NCBI RefSeq assembly: GCF_000230675.1
Contig: NZ_AGIK01000003.1
Location: forward strand, 186,001 to 250,000
Direction: 5' to 3'
DNA: 64,000 bases
From: Synechococcus sp. WH 8016
GTDB lineage: Bacteria > Cyanobacteriota > Cyanobacteriia > PCC-6307 > Cyanobiaceae
A model generated the notes under the pieces. It was not told the DNA's origin. It searched no databases and worked only from the letters and a program-made list of their open reading frames with translations. Shown piece by piece: positions 1-64,000 of the stretch; the stretch's first letter is position 1; each line of letters starts with the position of its first letter. Position numbers and translations under genes: made by a program.

Positions 1-30
1 CCGCCCAAGATCACAAACCATCCAGCCCTG

Positions 31-738
31 GTGTTCCGTCCGGCCCAAGAACGCTTTCACAGTGTTTTGGACTGGCTCGATTCATGGCATAGCTTTTCCT
101 TTGCTGATCATCACGATCCCGACTGGATGGGATTCGGGCCTCTACGCGTCATCAATGACGACACGATTTCTGCAGGTCGGGGGTTTGGCATGCATCCCCA
201 TCGCGACATGGAGATCATCACGGTGATGATCGAAGGCGAGCTCCAACATCAGGATTCAGCCGGAAACAGCGGCGTCATTCAAGCTGGAGATGTGCAGCGG
301 ATGAGCGCCGGAACTGGAATCAGGCACAGCGAAATCAATGAAAGCGAACAAAGCTGCCGGTTGCTGCAGATCTGGATCGAACCCAGCCAGCAAGGACTCG
401 CGCCTGCCTATGAGCAACGCAGGATTGCCCTGACCGATCAAACATGGGTCCCAGTGCTGGATCCCCACAACCGAGAAGCCATGGCGATTGCGCGCCCGAT
501 TCAGCTCTGGCGCCTACGTCTTGCCCAAGGCAAAAGCATGCAACTGCCAGACCTCGCCTATCCCCAGGCCTGGCTTCAGATGATCAATGGGGCGATCTCG
601 ATCTCCGGAGCAAACGCTGCATCCCTATCAAACCTTGGCCGAGGCGATGGGCTTGGATTTGATCCAGCGCAAGCAGGCATCAACCAAATCCATTCCTCAG
701 ACAATCAAACCGACTTACTCCTATTTGGGCTGAGCTAA
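31..738 (+). CDS. Pirin family protein
   Basis: A 235-residue bicupin of the pirin family. The N-terminal cupin carries the expected metal ligands: His55 and His57 in the HPHRD motif, then His99 and Glu101 in an RHSE motif. Pirins bind iron or another divalent metal; some bacterial members oxidise quercetin, others act as redox cofactors, so the substrate here is unknown. The length is usual for short bacterial pirins. Translation starts at GTG 31. Because the window begins only 30 bases upstream, a slightly earlier start cannot be excluded. Confidence 0.9.
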   Translation: MFRPAQERFHSVLDWLDSWHSFSFADHHDPDWMGFGPLRVINDDTISAGRGFGMHPHRDMEIITVMIEGELQHQDSAGNSGVIQAGDVQRMSAGTGIRHSEINESEQSCRLLQIWIEPSQQGLAPAYEQRRIALTDQTWVPVLDPHNREAMAIARPIQLWRLRLAQGKSMQLPDLAYPQAWLQMINGAISISGANAASLSNLGRGDGLGFDPAQAGINQIHSSDNQTDLLLFGLS

Positions 739-961
739 TAGATCACTTACGGGTACACCAAACCCAAGACACTTGTTGTATCAATGCCATCAAAACGACT
801 CTCAGGACACGTCTTGGCAGGCCAGAGGCTGACCCAATTAGCCGAAAACAGTCAAATACTGACAATTGAAAAAAGAAATCTAAAGAGAATCAGCTGCTAG
901 CGCTTAATTTTATTTTTTTGCCTTGAAATGGTTTCGTTATCACCCAACAACCCCAGCTTCC

Positions 962-1168
962 ATGGGATTTCTTGGCGAACCACAATTCGCAGTGCGCTAC
1001 CGCGGATTCCTTTTAATGCAACAACCGAATAAAAGTTGGTTGGTTCGACCAGAACGAAGCCCGATGCGACTTCTTCCGTTTAGGACAGGTATCTGTTCGC
1101 TTGAGGATGCAAAATCTCTTGTCGATTGGAAGCTCGAAGCAGGATCGAACTTAATAGAAGTTGCTTAG
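962..1168 (+). CDS. Small conserved-looking hypothetical protein
   Basis: Unrecognised protein of 68 residues from ATG 962; the frame is open from a TTG at 923, giving 81 residues. No membrane segment or known motif. The sequence is rich in Arg and aromatic residues (SWLVRPERSPMRLLPF) and ends in a predicted helical segment. Its composition is that of real protein and no longer frame competes. Neither start has a clear Shine-Dalgarno sequence. ATG 962 is chosen because the segment from MGFLGEPQF looks like a natural N terminus. Confidence 0.55.
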   Translation: MGFLGEPQFAVRYRGFLLMQQPNKSWLVRPERSPMRLLPFRTGICSLEDAKSLVDWKLEAGSNLIEVA

Positions 1169-1192
1169 GAAGTTGCTTCGTTCAATAACTGT

Positions 1193-1462
1193 TTAAGCCG
1201 CTTGCGGAGGCGTGGGTGATCCATTGGGCTGCAAGGGCAACACCAACGTTGCCCAACGTTCTGGACGCTCTGGGCGAACTCGGCGGGAACGACGGACTCC
1301 AAAAGGAACACGCACCACATTGGTGCCCTCAATGACAAGGGTATGACCCCTGCCTAATGCTGCTTGCAAGCACTCGGGCAGATCAGGCAACTGAAGAGAC
1401 TCGCCTGATGCCGTGGGAGTGACAGCTCCTTGACCGTGAATGTTGGAAATGTCGCTGCTCAT
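1193..1462 (-). CDS. Hypothetical protein, 89 aa
   Basis: Small protein with no family I can name. The N-terminal third is polar and probably disordered. The middle (TLVIEGTNVVRVPFGV) has beta-strand character, followed by an Arg-rich stretch (RRSRRVRPERPERW) and a proline-rich tail. It lies just upstream of the gcvP 3' end on the same strand, but the gap and its independent composition do not tie it to glycine cleavage. Function unknown. Confidence 0.6.
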   Translation of the reverse strand: MSSDISNIHGQGAVTPTASGESLQLPDLPECLQAALGRGHTLVIEGTNVVRVPFGVRRSRRVRPERPERWATLVLPLQPNGSPTPPQAA

Positions 1463-1556
1463 GTTGTCTCCTGAGACGGAGCAATTGCCGATCAGTGTGC
1501 AAACAGGTCAGCATGCGTGAATGAAATCGAAACTTTTATTTCCGATTTCAATGAAC

Positions 1557-4493
1557 TTACCGCATTGCAACGGGTTCGGCCATCTCTTCAACGCTTGGAC
1601 AGGTGCAAATTAAATTTCGATCGCCAAAAGCGTTATCAATGCGTGCCACGGAAGGCCAAAACTTGTTGCTGGCTTGCGCGGGAAGCGGAAATGCAGCCTG
1701 CTGGCGGCTGTAAGGACGGTCCCAGCTCTCGGCTGTGACTGCAGCCAGCGTGTGCGGGGCACGGCGCAGGGGGTTGTTCTCCCGATCCATGGATCCGTCT
1801 TCGATCGCAGCGGCTTCAACGCGAATGGCAATCATCGCGTCGCAGAACCGATCCAGCTCTTCCAAACTCTCGCTTTCCGTGGGTTCCACCATCACCGTGC
1901 CCGCCACAGGCCAACTGACCGTTGGGGCGTGAAAGCCAAAGTCCATCAAGCGTTTCGCCAGATCATCCACTTCCAACCCAGCGGTTCGCTTGAGGCCCCG
2001 CAAATCAAGGATGCATTCATGGGCCACCAGCCCACTCTCCCCTCGAAACAACACGGGGTAGTGCGCATCCAAGCGACTCGCCAAATAGTTGGCGGAGAGA
2101 AGGGCAATGGCCGTGGCCTGACGCAGGCCAAAAGGACCCATCAAACGCAAATACATCCAGCTGATGGGCAAGATGCCAGCACTTCCCCACGGGGCCGCGG
2201 ACACAGCCTGGATCGCCTGCTCTCCACCACAGGCCATGAGCGGATGGCCGGGTAGGAACGGCAGCAGATGCGACGCCACCCCAATCGGTCCGACCCCTGG
2301 GCCACCACCACCGTGAGGGATGCAGAAGGTCTTGTGCAAATTCAGGTGGCAAACATCAGCCCCAAAAGAGCCAGGCCTGCAAAGCCCAACCTGCGCATTC
2401 AAATTGGCCCCATCGAGATAGACCTGACCTCCGTGCTCATGCACGAGCGCACAAATTTCGCGAATACGAACCTCGAACACGCCGTGCGTTGAGGGATAGG
2501 TGACCATCAAGGCCGCGAGGGATTCGCTGTGTTGCTCCGCTTTGGAGCGCAGATCCTCCACATCCACATTGCCCTCGTCATCGCAAGCCACCGGCACCAC
2601 ACGCATGCCCGCCATCACGGCGCTAGCTGGATTCGTGCCATGGGCACTCGTGGGAATCAAGCAAACATTTCTGGAGGCTTCGCCCCGGGAGCGATGCCAG
2701 GCACGAATCACCAGCAGCCCTGCATATTCGCCCTGCGATCCGGCATTGGGCTGGAGCGACACACCAGCGAAACCGGTGAGTGCCGCCAACCAAGTGGCGA
2801 GGTCCTGAACCATACGCTGGGAACCCTGCTGCTGATCGAGCGGTGCGAAGGGATGCATCGCGGCGAACTCTCGCCAGCTCACAGGAACAAGTTCTGAAGC
2901 CGCATTGAGTTTCATGGTGCAGCTTCCCAGGGGGATCATTCCGTGCACCAAAGAAAGATCCTTGCTGACCAAGCGCTGGATGTAGCGCATCAGCTCGGTT
3001 TCGCTGTGGTAGCGGTGAAACACCGACTGTTGAAGCCAGGGCGCTCGGCGACAGGGAACGCCACTCAAAGATGCGTCGCTGCTCAGCGCATCCAGATTCG
3101 ATGGGATAGGAGCCTCCACCGCTTGCGCCAACACCGCAATCAGACGATGGATCTCGTCTGAATCGGAGAGTTCATCCAGGCTGACTCCAAAGCCCTGAGC
3201 CGTCTCGACGGAAGCTCCATCCGGCAAGACCCGCAAATTGATGCCCTCCCGTGCTGCCAGGCGATGGACCTGGGGAGCCATCGATCCGTAGACATCAAAA
3301 CTGTCAAAGCGAGGCGACGCCTCAAGCGAATAGCCCAAATGACGCACCGCCTCCTCGAGCTGAAGCCGCAGGGCCACAAGCTTGTGAGCCATCGCCTCCA
3401 GCCCTTCCGGGCCGTGATGAATGGCATAAAACGACGCCATCACAGCCAGCAGCACTTGGGCCGTACAAATGTTGCTCGTGGCTTTGTCGCGTCGAATGTG
3501 CTGCTCGCGGGTCTGCAAGGCCAACCGAAACGCTGGCTGGCCATCCGCATCGCGAGACTGGCCCACAATCCGGCCGGGCACCTGGCGGCGAAACGCATCG
3601 CGGGTGGCAAAAAACGCGGCATGGGGGCCGCCTCCGCCCATCGGCACACCAAAACGCTGGGTGCTGCCAACAGCGATGTCGGCACCGAGCTCACCAACCG
3701 GTGCAAGCAACACTTGGGCAAGAGGGTCCACCGCCACGGTGACAAGGGCACCGCTGTCATGGGCAGCAGCGATGCAGGTGGATGGATCCCAAAGTCGCCC
3801 ACAACGACCTGGCAGTTGAAGCAAAACTCCAAAAACGTCGTCACCCCAGCGGAACGCCTCGGGCTCCACCACCTCCAGCTCCACCCCAATGGGAAGGGCC
3901 CTGGTTTGCAAAACGGCCAAGGTCTGGGGCAACACAGCGGCGTCCACCAGAAAGCGCTTGGCCTCCGGCCGGCGACAGGCGGCCAAGCTCAGGCCCATCG
4001 CTTCTGCAGCAGCCGTGCCTTCATCGAGCAGCGAGGCGTTGGCGATCGGTAAGCCCGTGAGCTCGCTGATCAGGGTTTGGAAGTTGAACAGCGCTTCCAG
4101 GCGGCCCTGGGCGATCTCCGCTTGATAAGGGGTATAAGCCGTGTACCAGGAGGGGTTTTCCAACACCTGACGTTGAATCACCGCTGGCGTGACGGTGTCG
4201 TAGTAGCCAAGGCCAATCAGCGATCGGCGCACCTGATTGGCATCTGCTAAGCCACGGAGCTCCGCCAATGCACTGGCTTCCGTGCACCCACGGGGAAGGG
4301 TCTCAACAGGAGGCAGGGAATCAAAAATATTGGCCGGAACAACGGCACGTAAAAAAGTATCGAGATCACTAAACCCCAGCTCCTTCAACATCCGCTGTTG
4401 CGCTTGCTCACCAGGTCCGATGTGCCGACTTACGAACGGAGACAGTGGCTCAGCCACCGACGCGTCAGACACACGCTGTTCAAGCAAGGTCAA
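1557..4493 (-). CDS. gcvP: Glycine dehydrogenase (decarboxylating), P protein
   Basis: Full-length 978-residue P protein of the glycine cleavage system. It decarboxylates glycine with pyridoxal phosphate and passes the aminomethyl group to lipoylated GcvH. Two homologous halves are visible; the PLP lysine is about Lys721 in LNLHKTF, followed by the glycine-rich loop IPHGGGGPG. The start is TTG 4493, placing SRHIGP near residue 23 as usual for the family. gcvH lies directly upstream on the same strand. In cyanobacteria this complex processes photorespiratory glycine and supplies one-carbon units. gcvT is about 40 kb away. Confidence 0.98.
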
Positions 4494-4561
4494 AAGGCCG
4501 GTTGCGATGACAGCGACTGTAAGGAAGTCCCCGCCGCATTGACGGCCTGATCAAGCTTCAG

Positions 4562-4951
4562 TTACGCAGCCGCCACCTTGGCGCTGTAAGTCGCTGAATC
4601 CATCAACTCCTCCATCTGGGAAGGCTCTGATGGGCGAATGACCAAAAGCCAACCCTCCCCATGAGGATCGTTCTGAAGCTCCTCAGGATTGCCCAACACC
4701 GCTTCATTGCGCTGAACCACTTCGCCCGTGATCGGCGCGTACATCTCTTCAACGGCCTTCACCGATTCCACAGTTCCAAAGCTGGTTCCGCGGCTGAGCT
4801 CAGACCCCACCTCAGGCAGATCCACGAACACGATGTCGCCTAGCTGATCCACGGCATAGGCGCTGAGCCCAACCCGCATGAGCTCCGCTTCTTGACGAAC
4901 GTATTCATGGCTGTCGGCGAACCGAAACTGATCGGGAAAGTCGAAGGCCAT
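4562..4951 (-). CDS. gcvH: Glycine cleavage system H protein
   Basis: 129-residue lipoyl carrier protein. The lipoylation site is Lys65 in the motif VESVKAVEEM, with the conserved downstream YAPITGEV beta-hairpin. It shuttles the aminomethyl intermediate from GcvP to GcvT and the reduced dithiol to the L protein. It is transcribed leftward toward gcvP, 68 bases away, almost certainly as one transcript. The upstream PLP lyase gene ends 20 bases away and may be part of the same unit. Confidence 0.97.
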   Translation of the reverse strand: MAFDFPDQFRFADSHEYVRQEAELMRVGLSAYAVDQLGDIVFVDLPEVGSELSRGTSFGTVESVKAVEEMYAPITGEVVQRNEAVLGNPEELQNDPHGEGWLLVIRPSEPSQMEELMDSATYSAKVAAA

Positions 4952-4971
4952 CGGGCCACGAGATGCGGTTA

Positions 4972-6276
4972 TTAGCCAGTCTGCGCCAGATCAACCCAAC
5001 CTGCCGTCAACAACGCGGCAAGGGCCCTGATCAGAGCCAGCTCTACATGGGCGCGATGGGTTCCCCCCTGCACATAAAGATTGAAAGGTTCTCGCAGGGG
5101 AGCATCCGCAGAAAATTCACTGGTGCTGCCATCGATGAAGGTGCCGCCAGCCATCACCAAATCACTGGCGTAACCAGGCATCGGCGCAGGCACCGGGTCG
5201 AGATAGGAGCCCACGGGTGAGATCCCCTGGAAAGCCCGACAAATCAATTTCAAGGCGTCTGGGTCTCCGATCTGCACCGCCTGAATGAGATCACTTCGGG
5301 GCTCCCCTGCAGAGGGCTGCACGGAATAGCCAAGATCAGCGAACACAGCCGCCACCAAATCAGCCCCAATCAAGGCTTCCGCCACCATCTGCGGAGCGAG
5401 AAATAAGCCCTGCAACAGCAGGCGATGCAGGTCAAAACCACTTCCGCCCTCGCTGCCAATTCCTGGAGCGGTCAGCCTGCAGCACGCCTGTTCCACCAAC
5501 GAGGCCCGCCCTGCCACGTACCCGCCAGCGGGAGCGATCGTGCCACCGAGATTCTTAATCAGCGAACCGGCCACCAGATCGGCACCGACCTCCGGTGGCT
5601 CCCGCTCCTCCACCAACTCTCCATAACAGTTATCTACGAAACACACGCAATCGGGCTGGCGGGCATGAATGCGCTCACAGAGGCGGCCGATCGTGTCGAT
5701 CGAGAGCGATGGGCGCCAGCTATATCCGCAGCTGCGCTGAATCAACACCAGCCGGCGGGGTGTTTCTAGAGCCGCATCCAAGGCCGCCTCATCGACCGCT
5801 CCAGAGTCGAGCAGGGGAAGTTCGTCGTACTGCACGCCAAAGTCCCGCAGAGACCCCTGCCCCTCTCCCCTTAAACCAATCACTTCTTCAAGGGTGTCGT
5901 AGGGGCGACCAGTGATCGAAAGCATCCGCTCTCCAGGGCGCAACACCCCAAACAGAGCAGCCGCAATGGCATGGGTGCCACTCACAAATTGAAGTCTCAC
6001 CGCCGCGGCTTCGGCACCAAGCACCCTGGCAAAGACACGATCGAGCACCTCTCGTCCCTGATCGCCATGGCCATAGCCGCTCACAGACGCGAAATGCTGC
6101 GTCCCAACGCGCTCAGCAGCGAAGGCATTCAGCACCTTTTCCAAGCGAACCGACACGCCTGCCGTGCGCTGCTCTGCCATGGGCTTGAGCTGATCTCGCG
6201 CTTGGCGAATGCGCGCTCTCGCCCACGCTTCAGCGGTCTTTAGCCCCATCACGTCATTCGCAGGATTTGAACCCAT
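4972..6276 (-). CDS. Methionine gamma-lyase family / aluminium-resistance-like PLP protein
   Basis: 434-residue fold-type I PLP enzyme of the family often labelled 'aluminum resistance protein', related to cystathionine and methionine gamma-lyases. The likely PLP lysine is Lys241 in GSLIKNLGG; other marks are SGTHAIAAALF near residue 99 and FVDNCYGE near 213. The true substrate is not established for cyanobacterial members, so sulfur amino-acid lyase activity is only a family-level inference. It immediately precedes gcvH-gcvP on the same strand. A later ATG at residue 10 is possible. Confidence 0.85.
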   Translation of the reverse strand: MGSNPANDVMGLKTAEAWARARIRQARDQLKPMAEQRTAGVSVRLEKVLNAFAAERVGTQHFASVSGYGHGDQGREVLDRVFARVLGAEAAAVRLQFVSGTHAIAAALFGVLRPGERMLSITGRPYDTLEEVIGLRGEGQGSLRDFGVQYDELPLLDSGAVDEAALDAALETPRRLVLIQRSCGYSWRPSLSIDTIGRLCERIHARQPDCVCFVDNCYGELVEEREPPEVGADLVAGSLIKNLGGTIAPAGGYVAGRASLVEQACCRLTAPGIGSEGGSGFDLHRLLLQGLFLAPQMVAEALIGADLVAAVFADLGYSVQPSAGEPRSDLIQAVQIGDPDALKLICRAFQGISPVGSYLDPVPAPMPGYASDLVMAGGTFIDGSTSEFSADAPLREPFNLYVQGGTHRAHVELALIRALAALLTAGWVDLAQTG

Positions 6277-6392
6277 CGCTTCTTATTCGCACTTTTTGTG
6301 CTGAGTTCTTTTACATTCGCATCTTCCAACCGACTCAAAATTCGCCGACTTCTGGTCGTCTGAATCCCTAGATCCGGTGCAAGGAGACTCTT

Positions 6393-7304
6393 TTGGTCAC
6401 ATCCACCCAGGCTGACGCCAACACCAAACGCGAGCTGCGCATGCGCGCAGCCGTGATGGCGCCGCGTCAGACGCTCCCCTCACAACAACGCCGCCTCAAA
6501 GGTGGAACCACCAGCTTCATGGTGGTCATCCACGTGCTGGCAACAGTGGCCTTACTCCCACGCTTTTGGAGCTGGCAGGGTCTGGTTGCCTTCGGCGTTC
6601 TGTACTGGATGACCGTGCTTGGCGTGACCCTGGGCCTGCATCGGCTTGTGGCGCACCGCAGCTTTGAAGTGCCCGGTTGGCTGGAACGGGTTCTCGTGGT
6701 GATGGGCACCCTGGCCTGCCAGAGCGGACCGATCGATTGGGTGGCGTTGCATCGCCACCATCACCGCTTTTCCGATCAGCCCAATGATCATCACGATGCG
6801 GGGCGGGGCCTTTGGTGGAGCCACAGCGAATGGATGCTCCATGACATCCCGGCTTTAAAAGAGAAGCATCGCTATGCGGGCGATCTGCTGAGTGATCGTT
6901 TCTATGTCTGGCTTGACCGCTGGTTCCTCTTGCTCCAAATCCCCCTGGGGTTAGCTCTGTATTGGTATGGAGAGGCTGCAGGCGTGCACGGTGGTGGCGT
7001 CGGCCTCGTTCTCTGGGCCATCCCTTTGCGTCTTGCCGTTGTGTATCACGTGACTTGGCTTGTGAATTCCGCCACGCACGCGTTTGGCTACCGGAACTTC
7101 AACAGCCCTGATCTGTCACGCAACTGCTGGTGGGTGGCGGTGCTCTCCTTTGGAGAGGGCTGGCATAACAATCACCATGCCTATCCAGATAGCGCCCGCC
7201 ATGGCTTGCGCTGGTTCGAATTCGACATCACCTGGATGCACATCCGACTGCTGCGCAAACTCGGACTCACCCGCAAAGTGCGACAAGCCCGCTACTCCGG
7301 CTGA
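6393..7304 (+). CDS. Acyl-lipid delta-9-type fatty acid desaturase (paralogue 1)
   Basis: 303-residue membrane di-iron desaturase. Three histidine boxes are present: HRLVAH at 83-88, HRHHH at 120-124 and HNNHH at 258-262, with four hydrophobic segments around them. Such enzymes put a double bond at C9 of membrane-lipid acyl chains using ferredoxin, and adjust membrane fluidity to temperature and light. Translation starts at TTG 6393, supported by AAGGAG at 6381-6386 with six-base spacing. The 3' end overlaps the convergent HTH-like gene by 13 bases. A close paralogue lies at 8096. Confidence 0.93.
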   Translation: MVTSTQADANTKRELRMRAAVMAPRQTLPSQQRRLKGGTTSFMVVIHVLATVALLPRFWSWQGLVAFGVLYWMTVLGVTLGLHRLVAHRSFEVPGWLERVLVVMGTLACQSGPIDWVALHRHHHRFSDQPNDHHDAGRGLWWSHSEWMLHDIPALKEKHRYAGDLLSDRFYVWLDRWFLLLQIPLGLALYWYGEAAGVHGGGVGLVLWAIPLRLAVVYHVTWLVNSATHAFGYRNFNSPDLSRNCWWVAVLSFGEGWHNNHHAYPDSARHGLRWFEFDITWMHIRLLRKLGLTRKVRQARYSG

Positions 7305-8044
7305 TCGTCGCGGGTTGACTGGCTGGGGAGACGGCGACGCAATTCCTCTAGGAATGCGGCTGGCGTCTTCCCGTTTTGACCATCCAGAGCGAGGTAGGTG
7401 GCGTGGAGATCGAGAAACTCCCCATCAAGCTCCTCGGCTGAGTAATCACGCAATCCCGCCATAACGGCGGCGAAGCGTTCACGGCGTTGGCTTTTTCCGA
7501 CTGGATAGGCGCTCATCAACTGATCGCGACACTTACGCCATGACTGCCCTCTGCAGAGAGAATCTGCAAGCGCTGCACTTAAGGCGGCCGCCTCCACAGG
7601 ATCAATGCGCCAATCAAAACCCGGTGGCAACGGGGCAAGGCCGACAAAGATCTCCAACAACTCCCCTGCTCCGAGCGGCGTGCCGTTGGCGCTGACAACA
7701 GGCACCGCGCTCACCTTGAGCACCTTGAGCAGATCGGGATGCACCTCAGCGAGATGCTCTTGGATCGGATCCAAGCCTGCGTTGAGGATCGCGTTGGCTT
7801 GCCCGAGGGCCAGGAACACCTCGGGACCGGGAGAGGCGAGCTTGCCGTTGCGCAGGTTCGAAATTTGGGAGTTGTGAACACGGCCGAGATCGAGAGCATC
7901 CGCGAGGGCGGGCAACACCTTGTGAGACCAGCCATTGCGCTCATGCCAGACATGGATCAAGTGCGCCATCGCCCGACGGCCCTCGTCGAGCCGATCCCGG
8001 TAACCCTTGGTCACATGATCAGAAACAACTTCCTCCTTTGTCAC
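7292..8044 (-). CDS. HTH-like hypothetical protein between two desaturases
   Basis: 250-residue protein of unknown function. Residues about 35-75 (ALADALDLGRVHNSQISNLRNGKL) resemble a lambda-repressor-type helix-turn-helix, which suggests DNA binding. The rest is largely helical, with no membrane span. Start GTG 8044 has AAGGA ten bases upstream. It runs opposite to both desaturase genes: its 3' end overlaps the first, and it shares a 51-base divergent promoter region with the second. A regulator of desaturase expression is an inference from that arrangement only. Confidence 0.75.
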   Translation of the reverse strand: MTKEEVVSDHVTKGYRDRLDEGRRAMAHLIHVWHERNGWSHKVLPALADALDLGRVHNSQISNLRNGKLASPGPEVFLALGQANAILNAGLDPIQEHLAEVHPDLLKVLKVSAVPVVSANGTPLGAGELLEIFVGLAPLPPGFDWRIDPVEAAALSAALADSLCRGQSWRKCRDQLMSAYPVGKSQRRERFAAVMAGLRDYSAEELDGEFLDLHATYLALDGQNGKTPAAFLEELRRRLPSQSTRDDQPE

Positions 8045-8095
8045 TTGATACGGATCCTTATTAGGTGTAGCTTATGGACATCAAGCGGATTAGGC

Positions 8096-9028
8096 ATGGT
8101 TTCAAGCACGATCAGAACCCCTTCGCCGCCCAGTCGGCCGGCAGCTTCGCACCTGGCAGCGGCTCAAGCAAGGCTTCTTCATCGTCCACGCAAGGGCGAA
8201 CCGGCAAACAGCCCTAAAAATCACCAGCATTCCGTCACGATTGGATTCATGATCGTGATCCACGCCCTCGCAGTTGTGGCCCTCCTGCCTGGCTTCTGGA
8301 GCTGGCCTGCGGTCACCAGCCTGCTGGTGCTGTACTGGGTCACAGCCTGCCTCGGCGTCACCCTTGGCTATCACCGCCTTTTAACGCACCGATCCTTCCG
8401 CCTACCCACTTGGCTAGAACGATTTTTTGCCACCTGCGGGGCCCTGAGCTGCCAACACGGCCCCATCGATTGGGTGGGGCTGCACCGGCATCACCACAAG
8501 TTTTCCGATACGGATGCAGATCATCACAACAGTCATCGCGGCTTCTGGTGGAGCCACATGGGTTGGATGTTTCACCCGATCGAAGCCATGCCTGCGGTGC
8601 CTCGTCTCACCGGCGATCTCGCAAGCGATCCCTATTACCGCTGGCTGAATGCCCACTTCCTCTGGCTCCAGCTCCCCCTTGGCTTGCTGTTGTTCTGGCT
8701 CGGCACCGCCACAGGTGCCGGCGGTTGGGCCTTGGTGTTGTGGGGCATTCCCTTGCGCTTGGTGGTCGTTTATCACGTCACCTGGCTGGTCAACTCCGCC
8801 ACCCATTGCTGGGGCAACGTTGTCTTCGACAGCGGTGACGCATCACGCAACAACAAGTGGGTGGCGGCACTGACCTTCGGCGAGGGCTGGCACAACAATC
8901 ACCACGCTTTCCCCCATTCCGCACGCCATGGCATGCAACCGGGTCAGATCGATCTCACTTGGGAACACATCCGCCTGATGCGCGCCTTAGGGCTCGCAAC
9001 CAAGGTGCGCCTACCGGTCGCGTCGTAA
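8096..9028 (+). CDS. Acyl-lipid delta-9-type fatty acid desaturase (paralogue 2)
   Basis: 310-residue desaturase closely related to the one at 6393. It has the same boxes (HRLLTH, HRHHH, HNNHH), the same PIDWVGLHRHHH and FGEGWHNNHHAFP blocks, and a similar hydrophobic layout. The frame is open upstream to 7739, but that extension is the antisense of the HTH-like gene and does not look like desaturase sequence. ATG 8096 is therefore taken as the start. The two paralogues probably arose by local duplication and may differ in lipid position or conditions of use. Confidence 0.9.
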   Translation: MVSSTIRTPSPPSRPAASHLAAAQARLLHRPRKGEPANSPKNHQHSVTIGFMIVIHALAVVALLPGFWSWPAVTSLLVLYWVTACLGVTLGYHRLLTHRSFRLPTWLERFFATCGALSCQHGPIDWVGLHRHHHKFSDTDADHHNSHRGFWWSHMGWMFHPIEAMPAVPRLTGDLASDPYYRWLNAHFLWLQLPLGLLLFWLGTATGAGGWALVLWGIPLRLVVVYHVTWLVNSATHCWGNVVFDSGDASRNNKWVAALTFGEGWHNNHHAFPHSARHGMQPGQIDLTWEHIRLMRALGLATKVRLPVAS

Positions 9029-9070
9029 ACTTCGCAATCGCTTCTCATCGTCAACCTCTTCTAAATCGCC

Positions 9071-9529
9071 ATGGCCAAGCGCGTACAAGTCGTACTCAAT
9101 GAGGACATCCTCAGCCTGGGCCGTAATGGCGATCTGGTTGATGTGGCACCCGGATACGCCCGCAACTTCCTGCTTCCCTTCGGAAAAGCTGTTCCCGTCA
9201 CCCCCGCGGTGATGAAGCAGGTGGAGCACCGCAGGGCCAAGGAGGCCGAGCGCCAAGCCACCCTCAAGCAGGATGCTGTGGCATTCCGCACCGCTCTCGA
9301 CACGATCGGACGGTTCACCGTGAAGAAGCAAACCGGCGGAGACGACGTGCTGTTTGGCACCGTGACCAATGGCGATGTTGCCGAAGCGATCGAAGCAGCC
9401 ACCAAGAAAGAAGTGGATCGCCGCGATATCACTGTTCCCGATATCCACCGCACAGGCTCCTACAAGGTGCAGGTGAAGCTGCACAGCGAAGTCACAGCAG
9501 AAATCAACCTCGAAGTCGTCAGTTATTGA
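9071..9529 (+). CDS. rplI: 50S ribosomal protein L9
   Basis: 152-residue L9. The N-terminal domain opens with [21 protein letters not shown] and [13 protein letters not shown], followed by the long connecting helix and a C-terminal domain. L9 binds 23S rRNA and stabilises the L1 region. The gene is followed by dnaB, an order common in bacteria. Start ATG 9071 matches the usual length. Confidence 0.98.
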
Positions 9530-9591
9530 TTTCTGGCATCGCCGTCACGGCCAGCCAGAGTGTGGTCACTTAACGGCGCCAATTCACTGCC

Positions 9592-11007
9592 ATGGTGAGT
9601 GTCTCCCAACCCGATCACAGCGCGAGTGAAGGTGGGGGACAGCGGGGCTATGGCAAGGGCCGTCCACGCGATGAGCCCAATTTCGAAGCCCTGCCCGATT
9701 CGCTTCCGCCCCAAAACCTGGAGGCTGAAGAAGCTGTTTTAGGGGGAATCCTGCTCGACCCCGATGCCATCGGCCGCGTCGCCGACGTGCTCCAACCTGA
9801 GGCGTTCTATCTAGGGGCGCACCGGGAGATCTTCCGCACCGCGGTGATGCTCCATAGCCAGGGCAAACCCACCGATCTCACGGCGATGACCGCCTGGCTG
9901 GCCGATACGGGATCGCTCGACAAGGTGGGCGGTAGCGGCCGCTTGGTGGAGCTGGTGGAGCGGGTGGCCTCCACGGCCTCGATCGAACAGGTAGCCCGGC
10001 TAGTGATGGATAAGTTCCTGCGCCGGCAGCTGATCCGTTCCGGCAATGAAGTGATTCAGCTGGGCTTTGACCAAAGCCTGCCGATGGAGCAGGTGCTGGA
10101 TCAGGCCGAACAGAAGATTTTTGCGATCAGTCAAGAGAAGCCTTCTAAAGGACTGACTCCAACTGCAGAAATCCTCACCAGCACCTTCAACGAGATCGAA
10201 AGCCGATCCCTTGGCACCTCGGTGGCGGGCATTCCGGTGAACTTCTACGACCTGGATGCGATGACCCAAGGCCTCCAGCGCAGTGACCTGATCATCGTGG
10301 CCGGCCGCCCAGCGATGGGCAAAACCTCAATCGTGCTCAACCTGGCCAAAAACGTGGCGCAATTGCACAACCTTCCGGTGTGCATGTTCAGCTTGGAGAT
10401 GAGCAAAGAACAGCTCACCTATCGGCTGCTCTCGATGGAGGTGGGCATCGAAGCGGGCCGCCTGCGCACCGGCCGGCTGCAACAGGAGGAATGGCCCTTG
10501 CTCGGCCAAGGCATCAACACCCTCGGGCAATTACCGATGTACATCGATGACAAGCCCAACTCAGGCGTGCTCGAGATGCGCTCGCTCTGCCGCCGGCTGA
10601 TGGCCGAACAGGGAAAAGAACTGGGCCTGGTGGTGATTGATTACCTGCAGCTAATGGAGGGATCAAGCCCCGACAACCGGGTCCAAGAAATCTCGCGGAT
10701 CACCAGGGGCCTTAAGGGCATGGCCCGCGAACTCAACGTGCCAGTGATCGCCCTCTCCCAGCTCAGCCGAGGGGTGGAATCGCGCACCAACAAACGCCCC
10801 ATGCTCAGTGACCTGAGGGAATCAGGCTCGATTGAGCAAGACGCCGATCTGGTGCTGATGATCTACCGCGATGAGTACTACAACCCGGAAACTCCCGACC
10901 GAGGCATCACCGAAGTGATCGTGACCAAGCACCGCAACGGACCAGTGGGCACCGTAAAACTTCTGTTCGAGCCCCAGTTCACCCGCTTCCGTAACCTGGC
11001 CGCCTGA
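9592..11007 (+). CDS. dnaB: Replicative DNA helicase DnaB
   Basis: 471-residue hexameric replicative helicase. The N-terminal domain begins near residue 38 (LPPQNLEAEEAVLGG). The RecA-like domain has the Walker A motif GRPAMGKTS near 238-246, VVIDYLQLM as Walker B, and ALSQLSRGVE(S)R with SDLRESGSIEQDAD downstream. No intein interrupts the P-loop or other hotspots. The first about 35 residues are an acidic and glycine-rich extension. It unwinds DNA ahead of the replisome and interacts with DnaG primase. Confidence 0.98.
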   Translation: MVSVSQPDHSASEGGGQRGYGKGRPRDEPNFEALPDSLPPQNLEAEEAVLGGILLDPDAIGRVADVLQPEAFYLGAHREIFRTAVMLHSQGKPTDLTAMTAWLADTGSLDKVGGSGRLVELVERVASTASIEQVARLVMDKFLRRQLIRSGNEVIQLGFDQSLPMEQVLDQAEQKIFAISQEKPSKGLTPTAEILTSTFNEIESRSLGTSVAGIPVNFYDLDAMTQGLQRSDLIIVAGRPAMGKTSIVLNLAKNVAQLHNLPVCMFSLEMSKEQLTYRLLSMEVGIEAGRLRTGRLQQEEWPLLGQGINTLGQLPMYIDDKPNSGVLEMRSLCRRLMAEQGKELGLVVIDYLQLMEGSSPDNRVQEISRITRGLKGMARELNVPVIALSQLSRGVESRTNKRPMLSDLRESGSIEQDADLVLMIYRDEYYNPETPDRGITEVIVTKHRNGPVGTVKLLFEPQFTRFRNLAA

Positions 11008-11042
11008 GCGAGGAGCCGGCTTAGGAACTAGACAATAAAAAT

Positions 11043-12992
11043 ATGAGCTTCGCCGCTACCCCCACAGAAAGTTTTGACCTGATCGTCGTCGGGGGTGGTC
11101 ATGCCGGTTGCGAGGCTGCAATCACGGCTGCTCGATTGGGGCTCAATACCGCCTTGTTCACTCTCAATCTCGACCGAATTGCCTGGCAGCCCTGCAACCC
11201 GGCCGTTGGTGGCCCTGCCAAAAGCCAACTCGTCCATGAAGTGGATGCCCTCGGTGGCGTAATCGGCCGCCTCGCTGATGCCACCGCCATCCAAAAGAGG
11301 GTCTTGAATGCCAGCCGCGGCCCTGCGGTTTGGGCCTTACGCGCCCAGACCGACAAACGCCATTACTCACGGGAGATGCTGAAGCTGCTGCATCACACCC
11401 CCAACCTGGCCCTACGCGAAGCGATGGTGACGGGCCTCGAAGTAGATGGGGATCCAAAGCAAGCCGGCCAGGCCCGGATCAAAGGGATTCGTACTTACTT
11501 CGGCAGTGTGTACGGCGCCCAAGCCGTAGTGCTCACCGCTGGCACCTTCCTTGGCGGCCGCATCTGGGTGGGCCATCAATCGATGTCTGCGGGGCGCGCT
11601 GGCGAACAGGCTGCTGAAGGCTTAACCGACGCCTTGAAACAGCTGGGCTTCCACACCGATCGGCTCAAAACCGGCACCCCTGCTCGCGTTGATCGGCGCA
11701 GCATTGCGCTCGAGCAATTGGAAGCACAACCAAGTGATGCCGCCGATCGCTTCTTTTCGTTTGACCCAACGGCCTGGGCTAGCGGCGAACAGATGAGCTG
11801 CCACATCACCCGCACCACAGCAGCTACGCATCAATTGATCAAAGACAACCTGCATCTCACCGCGATTTACGGCGGCATCATCGACAGCAAAGGCCCGCGC
11901 TATTGCCCCTCGATCGAAGACAAGATCGTGCGCTTTGCAGACAAAGACTCGCACCAAATCTTCCTGGAGCCAGAAGGACGCGACACCCCAGAGATTTACG
12001 TGCAGGGCTTCTCTACGGGGTTGCCAGAAACAATCCAACTGGACCTGCTGCGCACCCTGCCGGGCTTGGAGCAATGCGTGATGCTTCGGCCGGCCTATTC
12101 CGTGGATTACGACTACCTTCCCGCCACCCAACTCAAACCCTCCCTGGAAACCAAGCGCGTACAGGGTTTGTTTAGTGCCGGGCAACTCAACGGCACCACT
12201 GGCTACGAAGAAGCCGCGGCCCAAGGCCTGGTGGCTGGCCTCAACGCCGCCCGACTGATCGGAGGCCAAGAGCCCGTGCATTTCCCGAGGGAAAACAGCT
12301 ACATCGGCACGATGATCGACGATCTGGTGAGCCAAGACTTACGCGAGCCTTACCGGGTCTTGACCAGTCGCAGTGAGTACCGGCTGGTGTTGCGTGGGGA
12401 TAACGCCGACAGGCGCCTCACCCCCCTGGGCCGTGAGCTTGGACTGATTGACGACCGGCGTTGGCAGCTGTTCAACGACAAGCTCCAGGCCATGGAAGAC
12501 GAAAAGCAGCGCCTCGAAACGGTTCGCCTCAAGGTCAGCGACCCTGTCGCACCAGCCATTGAAAAAGAAAGCGGAGCTCCGATCCGAGGCTCGATCACGC
12601 TCGCGGATCTCTTGCGTCGCTCAGGCGTCCACTCCGCAGATCTCGTGCGCCATGGCCTGGCCGATGCGGAGCTTCCCCTCGCGGTAAGAGAGGGCGCCGA
12701 AATCGATATCAAATACAGCGGCTATCTTCAGCGCCAGCAACAACAGATTGACCAGGTCAAACGTCAGAGCCTGCGCAAACTCCCCGTCGATCTTGATTAC
12801 GCAAGCATCGGCACCTTGTCGCGAGAAGCGCGCGAAAAGCTAGCTGCCATTCAGCCCACCACGTTGGGCCAGGCCACCCACATTCCTGGCGTGAGCCAAG
12901 CAGACCTCACGGCCCTCTTGCTTTGGCTGGAGCTGCAACAGCGCCGATCGAAAGCAAATCCAGACCTCGCCAGCACCGCCAACTCTCGATAG
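11043..12992 (+). CDS. mnmG: tRNA uridine-5-carboxymethylaminomethyl modification enzyme MnmG
   Basis: 649-residue FAD protein (GidA). The Rossmann motif [10 protein letters not shown] lies near residue 17, followed by the family signatures [15 protein letters not shown] and [10 protein letters not shown], and an [11 protein letters not shown]-terminal region. With MnmE it modifies U34 of several tRNAs, which protects decoding accuracy. It lies 35 bases after dnaB on the same strand. Full length. Confidence 0.98.
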
Positions 12993-13016
12993 GTTTGCCT
13001 CAACCAAAGGTTTGCA

Positions 13017-13709
13017 GTGCCCTCTCGCCTCTCCACATCCACGGCGTACTGGAATCTGCGTGCAGAACAAGTCATGGACCAGGTGTTCCAGGCGGCGGAG
13101 CCTTCCCTGAAGGCCGTTGAAATTCAAGTGGAACCGTCCCCAGATCCCACCCGCAAATCAGTTGCGGATCCACCTCCAACAGCGCGTTCCAGTACACCTC
13201 CCTGGCAGCAGCTCACCCTGATTGGCGTGACACTCGGCGCCCTGCTCTGCAGTGCTTGGCTGGCGCGCAGCTGGCACCTCTCGGAACAAGCCCTCTATCG
13301 CGAGCGCAATCTCGCGCTCACCGAAAAGCTCAAAGCACGCGCTACTCCCAAACCCTCCCCTTCTCCACCTCCCAAACCAGCAGAACCTGAAGCGGTTGCC
13401 ACACTTCCCAACCTCGAGCCGCTCACTCTTCCGCTCAGTGCCGCCATTGCCCCAGCCGCATCCAGCGGCTCCGAGGCCAGTCCAAATCCTGTAGCCCCAG
13501 CTCCCAAGAGCCAGCCTGCTCTGGTGGGAATTGTGCACGCTGAAGTCGGCGGATCGGCCATCTTCCAATTAGACAATCAATCTCTCTCTGCCACACCTGG
13601 AGAAAGCATCGGCAACAGTGGCTGGTCACTGCTGAGCATTTCAAGCACAGGTGCCGTCATTGAACGCAACGGTGAACGCCAATCTCTCTCGATCGGCGGT
13701 GCTTTCTAA
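13017..13709 (+). CDS. Proline-rich single-span membrane protein
   Basis: 230-residue protein of unknown function from GTG 13017. One hydrophobic segment (about residues 65-82, LTLIGVTLGALLCSAWLA) follows a polar N terminus. A proline-rich linker with lysines comes next, then a compact C-terminal domain (about 165-230) ending in ...QSLSIGGAF. The domain order resembles PilP or GspC-type inner-membrane proteins that bear a small periplasmic beta domain, but this is only an architectural likeness. It follows mnmG by 24 bases, so it is probably cotranscribed. Confidence 0.7.
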   Translation: MPSRLSTSTAYWNLRAEQVMDQVFQAAEPSLKAVEIQVEPSPDPTRKSVADPPPTARSSTPPWQQLTLIGVTLGALLCSAWLARSWHLSEQALYRERNLALTEKLKARATPKPSPSPPPKPAEPEAVATLPNLEPLTLPLSAAIAPAASSGSEASPNPVAPAPKSQPALVGIVHAEVGGSAIFQLDNQSLSATPGESIGNSGWSLLSISSTGAVIERNGERQSLSIGGAF

Positions 13710-13714
13710 GCAAA

Positions 13715-13736
13715 AAGGCCAAGAGATAGAGGCCTT
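13715..13736. terminator. Possible hairpin terminator after 13709
   Basis: AAGGCC at 13715-13720 pairs with GGCCTT at 13731-13736 around a ten-base loop, six bases after the stop codon of the upstream gene. On the plus strand the arm ends in CTT followed by GATC, so the U-tract is weak. On the minus strand the arm runs into CCTTTTTG. Termination of the mnmG-side transcript is plausible, not certain. Confidence 0.4.
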
Positions 13737-13891
13737 GATCACAAACATTACGATCCTGATTGCAGTCAGATCGCCAGAAACAGGATCACCCTGCTAACAC
13801 CACAATCAAAGGAAAAGAAATACGTGGAATGCTTAGAAGCGTTGCATCCTCACGAATGAGAGATACAACGTGTTCATTGTGCTTGTAGCCA

Positions 13892-14473
13892 GTGAATCGA
13901 CAGACATTGGCCGTCATGCTGATCGCAAGTCTTGCCAGCTCCCATGCTGACGCCAAACCTTCACGACCAAGGGATACGCCCATTCTGACAAGCGTCTCCG
14001 ACCTTGCTCTGCTGGGGCCAAAAGTCAGACCTCTCCCTCAACGCCTGTGGCCCATCAGACGTGGAGAGAGGATCACACTCGAATACCCGCTTCCCACGCT
14101 TGCCCAGGAAGTGAGTCCCTACGGTTGGCGATTTTCAGACCATAGAAACAAGTGGCGCTTGCATACAGGACATGATCTAATCGCACCCGCCGGAACAGGA
14201 GTTTTGGCTGCACTATCCGGAAAAGCATTAATCGTGCAACCTATTTCTGGATACGGACTAACTGTCTTGCTTGATCATGGCAATGGCTGGCAAACCCTTT
14301 ACGGCCATTTACTCAGTGCTCGAATCAGACCTGGCCAAATCATCCAAACGGGAGAGCCAATAGGGAATGTAGGGAAAAGTGGCCATGCCAGTACCACTCA
14401 TCTCCACTTCGAGCTGCGTCGCTTCAAAAATGGGCAGATGATGGCGATTGACCCCGCACCACTTCTTCATTAG
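13892..14473 (+). CDS. M23 family metallopeptidase (LytM-type), secreted
   Basis: 193 residues from GTG 13892; ATG at codon 9 is an alternative. The N terminus is a signal peptide ending in the SSHADA region. The peptidase M23 domain shows the zinc ligands in HTGHDLIAPAGTG (about 88-100) and the HLHFELR motif near 171, with VLLDHGNGWQTLYGHL between. Such enzymes cleave peptidoglycan cross-links or activate amidases during cell division. The catalytic residues appear complete, so an active enzyme is likely. It has its own upstream region of about 180 bases. Confidence 0.88.
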   Translation: MNRQTLAVMLIASLASSHADAKPSRPRDTPILTSVSDLALLGPKVRPLPQRLWPIRRGERITLEYPLPTLAQEVSPYGWRFSDHRNKWRLHTGHDLIAPAGTGVLAALSGKALIVQPISGYGLTVLLDHGNGWQTLYGHLLSARIRPGQIIQTGEPIGNVGKSGHASTTHLHFELRRFKNGQMMAIDPAPLLH

Positions 14474-14728
14474 ACATCGCCGCAAATAGCACATGCCAAC
14501 CGTGGATCACTGATGTGGATCCAGCGAAAATCTGAGCGACCATAAGCTTATATACCCAGAAGAGACAACCAATCCTTCTCTCATTGGATATTTATAAATT
14601 TAGATCAGTAAATCAAAGTGTAGAAACGTTGCCTTTCGCCCGACAAAGCTGGGGGATTCAACCTTTCCGCCAGGAACTTCATGAAGTTGAGTGAAATCAG
14701 CGCCGCAAAGACGCCTGATGATTGATTC

Positions 14729-14905
14729 ATGAAACACGTCTCAATATTGGAGCTCGAGATTCCATTTAGATTTTTTGGAGCGTTAGTCGTGGGTTCTGCC
14801 CTGATGATCATGGCTCGTTCTTTTAAAGAAGCTGCTTTGCTTGGCGGAACCTTTCTCTGCGGACTTGGCGCCCTTGAATTGGCCCTTCGTTTTAGTGGTT
14901 ACTGA
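14729..14905 (+). CDS. Small possible membrane protein, 58 aa
   Basis: A short frame from ATG 14729 to TGA 14903-14905. Residues 17-27 (GALVVGSALMI) and 37-55 (LLGGTFLCGLGALELALRF) are hydrophobic, separated by MARSFKEA, so a two-helix hairpin in the membrane is plausible. A minus-strand frame covers part of the same region, but its composition is less protein-like. No clear ribosome binding site. Could start later, at ATG 14812. Confidence 0.4.
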   Translation: MKHVSILELEIPFRFFGALVVGSALMIMARSFKEAALLGGTFLCGLGALELALRFSGY

Positions 14906-15129
14906 ACTCTGAGATTCGGAATCACCGAAGCAAGCCAACCCCAGCCCAGCAATCAGCCATACCCACCCTGAAATTGTGGTGACCAATCCATGCGGGCCAG
15001 GAAGGCAAGGCTGGTTAGGGTGCGCCAAATTTCCCTGAAACAACAGGATTTGCAAAGCAAAACGTTCAACATCAACCTCCAATCCGTCTCGGTGGGAGGG
15101 GTCCTCTGACATCACCTTCAGGGCAAGCG

Positions 15130-15729
15130 TTGTCTTCTGGGTTGCGGCCCTCTCCCACCTGCGTGTGGGAGGCACCTGCCGAAACGATTGTGGCCGGTGA
15201 TGACCCAGGTGAATTGCCGGGCCCCTGGAGATTGATGCTTTTAGGAGACGGCAGTCCAACCCGTCACCTGCGCCTGCTCACAGGACATCCAGTGGCCGTG
15301 CAACTGATTGCCATGGCGGAAGAACCCGTGGGACAAGCTTCTCTCGGCTGCCCCCGCGAAGTGCAGGAACTCACCCCTCCCCTCCTCCGCCGTCAGGTTT
15401 GGTTGAGTTGTGGAGGGCAAACCTTGGCTTGGGCTGAAAGCTGGTGGAACCAGGACGAAGCCAACCAACACTTGCAAGACCGAAACCTGCCGATCTGGCT
15501 CAGCCTCACGCAGGGTCGTTCTGAGCTCTTCCGCGAGGTGGATGGTTTAGCGCTGGTACAAGAACCATGGCTTGAAAAACGGTTTGGCTGCTCTGGACCC
15601 TTTTGGAGTCGCCACTACCGTTTTTTCCGTCAAGGACGGGAGCTCACGGTGATTCGTGAAGTGTTCAGCCCTGCCTTGGAAGAATGGCTCGGAACGACCC
15701 CGCGCCAACCACTTCATCTTTCTAGATGA
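15130..15729 (+). CDS. Chorismate lyase-like protein (DUF98 family)
   Basis: 199 residues from TTG 15130. The sequence fits the cyanobacterial chorismate--pyruvate lyase family: LLGDGSPTRHLRLLTGHPVAVQ at about 36-58, a central RRQVWLSCGGQTLAWAESWW block, and the C-terminal REVFSPALEEW. In cyanobacteria this enzyme makes 4-hydroxybenzoate from chorismate, the ring precursor of plastoquinone. Family membership is inferred from these blocks and from length. No neighbour belongs to the same pathway. Confidence 0.8.
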   Translation: MSSGLRPSPTCVWEAPAETIVAGDDPGELPGPWRLMLLGDGSPTRHLRLLTGHPVAVQLIAMAEEPVGQASLGCPREVQELTPPLLRRQVWLSCGGQTLAWAESWWNQDEANQHLQDRNLPIWLSLTQGRSELFREVDGLALVQEPWLEKRFGCSGPFWSRHYRFFRQGRELTVIREVFSPALEEWLGTTPRQPLHLSR

Positions 15730-15816
15730 AGAAAGCCAGCGTTTTCGCCAAATTTGTGCTTGTCAACTTGCAGCAAATCAGGCGATCGGGATCATGACGC
15801 TAGTTGCGATGGTTTC

Positions 15817-16251
15817 ATGACAACGACCCAGTGGCTAACCCTGTCCGACCTCGGACGCCGCTTTGGGCTTTCAGCCAGACATTGCGGCCACGCTCTCGAC
15901 CATGAGGGATGGCGCGACCACAACGGACATCCAACCCAAGCAGCCATCACAGCCGGTGCCGCTCAGCGCCACAACAGATATCAGCACGGCACCTCAAACC
16001 GCTGGAACGTCGAGATCTGCGCCGCTGTGCTTTCCAAGCATGGCAACCACCCCATCCATCGCAGCGAACAGATTTCACAGTGGGTGACCTTGCTCGAAGC
16101 CATGGAAGAGGGATCGGCCTCTGTCTCGACGAGCCCAGATCAAATGGCTGAAGATCTGCCATTTGATCTGATCGAAGAGGTGAACCATCAACTCAGCCAT
16201 CGAGGCTGTCGCTTTCAGGTCCAACGTTTCGAAGAATGCACCAGCCCCTAA
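15817..16251 (+). CDS. Hypothetical protein with possible winged-helix start
   Basis: 144 residues from ATG 15817. The frame is open from TTG 15754, but that extension is Cys- and Asp-rich and not protein-like. The N terminus (TTQWLTLSDLGRRFGLSARHCGHALDHEGWRD, given here in part) reads like a short helix-turn-helix that selects DNA or a partner. The C-terminal third is acidic then basic (FDLIEEVNHQLSHRGCRFQVQRF). Function unknown. It converges with the DUF1269-like gene, leaving 14 bases between stops. Confidence 0.65.
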   Translation: MTTTQWLTLSDLGRRFGLSARHCGHALDHEGWRDHNGHPTQAAITAGAAQRHNRYQHGTSNRWNVEICAAVLSKHGNHPIHRSEQISQWVTLLEAMEEGSASVSTSPDQMAEDLPFDLIEEVNHQLSHRGCRFQVQRFEECTSP

Positions 16252-16265
16252 ATCAACCCTCTTAA

Positions 16266-16787
16266 TCAACCCAACCTGAGGCCTTCGGCCTGCCGGCGTG
16301 CCCGCTCGAGTTGCTCCTTCAGCAGGTCTTCATCGGTATGGCTGAGGTTGGTGTGGATCAACCGGGCATGGGGCGCATGGCGACGTAGACGCTCAATCAC
16401 ACGATCGGGCGTGGCCTCTCTCACTAACAACGCCAAAGCAGCGCTGCCCACAGGAAGGGTTTCCGCGAGCTCTTTCAAAAAGTTGTCATTGATGCCCATG
16501 TCATTGAGCGATCCAGAGGCGGCACCAGCCCCCGCACCCACGGCGAGACCTAGCAACGGGTTGGCAAAAACCAAACCGATCAACAGACCCCAGAAGCTTC
16601 CTCCCATCGCTCCAGCCGCCGTCATGTTGATCGCCTGACGCAAGTGCACATGGCCGTCTTCTCCATGCTCAAGCACCACGGCATCCTCAAGAGCAATCAA
16701 ATGCTCTTGTTGGATCGTGACCAGCTCGCGGCGCACCTCCTCCGCTTCTTGAGCTTTTGGAAAGCCCACAACCACCAAATTGCTCAT
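16266..16787 (-). CDS. DUF1269-like membrane-associated protein
   Basis: 173 residues resembling the DUF1269 family. It begins LVVVGFPKAQEAEEVRREL, and a glycine-rich hydrophobic block at about 55-90 (AAGAMGGSFWGLLIGLVFANPLLGLAVGAG, in part) looks like a glycine zipper that can insert in or lie on a membrane. The C-terminal part carries an ALALLVREATPDRVIERL segment typical of the family. Members are often stress-related, but no biochemical role is established. Start ATG 16787. Confidence 0.8.
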   Translation of the reverse strand: MSNLVVVGFPKAQEAEEVRRELVTIQQEHLIALEDAVVLEHGEDGHVHLRQAINMTAAGAMGGSFWGLLIGLVFANPLLGLAVGAGAGAASGSLNDMGINDNFLKELAETLPVGSAALALLVREATPDRVIERLRRHAPHARLIHTNLSHTDEDLLKEQLERARRQAEGLRLG

Positions 16788-16833
16788 ACAGACAACGTCT
16801 TTTCAGAAGGTTAGAGAGCAAACGTCCCAGCGA

Positions 16834-17376
16834 TCAGTCCCTTCGCCGGCTGGAACGAGGCAAGGGGCGCCTGGAGGAACCACGGGACAGAGGCTGGGGC
16901 GATGCCGCCGTTGATGGGGACGCCGTTGATGGGGGGGGTGCAGACCGGGACCAGCGCTCCACGCGGAAACTTTCGTCATCAGGCCAACTGTTGTCAGCCT
17001 CCCCATAGAAGGACTCAGGCTCAGGCAGCGGTGCAACATTCACCCGCCGTGAGATCGCATCAAGAGGTCGCTTACGGCTTGATGCAACAGACGATTCAGC
17101 CCGCAGGGGTGGTTGAACCGGATCCCTCCAGTCTTCTTCTTCGTCCATCAGCCAATCGATCTTGTCGCCGACCCAGCGACCCACGGTTTCGAGATCCATG
17201 CCAGGACGGGCTCCTCCACCAGGCCTTCGCCCAGGTCGCGTGCCAGCAACACCATCCACCAACTGGCGGCCGGTTTCAAGCCACTGATCCAATCGCCGAT
17301 CACCAACATCTTGACTGCGCTGCCCCTGACTGCGCTGCCCCTGAATGCGCTGCCGAGGTTGAAAACGTCCATCCAT
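16834..17376 (-). CDS. Low-complexity Arg/Ser/Pro-rich hypothetical protein
   Basis: 180 residues, strongly biased. Near the N terminus three repeats of a QGQRSQ-type unit are encoded by a 15-bp tandem repeat. The middle (MDLETVGRWVGDKIDWLMDEEEDW) is a plausible amphipathic helix. The rest is Arg-, Ser- and Pro-rich and ends in PLPRSSRRRD. A competing plus-strand frame (16902-17492) is longer, but its composition looks like an antisense shadow. Function unknown; probably disordered, possibly a nucleic-acid or scaffold binder. Confidence 0.6.
   Translation of the reverse strand: MDGRFQPRQRIQGQRSQGQRSQDVGDRRLDQWLETGRQLVDGVAGTRPGRRPGGGARPGMDLETVGRWVGDKIDWLMDEEEDWRDPVQPPLRAESSVASSRKRPLDAISRRVNVAPLPEPESFYGEADNSWPDDESFRVERWSRSAPPPSTASPSTAASPQPLSRGSSRRPLPRSSRRRD
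17311..17355. repeat. Three 15-bp tandem repeats inside the low-complexity gene
   Basis: Units TTGACTGCGCTGCCC, CTGACTGCGCTGCCC and CTGAATGCGCTGCCG follow one another exactly at 17311, 17326 and 17341. The period is a multiple of three, so copy-number change keeps the reading frame and alters only the QGQRS-type repeat count in the encoded protein. Confidence 0.9.
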
Positions 17377-17385
17377 CTCCTGACC

Positions 17386-17481
17386 TTAACGACGACGCTG
17401 CTGCAGCCAACGCTCCCTTTGCCAACCGATCAACGCAATCGACACCCCGCCAGCTTCTAGGACCCAAAGAAACAAATCCAT
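17386..17481 (-). CDS. 31-residue possible membrane microprotein
   Basis: A short frame from ATG 17481 to TAA at 17386, just upstream of the low-complexity gene and just after the SprT-like gene. The first about 18 residues are hydrophobic (MDLFLWVLEAGGVSIALIGW), followed by a basic, Gln/Arg-rich tail ending QQRRR: the pattern of a single-span protein with a positive cytoplasmic end. Its position between two same-strand genes, with tight spacing, supports it. No homologue recalled. Confidence 0.4.
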   Translation of the reverse strand: MDLFLWVLEAGGVSIALIGWQRERWLQQRRR

Positions 17482-17482
17482 C

Positions 17483-18031
17483 TCAATCCTGAGCGGGGGC
17501 AGGTACATAGCTGAGTAGACAACTCACATGCCAGTGACCGTCATGATGCCGATCACAGCACAACCTGCAAGCCGCTTGCCTGACCCGGCGCCGATAGGGA
17601 GTCCGCTGTTCACAGATCGGACAGATGGCAATCCAACGCGGGGGGCTTTGCTGAACCGGAAAACGATGGCGAATGCTCACCTTGAATCGAGTTTGAGACG
17701 CATTAATCGCCTCCATCTGGGCCCGAAAGCAAGGGCCATGACTCTCCCGTTGCCCCAAGACCAGGTCCACCCAGGCATGGATCATTTCGTGACAGAGGGT
17801 GCTCTCGGTGGCGGACCGTGGCAAGGGATCCAGCAAGGGTTTTGAGAGCACAATCTCCCGACCAAGAGGCGGTGCAACCGCCGGCCCGCGGCGATAAAAG
17901 CCCGCCGTCTTGCGCATCCGCCCATCACTCCAGCGCAAGGAGACCAGGGGGCCCGTGCCCCGCACCAGGCCGCCATCGAAATGTTCTCGATTAAGCCTGT
18001 GAAACAAAGGCAGCAGTGGCTCGAGGGGCAT
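17483..18031 (-). CDS. SprT-like zinc metallopeptidase-type protein
   Basis: About 182 residues from ATG 18031; a GTG at 18112 would give 209. The zinc site is HEMIHAW at 81-87 of the shorter form, followed by His98 in the family's downstream position. A C-terminal zinc ribbon is visible with CPIC (137-140) and CRLC (155-158). SprT/Spartan-type proteins are proposed to act on DNA-protein cross-links, but the bacterial role is not settled. Start choice is uncertain because the extension contains a Cys/Ser-rich stretch unlike the family. Confidence 0.82.
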   Translation of the reverse strand: MPLEPLLPLFHRLNREHFDGGLVRGTGPLVSLRWSDGRMRKTAGFYRRGPAVAPPLGREIVLSKPLLDPLPRSATESTLCHEMIHAWVDLVLGQRESHGPCFRAQMEAINASQTRFKVSIRHRFPVQQSPPRWIAICPICEQRTPYRRRVRQAACRLCCDRHHDGHWHVSCLLSYVPAPAQD

Positions 18032-18130
18032 GGGGACTGAGAAAGAAGCCAAACAGCACGAAAGTCGGCTCAGTCTGCCTCGTTCCTGCATCCAGTCAGT
18101 CAGAATCTTCACTCATTCGGATGCACCCCG

Positions 18131-20654
<2,524 letters not shown>

Positions 20655-20669
20655 AAATCCCAACCAGGC

Positions 20670-21785
20670 ATGCCAAGCCTTTTTCAGAATCTTGTTGGGA
20701 GCCTCTCTGGTGAGTGGAGGCTGAACCTGGAGACGCAGGTCCCCAGGAACGACCTCTACAAAAGTCGCATTGCTTCTTCAAGACCAACCTTGGGTTTCTT
20801 TTTGCTGCTGATCTGTTCAGCGGTGATTGCAACGCTCGGATTGATCTCCAACAGCACCGCGGTGGTGATCGGCGCCATGATCGTTGCCCCGTTGATGGAT
20901 CCAATCCTGAGCCTGGCCTTTGGCCTGGCGATTTCTGACGGGCGATTGGTGAAACGCTCCGCCATCACGGTAATCATTGGCGTTCTCACTGTGATTGGCA
21001 CGGCAACGCTGTTTGGCTGGATCCTTGATGCCAGTGAGGTGAATCGAGAGATCTACAGCCGAACCGCACCCAACCTGATCGACCTCGGCATTGCAGTAGC
21101 TGCAGCCATCGCCGGATCATTCACATTGACCCGTGATCGGTTATCCAATTCGATTGCAGGGGTTGCCATAGCGGTGGCCCTGGTGCCACCGCTATGCGTG
21201 TGCGGGATCGGACTGAGCATGGGCTCAGAAGTCATTGCGGTGTTCGGTCGGGGAAGCGTTGCTGGACTCAGCAATCAGATCTCAGAAGGTTCTTTTTTAC
21301 TCTTCCTGGCCAACCTAATTGGCATCACCGTGGCCAGCTTGATGGTGTTCTTGCTGCAGCGCTATGGCTCCATTCGCCGCAGCTGGCGCAACTTACTGGT
21401 TTGGTTAGGACTCCTTGGCCTGCTGTGCATTCCCCTAGCATCATCACTCCAAGACTTCAGCATTCGCCAAAACATTGACGCTCAATTTGCCACCTTTAAA
21501 GCGGGGCGAGTGAAGCAATTTGAAATGACCGAGAAGAATCCATATCTCTGGAAAAAAGTAAAACTGCTCTACAGCAATGTTCGCGTTGCTAAAAGCAATG
21601 CCACCATTGAGCTTGTCCTCAATGCCCAAGAAGGGCTGATCACACAAAAGGTCATCGACGAACTCCACCAGCGCATCATCACAAGAGCAAGGGAGGATTA
21701 CGGCGTAGACGAAATCCGAGTTAATATTAGTGTTATTCCAAATCAAATCTTCAAATACAACTTCACCGAAGGCAAGAAATCATGA
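20670..21785 (+). CDS. DUF389 family membrane protein
   Basis: 371 residues with about six hydrophobic segments between 35 and 260. It carries the family hallmark STAVVIGAMIVAPLMDPIL at about 62-80 and a matching IAVALVPPLCVCGIG segment near 168. The C-terminal about 100 residues are soluble and helical. The transported substrate, if any, is unknown. The stop codon overlaps the start of the next small gene in ATGA, which suggests translational coupling. It follows ligA by 15 bases. Confidence 0.88.
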   Translation: MPSLFQNLVGSLSGEWRLNLETQVPRNDLYKSRIASSRPTLGFFLLLICSAVIATLGLISNSTAVVIGAMIVAPLMDPILSLAFGLAISDGRLVKRSAITVIIGVLTVIGTATLFGWILDASEVNREIYSRTAPNLIDLGIAVAAAIAGSFTLTRDRLSNSIAGVAIAVALVPPLCVCGIGLSMGSEVIAVFGRGSVAGLSNQISEGSFLLFLANLIGITVASLMVFLLQRYGSIRRSWRNLLVWLGLLGLLCIPLASSLQDFSIRQNIDAQFATFKAGRVKQFEMTEKNPYLWKKVKLLYSNVRVAKSNATIELVLNAQEGLITQKVIDELHQRIITRAREDYGVDEIRVNISVIPNQIFKYNFTEGKKS

Positions 21786-21940
21786 ACTCACCCCAAGCCT
21801 TCCGCTGGATCAAAACAGAGTGTGGTAGAGCCAAGTATGTCGACTTAGCCTCTCGCAACGGCATGACAGCAAAGCTTCGTCTGGGATGGTTTGTGCTGAT
21901 TGCTGCCGTGCGGGACCTTCAAGTTCCGAACCCAGACTGA
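21782..21940 (+). CDS. 52-residue hypothetical protein coupled to the DUF389 gene
   Basis: Starts at ATG 21782 within the stop of the preceding gene (ATGA overlap) and ends at TGA 21938-21940. Short, basic, no membrane span; begins MNSPQAFRWIKTECG. The overlap is the main support. No family recognised. Confidence 0.45.
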   Translation: MNSPQAFRWIKTECGRAKYVDLASRNGMTAKLRLGWFVLIAAVRDLQVPNPD

Positions 21941-22112
21941 AGCTCTCGCTCCCGCAGGCGGATCAACATCAAAAGAGTTAAAGTCATCAAAGAGATCATT
22001 TCTTTATCGACACCTGCCTTATCATTCCTAGGCAAAGAATCAAACCAGCAATTTTACACTTCAACCCATAATTCCCTGCTGAGAAGCAATTGATACGCGA
22101 TTCAATCGTGTT

Positions 22113-22736
22113 TTAAGAAAAGTTGGTTTGTTCATCTGCCAGAGCGCGCTGCGCTGCGCGGCCAACCACCCAAACAACGGCGACTGTGGCCAAAACGCCT
22201 ACCACTCTCAAGATCCAAGCCTGTGCTGAGGCTTCTCCAGCAAGCACCTCACCAAAACGAGCCGCATCACCGGCCAGCGCACCCAAGGCGCAAAACAAAA
22301 TCGTGCCTGGGAGAATGCCAATTAAACCGATGCTGTAATCACGCAAGCTCACCTCACTTAGGCCATAAACCAAATTCAGCAACGAGAACGGAAACGCTGG
22401 AGATAGACGCGTCAACAGCACAAGCTTGAGCCCTTCTCGGCTGACGGCCCTCTCTACAGCTTGAAGCTTTGGATAGTGCGTCAAACGCTGGCTCGTCCAA
22501 TTTCGCAACCAATATCGGCCGAGCAGGAACGCGGCCTCTGCGCCGAGACAGGCCCCCACAAACACAATCAGGCTGCCCCACCAGGTGCCATAAAGAGCTC
22601 CAGCCAACATCGAAGCCCATACCCCTGGAAGCAACAGCGTCACCCAAACCGCATAGAGCGGGATAAAGACCAGTCCACCCAAAGGAGAGCGCAGCCACAG
22701 CATCAATGGCTCAAACCAGGACATTCCCTCAATCAT
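22113..22736 (-). CDS. TVP38/TMEM64-family (VTT/SNARE-associated) membrane protein
   Basis: About 207 residues from ATG 22736; an upstream start gives 216. Four to five hydrophobic segments, with the family core GALYGTWWGSLIVFVGACLGAEAAFLLGR (cited in part) and, later, LLTRLSPAFPFSLLNLVYGL followed by GILPGTILFCALGA. Such VTT-domain proteins are broadly linked to lipid scrambling or transport in membranes. The specific role in cyanobacteria is unknown. Confidence 0.88.
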   Translation of the reverse strand: MIEGMSWFEPLMLWLRSPLGGLVFIPLYAVWVTLLLPGVWASMLAGALYGTWWGSLIVFVGACLGAEAAFLLGRYWLRNWTSQRLTHYPKLQAVERAVSREGLKLVLLTRLSPAFPFSLLNLVYGLSEVSLRDYSIGLIGILPGTILFCALGALAGDAARFGEVLAGEASAQAWILRVVGVLATVAVVWVVGRAAQRALADEQTNFS

Positions 22737-22818
22737 GTGTTCCACACCATCCGAGGCCACCAATCCATGCTGGTGGTTTTGGCGCCAACAGGGATCAAAC
22801 CCACTTTTGCGCTAAAGA

Positions 22819-23895
22819 TTGAACAACTGTTCAAGAGGGATGGAAGCAAACCGCCTTTGTGCCCCGATCAGGAGGAACAGGTACCCCATCGCTCTCCTGC
22901 TATGCACAGCCTTGCTCGGGGGCTGCGGCATGACCGATGGCCGAAGGTCGATCGTGTTGAAGGTGGCTCAAGCAAGCAATGAAAACGAACAACGCTCCCC
23001 CGATCGTTTTGAAGCAGAGCGGAAGATCAGCAAAGATTTTCAACAGCAATTAAAAGAAATGCAGCCTGGGATCAAGCTGCATCCTTCGATTTATCCCGAG
23101 GAGTCTCTCGAGAAGGAGTTGAAAGTTCAAACCAATAGCGGCCTAGGACCAGACCTCGTGATTGCAGATAGCAATCAAGCCTTGAACCTTTTGGCCTTGG
23201 GCCTAACCGAGCCGATCCAGCTGACGAAAGAGCGTCAGAACTTGATTAATCCTGCAGCCCTAGAGCGCGTTAAAACAGCCAGCGGATCTTTAGCGGGACA
23301 ACCGATCTCGCAGTATCTCCAGCTGGCTTGCTTCGATAAACGCAAGCTCAAAAAAGCACCAACAACCCTCAAGGAGCTGTCCGAGGCCAGTGGCAAAGGC
23401 ACGATTTTTGGAATGGTCACCAACCTCCAAGATCTTTACTGGAGCCTCGGCAGTTTCGGGGCTGGAGAAGCGTTAGCCACTTCGTTAGCAGGCAAGAAAG
23501 CCACTGTGGCGGCCCATGCACGACTCACTGAATGGATGCGTTGGCTCAAGGCCTCCAGCTATCAGCAAAATATTGTGTTTTTACCAAATCAAGCCGCCCT
23601 TCGAAAGGCGCTCATCCAAGGCGACATGCATTGGATCAGCTGTTGGAGTTCCCAGCTACCGCAACTCCGTGAAGAGCTCAAAGAGCATCTCGGCATCGCC
23701 CCGTTGCCCAATGGAGACTTTGGTCGTGCAACACCGATCACACGCTTGCAGGTCTGGGCACTTGGCAAAAATTCAAGCAAACGTCAACGGGCCGCAAGTC
23801 TGAACTTGCTGAATTTCATGGTGCAACCCTGGGCCCAAAAACCTATGCCCTCAAATACCGAACGGGCTATCCAGTCAATCCAGCCGCGGCACTGA
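22819..23895 (+). CDS. ABC-type solute-binding lipoprotein, frame disrupted near its end
   Basis: 358-residue open frame for a family 1 extracellular binding protein. It begins with a lipoprotein signal (LLLCTALLGGCG, Cys at about 36) from TTG 22819 or ATG 22840. After WAQK at about residue 341 the encoded tail looks random. In the -1 frame, beginning at the fifth A of 23837-23841, a natural continuation opens (KTYALKYRTGYPVNPAAAL) and runs to TGA 24105-24107. The full protein would be about 428 residues. Either one A is missing or ribosomes slip at AAA. Confidence 0.75.
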   Translation: MNNCSRGMEANRLCAPIRRNRYPIALLLCTALLGGCGMTDGRRSIVLKVAQASNENEQRSPDRFEAERKISKDFQQQLKEMQPGIKLHPSIYPEESLEKELKVQTNSGLGPDLVIADSNQALNLLALGLTEPIQLTKERQNLINPAALERVKTASGSLAGQPISQYLQLACFDKRKLKKAPTTLKELSEASGKGTIFGMVTNLQDLYWSLGSFGAGEALATSLAGKKATVAAHARLTEWMRWLKASSYQQNIVFLPNQAALRKALIQGDMHWISCWSSQLPQLREELKEHLGIAPLPNGDFGRATPITRLQVWALGKNSSKRQRAASLNLLNFMVQPWAQKPMPSNTERAIQSIQPRH

Positions 23896-24107
23896 TCGTC
23901 AGCAAACAGTTACCTCAAGGGTTCAAGGCATTCACTGCAGATGAAAACAAACGGATAACCCGGGGAGACGCGATTGTCTCCGCAATCGACGCCCGACCGA
24001 GATTAGAGAAAGAGATTCAATCAACACTCAATCAGTTGATTTTCGATGGATTATCTCCTGAGAAAGCAGCCTCTGAACTTGAAACCCAGATCAAATCGAA
24101 GCGATGA
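23896..24107 (+). pseudogene. C-terminal part of the binding protein, now in the -1 frame
   Basis: This stretch encodes the natural C terminus of the upstream solute-binding protein in the -1 frame: it joins at 23837-23841 and includes IVSKQLPQGFKAF and a helical LNQLIFDGLSPEKAASELE. It has no start codon of its own with a ribosome binding site. Its TGA overlaps the ATG of the MscS gene (ATGA), as expected for an intact operon before the frame change. Confidence 0.6.
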
Positions 24108-25474
24108 CTCTTTCCATGTCGTACCTCATCACGATCGGCCCCGGGGCCATTGCCAACGAACTCTTGAGCTGGCTCGCCTATCTCAACCGCGGCACCGTTC
24201 TTCTCCAACTGCTGTTGGTTGGCCTTGTGATGGTCGCGGAGAAACGCGGGGCCCTTCGACGGAGAGTGGAGCACAGGCTGCTTCCCGAACACATCCGAGT
24301 GCTGATCGGGCCCATTCTCCTCTTAATGAGTGCAGTCCTTTTCCTCCTGGTGGGCTTGCCATGGGGATTACTGCGCTATTTCGGACTTCTCTGGCTGGGC
24401 TGGATGCTATTTACACCCCTAAAGGCACTGCTTTTAAGGATCAACAAGAAATTTCCAGTTGACGAATTAGAAAGCACATTTTTAAGACCCGTCTACGTCA
24501 TTGTCGCCACCATGTCTTTCATCAGACTGATGGGAAGCACAGAAAACTTGGCGCAAACTCCCGTCGCAAATTTATTTGGTGTTGAACTAACGCTGGGAAG
24601 AATTTACGTGGCAATCATTGCCATCTACGTCATCATGACGCTTTCCTCGAGGCCTGCAACGTTTCTGGCATGGCTTAGTGGGGTGCTGTTTGGAGTCCGC
24701 CCCAGAAACAGACGGGGATTAGAGCTCCTGTTCCGCTACAGCGTGATCATCATTGGCATCATCGGAGTGGCTTACTTCATCGGCATCGACGGCACAGCAT
24801 TCATTGCCATCGCCGGTGGACTGTCGGTTGGAATCGGCTTTGGAGTGAAAGAAATCATCTCCAATTTCATCAGCAGCATCTGGCTGCTGTTTGAAGGGTC
24901 AGTACGCCCCGGAGAAATTTTGATGATCAACGGCGACCCCTGCACGGTGCGCAAACTGGGGCTGAGGGCCACTCAACTAAGGCGTGGACGCGATGGAGCT
25001 GAACTATTAATCCCGAATCAGAACTTCTTCACGCAAGAGGCCACATCCTTCACCGCAACAGAAACATCCAGACGTGACAGCGTAGTGGTTGGTGCCGCCT
25101 ATGAGCACGATCCAGATATCATCGTTGAGCTATTAAAAACAATTGCGAAAGAGCACAAAAAAGTTTTAGAATACCCACCAGTTAATGCATTTGTAATCGA
25201 CTTTGCAGAGTCTTCGATTAATTACAAGGTTCTCTTTTGGGTTTCCAACCCCCTCGATGCATTTGAAGTTGGCAGTGATATACGCCGAACAATCTGGAAG
25301 CAATTTGAACAGAAAGAAATCACCATTCCTTTCCCACAACGTCAGGTCTACCCAATGGAGTGGCCACCAAGCCTTCAACAAAGCCTGCACTCAGCTGGAA
25401 GCGGAGGTGTAATGCCGCAAGGCATACAACCAGAATTGACGGGCAGCGACGAAGAACCCCACAGCAAGGCCTAA
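24104..25474 (+). CDS. MscS-family mechanosensitive channel
   Basis: 456 residues with several N-terminal hydrophobic segments, then the pore-lining and beta domain: DGTAFIAIAGGLSVGIGFGVKEIISNF at about 229-255 (cited in part) and LFEGSVRPGEILMINGDPCTVRKLGLRATQLR in the beta-barrel region. Opens under membrane tension to release solutes during osmotic downshock. The start overlaps the stop of the disrupted binding protein. The last about 28 codons overlap the convergent ABC permease gene by 84 bases; both C termini look natural. Confidence 0.92.
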   Translation: MTLSMSYLITIGPGAIANELLSWLAYLNRGTVLLQLLLVGLVMVAEKRGALRRRVEHRLLPEHIRVLIGPILLLMSAVLFLLVGLPWGLLRYFGLLWLGWMLFTPLKALLLRINKKFPVDELESTFLRPVYVIVATMSFIRLMGSTENLAQTPVANLFGVELTLGRIYVAIIAIYVIMTLSSRPATFLAWLSGVLFGVRPRNRRGLELLFRYSVIIIGIIGVAYFIGIDGTAFIAIAGGLSVGIGFGVKEIISNFISSIWLLFEGSVRPGEILMINGDPCTVRKLGLRATQLRRGRDGAELLIPNQNFFTQEATSFTATETSRRDSVVVGAAYEHDPDIIVELLKTIAKEHKKVLEYPPVNAFVIDFAESSINYKVLFWVSNPLDAFEVGSDIRRTIWKQFEQKEITIPFPQRQVYPMEWPPSLQQSLHSAGSGGVMPQGIQPELTGSDEEPHSKA

Positions 25475-26179
25475 TCCCAGCCACAGCATGGATGCACTTG
25501 CTCGGCCCAGCACAACTTCAGCCGGAACTGTTGTCAGAAAGGCCACCGGAATCACCAAGGTAAACAACAAACGCAAAGGAGCTGGATAGGCCGCTACCGG
25601 ATAGCGGCCTGACGCCAACACAGCTCGCAAAACCTCCGTTGCATTCCAGGTTTTCACAAACCAAATACTGGTCGCTGCAATCAGAAACCAAAGCGAATAC
25701 AGAATCAGTCCACCAGCCAAGAGCATCAACAACACCAGTGCAATGCCTCCCGCCGACAAGGAAGCACCAGCCTGATGTCCGCCCCAAATCACCAAGAACA
25801 ACCCCAGAACAATCTCCGGCAACCCGGCTGGCGAGATGGTCCGCAGTGACAACCAGAACTGACTATCAATCGGCTTTAGCAGCACAAAATCCAGCGTGCC
25901 TTCGCGTACATGGGTCACGATCGACGAGAGGTTGGGGCGTAACCAGGTGCTGGCCATCCCATCGAGAACCGTATAAAAACCCTGAACAATTAAGGCTTCG
26001 TGCCAGCTCCACCCACCCAAAGCCCGTCCTGGTCCAAAAAAAAGAGACAGCATGAACAGGCTGCCAAGCAAACTCAAGCCAACGGCAACGAGCTCAATCA
26101 CAATGTTGAGTTGATACTCCAACTGCGAAGCCACTGCCGTTCCCCAAAATCGCCGCAGACTTTTGAAATAACGCCCCAT
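25391..26179 (-). CDS. ABC-2 type permease, subunit 2
   Basis: 262 residues with about six hydrophobic segments. The N-terminal block MGRYFKSLRRFWGTAVASQLEYQ and HEALIVQGFYTVLDG are typical of the DUF990/COG3694-type permease that pairs with a second permease and an ATPase. It starts immediately after the stop of the next permease gene (25391-26179 then 26180-26977), one transcription unit. Substrate unknown. The 3' end overlaps the MscS gene by 84 bases. Confidence 0.87.
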   Translation of the reverse strand: MGRYFKSLRRFWGTAVASQLEYQLNIVIELVAVGLSLLGSLFMLSLFFGPGRALGGWSWHEALIVQGFYTVLDGMASTWLRPNLSSIVTHVREGTLDFVLLKPIDSQFWLSLRTISPAGLPEIVLGLFLVIWGGHQAGASLSAGGIALVLLMLLAGGLILYSLWFLIAATSIWFVKTWNATEVLRAVLASGRYPVAAYPAPLRLLFTLVIPVAFLTTVPAEVVLGRASASMLWLGLGLAVGFFVAARQFWLYALRHYTSASS

Positions 26180-26977
26180 TCAGGCCCCCATCGCGCTGTA
26201 ACGCCGAACCCCAGCGCGCCAAAGCAGCAGGACCAGCGGCAAAAGCAACACAATCCAAGCCAATTGAATCGCAAATCCAGCCAACAAGTCCACAGGCTGT
26301 TCCGCTAAGACACGCGCCGGAAAGTCAATCAGATAGGGGAACGGCGTCCACTGGGCCAACCTGCGAACCAGGGGTGGAAAAGCGGTAAGAGGAGCCAGCA
26401 GCCCAGACAAGAACAGAAAAGGGATGAACAACAAGCGCTCAAGAGCACTGGCCTTCTCACTCCAAAAGCAAAGAGAAGCAATCAGGCTTTGCATCAGAAA
26501 AGCAATCGAGAAGGCCATCCATGTGGCCAACCAAGCCAGCACAAAGTGACCCAAGGATGGCAACCAAACGGCCTTGGGCTGTATCAAGAAGAAAATCGCG
26601 GTGATGGCCGCAGCAAAAGGCAAACGCGTGAGCTGCTCGCCAAGATGACTCGCCACATAACGCCAGAGCGGATGGAGTGGCTGAAGAAGATAAGGAGACA
26701 ATCTCCCAGAGAGAGCATCCTCTTCAAAGGCATAAATCATCCAAACCACTGAAAACTGGCGCACTAAAAAGGCGCTCAAGAAATAACGATCAAGGCCCAC
26801 TCCATCCATCCCCAACGCTCCACGAGCATCGCTGCCATTCCAAAGGCTGAGCATGATGAAAGGAAGAACACCGGAAAGAGCCCAAAGAGCAATTTCGGCG
26901 CGATATTCCAACATATGGGCGTATTCCGTGCCTAACAAAACCCGAATAATCTTGCGATTGAGTCCAAAAATCCGCAT
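26180..26977 (-). CDS. ABC-2 type permease, subunit 1
   Basis: 265 residues, six predicted membrane spans, COG4587-type. Early block EYRAEIALWALSGVLPFIMLSLWN, and a central LSAFLVRQFSVVWMIYAFEEDALSGRLSPYLLQPLHPLWRY region (cited in part). It overlaps the upstream ATPase gene by one base and adjoins the downstream permease. Together they form an exporter of unknown cargo. Confidence 0.87.
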   Translation of the reverse strand: MRIFGLNRKIIRVLLGTEYAHMLEYRAEIALWALSGVLPFIMLSLWNGSDARGALGMDGVGLDRYFLSAFLVRQFSVVWMIYAFEEDALSGRLSPYLLQPLHPLWRYVASHLGEQLTRLPFAAAITAIFFLIQPKAVWLPSLGHFVLAWLATWMAFSIAFLMQSLIASLCFWSEKASALERLLFIPFLFLSGLLAPLTAFPPLVRRLAQWTPFPYLIDFPARVLAEQPVDLLAGFAIQLAWIVLLLPLVLLLWRAGVRRYSAMGA

Positions 26978-27969
26978 TACAAGCTTCCCTGGCGAAACAA
27001 ATCACCAATCAGCTGGTCGATCGGGGGATCATTCACCTCAAGATCACGGACCTCAAAGCGTTCCAACAACTGAGCCACCACAGCCGTGAGCTCATGGGGC
27101 TGCACACGCAAGTTCACTTCGCAGTCGCAGCAACGATCGAGCCGGCCAAGACCAGCAAACGCCTCAGCCCCAACGGGTGAAGCAAGTTCCAAACGAACAT
27201 GACGCTCGGGTGCGAGCCGAGCCGCCAAGCGATCAAGCGGGCCGTCATGGAACAAATGCCCCTGATGAATCAACAACACACGCGGACAAAGGGCCGTGAT
27301 ATCGGCCATGTAATGGCTCGTGAGCAGCACAGTGGCACCGGTTTTTTGGTTGTAATCAGCCAAAAACTGCCGCACTCTCGACTGCGCATTCACATCCAGA
27401 CCAAGGGTGGGCTCATCAAGAAACAAAACATCCGGCTGGTGAAGCAAGGCAGCGAGAAGCTCAGCTTTCATGCGCTGGCCCAACGACAGCTTGCGAACGG
27501 GACGCGTGAGCTCCTCTCCCAACTCCAATAAATCCGACAGCTCGGAAATGCGGCGCTTGGCATCCCGATCACTAATGCCATAAACAGCAGCATTCACCCT
27601 CAAGGAATCCATCGGCGGCAGATCCCACAACAACTGCTGCTTCTGGCCCATCACCAGAGTGATCCGACGCAGAAAATCAGGATGACGCTTTTGCGGCTGA
27701 TGACCTGCAACGACCACCTGACCAGCACTGGGGTAGATCAACCCACACAACATTTTCAAAGTGGTGGTTTTCCCGGCGCCATTGGCACCAAGAAATCCCA
27801 CCATCTCTCCCGCAGCAATGCTGAAACAGACGTCGCTCACGGCTTGAACGTCACGGTGACGCCGGCGCATGAAGTGCTGCAAGGTTCCACCCAAACCCGG
27901 TTGCTTATCAGCAACTCGGTAAGTCTTGCTGAGGCCCTGAACCTCGATCACAACAGAACCATCAGTCAC
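26977..27969 (-). CDS. ABC transporter ATP-binding protein (COG4586-type exporter)
   Basis: 330-residue ATPase. Walker A GANGAGKTT at about 79-87, signature LSLGQRMKAEL near 168, Walker B DVLFLDEPTLGLD near 190, and an H-loop TSHYM near 225. The N-terminal extension and the LINHQGHLF-type C-terminal region fit ATPases paired with two ABC-2 permeases. It is the first gene of a three-gene leftward operon with 26180 and 25391. Confidence 0.92.
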   Translation of the reverse strand: MTDGSVVIEVQGLSKTYRVADKQPGLGGTLQHFMRRRHRDVQAVSDVCFSIAAGEMVGFLGANGAGKTTTLKMLCGLIYPSAGQVVVAGHQPQKRHPDFLRRITLVMGQKQQLLWDLPPMDSLRVNAAVYGISDRDAKRRISELSDLLELGEELTRPVRKLSLGQRMKAELLAALLHQPDVLFLDEPTLGLDVNAQSRVRQFLADYNQKTGATVLLTSHYMADITALCPRVLLIHQGHLFHDGPLDRLAARLAPERHVRLELASPVGAEAFAGLGRLDRCCDCEVNLRVQPHELTAVVAQLLERFEVRDLEVNDPPIDQLIGDLFRQGSL

Positions 27970-28091
27970 TCGCAGATATAGCGAACGCTATGGCATACCA
28001 AATCAATGAAATTTGAGAAGCCTCAACATTCGGCCTGATCGAATTCAAAACAGAAGGCAGACTGCAAGAGACAGGTCTACACAATGAGGCA

Positions 28092-29165
28092 ATGAAGGAA
28101 CGAATCGTTCAGGACTTGGACGTAATCCACTCCAACACTGGGGTGATGGTTGGCACTCTCGTTCTCCTGCTGCTTTGGCTTGTCCTTGGCCTCATAGAGC
28201 GGAGAGGACAACATCTTGGAGGCCTGATCGCCAAAGCGATCCGACAGCCATTGCTGTTAGGTCTCAGCGCTTCTCTGTATTTGGGCTGGCTAGGACGTCT
28301 CATCGCCAACAACGTTGCATGGCTGGACGGCAGCAACGCTTTAAAACTCTCCGCCACCATCACGATCCTCGCCGTCATGTGGGCGTTGCACCGATTGGGC
28401 CATGCCGTCATGGAAACCAGGCGGTTTGAGCGATGGCTCCATATGGACGACCCGAAAGATCGGGCAATGGCCATCAGCTTTATCGGGCGGATCTTCACGA
28501 TCTTGATTCTCGTGATTGGTGCTGGTGCGTTGATGATCGCTTACGGCGTTCCTGCCACAGCCCTCGCGGCCTTGGGCGGCGGTGCAGGAGTCGGCCTGGC
28601 CTTCGGAACTCAAAACATCTCCCAAAACTTCTTTTCCGGCTTCATGTTGTTCTTTAACCGCCCCTTTAAGGAAGGCGACTGGATCAGCACGGACGGCCTG
28701 GAAGGAACGGTTGAACATATCGGCTGGTATCACACACGTCTACGGACATTTGAGCGACGACCGATGTATATCCCCAACGCAGTATTCGCCACAAACAGCA
28801 TCGTCAATCCTGGGCAAATGTATAACCGCAGGATCCTGGCAAATATTGGCTTGCGCTATGAAGACATCCCTGCAATGGATACCATCACCAAACAAGTACG
28901 CGCACTTCTAAAAAACCACAACGCCATTGACAATGATCAAATCATCTTGGTTCACTTCAACGCATGGGAAAGCTCATCACTCAATCTTCAAGTTTACTGT
29001 TTTACTAAAACCACCGTTTGGCAGGACTACTTAGACATCCAGCAGGAGATTTTTCTGGAAATTGCAAACATCGTGAAGGCAAACAATGCCGACTTTGCTT
29101 TCGACTGCACCACCCTTTATCCAGCACCCAACCTGAAACCAGAGCAGTTATTCCCCGCATCCTGA
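28092..29165 (+). CDS. MscS-family mechanosensitive channel (second)
   Basis: 357-residue small-conductance channel. Three N-terminal hydrophobic segments, then ALAALGGGAGVGLAFGTQNISQNFFSGF (cited in part), where the Gly/Ala packing of the pore helix is visible, followed by NRPFKEGDWISTDGLEGTVEHIGWYHTRLRTF. A second MscS within 4 kb of the first suggests different gating thresholds. Start ATG 28092. It converges with valS, leaving ten bases between the stops. Confidence 0.92.
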   Translation: MKERIVQDLDVIHSNTGVMVGTLVLLLLWLVLGLIERRGQHLGGLIAKAIRQPLLLGLSASLYLGWLGRLIANNVAWLDGSNALKLSATITILAVMWALHRLGHAVMETRRFERWLHMDDPKDRAMAISFIGRIFTILILVIGAGALMIAYGVPATALAALGGGAGVGLAFGTQNISQNFFSGFMLFFNRPFKEGDWISTDGLEGTVEHIGWYHTRLRTFERRPMYIPNAVFATNSIVNPGQMYNRRILANIGLRYEDIPAMDTITKQVRALLKNHNAIDNDQIILVHFNAWESSSLNLQVYCFTKTTVWQDYLDIQQEIFLEIANIVKANNADFAFDCTTLYPAPNLKPEQLFPAS

Positions 29166-29175
29166 CGACCACAAA

Positions 29176-31920
29176 TCAATCCAGATCCGCCAACCGTGTG
29201 CGTGCCAGGGCAGCCTGAGCCTCCGCTTCAGCAAGCTTTGCCTTGCATTCAGCCACCACCTCTGGCGGAGCCTTATCGGCGAAGTTTGGATTGCTGAGGC
29301 GTCCGGCTAGTCCCTTGATCTCCTTCTCCGCTTTGGCAATATCTTTTTCAAGACGGCCCTGAAGCGCTTCCAGATCAACAAGGCCTTCGATGGGCAGCAA
29401 CACTTGCAACTCACCGCTCACACCAGCGAGTGCTTTCGCCACCGGCGCAGCATCGGCCTGAGCAGGCGTCATCACAGCAACCGAATCGGCGCGGGTCAAA
29501 GCCGTGATTTCAGCCGTCCCTTGTTCCAGCACCGCCATCAGCTCTGGGCGGCCCGTCACAAAACGCACGGGCACGGATTGCGATGGCTTCAAGCCGGCAA
29601 CCGCTCGCAAGTTGCGCACCACACGGATCGCAGCAATCAGTTCAGCGAAGGAGGCCTCAAGCCCATCATCCAGCGCGGCTTGATCTAAGACAGGCCAGGG
29701 CTGAAGCGCCAGGAAAGTGGTCTCTGGTTCACCGGTGACGCTGTGCCAAAGCTCCTCCGTGAGGTGAGGCATCAACGGATGCAACATTAAATGCATTTGG
29801 CTGATCACCTTGGCCAGCACCTGCTGAGCGGTGAGCTGATCCGCCAATGCTTCCGCCGCAGGACTGTCGCCGGGATTGAGCCTGCGCTTGCTCAACTCCA
29901 AGTACCAGTCGCAAACATCATTCCAAGCAAACTCATACAAGCCTTTAGAGGCTTCACCAAGGGCATAACTGCTGTATCGCGCTACCGTTTCCTGATTCAC
30001 GCGCGCCAACCGCGACAGAATCCAACGGTCGGCGAGCTGCAACGCAGACGGATCAGGTTCACCAAGCTGCGCGGGTGTGGCCCCACCCAGATTCATCAGG
30101 GCAAACCGGGTGGCATTCCAGAGTTTGTTGGCGAAGTTGCGCGACGCCTCCACCGTGGCAGACGTGTCCTTCTTGCGGTCGTAATCCAGGCGGATGTCCT
30201 GACCAGCCCCCGCCACTTCCCGCACCAAGGCGAAGCGCAAGGCATCGGTGCCGTAGCGCTCAATCAAGAGCAGTGGGTCGATGCCGTTGCCGGCACTTTT
30301 GCTCATCTTGCGGTTCTGCTCGTCCCGCACCAGCCCATGGATATAAACGTCCTTAAACGGCATCTCACCCGTGAAGGCGCCCGCCATCATCGTCATCCGG
30401 GCCACCCAGAAAAAGATGATGTCGAAACCCGTGATCAACGTGCTGGTGGGATACCAGCGCTGAAAATCAGCGGCATTCGCATCGGGCCACCCCAAGGTTG
30501 AGAACGGCCAAAGACCACTGGAAAACCAGGTGTCGAGCACATCCTCGTCCTGCTCAATCTGTGCACTAGCACCAAACTTTTCTTGGGCTTGGGCCAGCGC
30601 ATCCGCCTCGTTCCGCGCCACGACATAAGGAGTGGTGTCGGTGTATCGGCCGCCGGTCTCACTAATCACAAACCAGGCGGGGATGCGATGGCCCCACCAC
30701 AGCTGACGGCTAATGCACCAATCGCGAATATCCGTGAGCCAGTCGCGATAGACCTTCTCCCAGCGCTCAGGGATGAAGCGAGGATCCTGTTTCGCAAGGG
30801 CCTCACGACAGCGCGCCGCAAGGGGCTCCGTGTTCACAAACCACTGGGTAGAGAGCAGAGGCTCCACAGGCACCTTGCCCCGATCGGAGTGGGGAACCGT
30901 ATGCCGATAGTCCTCCACCTTGACCAACAAACCCTCCTGATCCAGGGCTGCCACCACAGCCTTGCGCGCCTCAAAGCGATCCATCCCTTCGAAGCGACCC
31001 GCCTCGGCATTCATCGTGCCGTTCTTGCGCATCACCGTGATCTGAGCCAGTCCGTGACGCTGCCCGATCGCAAAGTCATTGGGGTCATGAGCTGGTGTGA
31101 CCTTGACGCAGCCAGTCCCAAACTCCTTCTCCACGTGATCGTCGGCAACGATCGGGATCTGACGGCCGGTAAAAGGCAGATCAAGGGTTTGACCAACCAA
31201 ATGGGCATAGCGCTCATCGCTGGGGTTCACCGCCACCGCCGTATCACCGAGCATGGTTTCTGGCCGGGTGGTGGCCACTTCGAGATGTCCCTCACCACTG
31301 CTGAGCGGATAGCGGAAATGCCAGAGATGGCCATCCACCTCCTTCATCTCAACCTCCAGATCACTCACCGCGGAGCCCGAAGCGGGGCACCAATTCACCA
31401 GATACTCGCCTCGGTAAATCAGGCCCTGCTCATGCAACCGAACAAAGGCCTCTTTCACCGCCTCGCTCAGGCCTTCATCCAACGTGAAGCGTTGTCGCTT
31501 CCAGTCGACGGAATACCCCAGCCTGCGCAACTGATCAACGATGCGCCCGCCACTATCCGCTTTCCACGTCCAAGCCCGCTCCAAAAAGGCCTCACGCCCA
31601 AGGTCATGGCGCGTTTTGCCCTCCTCCTTCAGCTGCTTCTCAAGAATGGTCTGGACGGCGATCGAAGCGTGATCCGTGCCAGGCAGGCAAAGCACATTTT
31701 TGCCGGCCAACCGTTGATAGCGGACGATCGTATCGATCAGAGCGGTGTTGAAGGCATGCCCCATGTGCAGGCTGCCGGTGACATTGGGCGGAGGGATCAC
31801 CACCGCAAACGGTTCGCCCTCAGCCGCAGGATCGGGATGAAAGGCCCCCTCGTCCTCCCAGGCCTTCTGCCATCTGGCTTCCGTACCAACCGGGTCATAG
31901 GTCTTCGCCAGATCCGACAC
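29176..31920 (-). CDS. valS: Valyl-tRNA synthetase
   Basis: Class I synthetase of 914 residues from GTG 31920 ([17 protein letters not shown]); the frame stays open to 31989, which would add 23 residues rich in Cys and Trp. The HIGH-type motif is in [13 protein letters not shown], the KMSKS motif in [11 protein letters not shown]; an editing domain lies between, and a C-terminal coiled-coil arm ([22 protein letters not shown]) is present. Charges tRNA-Val; the window also carries a tRNA-Val gene at 39070. Confidence 0.96.
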
Positions 31921-32011
31921 GGGTAGAGCCCATACACGCCATTCATGGTCGCAAAAGACGTTTTCAGGCGGCTTGACAGCGATGATCAAACGGCGTCAAT
32001 GCCGAGAATCC

Positions 32012-32293
32012 ATGGACTCCACTTTTAACGATCTCAGCGCTGCAATCGAGCAGATGCTCGAAGCTGTGGCCCAAAATGACGATCTGAAAAGGGGCCTGCG
32101 GATGGCCACCACCGCTAGTGCCGTGAGCGAAGTGGCCGCCCAGGCAGGGGTTGAGATCGACCCTGCGGCACTGGTGAAGCATTACGCCCAACGCTTGCTC
32201 GATGCACCCGATGCAACCGCGATCCACAACTTCGATCTCTGCAGCTGGGATGCCGGTGAGTTGCTGTGGACAATGAAAAACTGGCATTCGTGA
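32012..32293 (+). CDS. Nif11-like domain peptide, 93 aa
   Basis: 93 residues from ATG 32012. Residues about 7-60 fit the Nif11-type pattern: a helix with AAIEQMLEAVAQNDDLKRGL, then ASAVSEVAAQAGVEIDPAAL. The C terminus (HNFDLCSWDAGELLWTMKNW) has one Cys and no Gly-Gly cleavage site. In picocyanobacteria Nif11-type leaders precede modified peptides, so this could be a leader-like stand-alone protein, but no modification enzyme is beside it. Function inferred only from the domain. Confidence 0.65.
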   Translation: MDSTFNDLSAAIEQMLEAVAQNDDLKRGLRMATTASAVSEVAAQAGVEIDPAALVKHYAQRLLDAPDATAIHNFDLCSWDAGELLWTMKNWHS

Positions 32294-32334
32294 AGAATTA
32301 AATCAGCCGTCAGCGCAAACTAAACATTTTTTAG

Positions 32335-33180
32335 TTAGACACCTCGACCCAAACAACTCGCCTGCAGGACACTCACAGTGTCCTCAAGCACGTCTAAAGA
32401 AACATTTTCAACTGATCGCGGATCCGACAAAGCGAACGGATTATCGATATCAGCAATCAGACGTAAAACGAGTAAAACAAGAAAAGCAATGATCGCGATG
32501 AAAAACACTGAATCAAAGAGACTTTCAGACTTTGCAAAGACCAATCCGCACAGCATCAGCGCTGTCCCGAAATAAGCCATCCAGTAGGCAAGAGGTACAA
32601 AACTGGTACCTCGAATCACCTTGACACGCTTCACAAGCCCCAAGATTTGGTCCATACCAAGCATTAAGCGCCCACGAAGACTTGACACGTCCCCCTTAAA
32701 CAAACTCGCCGCATGCACAACACATTGATGCAACTTATGATAATCACTCATTAAATCGAGATAACTACTTCCATCCCTCAGCCAACATACAAGACTAGAG
32801 CCAAAGCAAGCAATTTCCATAGCATGCTCTTCCACTTGAGCACCAGGCTGATACACAGGAATTGCCAAGACCTCCAAACTCAGAGACTCCAGACTTGCAG
32901 CCAAGCCAGACGGTATTTTTTCAGCCTCCTTAAAGTCTGCCAAAACTCCAGTAAGCAAAAAACCCAAAAGAAAAACTGTTGACGCAACCGTTGCCGAAAA
33001 CAATTGACTAACTCCAATCAGCTCAAAGCCCAATTCATGAATTACTACTTTTAAGCAACACAACATCACCACTTGAAGAGCAATATCTAGAACTGCCCTA
33101 ATCCGCCTCTTCCTCTCAAATTGATGACCTGCACGATACTTTAACTTCGAAGCAGCCTTGGACAGCAAAACGCGTCTCAT
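32335..33180 (-). CDS. Bestrophin-like / UPF0187-like membrane protein
   Basis: 281 residues. Hydrophobic segments at about 30-50, 60-82, and 195-245. Polar motifs include LADFKEAEKIPSG near 80 and a C-terminal LIADIDNPFALSD near 250, which resembles the DxDxPF region of bestrophin-type channels. Conducts anions in characterised relatives; here only the architecture is seen. AT-richer than its neighbours. No obvious operon partner. Confidence 0.65.
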   Translation of the reverse strand: MRRVLLSKAASKLKYRAGHQFERKRRIRAVLDIALQVVMLCCLKVVIHELGFELIGVSQLFSATVASTVFLLGFLLTGVLADFKEAEKIPSGLAASLESLSLEVLAIPVYQPGAQVEEHAMEIACFGSSLVCWLRDGSSYLDLMSDYHKLHQCVVHAASLFKGDVSSLRGRLMLGMDQILGLVKRVKVIRGTSFVPLAYWMAYFGTALMLCGLVFAKSESLFDSVFFIAIIAFLVLLVLRLIADIDNPFALSDPRSVENVSLDVLEDTVSVLQASCLGRGV

Positions 33181-33265
33181 CTCAAAGCATCAATGACAAT
33201 CAAAAACATCAAGATTAGATGGTTAATAGTGATTCTACCAAAAAGCCTTTCAAGCAGCCTATCCT

Positions 33266-33925
33266 CTAAATGGAGAGTGAATCAATGCATTCCTCATATG
33301 CTAGGCGTTGCATAAAACCCTGATACGAACCAGCATTGATCCAGCCCGTGGCAATCGTTTTACTGAGATCCGGATTCACCCTGCCCCGATGAATATGCGA
33401 TGGACCCGCAGGGAAAATCACTAACTTCCCGCGCTCGGCAGGTTCGTGATGGTTCTGCCAATGGAATTCCGTGCCTGCTTCTTCCACCGTGTCGCAATAA
33501 AGAATCCAAGCCAGCACGCGATGCACGGGCTCAGTCGCTTCATCGCTGATCGTCCAATCGCAATGCCACTGCTTAAAACCTTCTCCAGGCGCATACCGCT
33601 GCAAGTTGAAGATCGGCATGACAAACAACTCTTGATCAGGGCAAACCGAACGGAACAGAGGTCTTTCTTGCAGATAGCGCTCTAAACCAGCAGCAACGCC
33701 GCGCAAGATCACCTCCGACAATCCGACGGCGTCTGGATCACTGCGATCAATCGCAACCAAGCTGATATCCGTTGACACCTTGGCCGGTTCCTCATCAGCA
33801 CCTCCAGGTCCAAAGGCCACCCCAGCCCGCTGCAGATCCCTGCGGCGATCAAAAAAGGCCATGGCACCATCCGCCACCGCTTCAAAACCGGCGTTGCGAT
33901 ACCGAGCGATCAAGTCAGTAGTCAT
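33266..33925 (-). CDS. 2-oxoglutarate/Fe(II)-dependent dioxygenase-like protein
   Basis: 219 residues with a cupin-type core. The iron ligands appear as HCD at 121-123 and a later His at 177-179 in PAGPSHIHRGR, with NPDLSKTIATGW carrying the region of the cosubstrate-binding residue. Such enzymes hydroxylate or otherwise oxidise a substrate; the substrate here is unknown. The next gene upstream overlaps by one base (33925), so they are probably translated together. Confidence 0.85.
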   Translation of the reverse strand: MTTDLIARYRNAGFEAVADGAMAFFDRRRDLQRAGVAFGPGGADEEPAKVSTDISLVAIDRSDPDAVGLSEVILRGVAAGLERYLQERPLFRSVCPDQELFVMPIFNLQRYAPGEGFKQWHCDWTISDEATEPVHRVLAWILYCDTVEEAGTEFHWQNHHEPAERGKLVIFPAGPSHIHRGRVNPDLSKTIATGWINAGSYQGFMQRLAYEECIDSLSI

Positions 33926-34425
33926 CAGGCTTCAAGACGTTTCCAAGGAATCGCAACAACGCCATCGAGGGCTTGCCACTGACTGCGATCGGCACTCACA
34001 AGCTCCAACAAATCAACCCGCTTCAAGGCACGGGTCAAGCACTCCGGAGCCAAAACCGCAGGGTCCTGCGGGGCCTGAGACAGCAACAGCACTTGAGAAT
34101 CAGCTGGATCCGCCAAGACATGCAACTCAAGATCGCCCAGCTCTCGCTCAAAAAACGTGCGGCGCATCCGCGTGGTGATCCGTTCGCCTAGCGCCTGAGC
34201 GAAATGCTCAAAACTGTCTGCATCACCAGAAAGTCCGCAATTCAAGGCAAGCCAGATCATCAATTTGGCCCAACTGTCCACAGTCCACAGCGGTTGAAAA
34301 CTGAGACGGTGCTGTCGAATCAGCTCCAAAAGAGCGAAGTCCACAAGGGTTCCCTGCAGTTGATCAGGATCCGGAAGGCTCATACCGAACATCTGCTGCA
34401 AGACATCTTCCCCCCTGGAGGTCAA
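33925..34425 (-). CDS. Hypothetical protein coupled to the dioxygenase
   Basis: 166 residues, no recognised family. Predominantly helical, with LLELIRQHRLSF and a central WAKLMIWLALNCGLSGD hydrophobic patch. The C-terminal half (ELGDLELHVLADPADSQVLLLS) looks like mixed alpha/beta. It overlaps the dioxygenase start by one base, so a shared role is likely. Confidence 0.7.
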   Translation of the reverse strand: MTSRGEDVLQQMFGMSLPDPDQLQGTLVDFALLELIRQHRLSFQPLWTVDSWAKLMIWLALNCGLSGDADSFEHFAQALGERITTRMRRTFFERELGDLELHVLADPADSQVLLLSQAPQDPAVLAPECLTRALKRVDLLELVSADRSQWQALDGVVAIPWKRLEA

Positions 34426-34454
34426 ACTAGGAACGCCAACGACCGGCTCGGACC

Positions 34455-34712
34455 ATGACCCTGGATCTCAACGATCCCGAACTCGAATTCTCGGATCTGG
34501 TGTACGCCTATCAGAGCTGGGTGATGGCCGTCATCAATGACGAGAAGCTCGAAGGCGATGACCAGCTCCTGACAGACGAGATCGCCGAAGACGCCCTCAA
34601 CGCCATGAGATTCCTCCCAGGCGAAGTAACGAGCGCGATCGAAACGTCCCTTGCCCGTGTCTACGACGTGGATGCCGACGAACTAGCGGACTTGCTGTTC
34701 CCCGAAGACTGA
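34455..34712 (+). CDS. Small acidic hypothetical protein, 85 aa
   Basis: 85 residues, very acidic, starting MTLDLNDPELEFSDLVYAYQSWV. The C-terminal VYDVDADELADLLFPED is a helical acidic tail. Conserved-looking and free of membrane segments. Divergent from the gene at 34425, with 29 bases between starts. Function unknown. Confidence 0.7.
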   Translation: MTLDLNDPELEFSDLVYAYQSWVMAVINDEKLEGDDQLLTDEIAEDALNAMRFLPGEVTSAIETSLARVYDVDADELADLLFPED

Positions 34713-34751
34713 TTCCAACAGCGAGACTGGACGCTCTCTGACGCCTGCTCC

Positions 34752-35672
34752 ATGGGCTGGACCCTGAAGGACATCCCAGACCAAACTGGACGCGTGGCCC
34801 TCGTCACCGGGGCCAACAGCGGCCTGGGCTTAGAAACCACGCGTGCGCTTTTACAAAAAGGTGCCACCGTGCTCATGGCATGCCGCAGCCAACGCAAAAG
34901 CGAAGCGGCACGCCGTGACTTGCTGGATCTCGGCAGAACGGGCGTTGACCTGTTGGATCTTGATTTATCCGATCTCAACAGTGTTGAACGTTGCGCCAAC
35001 GTTGTCCAAGAGCGATACGGACGCCTGGACCTGTTGATCAACAACGCGGGCCTGATGGCACCCCCACGACGGTTGAGCGTCCAAGGCTTCGAGATGCAGT
35101 TTGCTGTGAACCATCTTGGGCACATGGCTCTCACCCAAAGGCTTCTTCCCCTGATGGAAGGCCGCTCTGATGCGCGTGTGGTCACGGTGACCTCTGGCGC
35201 TCAATATTTCGGCAAAATGCAGTGGTCAGATCTGCAAGGTGAGCAGCGCTACGACCGATGGAGTGCCTACGGCCAAAGCAAATTGGCCAATGTGATGTTT
35301 GCGCTCGAGCTCAACCAGCGGCTTCAGCAGCAAAACAGCACCGTGATCTCTCTCGCCGCCCATCCAGGCCTGGCCCGTACCAATCTTCAACCAGTCTCCA
35401 TTGCCGCGACCGGTGCCTGGCAAGAGTCCTTGGCCTACCGGCTCATGGATCCCTTATTCCAAAGTGCCGCGATGGGCGCACTGCCCCAATTGCATGCAGC
35501 AACAGCAAGCAGCGCTAAGGGTGGAGAGCATTTCGGACCAGGTGGGTTTGCCTCCATGCGTGGAATGCCAACACGTCAGCCTGTGGCCCGTACGGCCAGA
35601 GACCCCCAACAACGCGAGCGTCTTTGGACGACCAGCGAAGACATGATTCAATCCACAATGAGCAAGGTCTGA
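34752..35672 (+). CDS. Short-chain dehydrogenase/reductase (protochlorophyllide-reductase-like clade)
   Basis: 306 residues with the NAD(P)-binding motif TGANSGLGLET at about 18-28, NNAGLMAP near 97 and the catalytic YGQSKLAN near 172. The length and the LAAHPGLARTNLQ region fit the extended SDR clade that includes light-independent relatives of POR and retinol dehydrogenases. Substrate unknown; the POR-specific cysteines are not evident, so it is not called por. Confidence 0.85.
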   Translation: MGWTLKDIPDQTGRVALVTGANSGLGLETTRALLQKGATVLMACRSQRKSEAARRDLLDLGRTGVDLLDLDLSDLNSVERCANVVQERYGRLDLLINNAGLMAPPRRLSVQGFEMQFAVNHLGHMALTQRLLPLMEGRSDARVVTVTSGAQYFGKMQWSDLQGEQRYDRWSAYGQSKLANVMFALELNQRLQQQNSTVISLAAHPGLARTNLQPVSIAATGAWQESLAYRLMDPLFQSAAMGALPQLHAATASSAKGGEHFGPGGFASMRGMPTRQPVARTARDPQQRERLWTTSEDMIQSTMSKV

Positions 35673-35678
35673 ATCACC

Positions 35679-36077
35679 ATGAAGACCCAGCCGTCCGCAA
35701 GCCGAAATCGACAACAAAGCCTGCTCGAAGCCTTGCGTCACTGTGGTGACGAAATGAGCGGGCAACAGCTTCATCGGCTCTTAGAGAGCGGGACCAGTTC
35801 CATGGGACTCGCCACGGTGTACAGGAACCTCAGGCAACTACAGCAGCAGGGTCTCGTGCGCTGCCGCCATCTACCGACTGGAGAGGCCCTCTATGCCCCG
35901 GTTGAACAGGACCGCCATCACCTCACGTGTGTGGACTGTGGAAGCACGAAGGCTTTGGATCACTGCCCAATTCACGGAGTCTCCATCACACCCGAAGAAC
36001 AGTCTGGCTTCAAGATGTTGTTCCACACCTTGGAATTCTTCGGCATTTGCTCTGAGTGCCAACACAATCAGCCTTAA
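35679..36077 (+). CDS. Fur-family metalloregulator (Zur- or PerR-like)
   Basis: 132 residues. Winged helix at about 10-80 with GLATVYRNLRQL as recognition region, then HHLTCVDCGS and ICSECQHN, the two CxxC pairs that build the structural zinc site. Such regulators repress uptake or oxidative-stress genes depending on metal. Which metal is sensed cannot be assigned from the sequence. It follows the SDR by six bases. Confidence 0.85.
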   Translation: MKTQPSASRNRQQSLLEALRHCGDEMSGQQLHRLLESGTSSMGLATVYRNLRQLQQQGLVRCRHLPTGEALYAPVEQDRHHLTCVDCGSTKALDHCPIHGVSITPEEQSGFKMLFHTLEFFGICSECQHNQP

Positions 36078-36095
36078 TCAGCCTGCACACACGGA

Positions 36096-36299
36096 TCAAC
36101 TTCCACTGCAGCGGTTGACGGCAAAGGCCCGTTTCTGAGCAAAACTACCTTTGGCTTCCTGAATGACTTCATCCACACAATGGTCAAAATATCGAGCCTG
36201 ATTTGCAATCGGAGCGATTTGGATCGAGAAATAAATCACAGAGAATGTAGCCAGCACTGGATATAGATGGGCATTAATCAGATCGCGTGCTTTTGACAT
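36096..36299 (-). CDS. Small single-span membrane protein, 67 aa
   Basis: 67 residues from ATG 36299 (the frame opens at 36320). GGAG lies eight bases upstream of the chosen ATG, supporting it. One hydrophobic segment at about 14-32 (VLATFSVIYFSIQIAPI) and Cys in the soluble tail. Partly overlaps a 34-codon frame upstream. No family recalled. Confidence 0.6.
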   Translation of the reverse strand: MSKARDLINAHLYPVLATFSVIYFSIQIAPIANQARYFDHCVDEVIQEAKGSFAQKRAFAVNRCSGS

Positions 36300-36378
36300 G
36301 AGCTGCTCCCCAAGGATCAAGCTTGATCATGACCAATCCCGCAGCCAGAAGAAACAATCCAACAAGAAATCGTTTCAT
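36274..36378 (-). CDS. 34-residue possible secreted or anchored peptide
   Basis: ATG 36378 to TAA at 36274. It starts KRFLVGLFLLAAGLVMIKLD, a short signal-anchor or signal-peptide profile, then AAHVKSTRSD. It overlaps the following small gene by 26 bases in another frame, so the two may be coupled. No clear Shine-Dalgarno sequence. Confidence 0.35.
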   Translation of the reverse strand: MKRFLVGLFLLAAGLVMIKLDPWGAAHVKSTRSD

Positions 36379-36513
36379 CGCTTACGGAACAAAAACAAAT
36401 GGCATCTGAGCGAATCCATGTCCGCGAATTGCATTTCACTAAATCACCTATCGCCACAAAATCACTGCCTAAACAAAAGAAATCAGCGTAAGCAAAACCA
36501 AGGCACAAACCAT

Positions 36514-36536
36514 AAAAAACCCCGCATGACACGGGG
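36514..36536 (-). terminator. Rho-independent terminator of the secreted Cys-protein gene
   Basis: Read on the minus strand: CCCCG, a seven-base loop, CGGGG and then six T. It sits about 40 bases after the stop of the gene at 36578-36922 and faces the right way. Confidence 0.8.
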
Positions 36537-36577
36537 GAAAGACAAATTACAGCAACCCATTTAAGACCAAAGAGATC

Positions 36578-36922
36578 TCACCATTTCACTTGAATCTTCC
36601 CACCATTAGGACCATTGAATGAGACGCCACCTTCTGGTTTCTGAGGTTCATAGCGAGGCCCCCAGTTAATTGGCCTACGTCCTTGCCACCAGTCTCCATT
36701 GCGCTTACAAACACCACGACCTTCGTAGTGATAGCCGATTGCACAAACTTGATGGTCCCTCCTGTTTTTGGGTTTGCAATATCCAGAGCCGTATCCCGCT
36801 CCCGTCTGAACCCAGTGCCGATTAGGGCCACAATTTTGCGCCGCACTCACAGGCAGGCCAGCAAAAGAAAAAGATTGCAATGCGGCAAAGCATGCAATTG
36901 CCACATGTTCAACTTTTAGCAT
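36578..36922 (-). CDS. Secreted basic cysteine-containing protein, 114 aa
   Basis: 114 residues from ATG 36922 (a TTG precedes it). The N terminus is a signal peptide (AIACFAALQSFSFAGLPVSA, cut near AQNC). The mature part is strongly basic, with roughly 14 Lys/Arg against 5 Asp/Glu, and has four cysteines (NCGP, YCKP, VCAI, VCKR), enough for two disulfides. A terminator follows. Could be a cell-surface binding or antimicrobial peptide, but no evidence for activity is visible. Confidence 0.75.
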   Translation of the reverse strand: MLKVEHVAIACFAALQSFSFAGLPVSAAQNCGPNRHWVQTGAGYGSGYCKPKNRRDHQVCAIGYHYEGRGVCKRNGDWWQGRRPINWGPRYEPQKPEGGVSFNGPNGGKIQVKW

Positions 36923-36946
36923 CAATTTGCACCCTAAAGCTCAATC

Positions 36947-37111
36947 ATGGCTCCTGACTGCCTGGATGTCAGCCAATCTTTGCAATTTTTACCTATCGAG
37001 CGAGCGAGCAAAGCGCAAGTCAAAAGAAATCAGAGTGAAGAAGAAATGCTGTACATGCAAGCGATGCACACAGAGCCACGTGGCAGTGGTCAACGACAAA
37101 CCATTTTTTGA
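36947..37111 (+). CDS. 54-residue hypothetical protein
   Basis: ATG 36947 to TGA 37109-37111. The second half is helical and acidic, then basic (EEEMLYMQAMHTEPRG). A longer frame over the same bases (36927-37193) is Cys- and Lys-rich and less protein-like; the shorter frame is preferred. Function unknown. Confidence 0.45.
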   Translation: MAPDCLDVSQSLQFLPIERASKAQVKRNQSEEEMLYMQAMHTEPRGSGQRQTIF

Positions 37112-37224
37112 AAAGACTGTATCGACAGCTCAGCGCAAACGCGTGTTCGGGCGATGGGGGGATTTCACTGTCACGCCACACGCGATCAACTAGCGATTAT
37201 TTGTGGGTTCTGAATTGAATTCAA

Positions 37225-37395
37225 ATGTCCACTGAAATTCGTAATTGGGACGTTGTTGCCAAAGCCATGGAGGCATCAGGTGCAACATCGAGCCAAATGT
37301 ATCAACGCGCCAAAGCATTAGCCCAAGGCAAACTTGACCCAATGCCAACCAGTTTTCCTGAGGCTCCTTACAGCATTTCAGCGATTGCTGGTTAA
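37225..37395 (+). CDS. 56-residue hypothetical protein
   Basis: ATG 37225 to TAA 37393-37395. Helical N-terminal half (RNWDVVAKAMEASGATSSQM) followed by RAKALAQGKLD and a Pro-containing tail. A minus-strand frame over the same region is longer but looks like a shadow. The compact, normal composition argues that this is real. Confidence 0.55.
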   Translation: MSTEIRNWDVVAKAMEASGATSSQMYQRAKALAQGKLDPMPTSFPEAPYSISAIAG

Positions 37396-37426
37396 TCACA
37401 ACACACCACTGACGTCGTCCTTCAAC

Positions 37427-37458
37427 GTGTCCTGCCGCCTTCACTGCAGGCAGGACAC
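37427..37458. other. Perfect 10-bp inverted repeat between two small genes
   Basis: GTGTCCTGCC at 37427-37436 pairs with GGCAGGACAC at 37449-37458 around a 12-base loop. It lies between the stop at 37395 and the start at 37496. No U-tract follows, so simple intrinsic termination is unlikely; an RNA regulatory or stability structure is possible. Confidence 0.6.
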
Positions 37459-37495
37459 ACTTCATTCACATCTGATCAAGCTCAGCGCAACTTTT

Positions 37496-37678
37496 ATGTC
37501 CATTCAGCAACCCTATAAACGCTACGCCATTCGATATCGAGATTCATTCGGATCGACTCATGAAGACAATGTCTATGCCTCAGATGCAATGGAGGCACAA
37601 CATTTAGCAATGGAGTTCAACGAAGAACTCATGCAAAGGCCCCACAGCATTACAGCTGTCCTTCAAACACCTGACTAA
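37496..37678 (+). CDS. 60-residue hypothetical protein
   Basis: 60 residues from ATG 37496 (the frame opens earlier at 37334, but that part is not protein-like). It has RYAIRYRDSFGSTHEDNVYASDAMEAQHLAMEF, a strand-helix pattern that could be a small dimerising or nucleic-acid-associated fold. Function unknown. Confidence 0.6.
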   Translation: MSIQQPYKRYAIRYRDSFGSTHEDNVYASDAMEAQHLAMEFNEELMQRPHSITAVLQTPD

Positions 37679-37727
37679 CGCAACTCAATACATGAGTGAA
37701 GGAAGTCCATAAAGGAGGTCTAAGAGC

Positions 37728-37784
37728 ATGGCGCACGCTCAAAGCAAAAACAGACCGTTCAATACTCACGCCAAGACGAAATAG
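37728..37784 (+). CDS. Possible 18-residue microprotein with strong ribosome binding site
   Basis: ATG 37728 to TAG 37782-37784, encoding MAHAQSKNRPFNTHAKTK. An extended Shine-Dalgarno sequence AAAGGAGG at 37711-37718 lies nine bases upstream, the strongest such site noticed in this region. Polar and basic, no membrane span. It may be a leader peptide for the downstream gene or a free microprotein. Confidence 0.4.
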   Translation: MAHAQSKNRPFNTHAKTK

Positions 37785-37878
37785 TCAGGTCCTCAAACCG
37801 AACCTTCCGATACGGCTGCCCCCCTTCCAGGCGTAGGGGAGCAGATCTAGACCGACCTGGTCCCACTTGGAGACATCG

Positions 37879-38112
37879 ATGACCACAACAATCCTCCGTA
37901 CCCCAATGGGCCTCGTCACCAAAGATGGCGAAGGTCACGACAATGTGTATGCCAAAGAGCCACCAATGGACTATGCGGCCGCCGATGCTGGTTGGGGCTT
38001 CCATGAGCGTGCAGAAAAGCTCAATGGACGCTTGGCAATGCTTGGCTTCGTTGCTGCCGTCGTCACAGAAATGATCACGGGCGAGAACTTATTGCATGCG
38101 ATCGGCCTTTAA
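37879..38112 (+). CDS. High-light-inducible protein (Hli/SCP family)
   Basis: 77 residues from ATG 37879, with GGAG at 37868-37871 as ribosome binding site. The single chlorophyll-binding-type helix carries EKLNGRLAMLGFVAAVVTEMI, matching the conserved ExxNGRxAMxGF motif. Hli proteins bind chlorophyll and carotenoid at photosystem II and dissipate excess energy under high light or stress. The N terminus is an extended polar segment. One gene only in the window. Confidence 0.9.
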   Translation: MTTTILRTPMGLVTKDGEGHDNVYAKEPPMDYAAADAGWGFHERAEKLNGRLAMLGFVAAVVTEMITGENLLHAIGL

Positions 38113-38139
38113 CAAGGTTCACAAAGATCAATTCATTGG

Positions 38140-38325
38140 ATGAAAACTATGAAACTATTATCCGCCCTTGCCGCTATTACTCTGATGGCTACTCCAGCAC
38201 AGGCAACGATGGGAGCAAAACCAAATCTCCTCATGGAAAAACTTTATTACGCCGAGGGGCGACAACACCCTGACCACCCACTGCATGGATCTTTTTCTGG
38301 ACTATGTTGCGGCACAGACAACTAA
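38140..38325 (+). CDS. Small secreted protein with paired cysteines, 61 aa
   Basis: 61 residues from ATG 38140 (or ATG 38149). Signal peptide KLLSALAAITLMATPAQA, cut before TMGAKPN. The mature part of about 38 residues ends GSFSGLCCGTDN with two adjacent cysteines. Follows the Hli gene by 27 bases on the same strand, so they could be co-expressed. Function unknown. Confidence 0.6.
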   Translation: MKTMKLLSALAAITLMATPAQATMGAKPNLLMEKLYYAEGRQHPDHPLHGSFSGLCCGTDN

Positions 38326-38400
38326 AGTATTCAATAACCTAAAAGCCAAAACCAAAGGGGTGCTGAACATTCAGGCTAAGCAAATCAATAAGATAAATCC

Positions 38401-38434
38401 GAGCAGCTTGACAATCATCCAGGACACGCTGCTC
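38401..38434. repeat. Inverted repeat in the gap after the secreted peptide gene
   Basis: GAGCAGC at 38401-38407 is repeated inverted as GCTGCTC at 38428-38434 with a 20-base loop. No U-tract follows. It may be an RNA hairpin downstream of the gene at 38140-38325; no function is assigned. Confidence 0.35.
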
Positions 38435-38532
38435 GCCTTGATGGATGGAGCTCTTATCTAGTTTTACTGCACACATTTAGACAAATACTTCACGAGCAAA
38501 CCCATATCCGAACAAGTCACTAGCGACAAAAC

Positions 38533-38733
38533 TCATCCAGCCTCAAGTTCAAACGACTGTTCAAGCAAACAACGGAAAAGCTGATCTTTGCTTTCTGCTA
38601 AAAACTGTTGTTCGAGGGGATCACCGCCAGGCCAATTGCGCAGCGCATCGCAAGTGGTTTTGTACGCCAATCGCAACGCTTCTCGGCTTAAGTGGACAGT
38701 CGCGACGATTTCTTCGGAATGATCCTGGGACAT
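38533..38733 (-). CDS. 66-residue hypothetical protein
   Basis: 66 residues, helical: HLSREALRLAYKTTCDALRNW and a C-terminal LLEQSFELEAG. The upstream gene on the same strand ends at 38745, so they likely form a two-gene unit. No family recalled. Confidence 0.55.
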   Translation of the reverse strand: MSQDHSEEIVATVHLSREALRLAYKTTCDALRNWPGGDPLEQQFLAESKDQLFRCLLEQSFELEAG

Positions 38734-38744
38734 GGGATAACTCG

Positions 38745-38903
38745 TTATTTTTCAGAAATGACGCGTGCTGTAGCAGCCTTTTGCATGAAGTAAAGGTCTA
38801 AAAGCTGTCCAGCTACTTCTTTAAGCTCATCCATATCGCTGGCCTGTTGGATAGCCCCCTGAAGCCGAAGCTTCTCGAATTGGAAGTGGAGAGGCAAACC
38901 CAT
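38745..38903 (-). CDS. 52-residue conserved-looking hypothetical protein
   Basis: ATG 38903 to TAA at 38745. Helical and typical of a real small protein: FQFEKLRLQGAIQQAS, then DELKEVAGQLLDLYFMQK. It is followed by the 66-residue gene on the same strand, 11 bases downstream. The name and function are unknown. Confidence 0.55.
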   Translation of the reverse strand: MGLPLHFQFEKLRLQGAIQQASDMDELKEVAGQLLDLYFMQKAATARVISEK

Positions 38904-39069
38904 GGCGAAGCAGTCGTTCCAATCGAATGTAAAGAACCATCAAGATTCAATTGGTAGTCATTTCTACTCAAAGCAAATCCCATGTCTCGGCCCATGGCCA
39001 TGCGCCATGGAGTGCAGCGCTAGCCGGGTCGCGCCGCAGCAAACACGGACTTTTGAAGGTGAGCTGAGA

Positions 39070-39141
<72 letters not shown>

Positions 39142-39197
39142 TTAGACAGGGATTCTGCCTGAAGGTGGCAGGCTACGTCCAACACTGTTTCTAAAAC

Positions 39198-39716
39198 ATG
39201 GCTTCCGGCCGGAAGCACGATCGCGCCACCTGTGTCCTCGCTCTGATCTACGGGGCCATCTGGTGGCCATGGCTAGGGATCAGTGGTGCCGCCGGCAGTG
39301 CCGCGGCCTTTTTATTCGGCGGCCTCTTTCTTTCCCCTGATCTCGATATCAATTCCAGGCCCTATCAACGCTGGGGTGTGCTGCGCTGGCTGTGGTGGCC
39401 CTACCAACGCCTGATCCATCACCGCTCGGTGCTATCGCACAGTCCATTTCTAGGAACGGCGATTCGGCTCGCCTATCTCAGCCTCCTCGTAGCGGCGATC
39501 AGCTGGCTAGGCAGCCGTTGGGGAACGCCTTCGCCAGAACAATGGCGAAGCTGGCTGCAACAGGCATGGAAGGAATCATCAAACGCCATTTTGATCGGGT
39601 TGATTGGTCTTGAGGCAAGCGCTTGGTTGCATCTGATTCAAGACGGGGACCCCATGCCAAAACTGCCGATCAAGCGTCCGCTGTCGCCCAAACGAAGACG
39701 CCGACGCCGAGGTTGA
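39198..39716 (+). CDS. DUF2227-like membrane protein
   Basis: 172 residues. ASGRKHDRATCVLALIYG at the start and LIHHRSVLSHSPFLGTAIRL near 72-90 carry His-rich putative metal-binding patches, alternating with hydrophobic segments. The C terminus is basic and ends KRRRRRRG. A 6-bp repeat starts at the stop codon. Function unknown, but the family is often annotated as metal-binding and membrane-located. Confidence 0.78.
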   Translation: MASGRKHDRATCVLALIYGAIWWPWLGISGAAGSAAAFLFGGLFLSPDLDINSRPYQRWGVLRWLWWPYQRLIHHRSVLSHSPFLGTAIRLAYLSLLVAAISWLGSRWGTPSPEQWRSWLQQAWKESSNAILIGLIGLEASAWLHLIQDGDPMPKLPIKRPLSPKRRRRRRG

Positions 39717-39748
39717 CCTTGGCCTAGACCTTGACCTTGACCTTGACG
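39713..39748. repeat. Six imperfect hexamer repeats around the stop of the DUF2227-like gene
   Basis: TTGACC, TTGGCC, TAGACC, TTGACC, TTGACC, TTGACG follow in register from 39713. The stop codon TGA (39714-39716) lies in the first unit. Short-period expansion is the simplest explanation. Confidence 0.85.
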
Positions 39749-39813
39749 CCCTCGTTGAGCACGGCTGGTGGCTGTCCTGCCAACGAGACTTAAAGACTCC
39801 TCCACCTACCCCC

Positions 39814-40656
39814 ATGAGCGACGCCATGCACGATCTGGTCGAGGTGGTCGCGCAATTACGCGACCCCGACCACGGTTGCCCTTGGGACCTCAAGCAAACG
39901 CATCAGAGCTTGGTGCCCTATGTCCTAGAGGAAGCTCACGAAGTCGTGGACGCGATCCGCCATGGGGATGATCGGCACCTCAAGGAGGAGTTAGGCGATT
40001 TGCTTCTGCAAGTGGTGCTCCATGCCCAACTCGCTCAGGAGCAACAACGCTTCGATCTCGACGCGATTGCACGTGGAATCACGGACAAGTTGATTCGCCG
40101 CCATCCGCATGTCTTTGGCCATGCAGAAGCCCATGACAGCGAAACCGTCTCCGCGAATTGGGACAGCATCAAAGCCGCAGAACAAACGGAACGGGGAGAG
40201 ATTTCCTCCGAATCAACCAGCCCATTGAGCGATCAACTCACCAAGAAAGTCCGTGGACAACCCGCTCTGGCTGGAGCGATGACCATCTCGCGCAAAGCCG
40301 CCAAGGCGGGGTTTGAGTGGGATGACATGAAGGGGGTTTGGGACAAAGTGCATGAGGAGCTTGATGAACTCAAGGAAGCGGTGTCTTCTGGTGATCAACA
40401 ACATGCTCAGGAAGAGCTTGGTGACTTGTTGTTCACGCTTGTGAATGTGGCTCGCTGGTGTGAGATCCAGCCGGAAGAAGGTCTCGCCGGCACCAACCAG
40501 CGCTTTCTCGATCGCTTCTCTCGCGTGGAAACCGCCCTGGGAGGAGATCTCCAAGGACGCAGCATCAAGGAGCTTGAAATGGTGTGGCAACAAGCAAAGC
40601 TGGCAATCCGTGCTGAACAAGCCTCCAAGCCCACAGCACCCAACAACCACCGCTGA
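39814..40656 (+). CDS. mazG: Nucleoside triphosphate pyrophosphohydrolase MazG
   Basis: 280 residues in two MazG domains. The first has LREDPDHGCPWDLKQTHQSL-type features and EEAHEV...EELGDLLLQV; the second has KVHEELDELKEAV...EELGDLLFTLVN. Hydrolyses (d)NTPs to the monophosphate, a house-cleaning activity. Start ATG 39814, with CTACCCCC upstream rather than a clear ribosome binding site. Faces the arfB gene tail-to-tail, 22 bases away. Confidence 0.95.
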   Translation: MSDAMHDLVEVVAQLRDPDHGCPWDLKQTHQSLVPYVLEEAHEVVDAIRHGDDRHLKEELGDLLLQVVLHAQLAQEQQRFDLDAIARGITDKLIRRHPHVFGHAEAHDSETVSANWDSIKAAEQTERGEISSESTSPLSDQLTKKVRGQPALAGAMTISRKAAKAGFEWDDMKGVWDKVHEELDELKEAVSSGDQQHAQEELGDLLFTLVNVARWCEIQPEEGLAGTNQRFLDRFSRVETALGGDLQGRSIKELEMVWQQAKLAIRAEQASKPTAPNNHR

Positions 40657-40678
40657 CAGTGGGCAAGCGCCCCATCGA

Positions 40679-41113
40679 TCAATCGTCCAATGACGGACGC
40701 TGTTGGCGATTTCTTTTGATCTGACCGCGACGCCCTTTGGCCTCAAGCCGTCGCTGCACCGCACCTCTGCCAGGCCGCGTAGCCCGGCGCTGGGGAGGCG
40801 GTGGCTTCAAGCCCTCACGCAACAGATCAGCAAGCCGAGCCATCGCTCGCTGGCGGTTTTGCCACTGAGATCGCTCCTCTGCTGCCACCACACGCACACA
40901 ACCATCCACCAGTCGCGATCCCAGGGCCTCCATCAGCCGTTGTCGCCGAAAGGGGCCCAGCGCCGACGAATTCGCCAGATCGAACACCAGCTCAACCCGA
41001 GAATCCGTGGTGTTCACGCCCTGCCCTCCAGGACCTGAAGCGCGAGAAAACCGCCATTGAAGCTCCCTTGAAGGGATCACCAGGCGAGCATTCACGGTGA
41101 GGTCCTGGGGCAT
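40679..41113 (-). CDS. arfB: Peptidyl-tRNA hydrolase ArfB-like release factor
   Basis: 144 residues with the catalytic GGQ at 29-31 in SGPGGQGVNTTDSRV and the class I release-factor-type fold, followed by a basic C-terminal tail (RRATRPGRGAVQRRLEAKGRRGQIKRN, cited in part) that in ArfB enters the mRNA channel. Rescues stalled ribosomes without a codon. GTG/ATG start ambiguity is not seen; ATG 41113 is used. Confidence 0.9.
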   Translation of the reverse strand: MPQDLTVNARLVIPSRELQWRFSRASGPGGQGVNTTDSRVELVFDLANSSALGPFRRQRLMEALGSRLVDGCVRVVAAEERSQWQNRQRAMARLADLLREGLKPPPPQRRATRPGRGAVQRRLEAKGRRGQIKRNRQQRPSLDD

Positions 41114-41235
41114 CGTTCCAGCACTCCGTCACGGCATCAATCGCTGAACGACCGACTGACACCCCTGACCTTGGCATTTCGCCTTCAAACCGGTGCTGGT
41201 TTTAGCTGGATGGAGCGAACGTCTAGCGACCCGCC

Positions 41236-42099
41236 ATGACCACGGCACCTCAGACCAGTGGCAACTGGATCGATGAGCACCACAACGGCGTGCGCTACGG
41301 CCTGGAGGGACGCGTGCTGGTGGACGAGACCAGCCCGTTTCAGCGCATCACTGTGATCGATAGCCAGCGCTACGGGAAAGGACTCCTCTTAGACGGCTGC
41401 TGGATGACGGCAGAACACCAGGAACGCCACTATCACGAACCATTAGTCCATCCTGCGCTCTGTTCGGCCAAGGCCATCGAGCGCGTGCTGGTGATCGGCG
41501 GTGGTGATGGCGGGACCGCCCGCGAATGCCTGCGCCACCCAGGGGTGAAGCACCTCGACATGGTGGAGATCGACCGCCGGGTTGTGGAGCTCAGCCAAGA
41601 ACACCTCCCTTCAATCGGAGCCGGGTGCTGGAACGACCCCCGCTTCCAGCTGAGAATTGGTGATGGAATCGCCTGGGCTGCTGAAGCTGAAGACGCGTCT
41701 TACGACGTAGTGCTGGTGGATGGATCCGACCCCACGGGGCCCGCGGAAGGCCTGTTCAACCGTGCCTTCTTTGGCCACTGCTGCCGCATCCTCAAGCCGG
41801 GGGGTGTCTTTGCCACTCAAAGCGAATCACCCGAAGCCTTCCGCCAAGTGCACATCGACATGGTGAAGCTCATTCGGGAGCTGTTTGGCCACGCTGATCC
41901 TCTCTACGGCTGGGTGCCGATGTATCCCAGTGGCTGGTGGAGCTGGACCTTTGCCGCAAAGGATGGGCCCCGTTACCTCACCGTTCAAAACGAACGCGCC
42001 ACGGCCGTGGCCGAAGGGTGTGCCATCTGGAGTCCCCGCTGGCAGCAAGGAGCCTTCCACACCATTCCAGCCTTCATTGAACGGGAACTGAATCCATGA
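41236..42099 (+). CDS. speE: Spermidine synthase
   Basis: 287-residue aminopropyltransferase. [30 protein letters not shown] (cited in part) is the SAM-derivative-binding motif, with catalytic Asp in [15 protein letters not shown]. Transfers an aminopropyl group from decarboxylated SAM to putrescine. The stop overlaps the start of speB in ATGA, so the pair is coupled and forms a polyamine module. Confidence 0.95.
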
Positions 42100-42977
42100 C
42101 CAATCCCAAAGCCCAACCGATGGATCAGAGCCTGTTTGACGATGAAGGTGCCATTTTCATGGGAGCGCAGCGCAATCCTGAGGGGTGCCGCGTGGCCCTC
42201 TTTGGCGTGCCCTATGACGGCACCACCTCATTCCGCCCTGGCACCCGCTTTGGCCCAGCCGCGATTCGTGAGGTGAGCACAGGTCTTGAGACCTACTGCC
42301 CCCAGCTGGATCGGGACCTCGAAGACATCGCTTACGCCGACATAGGAGCTGTTGAGATTCCCTATGGCGATCCGGAGCCCGTTGTGAATGCCGTGCGCCA
42401 CGCCACCAGCACAGTGCTAGGTGCAGGGCTGAAACCGCTGATGCTGGGCGGTGAGCATTCCATCAGTTCTGGTGCGGTTGCTGCTGTAGCGGAGCAACAC
42501 CCCGACCTCGTGCTCGTGCAACTCGATGCCCATGCCGACCTCCGGCATGAGTGGCTTGGAGCCCGTCACAGCCATGCCTGCGCCATGCGCCGCTGTTTGG
42601 AGGTGCTTCCCAGCCAACAGCTCATGCAGATTGCAATCCGTAGCGGCACCTGTGATGAGTTCAAAGAACTGCGTCGCAGCGGACGCCTGATCTCCATTCA
42701 AGACATCCCGGAGCGAATGAACGCGCTCAGGGGACGGCCGATCTACCTCACAGTGGACCTCGACTGGTTCGACCCGGCTGTGATGCCAGGGACAGGGACC
42801 CCAGAACCAGGTGGATTTGTGTGGAACGATTTCGCAGCCGTCATCAACGAGCTAAACAATCACCGCCTCATCGGAGCAGACGTGGTGGAACTCGCTCCTC
42901 AACTCGATCCGAGTGGGATTAGTAGCGTTTTGGCGGCCAAAGTCACACGCAGCCTGCTGCTCTTGCTGGCCCAATAA
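42096..42977 (+). CDS. speB: Agmatinase/arginase-family ureohydrolase
   Basis: 293 residues. The two-metal site motifs are [22 protein letters not shown] and [21 protein letters not shown]. Agmatinase makes putrescine and urea from agmatine, feeding speE directly. The ATGA overlap with speE supports that function. Urea released here could be used by the urease system at the other end of the window. Confidence 0.93.
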
Positions 42978-43120
42978 GCAACGCAAACCATCGCTCAGGC
43001 ATTCAATCAACGCCATGAAACATCAAACAACCAAGCATTAAGACTTGGCGTTGATAAGCCCCCTAGCCCTCCAGCCTCAACAAAGAATCCAACACGACCA
43101 AAATAAATTTTGAGCCGAAT

Positions 43121-43468
43121 TCATAACCGAACGGTTCGTTCGGAATCCTGATCAGACGTTTGCATCGAATCACATAAATCCAACTGACGATCCATGGGGA
43201 TCAACAGAGGTTCCTGAAGATTGAGCTCGGGAAGTGATGGTGGACGACACGTCCAGTGGTGACAAAACACCTGGCTCGCCAACTCCGCATGAACGGTCAG
43301 TCGTCGCAACCGACACCATCCAGATCCTGTTGCTGCAGGGGGAGTGCAGTGCACGCAGGATTGACAACTTGACTGAGTCACATCACGCCTGCAGAAACGC
43401 GAGCTCAGACTAAGGACGCTTGCCAAAGCGGACCACAAAACCGCCGCAATCTGCTGCTTTGCTTCCAC
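43121..43468 (-). CDS. Cysteine-rich hypothetical protein, 115 aa
   Basis: 115 residues from GTG 43468. Residues about 24-70 hold CRRD, a CQSCVHC cluster, SGWCRLRRLTVHAE and FCHHWTC, which could bind one or two zinc ions or an iron-sulfur cluster. The rest is hydrophobic at the N terminus and acidic at the C terminus. It lies alone, on the opposite strand to gcvT. A competing 65-residue frame is poorer. Confidence 0.5.
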   Translation of the reverse strand: MEAKQQIAAVLWSALASVLSLSSRFCRRDVTQSSCQSCVHCTPPAATGSGWCRLRRLTVHAELASQVFCHHWTCRPPSLPELNLQEPLLIPMDRQLDLCDSMQTSDQDSERTVRL

Positions 43469-43534
43469 TTCCGGGAATCATTCCGATGCAAGAGCAAAGT
43501 TGGTTCATAGGATTTGCGTGCTCGCACCTCGGTC

Positions 43535-44644
43535 ATGGACTTGAACTTCACACCGCTCCATGACCTCTGCATCGCGGCCGGAGGTCGCATGGTGTCCTTC
43601 GCTGGATGGGAGATGCCCGTTCAGTTTTCAGGGCTCATGGCTGAGCACAAGGCCGTTCGCAACGGCAGTGGCATGTTTGATATTTCCCACATGGGAGTTC
43701 TGCGCATTGAAGGTGCCAATCCCAAAGATGCTTTACAAGAACTCTTCCCGAGTGATCTGCACCGAATCGGTCCGGGGCAAGCCTGCTATTCGGTGTTGCT
43801 GAATGAGCAGGGCGGAATCATTGATGACTTAATCATTTACGACCTAGGACCATCGTTGGTAAATGCGAACCACGAAACCTTGCTGGTTGTGATCAATGCA
43901 GCTTGCGCAGAAACCGACACAGCCTGGATTCGCCACCATCTTGAGAAAGCTGATCTGCAGGTCCTCGACGAAAAGAAGGACGGGGTGTTGGTTGCTCTCC
44001 AAGGGCCAACGGCCATCAGCCTGCTGGAGCGATTGAGTGGCAGCGATCTCAGCGAGCTACCGCGCTTTGGCCACTGCAGTCTCAACATTCACGGGCTGAA
44101 AGCTCCGGTTTTCACAGCCCGCACGGGCTACACCGGAGAGGATGGCGTGGAGCTGCTGCTCAACGCAGACGACGGACGGCAGCTCTGGCAGCAATTGCTT
44201 GAGGAGGGCGTGACACCCTGCGGCCTTGGCGCTCGCGACACCCTGCGACTGGAAGCAGCCATGCATCTTTACGGCCAAGACATGGACGCCGGCACCACCC
44301 CCTTTGAGGCGGGCTTGGGGTGGCTGGTGCATCTGGAGATGCCAGCCAGCTTCATCGGACGGGACGCGCTTGAGCAAGCTGCTGAACAGGGACCGTCCAA
44401 GCGTCTGGTGGGCTTGAAGCTGAAGGGGCGGTCGATTGCTCGCCACGATTACCCCGTCATCCACAACGGGACGACCGTGGGCGTGGTGACAAGCGGCAGC
44501 TGGTCTCCCACCCTCGAAGAGCCCATTGCTCTCGCCTCCGTTCCCCCAGCCCTCGCCAAACTCGGCACAGAGCTGAGCGTGGAGATCCGTGGACAGCTGC
44601 AGCCGGCCACTGTCGTGAAACGCCCGTTCTATCGCCGTTCCTAG
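43535..44644 (+). CDS. gcvT: Aminomethyltransferase, glycine cleavage T protein
   Basis: 369 residues from ATG 43535 (the frame opens at TTG 43514). It starts [26 protein letters not shown] and carries the tetrahydrofolate-binding layout with [11 protein letters not shown] and a catalytic Asp near 90-100 (YDLGPS region). Moves the methylene group from lipoyl-GcvH to THF. Located far from gcvP and gcvH, with aspS next on the same strand. Confidence 0.97.
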
Positions 44645-44718
44645 TTGGGGCACGGGCTCCTGGGCACAGGTCGTGGGCACAGGCTGTGGGACACTCGCCT
44701 CTCTCCAGCGAAACTCCC

Positions 44719-46554
44719 ATGCGCAGCAACGGATGCGGCGACCTGCGCGACACGCACATCGACGAAACCGTTCAGCTCTGCGGCTGGGTGGATCGTCGCC
44801 GCGACCATGGCGGGGTGATTTTTATCGACCTGCGCGACCGCAGCGGCACGGTTCAAATCACCGTGGATCCCGACCTAGGTGCTGATGCCTTTGCTGTTGC
44901 CGAACACTTGCGCAGTGAAACCGTCTTACAAGTCGAGGGCTTGGTTCGGGCCCGTCCTGGTGAGTCGCTGAATGACCGACTGGCCACCGGTGCGGTGGAG
45001 GTTTTAGCGAGCAGCATCCACGTGCTCAACAGGGTGAAGGGCACGTTGCCCTTTCCTGTGTCTGTGCATGACGAGGAAAACACGCGCGAAGAACTGCGCC
45101 TCCGCCACCGCTTCTTAGATCTGCGCCGCAAGCGCATGAACGACAACCTGCGCTTGCGTGCCCAAACGATCCAAACGGCACGCCGATTCCTTGAAGACGA
45201 AGGGTTTATCGAAGTGGAAACTCCGGTGCTGACCCGCTCAACCCCAGAGGGCGCCAGGGATTACATCCTTCCAAGTCGCGTCTGCGGTGGTGAATGGTTC
45301 GCACTCCCCCAGTCCCCGCAGTTGTTTAAGCAGTTGCTGATGGTGGGCGGCATTGAGCGGTACTACCAAGTGGCTCGCTGCTTCCGCGATGAGGACCTAC
45401 GGGCAGATCGGCAACCTGAGTTCACGCAACTGGACATGGAGATGAGCTTCATGGGCCAGGAAGAGATCCTCGCGCTCAACGAGCGTCTGATTGCCGCCAT
45501 TTGGAAAACGGTCAAAGGGATTGATCTGCCTCTGCCCTTTCCACGCCTGACTTGGCACGAGGCGATGGAGCGCTACGGCACGGATCGCCCCGACACCCGA
45601 TACGGCATGGAGCTCACCAATGTGAGCGACATCGTGAAAGACATGGGCTTCAAGGTGTTCAGTGGAGCCGTGAAGTCCGGCGGCTCCGTGAAGTGCATTG
45701 CGGTTGCCGGAGGCAATGACGCTGTGTCCAATGTGCGGATCAAACCCGGTGGTGATGTGTTCAGCGAAGCCCAAGCGGCAGGAGCCGGTGGCTTGGCCTT
45801 CATCCGGGTGCGAGAGGGCGGCGAAATCGACACCATCGGCGCCATCAAAGACAACCTCTCAGACGAGCAAAAACAAACCCTGCTGCAGCGCACCGGGGCT
45901 GAGCCCGGAACCCTGCTGCTCTTTGGCGCTGGAGACACCGCGACGGTGAACAAAGCTCTCGACCGCGTGCGCCAGTATCTCGCCAAAGAGATGGGGCTCG
46001 TGAAGCCCGATAGGGAGAACGATCAGTGGAATTTTCTCTGGGTCGTCGATTTCCCGATGTTCGAATTCAACAAGGACGAAAATCGGCTTGAAGCCCTGCA
46101 CCATCCCTTCTGCGCCCCAAACACCACCGACCTGGGCGATAACGCTGAAGATTGGGGAAAAAACCTCCCCACCGCACGAGCTCAGGCCTACGACCTGGTT
46201 CTCAACGGCCTGGAACTAGGAGGGGGCTCCCTGCGCATCCACGACTCCGCCCTGCAACGTGAAGTCCTGAACAGCATTGGGCTTGCTCCGGAGGAGGCCC
46301 AAGAGCAGTTCGGATTCTTGGTTGATGCCCTCGACATGGGCGCACCTCCCCACGGTGGACTGGCGTTTGGTGTGGACCGCATGGTGATGTTGCTCGCGGG
46401 AGAGGACTCCATCCGCGACACGATTGCGTTCCCGAAAACCCAGCAGGCCCGTTGCCTCATGACGGCAGCGCCGGCAGGGGTCTCCGGGCAGCAGCTCGAG
46501 GATCTGCATGTCGCGAGCACCTGGGTAGATCCCGTGACAGAGAACACTGACTAG
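44719..46554 (+). CDS. aspS: Aspartyl-tRNA synthetase
   Basis: Class II synthetase, 611 residues from ATG 44719 (RSNGCGDLR...). The N-terminal OB fold has [22 protein letters not shown], motif 2 is [20 protein letters not shown], and motif 3 is [13 protein letters not shown]. The upstream open frame to GTG 44686 is not conserved-looking. May also charge tRNA-Asn if no AsnRS is present; this cannot be decided from here. Confidence 0.96.
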
Positions 46555-46647
46555 TCGGAGCGCAAAACCCGAACAGAAACCGACGTTTCTGCAGACCAAC
46601 TGGCTTAAACCGAGACCCTTGAGACATCTCATCGAATTCTCAGTCCT

Positions 46648-47778
46648 TTGTCCGCCAGCTCCTCATCGACGGGATCCACCCCGATCCGCTGGAGCGGCGG
46701 CAACGACCTGTTGCGTCTCTACTTGCAGGACATCGGTCGGGTGGACCTGCTCACCGCTGAAGACGAGGTGGTGTTGTCGCGCCTCGTGCAGCAATACGAG
46801 CGCCTAAAGCGCGAAGAACGTCAATTCGCCGAAGATCATCCGGCAATCGAACGGTTGCTATGCCTTGAGGAACTGCAGTTGAGAGAGGCGAACCATCTCT
46901 CTCACTGGCCCACAAGACAGGAATGGGCACGGGCTGCCGAGATGCCCTTGCAAGAGCTGAACCTGGCCCTCACCGAGGGCTATCAAACCTGGGCGGATCT
47001 GATCACCTCCGACAGCCGTGACCTGCAACGGCGTCTGCGTGAGGGGCGGAAGGCCCGTGACCGGATGATCCAGGCCAATTTGCGCTTGGTGGTGGCCGTA
47101 GCGAAGAAGTACCAGCACCGAGGCATGGAGCTGCTGGATCTCGTCCAGGAAGGCACGTTGGGGCTGGAACGGGCGGTCGAAAAGTTCGATTCCACCCGAG
47201 GCTTTCGCTTCAGTACCTACTCCTACTGGTGGATTCGCCAAGGCATCACCAGGGCGATCGCCACCCAAAGCCGCACCATCCGCCTCCCCGTCCACATCAC
47301 CGAAAAGCTCAACCGCATCAAACGGGTGCAGCAAGAAATTGCCAGCACGGAGGGGCGCACCGCTTCGGTGACAGACCTAGCGAGGGAGCTCAGCGTCAGC
47401 GAAGACACCGTGCGTCAAACCCTGGCTCGCGTCCCCCGTTCCGTCTCCCTGGAAACCAAGGTGGGCCGGGATCAAGACACCCAGCTTGGAGAGCTCCTCG
47501 AAGACGAGCACGCCACACCAGAGCAGACCCTCACCCGTGATGCACTCCACGACGATCTCGAACACCTGCTGGATGAGCTCACCCCGAGGGAAGCCACCGT
47601 GATTCGCTGTCGCTTTGGACTTGAAGACGACACTCCCCGAACCCTCGCTCAAATCGGCGAAGACATGAACCTCTCCCGCGAGAGGGTGCGTCAGATCGAA
47701 ACCCGAGCCCTTTTGAAGCTGCGCCAACCCCAGCGCCGCAGCAAGGTGCGCGATTACATCCAAGCCCTGGATTCCTAA
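46648..47778 (+). CDS. Sigma-70 family RNA polymerase sigma factor (group 2-like)
   Basis: 376 residues from TTG 46648. Region 1.2 is LLRLYLQDIGRVDLLTAEDEV; region 2 has NLRLVVAVAKKYQHRGMELLDLVQEG and STYSYWWIRQGITRAI; regions 3 and 4 end with the LSRERVRQIETRAL recognition helix. The lack of a long region 1.1 and the cyanobacterial organisation point to a non-primary sigma that switches promoters under stress or with light or nitrogen. Specific regulon unknown. Confidence 0.93.
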   Translation: MSASSSSTGSTPIRWSGGNDLLRLYLQDIGRVDLLTAEDEVVLSRLVQQYERLKREERQFAEDHPAIERLLCLEELQLREANHLSHWPTRQEWARAAEMPLQELNLALTEGYQTWADLITSDSRDLQRRLREGRKARDRMIQANLRLVVAVAKKYQHRGMELLDLVQEGTLGLERAVEKFDSTRGFRFSTYSYWWIRQGITRAIATQSRTIRLPVHITEKLNRIKRVQQEIASTEGRTASVTDLARELSVSEDTVRQTLARVPRSVSLETKVGRDQDTQLGELLEDEHATPEQTLTRDALHDDLEHLLDELTPREATVIRCRFGLEDDTPRTLAQIGEDMNLSRERVRQIETRALLKLRQPQRRSKVRDYIQALDS

Positions 47779-47808
47779 ACCAACCAGCCGTTTCCACTCT
47801 CACCAACC

Positions 47809-48291
47809 ATGGCTCGTCACTCCGCCATCGACATCGGCATCACCAGCGCACAACGGGAAGAAATCGCGGCTGCACTCAGCCGCCTGCTGGCAGATACCTA
47901 CGTGCTGTACGGCAAAACCCACGGCTTCCATTGGAACGTGACCGGGCCGATGTTCAACACATTGCACCTGATGTTCATGAACCAATACACCGAGCTGTGG
48001 AACGCCCTCGACGTCATCGCTGAACGCATTCGCGCCCTCGGCGTTTTGGCTCCCCATGGCGGATCCACCCTGGCCGGCTTGGCCTCGATCCCAGAAGCAG
48101 AGCAACAACCTGCAGCCCTCGACATGGTGCGTGAGCTGGTGGCTGGCCATGAGGCCGTGGCCCGCACAGCACGAAGCATCTTTCCGCTGGCAGAGGCTGC
48201 TAACGACGAACCGACTGCTGACCTGCTCACCCAACGGCTTCAGATCCACGAAAAAACAGCCTGGATGCTGCGCAGCCTGCTGGAAAACTAA
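47809..48291 (+). CDS. dps: Dps family DNA-protection/ferritin-like protein
   Basis: 160 residues. The ferroxidase-site region is [20 protein letters not shown] at about 31-50, with [20 protein letters not shown] and the C-terminal [10 protein letters not shown]. Dps stores iron with hydrogen peroxide as oxidant and protects DNA. Follows the sigma factor by 30 bases. Start ATG 47809. Confidence 0.92.
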
Positions 48292-48294
48292 GCA

Positions 48295-49029
48295 TCACTC
48301 CAGGCTGGAGTTGACCGCAAGCTCAAAGGGAACCGCCCGATTGGGAAGTTTCAAGAGTTCAGCACTCATCGAAGCGATGTCCTCGGGCTGCGTCATCGCT
48401 TCGGCTTCCATCGCCTGCGTTGGCCAGCGATCGCTCGAACCGCTGCGCACAGCAGCCGCCATATCCGTATTCACCCAGCCAGGACAAATCGCCGTCACCC
48501 GAATTCCTGCAGCCCAGCCCTCATTGCGCATGGTTTGGCAGAGACCAAGCAGGGCAAATTTGCTGGCGCTGTAGGCCGCCAGGCGACCCTTGCTGCGCTT
48601 CCCACTCATGGAAACCAAAACCTGGATGCGACCTTCTCCATGGGATGCCAACTGCGGCCAGGCAGCGCGCGTCAACCACCACGGTCCCATCAAATTCACA
48701 TTGATGGTGTGGGCGATTTCATGCTCTTCGCTCGGCTCAAACAGAAGCGGCACACGGCTGAAGATCCCAGCGCTATGGATCACGCTGTCGAAGCCACCAA
48801 AATGCTCGACGGTGGAATCAACCCAAGCCTGGGCCGCCGCTGGGTCCTCAGCCGCATAGGGCTGAAGCAAGACCCGTTCACTCCCAACCAAATCAGGGTC
48901 AAGGGAGGTCTGTCTCAACGCTTCCAAATCGCGAAGCCCAAGGCTGAGGCGATGGCCGTCAGCAAGAGCGCGTTCAGCGACCGCTCGACCGATCCCACGA
49001 CTTGCACCACTAATCAGGAGAGTGCGCAC
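48295..49029 (-). CDS. Short-chain dehydrogenase/reductase
   Basis: 244 residues. TLLISGASRGIGRAVAERAL is the cofactor motif, IHSAGIFS sits in the family's NAG position, and the catalytic YSASKFAL follows SMSGKRSKGRL. Short chain, no membrane segment. Substrate unknown. Convergent with dps (three bases between stops) and divergent from pyrG. Confidence 0.88.
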   Translation of the reverse strand: MRTLLISGASRGIGRAVAERALADGHRLSLGLRDLEALRQTSLDPDLVGSERVLLQPYAAEDPAAAQAWVDSTVEHFGGFDSVIHSAGIFSRVPLLFEPSEEHEIAHTINVNLMGPWWLTRAAWPQLASHGEGRIQVLVSMSGKRSKGRLAAYSASKFALLGLCQTMRNEGWAAGIRVTAICPGWVNTDMAAAVRSGSSDRWPTQAMEAEAMTQPEDIASMSAELLKLPNRAVPFELAVNSSLE

Positions 49030-49064
49030 GGCTACACGGGTGAAGGTCTACAGCGGTAAATTGA

Positions 49065-51361
<2,297 letters not shown>

Positions 51362-51377
51362 CGATCTCTCATCCCAG

Positions 51378-51899
51378 TCAAAGCTTCACAGCATCCTGTT
51401 GACGCGTCTCCGCTTTCCAAACTCGCCAGCGCAACTCCACGCCCTCAGGCAGATCCACCACTACCGGCCAAGAGGCGTTGTAGGGAATCAAATAGGGCTG
51501 CTTGCCGAGGGACAAAAAGGATTTGCCTTGGGCCTGTTCCGACGTGCAAGCCATGCGCGTACTCAGCACAAGCACTGGCCCACTCACTTCAAACAGGGCC
51601 TTCCCAGAAGCTTTAGGCAGTCGCTGCATCGATAAAGACGGCCCCGACAAGCGCTTGACATTGCAATCAACCTCCACCTCCTTTCCCACGATCAACTGAA
51701 TGCGCCAATCGAGTGGATGGGGCGAAATCATGGCGTCGTCACTCTTCGGCAGCAGGCCCGAGGGCTGAATCAGCCAACGCTTGAGGCCTTGCTTGGGTGC
51801 TGGATAACCACTCAGGTCAAGACGGGGAATCGCCACAGCAGGAGCTGAAGCAGCCACCATCAGCAGCGGCAGTGCCAGCCTCAAGAATCCCAGACCCAT
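51378..51899 (-). CDS. eco: Ecotin-family serine protease inhibitor
   Basis: About 173 residues from ATG 51899 (or 51905). Signal peptide [20 protein letters not shown], then KRWLIQP, the core [17 protein letters not shown], the exposed loop [11 protein letters not shown] and the C terminus [19 protein letters not shown]. These match ecotin closely, including the two cysteines of its disulfide. The P1 position (Met84 in E. coli ecotin) is Arg here, so trypsin-like proteases are the expected targets. It starts 31 bases from queC, divergently. Confidence 0.87.
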
Positions 51900-51930
51900 G
51901 GTCATACCCACACGGCAACAGAATGCAAGC

Positions 51931-52611
51931 ATGACCGATTCCACCGCGATTGCCCTGCTCTCGGGAGGGCTCGATTCCGCAACGGCCGCGGCACTCGCCA
52001 TGAAGGCAGGCTTCCGCGTGATTGGCCTCTCCTTTGATTACGGCCAACGCCATCGGCGTGAACTGGATGCTGCCGTAGACATCGCTAACGCCCTCAATCT
52101 GGCTGAACACCACACGATCAAGGTGGATTTGGCGATGTGGGGAGGCTCCTCGCTCACCGATCACGCCCAAACCCTTCCTACAAACGGCGTTGAGCCAGGC
52201 ATCATCCCGAGCACCTATGTGCCAGGGCGCAACACCGTGTTCATTGCAATCGGCCTCAGCCTCGCCGAAGCGCGGGGTGCCGATCAACTGGTGCTGGGCG
52301 TCAATGCCGTGGACTACTCGGGCTATCCAGACTGCCGGCCGGATTATTTAAAGGCCTTCCAAGATCTTGCAGACCTCAGCAGCCGCGCTGGACGAGAAGG
52401 CCATGGTCCAAAGCTATGGGCACCACTTGTGGAGTGGAGTAAACAGCAAATTGCAGAAGAAGCACTACATCTAGGGGTTCCCATCGAACGCACCTGGAGT
52501 TGCTATAGCGGCGAAGACGTGCCCTGTGGTGTCTGCGACAGCTGCCGAATCCGTGATGAAGCACTGCTCGCCGCCGGACGGCCGGACCTGTGCAGCCCAG
52601 GCCGTCCATGA
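51931..52611 (+). CDS. queC: 7-cyano-7-deazaguanine synthase QueC
   Basis: 226 residues from ATG 51931 (an upstream ATG at 51898 overlaps the divergent gene). PP-loop [11 protein letters not shown]; zinc-binding Cys set near 190-207 in [15 protein letters not shown]. Converts CDG to preQ0 with ATP and ammonia, downstream of QueE. The stop overlaps the pabB start (ATGA at 52608). Confidence 0.95.
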
Positions 52612-53951
52612 CCTCCAATCACGCCGGCACCCAGAAGCTGATTCGCAGCAGCCATCCCTGGATCGAACCTGATTCCGTGGCCAAAGCGCTCGCCCAAGAG
52701 CACGGAGACGCTGGCTTGATTTGGCTGGACGGGGATGCCAGCGACTTGGGCCGTTGGCTCACCCTGGCCGCTGACCCTCTCGAGCAACTCTGTTGCCGGG
52801 GGTTACCAGGAGAGGTTGGTTCCACCAATCCATTTGAGGCTCTGCGCTCGCTCAATCCTGGGCACTGGACGGGCTGGCTGAGTTACGACGCTGCCGCCTG
52901 GCTCGAACCCACAAACGCTTGGCGAAGCGATGCCATGGCCAGCCTTTGGATCGGTCGCCACGACCCCGTTCTGCGCTTTGACCTCCAACAACAGGAGGTT
53001 TGGATTGAGGGGCTTGATGCCAAGCGCCATGCCGCGATGGAGCGCTGGATTCTGGGACTGCGTGAACGATTCAAACAACACCCTGACGCACACCGCAGCC
53101 CCAACCCGCTCCATACAGCGTGGATACGCCACTGCGACAGAAAGGCCTATGCCAAGGGCGTTGAGCGAATCCGTGAACTGATCGCGATGGGCGATCTCTT
53201 TCAAGCCAATCTCACCAGCTGCACCAGCACAACCTTGCGAGAGCCGATCAACAATTTGGAGCTCTTTCTGCGCTTGCGTCGAACCTGTCCCGCACCCTTT
53301 GCAGGTCTCGTCGTTGCCAGCGGTGAGGCCGATGGCGAAGCACTCCTGTCCACATCACCGGAACGCTTCATGGAAGTGCTGCCCAACGGTGCTGTTCAAA
53401 CGAGACCCATCAAAGGAACACGCCCTCGGGACTCCGATCCACAACAGGATGCCGACCAAGCCGCTGAATTGGTTTGCAGCGAAAAGGACCGTGCCGAAAA
53501 CGTGATGATTGTCGATTTGCTGCGCAATGACCTTGGCCGGGTCTGCGTGCCTGGCAGCGTCGATGTCCCTCAACTGGTCAAGCTCGAAAGCTATGCCCGA
53601 GTCCACCACCTCACCTCGGTCGTCAAAGGCCAACTCCGAGACGGGCTGACCTGGGTGGATCTCCTAGAGGCGAGCTGGCCAGGTGGTTCGATTAGTGGTG
53701 CACCAAAACTGAGGGCATGCCAAAGACTTCAAGAACTAGAACCCAAAGGTCGAGGTCCTTACTGCGGTTCTTTGCTAACGCTGAACTGGGATGGGCGTTT
53801 TGACAGCAATATTTTGATTCGCACCGTTCTGCGCAAAGACAACGAGCTTCGGGTGCATGCAGGCTGCGGAATCGTTGCCGACTCGGATCCTCAAGCAGAA
53901 GCCGATGAACTGGACTGGAAACTGCTACCACTGTTAGAGGCACTGGAGTGA
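52608..53951 (+). CDS. pabB: Aminodeoxychorismate synthase component I
   Basis: 447 residues from ATG 52608, overlapping queC by four bases. The chorismate-binding domain has [11 protein letters not shown], where Lys in the PIKGT motif is typical of PabB rather than TrpE (PIAGT), and [13 protein letters not shown]. Makes ADC from chorismate with a PabA amidotransferase, a step to p-aminobenzoate and folate. The stop overlaps pabC (GTGA at 53948). Confidence 0.92.
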
Positions 53952-54814
53952 CAGCATCTGAGCCACAACACTCCATCGCCTGGATCAACGGAGCATGGGG
54001 TCGGCCTGCAGAGCTGACGCTGCCACTCAGCGATCGGGGGCTGCAGCTCGCCGACGGACTGTTCGAAACGATTCTCGTTCAACACAACCGTCCCTGCCTA
54101 TTCGATGCACACCTCCGTCGATGGCAGCGAAGTTGTGAGCTGTTAGGGATGGCACCACCACCCCAAAAACCCTGGTTGGTTTCGTTGATTCAAGAAGCGA
54201 TCCAGCGACTCGGGCTGGAGCATGGGGAGGGTGCCCTGCGCCTGAACTGGAGTCGAGGCGATGGAAGCCAACGAGGAATTGGGCTCGATCACAACGCAGC
54301 CGACCCCTCCAGGCATCGCTTTTGGCTCACCTTACAAACCCATACGCCAACGTTCGAGTCCATCAGCACATGGATCAGTCGTCATGAATATCGGCATGCC
54401 TCCAGTCTGATGAGTCGATGCAAAACCTTTGCCTACGGACAAGCGATTCAAGTGCGCCGGGAAGCTCAACAGAGGGGAGCTGACGATGGATTGATGCTCA
54501 GCACCAATGGCTCACTGTGCTGCGGAAGCAGCGCCAACCTTGTCGTACTCCGCCATGGCCAATGGCTCACACCCCCTTTAAGTGATGGCTGCCTACCTGG
54601 AGTGATGCGGGGTCAAGGCCTCAAACAGGGGCTGATTAAAGAGCTGTCGCTTTCATCCAAACCTCAACCAGGTGATCAATGGTTGTTAATCAACAGTCTT
54701 GGCTGTAAGACGATCAACCACGTGAATGATGAGCCACTCACGATCAGCGGCCGGGGAGAAGCCCTTTGGAGATCCTTACTGTCATCTCATTCTGAGGAAT
54801 CATTGCCATCCTGA
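53948..54814 (+). CDS. pabC: Aminodeoxychorismate lyase / class IV PLP aminotransferase
   Basis: 288 residues from GTG 53948. Fold-type IV enzyme: LSDRGLQLADGLFETI near 27-42, and SLMSRCKTFAYGQAIQVRREA near 155, where the Lys is the likely PLP lysine. Eliminates pyruvate from ADC to give p-aminobenzoate. Its translational overlap with pabB supports that function over a branched-chain aminotransferase. Confidence 0.87.
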   Translation: MTASEPQHSIAWINGAWGRPAELTLPLSDRGLQLADGLFETILVQHNRPCLFDAHLRRWQRSCELLGMAPPPQKPWLVSLIQEAIQRLGLEHGEGALRLNWSRGDGSQRGIGLDHNAADPSRHRFWLTLQTHTPTFESISTWISRHEYRHASSLMSRCKTFAYGQAIQVRREAQQRGADDGLMLSTNGSLCCGSSANLVVLRHGQWLTPPLSDGCLPGVMRGQGLKQGLIKELSLSSKPQPGDQWLLINSLGCKTINHVNDEPLTISGRGEALWRSLLSSHSEESLPS

Positions 54815-54838
54815 GCGCAGCAACAAGCGATTGGCGAT

Positions 54839-56434
54839 ATGGAATTACGGCGTGAGTTAAGCCTCACAAGCCTCACCCTCACCGTCGTCACCGGAACGAT
54901 TGGATCGGGATGGTTGTTCGCCTCCTATTACGCCGCCCGAACGGCCGGACCCGCCAGCCTTCCCGCCTGGCTTCTAGGAGGCTTGATCTCCTTTCTTCTC
55001 GCTCTGGTCTTTGCAGAGCTGGGCTCTCTCATCAACAGTTCCGGGGCATTGGCCCAGATTCCACTCCTCAGCCACGGTCGCTTATCGGGTTTCGTCGGTG
55101 GCTGGAGCATCTGGATCAGCTATCTGTGCGTGCCAACCATCGAGCTCTTAGCGATGCTCGATTATCTCGACAGCAGCCTGCCCTGGCTCACGCAGGAACG
55201 CAACGGCACGCAAGTTCTCAGCGGAGCCGGTTTAGCTGTCGCCATCCTGTTGATGGTGTTCTTTACCTGGATCAACCTCAACGGTGTGAAGGGTCTCGCC
55301 CGCTGGATCGACAACCTCACCATCTGGAAGTTGATCGTGCCTCTCCTGGTGGCGGCTGTGTTAATGCTGCTCAGTCAGCACTGGGGCAATATGAGCATTC
55401 CAGTCACGATCGGCAGCAACACAGCGGCCGTCAAGAGTGGTAGCGGTACGGAACTTGTGAATGCCGTGGGAAGCGGTGGCATTCTTTTCTGCCTCCTTGG
55501 TTTTCGCACAGCCGTTGACCTTGCTGGAGAGGCGCGCAACCCCCAACGCAATGTGCCGCTCGCCATGGGACTTGGGCTCGGCATCAGCCTGTTGATTTAC
55601 CTGGTGCTGCAGTGGTCATTCCTGGTGAGCGTGCCGCCGGAAGCCCTCCAGCAGGGATGGTCCCAACTGAGCCTTGGCCAACATGGCGGCCCACTCGCAG
55701 CCCTGGCCCTTGGCCTTGGTCTGGGCTGGATGGTGGTGCTGTTACTCATCGACGCAGCCCTTTCCCCCAGCACCACCGCAATGGCCTATTTGGGAGTATC
55801 GGCGCGAGTGAGCTGGATGATGGGTCGCTGCAAACTGCTCCCTGAATCCCTTGGTCGGGTCAACAGAAATGGGGTGCCACATATTGCTGTCATCAGCAGC
55901 CTGATCCTTGGCTGTGCCCTGTTCTTCATCGGCCCAGGCTGGCAACAGGTTGTGGCCTTTCTCACCGCAGCCCAGATGATCGCTTTAGCCATGGGACCCG
56001 CAAGCTTGTTAGCGCTGCGCCAACAACTTCCTCAAGAGCAGGGCCATTTTCGGATTCCCTATCCCAGAGCACTCAGTGCTTTGGCCTTTGTGATGGCGAC
56101 GTGGGCAACGAACTGGTGCGGACGTACAGCGCTAGAGGGAGCCGTGCTCGCCATCGGAATCCCGAGCCTGCTCTTTGCTCTCCACAACTGGCGAAAACAC
56201 CAGCAGATTGAAACCAAAGCAGGACTTTGGTGGGGGCTTTATCTCGGACTACTTGTGTTGGACATGGAGCTGTTCAGCCAAGGACAACCCCTGGAACTCT
56301 CGAACCTGGCCCATCTCGGAGTCCTGGCGGGGATGGCCCTACTGGTGCTGCCGATTGCAGTCAACAGCGCTCTACCAGAAGTGTCACCCCACGCGCTCAC
56401 ACACTTAAAAACCGATCCACCACATCTTGGCTGA
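54839..56434 (+). CDS. APC-superfamily amino acid permease
   Basis: 531 residues, about twelve hydrophobic segments. The N-terminal TLTVVTGTIGSGWLFASYYAAR and FAELGSLINSSGALAQIPLLS match APC transporters. TM-rich loops with GFRTAVDLAGEARNPQRNVP fit the family. Substrate unknown. Its stop overlaps the convergent urtE gene by 38 bases. Confidence 0.88.
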   Translation: MELRRELSLTSLTLTVVTGTIGSGWLFASYYAARTAGPASLPAWLLGGLISFLLALVFAELGSLINSSGALAQIPLLSHGRLSGFVGGWSIWISYLCVPTIELLAMLDYLDSSLPWLTQERNGTQVLSGAGLAVAILLMVFFTWINLNGVKGLARWIDNLTIWKLIVPLLVAAVLMLLSQHWGNMSIPVTIGSNTAAVKSGSGTELVNAVGSGGILFCLLGFRTAVDLAGEARNPQRNVPLAMGLGLGISLLIYLVLQWSFLVSVPPEALQQGWSQLSLGQHGGPLAALALGLGLGWMVVLLLIDAALSPSTTAMAYLGVSARVSWMMGRCKLLPESLGRVNRNGVPHIAVISSLILGCALFFIGPGWQQVVAFLTAAQMIALAMGPASLLALRQQLPQEQGHFRIPYPRALSALAFVMATWATNWCGRTALEGAVLAIGIPSLLFALHNWRKHQQIETKAGLWWGLYLGLLVLDMELFSQGQPLELSNLAHLGVLAGMALLVLPIAVNSALPEVSPHALTHLKTDPPHLG

Positions 56435-57104
56435 GCTCGGACGTAGAGCCACTCGCCACAATTCCACCGCGCTGCATGGCGTAATAACGATCCGCTTGTC
56501 GAACAAAATGCAAATGCTGCTCCACAAGCAAAACTCCAATCCCTTTCTCAGCGATAATTCGTTGAACGGCAGCTTCAATATCTTGCACAATATTGGGCTG
56601 GATCCCTTCCGTTGGCTCATCAAGAAGCAACAATTTAGGCTGGCCCAAGAGAGCACGAGCAATAGCAAGCTGCTGCTGCTGACCTCCGGAGAGATCTCCT
56701 CCTTTACGTGAAAGAAACTCCTGGAGAATTGGGAAGAGCTCGTAAATAAAAGGATCAATTCGACGATTTCGAGAAAGACCTCCTGGGAGAGCCTCCATCC
56801 CCAACATCAAATTTTCTTCAACAGTTAATTGAGGAATGATTTCCCTCCCCTGAGGTACATAACCAAGTCCAGACCTTGCACGCTGATGAGGAGGCTGACG
56901 CTCCATTCCATGACCTTCAAAAATAATCTCACCGGATCGTGGTTTAAGCAAACCGATCAGAGACTTAAGGAGTGTGGTTTTACCAACTCCATTCCGGCCG
57001 ATGAGACAAACCATTTCCCCAGCGAGGACCCTCAGATCAACATCTCGAAGAATATGGCTTTCGCCGTAATAGGTGTTGAGACCCCGAATCTCGAGCATTG
57101 TCAT
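56397..57104 (-). CDS. urtE: Urea ABC transporter ATP-binding protein UrtE
   Basis: 235 residues. Walker A IGRNGVGKTTLL at about 36-47, LSGGQQQQLAIARALL, and LLLLDEPTEGIQPNI. Last gene of the leftward urtABCDE operon; it overlaps urtD by four bases. Powers urea uptake with UrtD. Overlaps the APC gene 3' end by 38 bases. Confidence 0.96.
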   Translation of the reverse strand: MTMLEIRGLNTYYGESHILRDVDLRVLAGEMVCLIGRNGVGKTTLLKSLIGLLKPRSGEIIFEGHGMERQPPHQRARSGLGYVPQGREIIPQLTVEENLMLGMEALPGGLSRNRRIDPFIYELFPILQEFLSRKGGDLSGGQQQQLAIARALLGQPKLLLLDEPTEGIQPNIVQDIEAAVQRIIAEKGIGVLLVEQHLHFVRQADRYYAMQRGGIVASGSTSELSQDVVDRFLSV

Positions 57105-57874
57105 TGATCTTCGTCCTCCGTAGTTCCCAAATAAACCTCGATCACTCGAGGATCCTGTTGCACCTGATCCATCGAGCCCTCACAAAGAACATGACCCTGG
57201 TGCAGCACGGTCACCGGACTCTCAAGACGACGGATGAATTCCATATCGTGCTCAATCACCAAAACAGTGTGTTCTCCAGCCAAAGACTTCAGCAAATCAG
57301 CCGTTAGGTCAGTTTCCTCATCTGTAAGACCTGCAACTGGCTCATCCACCAGCAAGAGGTCAGGATCCTGACCAACCAACATCGCAATTTCTAACCACTG
57401 CTTCTGTCCATGAGACAGAGATCCAGCTCTCCAGTCGGAACGTGATTGAAGATTAACGATGTTCATGAGATGGTGAACTTGGTCTCGCTGTTCAGCACTA
57501 ATACGACCAAAAAGCAAAGTCCAAGGCTGCTTTGACCGACTTACAGCCAATGCCAAGTTGTCCTGAACCGTTAAATCTTCAAACACACGCGGGCTTTGGA
57601 ATTTACGACCGATTCCAAGCCGAGCAATGCGATGTTCAGGGATTCCAACCAGAGAGCGACCTTTAAAAAGCACGCCTCCTGAGCTGGGAGCAACCTTGCC
57701 CGTGATGACATCGAGAAACGTGGTTTTCCCAGCCCCATTTGGACCGATTACAGCCCGAAGCTCTCCAGGTTGCAAGCTCAGATTTAGGTCTCGAAGGGCA
57801 AGAAAACCATCAAAACTAACTGTGATGTCTTTGAGCTCCAGAAGTGCTCTGGAGCCAGAAACGATTCGGCTCAT
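57101..57874 (-). CDS. urtD: Urea ABC transporter ATP-binding protein UrtD
   Basis: 257 residues. VIGPNGAGKTTFLDVI, LSHGQKQWLEIAMLV and LLLVDEPVAGLTDEETD. Second ATPase of the urea importer; overlaps urtC and urtE by four bases each. Length and gene order match cyanobacterial urtD. Confidence 0.96.
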   Translation of the reverse strand: MSRIVSGSRALLELKDITVSFDGFLALRDLNLSLQPGELRAVIGPNGAGKTTFLDVITGKVAPSSGGVLFKGRSLVGIPEHRIARLGIGRKFQSPRVFEDLTVQDNLALAVSRSKQPWTLLFGRISAEQRDQVHHLMNIVNLQSRSDWRAGSLSHGQKQWLEIAMLVGQDPDLLLVDEPVAGLTDEETDLTADLLKSLAGEHTVLVIEHDMEFIRRLESPVTVLHQGHVLCEGSMDQVQQDPRVIEVYLGTTEDEDQ

Positions 57875-59001
57875 GGCTGCACCTCCTCATTGCCATCAAC
57901 TTCAAGTTGAGGATAAGTACCAATCGGCCGAGAAAAACCCAGGCGAGACATCACATTTCTTGGTCCTTCTCCTCTGAACCAACCAATCACACCCTCAGGC
58001 AGTGCCGTCACCACAAGAATAAACAACCCACCTTGAATGAAAAGCCAAGTTTCCGGTAAGGCTTCACTTACCAAACTTTTGGCATACATGATTACAACGG
58101 ATCCCAAAATCGCTCCTACCAATGTTCCACGACCACCAACAGCAACCCAAATCACCATTTCGATCGAAAAGGGAACAGTCATGAACTGGGGGGAAACAAT
58201 TCCAGATTGCACTGTATAGAGCGCTCCACCGATACCCGCCAAGCCCCCAGCGATTGCGAACACGATTGTTTTAAACAATGTTGGGTTATACCCAGCAAAG
58301 CGAAGTCTGGGCTCATCATCGCGGATCGCAATCAGAACATTTCCAAAACGACCACGCACAACCCATCGTAAAAACATCCAGACGATGATCACAACAACAG
58401 CCGTCACCCAAAAGAAGCCTCGCTGCATCTCTGGCGATCCCAACTCGAGCTGACCAAACAGCACAGTGACATCTGTTTTCAAACCGTTGGTGCCATTAAT
58501 TAGCTTTTGCTGTCCATTGAAGAAATTGAAAAAAACCAAGAGAGCGGCTTGGGTCAGAATCGAAAAATAAACACCCTTAATTCGATTACGGAACACTAAA
58601 TTCCCTAACACAGCTGCAAGCAAAGCAGGGATCAGCCAAATTGCGATGAGCGTAAAGAGAGGCGAGCGAAAAGGCTCCCAGAACAATGGCAACCGATCAA
58701 CCCCATACAGACTGAAAAATTCAGGAATGGAGTTGGGCATATCAATAGAACTCCTGAGTTGGAGATACATCGCAGCGGCATAACCTCCAAGAGCAAAGAA
58801 AATTCCCTGCCCGAGGCTGAGAAGACCGGTAAAGCCCCAAATCAAATCAATCCCAAGCGCCACGATCGCTAGAGATAAAAACCGACCCAAAAGGTTAAGG
58901 CGGAACACAGGCAGAACCGATGGAGCAGCAACGATTACCGCGATGATCACCACCCAAAGAGTGACCGAGAGCCAGGTGCGCTGTTGAAACGAACGAAACA
59001 T
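57871..59001 (-). CDS. urtC: Urea ABC transporter permease UrtC
   Basis: 376 residues from ATG 59001 (the frame is open to 59073, which would overlap urtB). About nine hydrophobic segments; ALGIDLIWGFTGLLSLGQG and FAIAGGLAGIGGALYTVQSG match the branched-chain amino-acid/urea permease fold. Second permease of the system. The four-base gap to urtB shows tight operon spacing. Confidence 0.95.
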   Translation of the reverse strand: MFRSFQQRTWLSVTLWVVIIAVIVAAPSVLPVFRLNLLGRFLSLAIVALGIDLIWGFTGLLSLGQGIFFALGGYAAAMYLQLRSSIDMPNSIPEFFSLYGVDRLPLFWEPFRSPLFTLIAIWLIPALLAAVLGNLVFRNRIKGVYFSILTQAALLVFFNFFNGQQKLINGTNGLKTDVTVLFGQLELGSPEMQRGFFWVTAVVVIIVWMFLRWVVRGRFGNVLIAIRDDEPRLRFAGYNPTLFKTIVFAIAGGLAGIGGALYTVQSGIVSPQFMTVPFSIEMVIWVAVGGRGTLVGAILGSVVIMYAKSLVSEALPETWLFIQGGLFILVVTALPEGVIGWFRGEGPRNVMSRLGFSRPIGTYPQLEVDGNEEVQP

Positions 59002-59005
59002 CTGA

Positions 59006-60160
59006 TCAAGCCTCAACCATTCGGCCTTTTTGCGGAAACAGGCCTGCAGGACGGAACTGAAGGAAAACCACAATCAGGGCAAAAGCCATCACCTGAGCCA
59101 TGCTCGTAGTCGCAAAAAATTCAACCCCGCCAGCCAGTGGCTCAGGCATGTCTGGCCAAATCGTGAGCAGGCGACCTGCTCCAATTAGATCGGTTAATAA
59201 GCCAATCGCAAAGGAAGCCAACACGGTGCCGAGAAGATTGCCAACACCACCGAGCACCACCACCATGAAACAGCCCACGATGTAAGAGGTTCCAACGTTG
59301 GGACCCACCGAACCCAACAACGACACAGCAACGCCAGCCACCCCCGCCAAACCAGAACCGATCCCAAAGGTAAGGACGTCAACGGTGTCAGTCGGAATGC
59401 CGAGGCAATCGCTCATCGAACGATTCTGCGTGACTGCCCTAATCCGAATACCCCAAACACTGCGGTTGAGGAACCAGATCACCCCAACAACGGCGATCAA
59501 CGTCATCACAATGATCACAAGGCGTGGGACAGGAAACGTGAGATCCATCCATTCGAGACCACCGCGCATCCACTTCGGAGCGGTGACATCCACATTGCGG
59601 GATGTTGCCTTAGCAATACGGCTAATTTGCGAGGCCAATCCACCCGCAAATAACACACCAATGAAAGCAGAAACAGCCCAACCACCTAGTCGCACAAACC
59701 GAGATTGACGACCCTCCAATAAGGTCTTCGGAAGAAACAACGGAACACTGAATCCGAGCACTAGAAACACAACCATTCCTGCCGCATAGGCAAGCGGAAC
59801 GCTGCGCACAAACTGCTGGAGAATCAAACTGACACCCCACGTAGCAAGCAGAGTCTCCAGTGGACTCCCATATAGACGTCGTATTACTGTGCGTTCAAGC
59901 AAAATACCAACAACACCACTCACAACGAAGGCGCATGGAATAGCAACCAATACGTAGGCGTTGTAAATAGGCGCAAGAAGGGGAAGTTTGAAAATGAGCT
60001 GTACCACATAGGTGGTATAGGCACCAAGCATAATTAATTCGCCGTGAGCGAGATTAATCACACCCATCAAGCCAAACACAATGGCCAGTCCAAGGGCGGC
60101 CATCAGCAACACAGAGCCGATGGCCACACCGTTGAACAAACTTTCGAAAAGCAGTTGCAC
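59006..60160 (-). CDS. urtB: Urea ABC transporter permease UrtB
   Basis: 384 residues, about eight to ten hydrophobic segments. GLMGVINLAHGELIMLGAYTTY near 30-51 and GIGSGLAGVAGVAVSLLGSVGPN are hallmarks of LivH/UrtB permeases. First permease gene after urtA, separated from it by a 91-base gap containing a hairpin. Confidence 0.95.
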   Translation of the reverse strand: MQLLFESLFNGVAIGSVLLMAALGLAIVFGLMGVINLAHGELIMLGAYTTYVVQLIFKLPLLAPIYNAYVLVAIPCAFVVSGVVGILLERTVIRRLYGSPLETLLATWGVSLILQQFVRSVPLAYAAGMVVFLVLGFSVPLFLPKTLLEGRQSRFVRLGGWAVSAFIGVLFAGGLASQISRIAKATSRNVDVTAPKWMRGGLEWMDLTFPVPRLVIIVMTLIAVVGVIWFLNRSVWGIRIRAVTQNRSMSDCLGIPTDTVDVLTFGIGSGLAGVAGVAVSLLGSVGPNVGTSYIVGCFMVVVLGGVGNLLGTVLASFAIGLLTDLIGAGRLLTIWPDMPEPLAGGVEFFATTSMAQVMAFALIVVFLQFRPAGLFPQKGRMVEA

Positions 60161-60169
60161 GGGGGGTGT

Positions 60170-60216
60170 CTAGTAAGCGAAAAAAATGAAAAGAGGAGCC
60201 CCCAAGGGACCCCTCC
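60170..60216 (-). terminator. Hairpin and T-rich tail between urtA and urtB (attenuator-like)
   Basis: Minus strand: GGAG...CTCC (60216-60195) closes a GC-rich inner stem (TCCC/GGGG around a three-base loop, with GGG bulged), followed by TCTTTTCATTTTTTTCG. This fits partial termination after urtA, which would give more binding protein than permease. Structure drawn by eye. Confidence 0.5.
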
Positions 60217-60251
60217 AAAAGCAAGCCATCAGTCGATGGAGCTATTCATGA

Positions 60252-61547
60252 TCAGAGCTTGTACTTCTCTCCCTTACTGGGATCAGACCAATCGCAAGCA
60301 AAGCCCTTCGATGTGGGCTCAAACTGGTTCCAAGTCTGAGGATCAATTGGGCTGTCCGACTCTTCTACGATTTCGAACTGACCATCTGCAGTAATCGCTC
60401 CGATCCGAACGATTTGAGAGATGTGATGGTTAGGACGAACCTCAATTGGGCCTTGAGGAGCATCGAACTTGATACCAATCAGGGCTTCACGTACTTTGTC
60501 GTCATCAAAAGTACCGGCTTTTTCAACAGCCATCTTCCAGAGGTACACCATATTGTATGCAGACTCTTGAGGGTCAGCGACAACACGGTCAGCTCCATAC
60601 TTGGCCTTGAAGTCAGCAGCAAACTTCTTGGATGCCGGCGTATCAATGGACATCATGTAGTTCCAAGCGCCGTAATGACCTTCAAGGAACTCGGGTCCAA
60701 TTGTGCTGATTTCTTCTTCAGCAATGGAATAGCTCATCACATAATAACCATTTTCAGGAGTAATTCCGGCATCCTGAATTTGCTTGAAGAAAGCAACATT
60801 TTGGTCACCATTGAGGGTGTTGATAATCACACCGCCATCAGGCAAAGCCTTTTTAATCTTGGCAATGATCGGAGCAACTTCTGTATTGCCAAGAGGCAAA
60901 TAATCTTCACCAACAACTTCTCCACCCAGAGACTTCACCTGCTCCTTCGTGATGGTGTTAGACGTACGAGGGAACACGTAGTCAGATCCCACTAAATAGA
61001 AGGGCTTGCCTGCAGCTGGCGACTTCTCGAACATAAAGCTGGTCGCTGGCTCAGACTGCTGGTTAGGAGTCGCGCCGGTATAGAAGATATTTTTCGAACA
61101 CTCTTGGCCTTCGTACTGAATCGGGTAATAGAGGAAAGCATCTTTCGATTCGTACACCGGAAGCATTGCCTTACGGCTAGCAGAGGTCCAACCGCCGAAC
61201 ACAACAGGAACTTTGTCCTGATCGATGAGTTTTTTGGACTTCTCAGCAAACGTGGGCCAATCGGAGGCACCGTCTTCAACGATGTAATCAATTTTGTACT
61301 TCTTACCATCTACCTCAACACCACCGGCAGCATTAATTTCATCAATGGCCATTTTTTCTGTATCCACCAAGGTGGACTCAGAGATGGCCATCGTGCCAGT
61401 CAGAGAGTGAAGAATGCCAACGGTAACGCTGTCGTCAAACTCAACGTTGGAGGCTTTCTCATCGCCACCACCACAAGCTGTGACGGCCAGACCCAGCGAC
61501 GCTGCGGCCATGCCGGCAAAGAGACGCTTGGACAATGATGAACTCAT
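60252..61547 (-). CDS. urtA: Urea ABC transporter substrate-binding lipoprotein UrtA
   Basis: 431 residues from ATG 61547 (TTG 61556 is also open). Lipobox LAVTAC near 22-27, then a glycine-rich linker and a periplasmic-binding fold: VTVGILHSLTGTMAISESTLVDTE and NVAFFKQIQDAG. Captures urea at high affinity. First gene of the operon. An NtcA-like site with a suitably spaced -10 lies upstream. Confidence 0.96.
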   Translation of the reverse strand: MSSSLSKRLFAGMAAASLGLAVTACGGGDEKASNVEFDDSVTVGILHSLTGTMAISESTLVDTEKMAIDEINAAGGVEVDGKKYKIDYIVEDGASDWPTFAEKSKKLIDQDKVPVVFGGWTSASRKAMLPVYESKDAFLYYPIQYEGQECSKNIFYTGATPNQQSEPATSFMFEKSPAAGKPFYLVGSDYVFPRTSNTITKEQVKSLGGEVVGEDYLPLGNTEVAPIIAKIKKALPDGGVIINTLNGDQNVAFFKQIQDAGITPENGYYVMSYSIAEEEISTIGPEFLEGHYGAWNYMMSIDTPASKKFAADFKAKYGADRVVADPQESAYNMVYLWKMAVEKAGTFDDDKVREALIGIKFDAPQGPIEVRPNHHISQIVRIGAITADGQFEIVEESDSPIDPQTWNQFEPTSKGFACDWSDPSKGEKYKL

Positions 61548-61591
61548 GAGTATCAAAACAAGAGGAACGACGTTTCAACGCCGGAGTTCGA

Positions 61592-61634
61592 AAGGTACCG
61601 ATCTGAAGAAAGAAGCTCCTGTATCAACAAAGAC
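61592..61634 (-). promoter_or_regulatory. Candidate NtcA-activated promoter of urtA
   Basis: Minus strand: GTC-N8-TAC at 61634-61621 (one mismatch to GTA-N8-TAC), 23 bases, then TACCTT at 61597-61592 as a -10 of the TAN3T type. This is the class II layout of cyanobacterial NtcA promoters. The predicted leader is about 40 bases. Confidence 0.5.
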
Positions 61635-61663
61635 TATTTGCCAATCGGCAGACCAAATACGCG

Positions 61664-62266
61664 TCAATTTGGTATCTGTTGCAACACAAAGGCTTCCACA
61701 AGATCGAGTCCTTCCCCATTTCGAAGGTTGGTAAAGCACCAGGGTCGATCCCGCCGCATCCTCAACGTGTCCTGTTCCATCACGGCTAAGTCAGCACCAA
61801 CAAGGGGAGCCAGATCAATCTTGTTAATCACCAATAAATCGGATCGTGTAATGCCAGGACCGCCTTTGCGAGGAATCTTGTCCCCAGCCGCTACATCAAT
61901 CACATAAATACAAAGGTCGACTAATTCGGGGCTAAAACTGGCCGCAAGATTGTCACCTCCGCTCTCCACCATCACCAAATCAAGCCCTGGGAACTGACAT
62001 TCCAGTTCACCCACAGCCGCTCGGTTGATGGAGCAGTCTTCTCGAATCGCCGTATGCGGGCACCCTCCGGTTTCAACCCCACGGATGCGCTCAGGCTCTA
62101 AGGCACCTGAACGCGTCAGGAATTGGGCATCCTCTTGGGTGTAAATGTCATTGGTCACAACCGCCAATTGCAGGCGGTTGCGCAATCTCCTGCACAGCGC
62201 TTCCACGAGCGCTGTCTTGCCTGAGCCCACCGGCCCGGCGATGCCAAGCCTGAGTTTGCTGCTCAT
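61664..62266 (-). CDS. ureG: Urease accessory GTPase UreG
   Basis: 200 residues. P-loop [12 protein letters not shown] at 11-22, [13 protein letters not shown], and the metal-binding [15 protein letters not shown]. Hydrolyses GTP to deliver nickel to urease with UreF, UreD and UreE. Shares one base with the ureF stop. Third gene of a leftward ureEFG unit. Confidence 0.96.
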
Positions 62267-62934
62267 CAGCTCCGGAACAAACGTGAATACAACTCAGCAT
62301 GCGCCAACTGGGCCAACCCCGCACCAGCACCACCACACCAAAGGGTGTACGGGTCTTGATCTTTCAAAACAGATGCCTGTTCACGAATCATCGGCAACAG
62401 CTGCTGCTGGATCCGTTGAGCCGTAGTGGGACCCAGCGGCACCAAGCGAACCGCTGCACTGAGCTGATTCGCAACCCAACCGTAGAGATAACCCTCCACC
62501 ATCTCCAACTCAGAAATCTTCAACGACAAAGCAGCCCAAGCCCAGGCCGCCGGCCAAGCCAGCACCACCGGCTGAGGCAATGGATGTCCAAGATCAACCA
62601 TCAATTGCAGCAAAGAACCGCCCATCTGTCCTTGCTGGGCACGCACCTCAGCCGACTCCCTCAAAGCCAACAACCACCCATCCAAAGACATCAACTCGCT
62701 GGGCATCTCTGACCTTTCTTGCTCCCAGTGTTGAAGCTGGACGCGCAATGGATTTAACGCCGCAGCCTCCAACCTCAGGGCACCCCTTTGAAGCTCCGCT
62801 TCAATCCAATGTTGGAGATCTAATTCATCAATCAATGAACCATTCTGGATCAAAACTTCAAGACCCTCGGAATAGCTAAAAGCGCCAACGGGCAAGGCAG
62901 GACTCACCAACTGCAGCAATGCAAGCGATGTCAT
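62266..62934 (-). CDS. ureF: Urease accessory protein UreF
   Basis: 222 residues from ATG 62934 (the frame opens at 62988). [21 protein letters not shown] at the N terminus is diagnostic for UreF. It acts as a GTPase-regulating partner of UreG on the urease apoprotein. It overlaps ureE by four bases (ATGA). Confidence 0.94.
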
Positions 62935-63398
62935 GCGTGCTGATGGCCGATGTAAGCACCGCCTTCTGGCATGAAGGGACGGCAACACCGTGTCACCTTC
63001 AATCCGCGACCGTTAAGCATGGTGGCGAGGACGGAGTCGTTGAGCAACAACAGCTCATGCTCATGCAACTCAAGAGCCACATGACGATTTCCTAGGTGAT
63101 AAGCAGCTTCAAGCAATGCAAGCGGCGTTGCTGCCTCCACTCGCAACAACTCCTCAGGAGCCGCAGTCACCAGCACATGCACCTGATGATGCGCATCGGT
63201 GAGGCGATCACCTGGTGTTAACGGGCGCTCACGCGGCAGCTGCAACAACACGTCTCGACCACACACTGTGCGACGACGTCCGCGCAGCACCGTGCGCTGA
63301 TCCGCACTCAGCGGCAACTCCATGGCCGCCGGGGTGGCGTCCGGCAATGGCTCCTCAGACAAGAGGCGATGGTCCAACACGATCAAGCCAACATCCAA
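62931..63398 (-). CDS. ureE: Urease accessory nickel chaperone UreE
   Basis: 155 residues. LEAAYHLGNRHVALE is the diagnostic segment for UreE, and [11 protein letters not shown] at the C terminus has a short His motif rather than a long poly-His tail. Supplies nickel to UreG. First of ureEFG; a perfect NtcA-type box lies 62-75 bases upstream. Confidence 0.93.
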   Translation of the reverse strand: MDVGLIVLDHRLLSEEPLPDATPAAMELPLSADQRTVLRGRRRTVCGRDVLLQLPRERPLTPGDRLTDAHHQVHVLVTAAPEELLRVEAATPLALLEAAYHLGNRHVALELHEHELLLLNDSVLATMLNGRGLKVTRCCRPFMPEGGAYIGHQHA

Positions 63399-63459
63399 GG
63401 GTTCAGACAGCCAAAGAGATCACACAACAAAGACTGCCCAAACAGCACACTTTTATTTG

Positions 63460-63473
63460 GTAGTGCTTGCTAC
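63460..63473. promoter_or_regulatory. Perfect NtcA-type palindrome between ureE and ureD
   Basis: GTA at 63460-63462, eight bases, TAC at 63471-63473. For ureE the centre lies at -41.5 to a start point near 63425, leaving a 27-base leader. For ureD it would put +1 at the ATG itself. I do not see a clear TAN3T -10 in either direction. Confidence 0.6.
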
Positions 63474-63507
63474 AGAGCTAAGCAGAGTTGGCGTCGAGCG
63501 TGCGTAG

Positions 63508-64000
63508 ATGCATCGACTTGACCCATGGCACGGCACCTGCAACCTGCTGTTTGCTGAAGGCCGCAGCGGCAGTCAATTTCAGGGGGGCTGCACCGCGCCC
63601 CTTAAGTTAATGCGCGCCGGGCGGGGGAAGAACGGGCGCTGCGAGCTGCCACTGCTTCACACCGCTGGCGGTCTCGTGGGGGGAGATCAATTGAGCATCA
63701 ACCTCAGCTTGAAATCGAACAGTCGCTGCCTGATCACCAGCGTGGCCGCGCAAAAGGTGTATGGATCCGTCGGTCGCAGCCAACGCCATCCCCGAGGTGC
63801 ATGGGCCCGCCAACAGGTGGTGGCAGAGCTGGATGCAGAGAGCGATTTGGAGTGGCTACCCCAAGAGCTTGTGCTCTACGCCGACGCTCTGTTTGAGCAA
63901 AACCTCAGCGTCACCTTGCCGATGGATGGATCCTTTCTCAGCGCAGAAATTGTGCGTCTCGGGCGCACTGCCGCAAACGAAACCTTGGGGCGGGGGTGCT
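63508..64000 (+). CDS. ureD: Urease accessory protein UreD (5' part, cut by window end)
   Basis: Incomplete: starts at ATG 63508 and runs off the window. A TAG immediately precedes the ATG, which fixes the start. Residues such as GGCTAPLKLMRA, LPLLHTAGGLVGGDQLSIN and CLITSVAAQKVYGS match UreD, the scaffold that binds urease with UreF and UreG. Structural urease genes probably follow outside the window. Confidence 0.92.
   Translation, partial: MHRLDPWHGTCNLLFAEGRSGSQFQGGCTAPLKLMRAGRGKNGRCELPLLHTAGGLVGGDQLSINLSLKSNSRCLITSVAAQKVYGSVGRSQRHPRGAWARQQVVAELDAESDLEWLPQELVLYADALFEQNLSVTLPMDGSFLSAEIVRLGRTAANETLGRGC

Follow-up and report, generated by a model that had tools for sequence, protein, structure and literature searches.

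The ureE–ureD junction

The window, i.e., the entire stretch of 64,000 nucleotides analysed, ends in two divergent urease operons, ureEFG on the minus strand and ureDABC on the plus strand. Between them lies an NtcA-type palindrome with a candidate −10 hexamer on either side. The features are as follows, from left to right.

61664..62266, minus strand: ureG (TIGR00101, 324.8 bits, cut-off 204.2)
62266..62934, minus strand: ureF (Pfam UreF, 2.9e-32)
62931..63398, minus strand: ureE, first gene of ureEFG (NF009756 UreE, 198.6 bits, cut-off 138)
63424, minus strand: predicted ureEFG transcription start, placed from the −10 position; a leader of about 26 nt would precede the TTG at 63398
63431..63436, minus strand: predicted −10 of ureEFG, CAGTCT (CAN3T), 23 nt from the palindrome
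63460..63473, no strand: NtcA-type palindrome GTAGTGCTTGCTAC, proposed shared activator site (exact match and conserved position in family junctions)
63496..63501, plus strand: predicted −10 of ureDABC, GAGCGT (GAN3T), 22 nt past the palindrome and 6 nt before the ATG
63508, plus strand: predicted ureDABC transcription start at the A of the ureD ATG (leaderless), placed from the site centre 41.5 nt upstream and the −10 ending 6 nt upstream
63508..64000, plus strand: ureD, first gene of ureDABC, which leaves the window (Pfam UreD, 2.9e-31 on the in-window part)

In locus L155, the full-length ureD encodes 296 amino acids and is followed by ORFs of 100, 107, and 569 amino acids, which we read by eye as ureA, ureB, and ureC. 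An in-frame TAG at 63505–63507 excludes a ureD start earlier than the ATG at 63508, and the next in-frame ATG of ureD is codon 35. The TTG at 63398 is the first possible ureE start, and the true start may be later. To the left of the palindrome, the minus-strand order is ureE, ureF, ureG, and then urtA. NtcA is encoded in the genome (TIGR03697, 378.8 bits, cut-off 244.95).

The initial annotation had placed a perfect GTA-N8-TAC between ureE and ureD in a divergent gap of 109 bases, and both points were confirmed: GTAGTGCTTGCTAC is an exact GTAN8TAC at 63460–63473, and 109 bp lie between the TTG at 63398 (minus strand) and the ATG at 63508 (plus strand). The distance from the centre of the site (63466.5) to the A of the ureD ATG is exactly 41.5 nt. 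Published NtcA promoters have their site near −41.5, and the accessible parts of that work include examples with the −10 element 22 nt away, one of which has a GTG-N8-TAC site (PMC3898017). Set against the published TAN3T at about 22 nt, the ureD side has a spacing of 22 nt and the hexamer GAGCGT, whereas the ureE side has a spacing of 23 nt and the hexamer CAGTCT, both hexamers being without the first T. The junction combines one activator-type site between divergent genes with correctly spaced −10 cores on both sides, and the predicted starts at 63508 and 63424 would be 84 nt apart.

Counts of the palindrome were dropped as a measure of its worth, as they proved uninformative. Exact GTAN8TAC occurs three times in the 64-kb window against 0.93 expected, a number reached in 5 of 100 shuffles. 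When one mismatch is allowed, 64 places are found against 62.7 expected, which is chance level, and the whole genome (2.69 Mb, 16 contigs) contains 109 exact places. At the window's own density, about 0.0045 exact matches would be expected in this gap. A single GTAN8TAC match is weak evidence alone, and a site conserved together with both flanking −10 cores is stronger evidence. Because the bare palindrome is common in the window and the genome, the case for function rests on conservation.

The second exact match of the window, with TACATT 22 nt on, occupies 38926–38967 on the minus strand (GTAGAAATGACTAC in the minus-strand reading), and the third lies at 47213–47226. Sequences like GTAGAAATGACTAC were among the matches listed in 8 of the 31 genus genomes, this genome included. 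The site precedes a 52-aa ORF (38745–38903, minus strand) that has no Pfam or NCBIfam match at E 0.001 and possibly encodes a small NtcA-controlled protein.

Conservation of the site and its flanking cores

Matches to ureE were found in 227 of 300 family genomes, and the junctions come from 150 of these 227. The first set comprised 111 distinct junction loci (113 minus the copies L001 = L006 and L003 = L011); a scan of named genome contigs supplied 3 junction loci. Genus labels were assigned by hand, and the label of L002 is a guess. In many relatives, oriented with ureD to the right, the site ends in TTGCTAC or similar; GAGCGT or a variant comes next, and then the ATG.

Sites were scored with a weight matrix of 14 columns, trained on 31 loci (L002 and L004–L033) which themselves belong to the first set. 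As the matrix covers the 14-base site alone, the flanking −10 cores constitute a separate test. A score of at least 5 was obtained at 68 of the 111 loci; the other 43 are without such a site and were kept out of the −10 tallies. At L059 and L072 the matrix misplaced the site, and these two loci are counted in the 68 and excluded from the 66 well-placed sites.

Thirty-two junctions remain when redundancy is removed (<70% identity), L059 among them. All 32 have a NANNNT core at a spacing of 22 or 23 nt on the ureD side, and 31 of 32 have one on the ureE side, where the sole miss is L059 with its misplaced site. Shuffled sequences gave a mean of about 2.2 of 32, with maxima of 9 and 8. In the offset control, single offsets of 18–21 and 25–27 nt gave 0 and that of 24 nt gave 1 on each side, with at most 6 of 32 for other pairs of offsets. 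All 66 well-placed sites have the ureD-side core, and 65 have the ureE-side core at 22–23 nt (L060 is without it). The initial annotation had considered the ureE spacing suitable for class II activation, a view that appears to fit this conserved geometry. The ureD-side hexamer is GAGCGT in 32 of the 68 scored loci, and the ureE-side hexamer is CAGGCT, CAGGGT, or CACGCT in 42 of the 68, the core being mostly CAN3T.

A caller free of the matrix, which takes GT-N10-AC upstream of ureD with NANNNT at 22–24 nt on both sides, identified the pattern in 86 of 149 junctions, a collection that includes close relatives and is unthinned. GT-N10-AC is present in 95 of these junctions and absent in 54, and the two-sided pattern is absent in 63. 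When the triple of spacings was moved, those starting at 12–19 or 25–28 gave 0 and those starting at 10, 11, or 29–33 gave 1–2, while triples overlapping 22–24 gave 1 to 80 of the 149.

A palindrome present by chance and without function would be in keeping with the 109 such places in the genome and with a window count barely above chance. It is, however, contradicted by the two-sided spacing tests and by the conservation of the site with both flanks across the 12 genus labels of the first set, and we assign it a negligible probability.

In the 31 genus genomes, GTAN8TAC followed by TAN3T at 22 nt occurs at 53 places versus 22 places at a spacing of 16 nt, numbers that are not independent since the genomes are related. 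A reversed-pattern control gave more matches than the pattern at both spacings and is not support; because it contains ATG...CAT and is unmatched in composition, nothing was rested on it.

Among the 68 scored sites, 16 are GTAN8TAC, 44 are GTG-N8-TAC, and 8 are neither. The exact palindrome is a minority form among relatives, and "perfect" is not the usual state. This replacement of GTA by GTG in the ureE-proximal half, together with three further matches to the NtcA model in the genome, all weaker, might point to a CRP-family protein other than NtcA as the user of the site. Yet the site in the window is an exact NtcA consensus, and the top NtcA ChIP region in Anabaena, as given in the accessible text of that study, is a GTG-N8-TAC site, which documents the GTG form for NtcA (PMC3898017). 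Moreover, the accessible parts of the literature name urea transport genes as NtcA targets and, for some cyanobacteria, urease as well. Use of the site by another member of the family seems very unlikely.

Not every genus carries the site. None of the 16 loci of genera g18, g56, and g4 (Prochlorococcus-like) has a site scoring at least 5, and several other genera of the first set likewise have no scorable site. Palinska (2000) reportedly described an NtcA site ahead of ureEFG in Prochlorococcus PCC 9511. In genus g18 (L107–L113), the ureE and ureD matches are only about 35–54 nt apart by homology, which is too short for a two-sided promoter design. In L106 (G003:C1:1506278-1506694), from a 1.8-Mb genome of genus g4, the ureE match holds one in-frame TAA.

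For a hold-out, the prediction was written beforehand and 40 junctions were hand-picked from 58 listed, unfetched places. Two loci yielded no ureD (L117, which ends at the contig end, and L145), leaving 38 junctions, 14 of which have a site score of at least 5. In these 14, the prediction held for the ureE side in 13 and for the ureD side in 6, with an ATG at 6 or 7 nt in 4. In seven of the eight junctions that failed on the ureD side, the core sits at 24 nt, an after-the-fact rescue; the eighth, L143, is without either side. Both cores at 22 or 23 nt are found in L118, L121, L123, L126, and L127 as well, although these loci score below 5. We take the hold-out as partial support, in that the two-sided design stands, with a ureD spacing of 22–24 rather than 22–23 nt.

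The difference between the sides could mean that the site activates ureEFG only, with ureDABC transcribed from another promoter of its own. The ureE core is kept at 22–23 nt and did better in the hold-out (13 versus 6 of 14), and a normal leader fits the ureE side. The ureD core is nevertheless equally conserved in the first set, and in seven of the eight hold-out failures it is found at 24 nt. In Synechococcus BL107, furthermore, ureD, ureA, and ureC follow the pattern of known NtcA targets: in the results accessible from that study, their transcripts drop after filtration alongside ntcA, nirA, urtA, amt, and glnB (PMC5063861). This joint drop is co-behaviour and not a nitrogen test, and the text of the BL107 paper makes no mention of ureE, ureF, or ureG. 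On balance, activation of ureEFG only appears improbable.

The start of ureD

An in-frame ATG lies 6–7 nt past the ureD-side −10 in 61 of the 66 well-placed sites. A transcript would start 6–7 nt after a −10 hexamer, from which a leaderless or almost leaderless ureD message is predicted. The initial annotation had doubted the ureD side because class II spacing would start its message at the ATG. Of this objection the geometry stands, at 41.5 nt, and the supposed difficulty appears to be the conserved design, since many relatives keep the arrangement. Given the ureD-side core at 22–24 nt in many relatives and the ATG 6–7 nt on, the site most likely serves both operons, and a ureD start at or adjoining the ATG looks like a conserved arrangement.

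Leaderless transcripts would not be universal among the junctions. The nearest downstream in-frame ATG is 19–20 nt past the core in L042, L045, L077, L082, and the hold-out locus L124; in another hold-out locus, L139, the nearest start is 21 nt past the core, and L069 has none near.

The five loci with the ATG at 19–20 nt also bear on a different role for GAGCGT, namely as a ribosome-binding site instead of a −10, with ureD having a leader and a start site upstream. GGAGCGTGAGG precedes the ATG in many relatives, and 25 of 68 loci carry a Shine–Dalgarno-like core (GGAG, AGGA, GAGG, or AAGG) some 16 to 5 nt ahead of the ATG. The other 43 are without such a core, yet they retain the A and T of NANNNT, and in the five loci mentioned the core is still 22 or 23 nt from the palindrome. 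The hexamer thus keeps its distance from the site, which speaks for a promoter element and not for ribosome binding. The Shine–Dalgarno reading of GAGCGT was checked and is disfavoured; we hold it to be unlikely.

For Prochlorococcus MED4, the accessible part of one report states that its authors expect some leaderless mRNAs, and also that urease and urea transport genes go up under nitrogen deprivation (PMC5607370). In the accessible text, neither this report nor the BL107 study gives start sites for the junction.

A putative two-way NtcA promoter

We consider it likely, from the conserved arrangement, that the palindrome is a single NtcA operator serving a two-way class II promoter, with a ureD mRNA that has no leader or almost none. 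When nitrogen is limiting, the palindrome would be bound by an NtcA dimer working as a class II activator in both directions, toward ureDABC via the −10 GAGCGT (63496–63501) and toward ureEFG via the −10 CAGTCT (63436–63431). The ureD transcript would begin at the ATG or within 1–2 nt of it, whereas the ureE transcript would have a leader of about 26 nt. The two polymerases would share one dimer and need overlapping stretches of DNA, so that probably only one side is occupied at a time; predicted starts 84 nt apart are probably too close for two polymerases at one dimer, which makes mutual exclusion likely. NtcA binding, activation, the start points, leaderless translation, and mutual exclusion are all inferred.

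A more far-reaching idea, which we put forward tentatively and regard as rather doubtful, is that the junction may form a near-symmetric switch in many genera. One polymerase per dimer would then give a fixed or alternating share of the urease subunits (ureABC, from a leaderless message) and of the accessory proteins for nickel insertion (ureEFG), and the leaderless start might be a selected outcome of fitting both promoters into about 100 bp.

The Anabaena class II promoters of urtA, nirA, ntcB, and glnA resemble the junction in that, in the accessible description, GTAN8TAC or a GTG variant lies about 41.5 nt from the start and the −10 about 22 nt from the site (PMC3898017). Here, in contrast, one site is flanked by two −10 cores, which are GAN3T and CAN3T instead of TAN3T. 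A brief remark in the same ChIP-seq study ties NtcA sites to two divergent starts and offers a precedent, although symmetry and conservation are not among the features described in the parts of the paper that were accessible (PMC3898017).

Single CRP sites in Escherichia coli provide a parallel, as one CRP-family dimer serves both divergent operons, which is what we propose for NtcA; an accessible section of one report lists 11 natural cases of a single CRP site with divergent promoters and cites El-Robh and Busby 2002 (PMC3105977). The present case differs in involving NtcA and nitrogen, not CRP and carbon, in its near-symmetric class II spacing in many genera of one family, and in one transcript that is predicted to be leaderless. 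Since single CRP-family sites common to divergent promoters are known, the urease junction would be a new conserved case, with NtcA, of a known kind. Among the literature matches listed, with most subscription journals outside the scope, none contained a two-sided or leaderless reading of the ureE–ureD junction.

Divergent transcription from one compact element, with polymerase competition once it is activated, has been described by Warman et al. 2026, as far as the accessible text goes (PMC12825309). In their case a symmetric −10 is itself the shared part, whereas at the urease junction this part would be the activator site, with a separate −10 for each direction. In E. coli bidirectional promoters, activation of one direction tends to repress the other via such competition, according to the same accessible text (PMC12825309), and by this precedent two-way activation from one NtcA dimer could be unequal.

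Picocyanobacteria use urea as a recycled source of nitrogen. If the proposed promoter is correct, one operator would place both urease and its nickel-insertion machinery under the direct control of nitrogen status, and sharing it would explain the shortness of the ureE–ureD gap. The junction would also offer a compact natural system for polymerase competition at a shared activator and for leaderless translation in cyanobacteria.

In a field study, the accessible text suggests that the behaviour of urtA is perhaps not explained by NtcA alone (PMC7170224), and in the main text of a Red Sea start-site paper neither urea nor urtA occurs. Ahead of urtA in the window, a candidate NtcA site (GTCTTTGTTGATAC, 61621–61634, minus strand) has TACCTT 23 nt on and then about 41 nt to the ATG at 61550; with this site, urtA would have its own promoter downstream of ureG.
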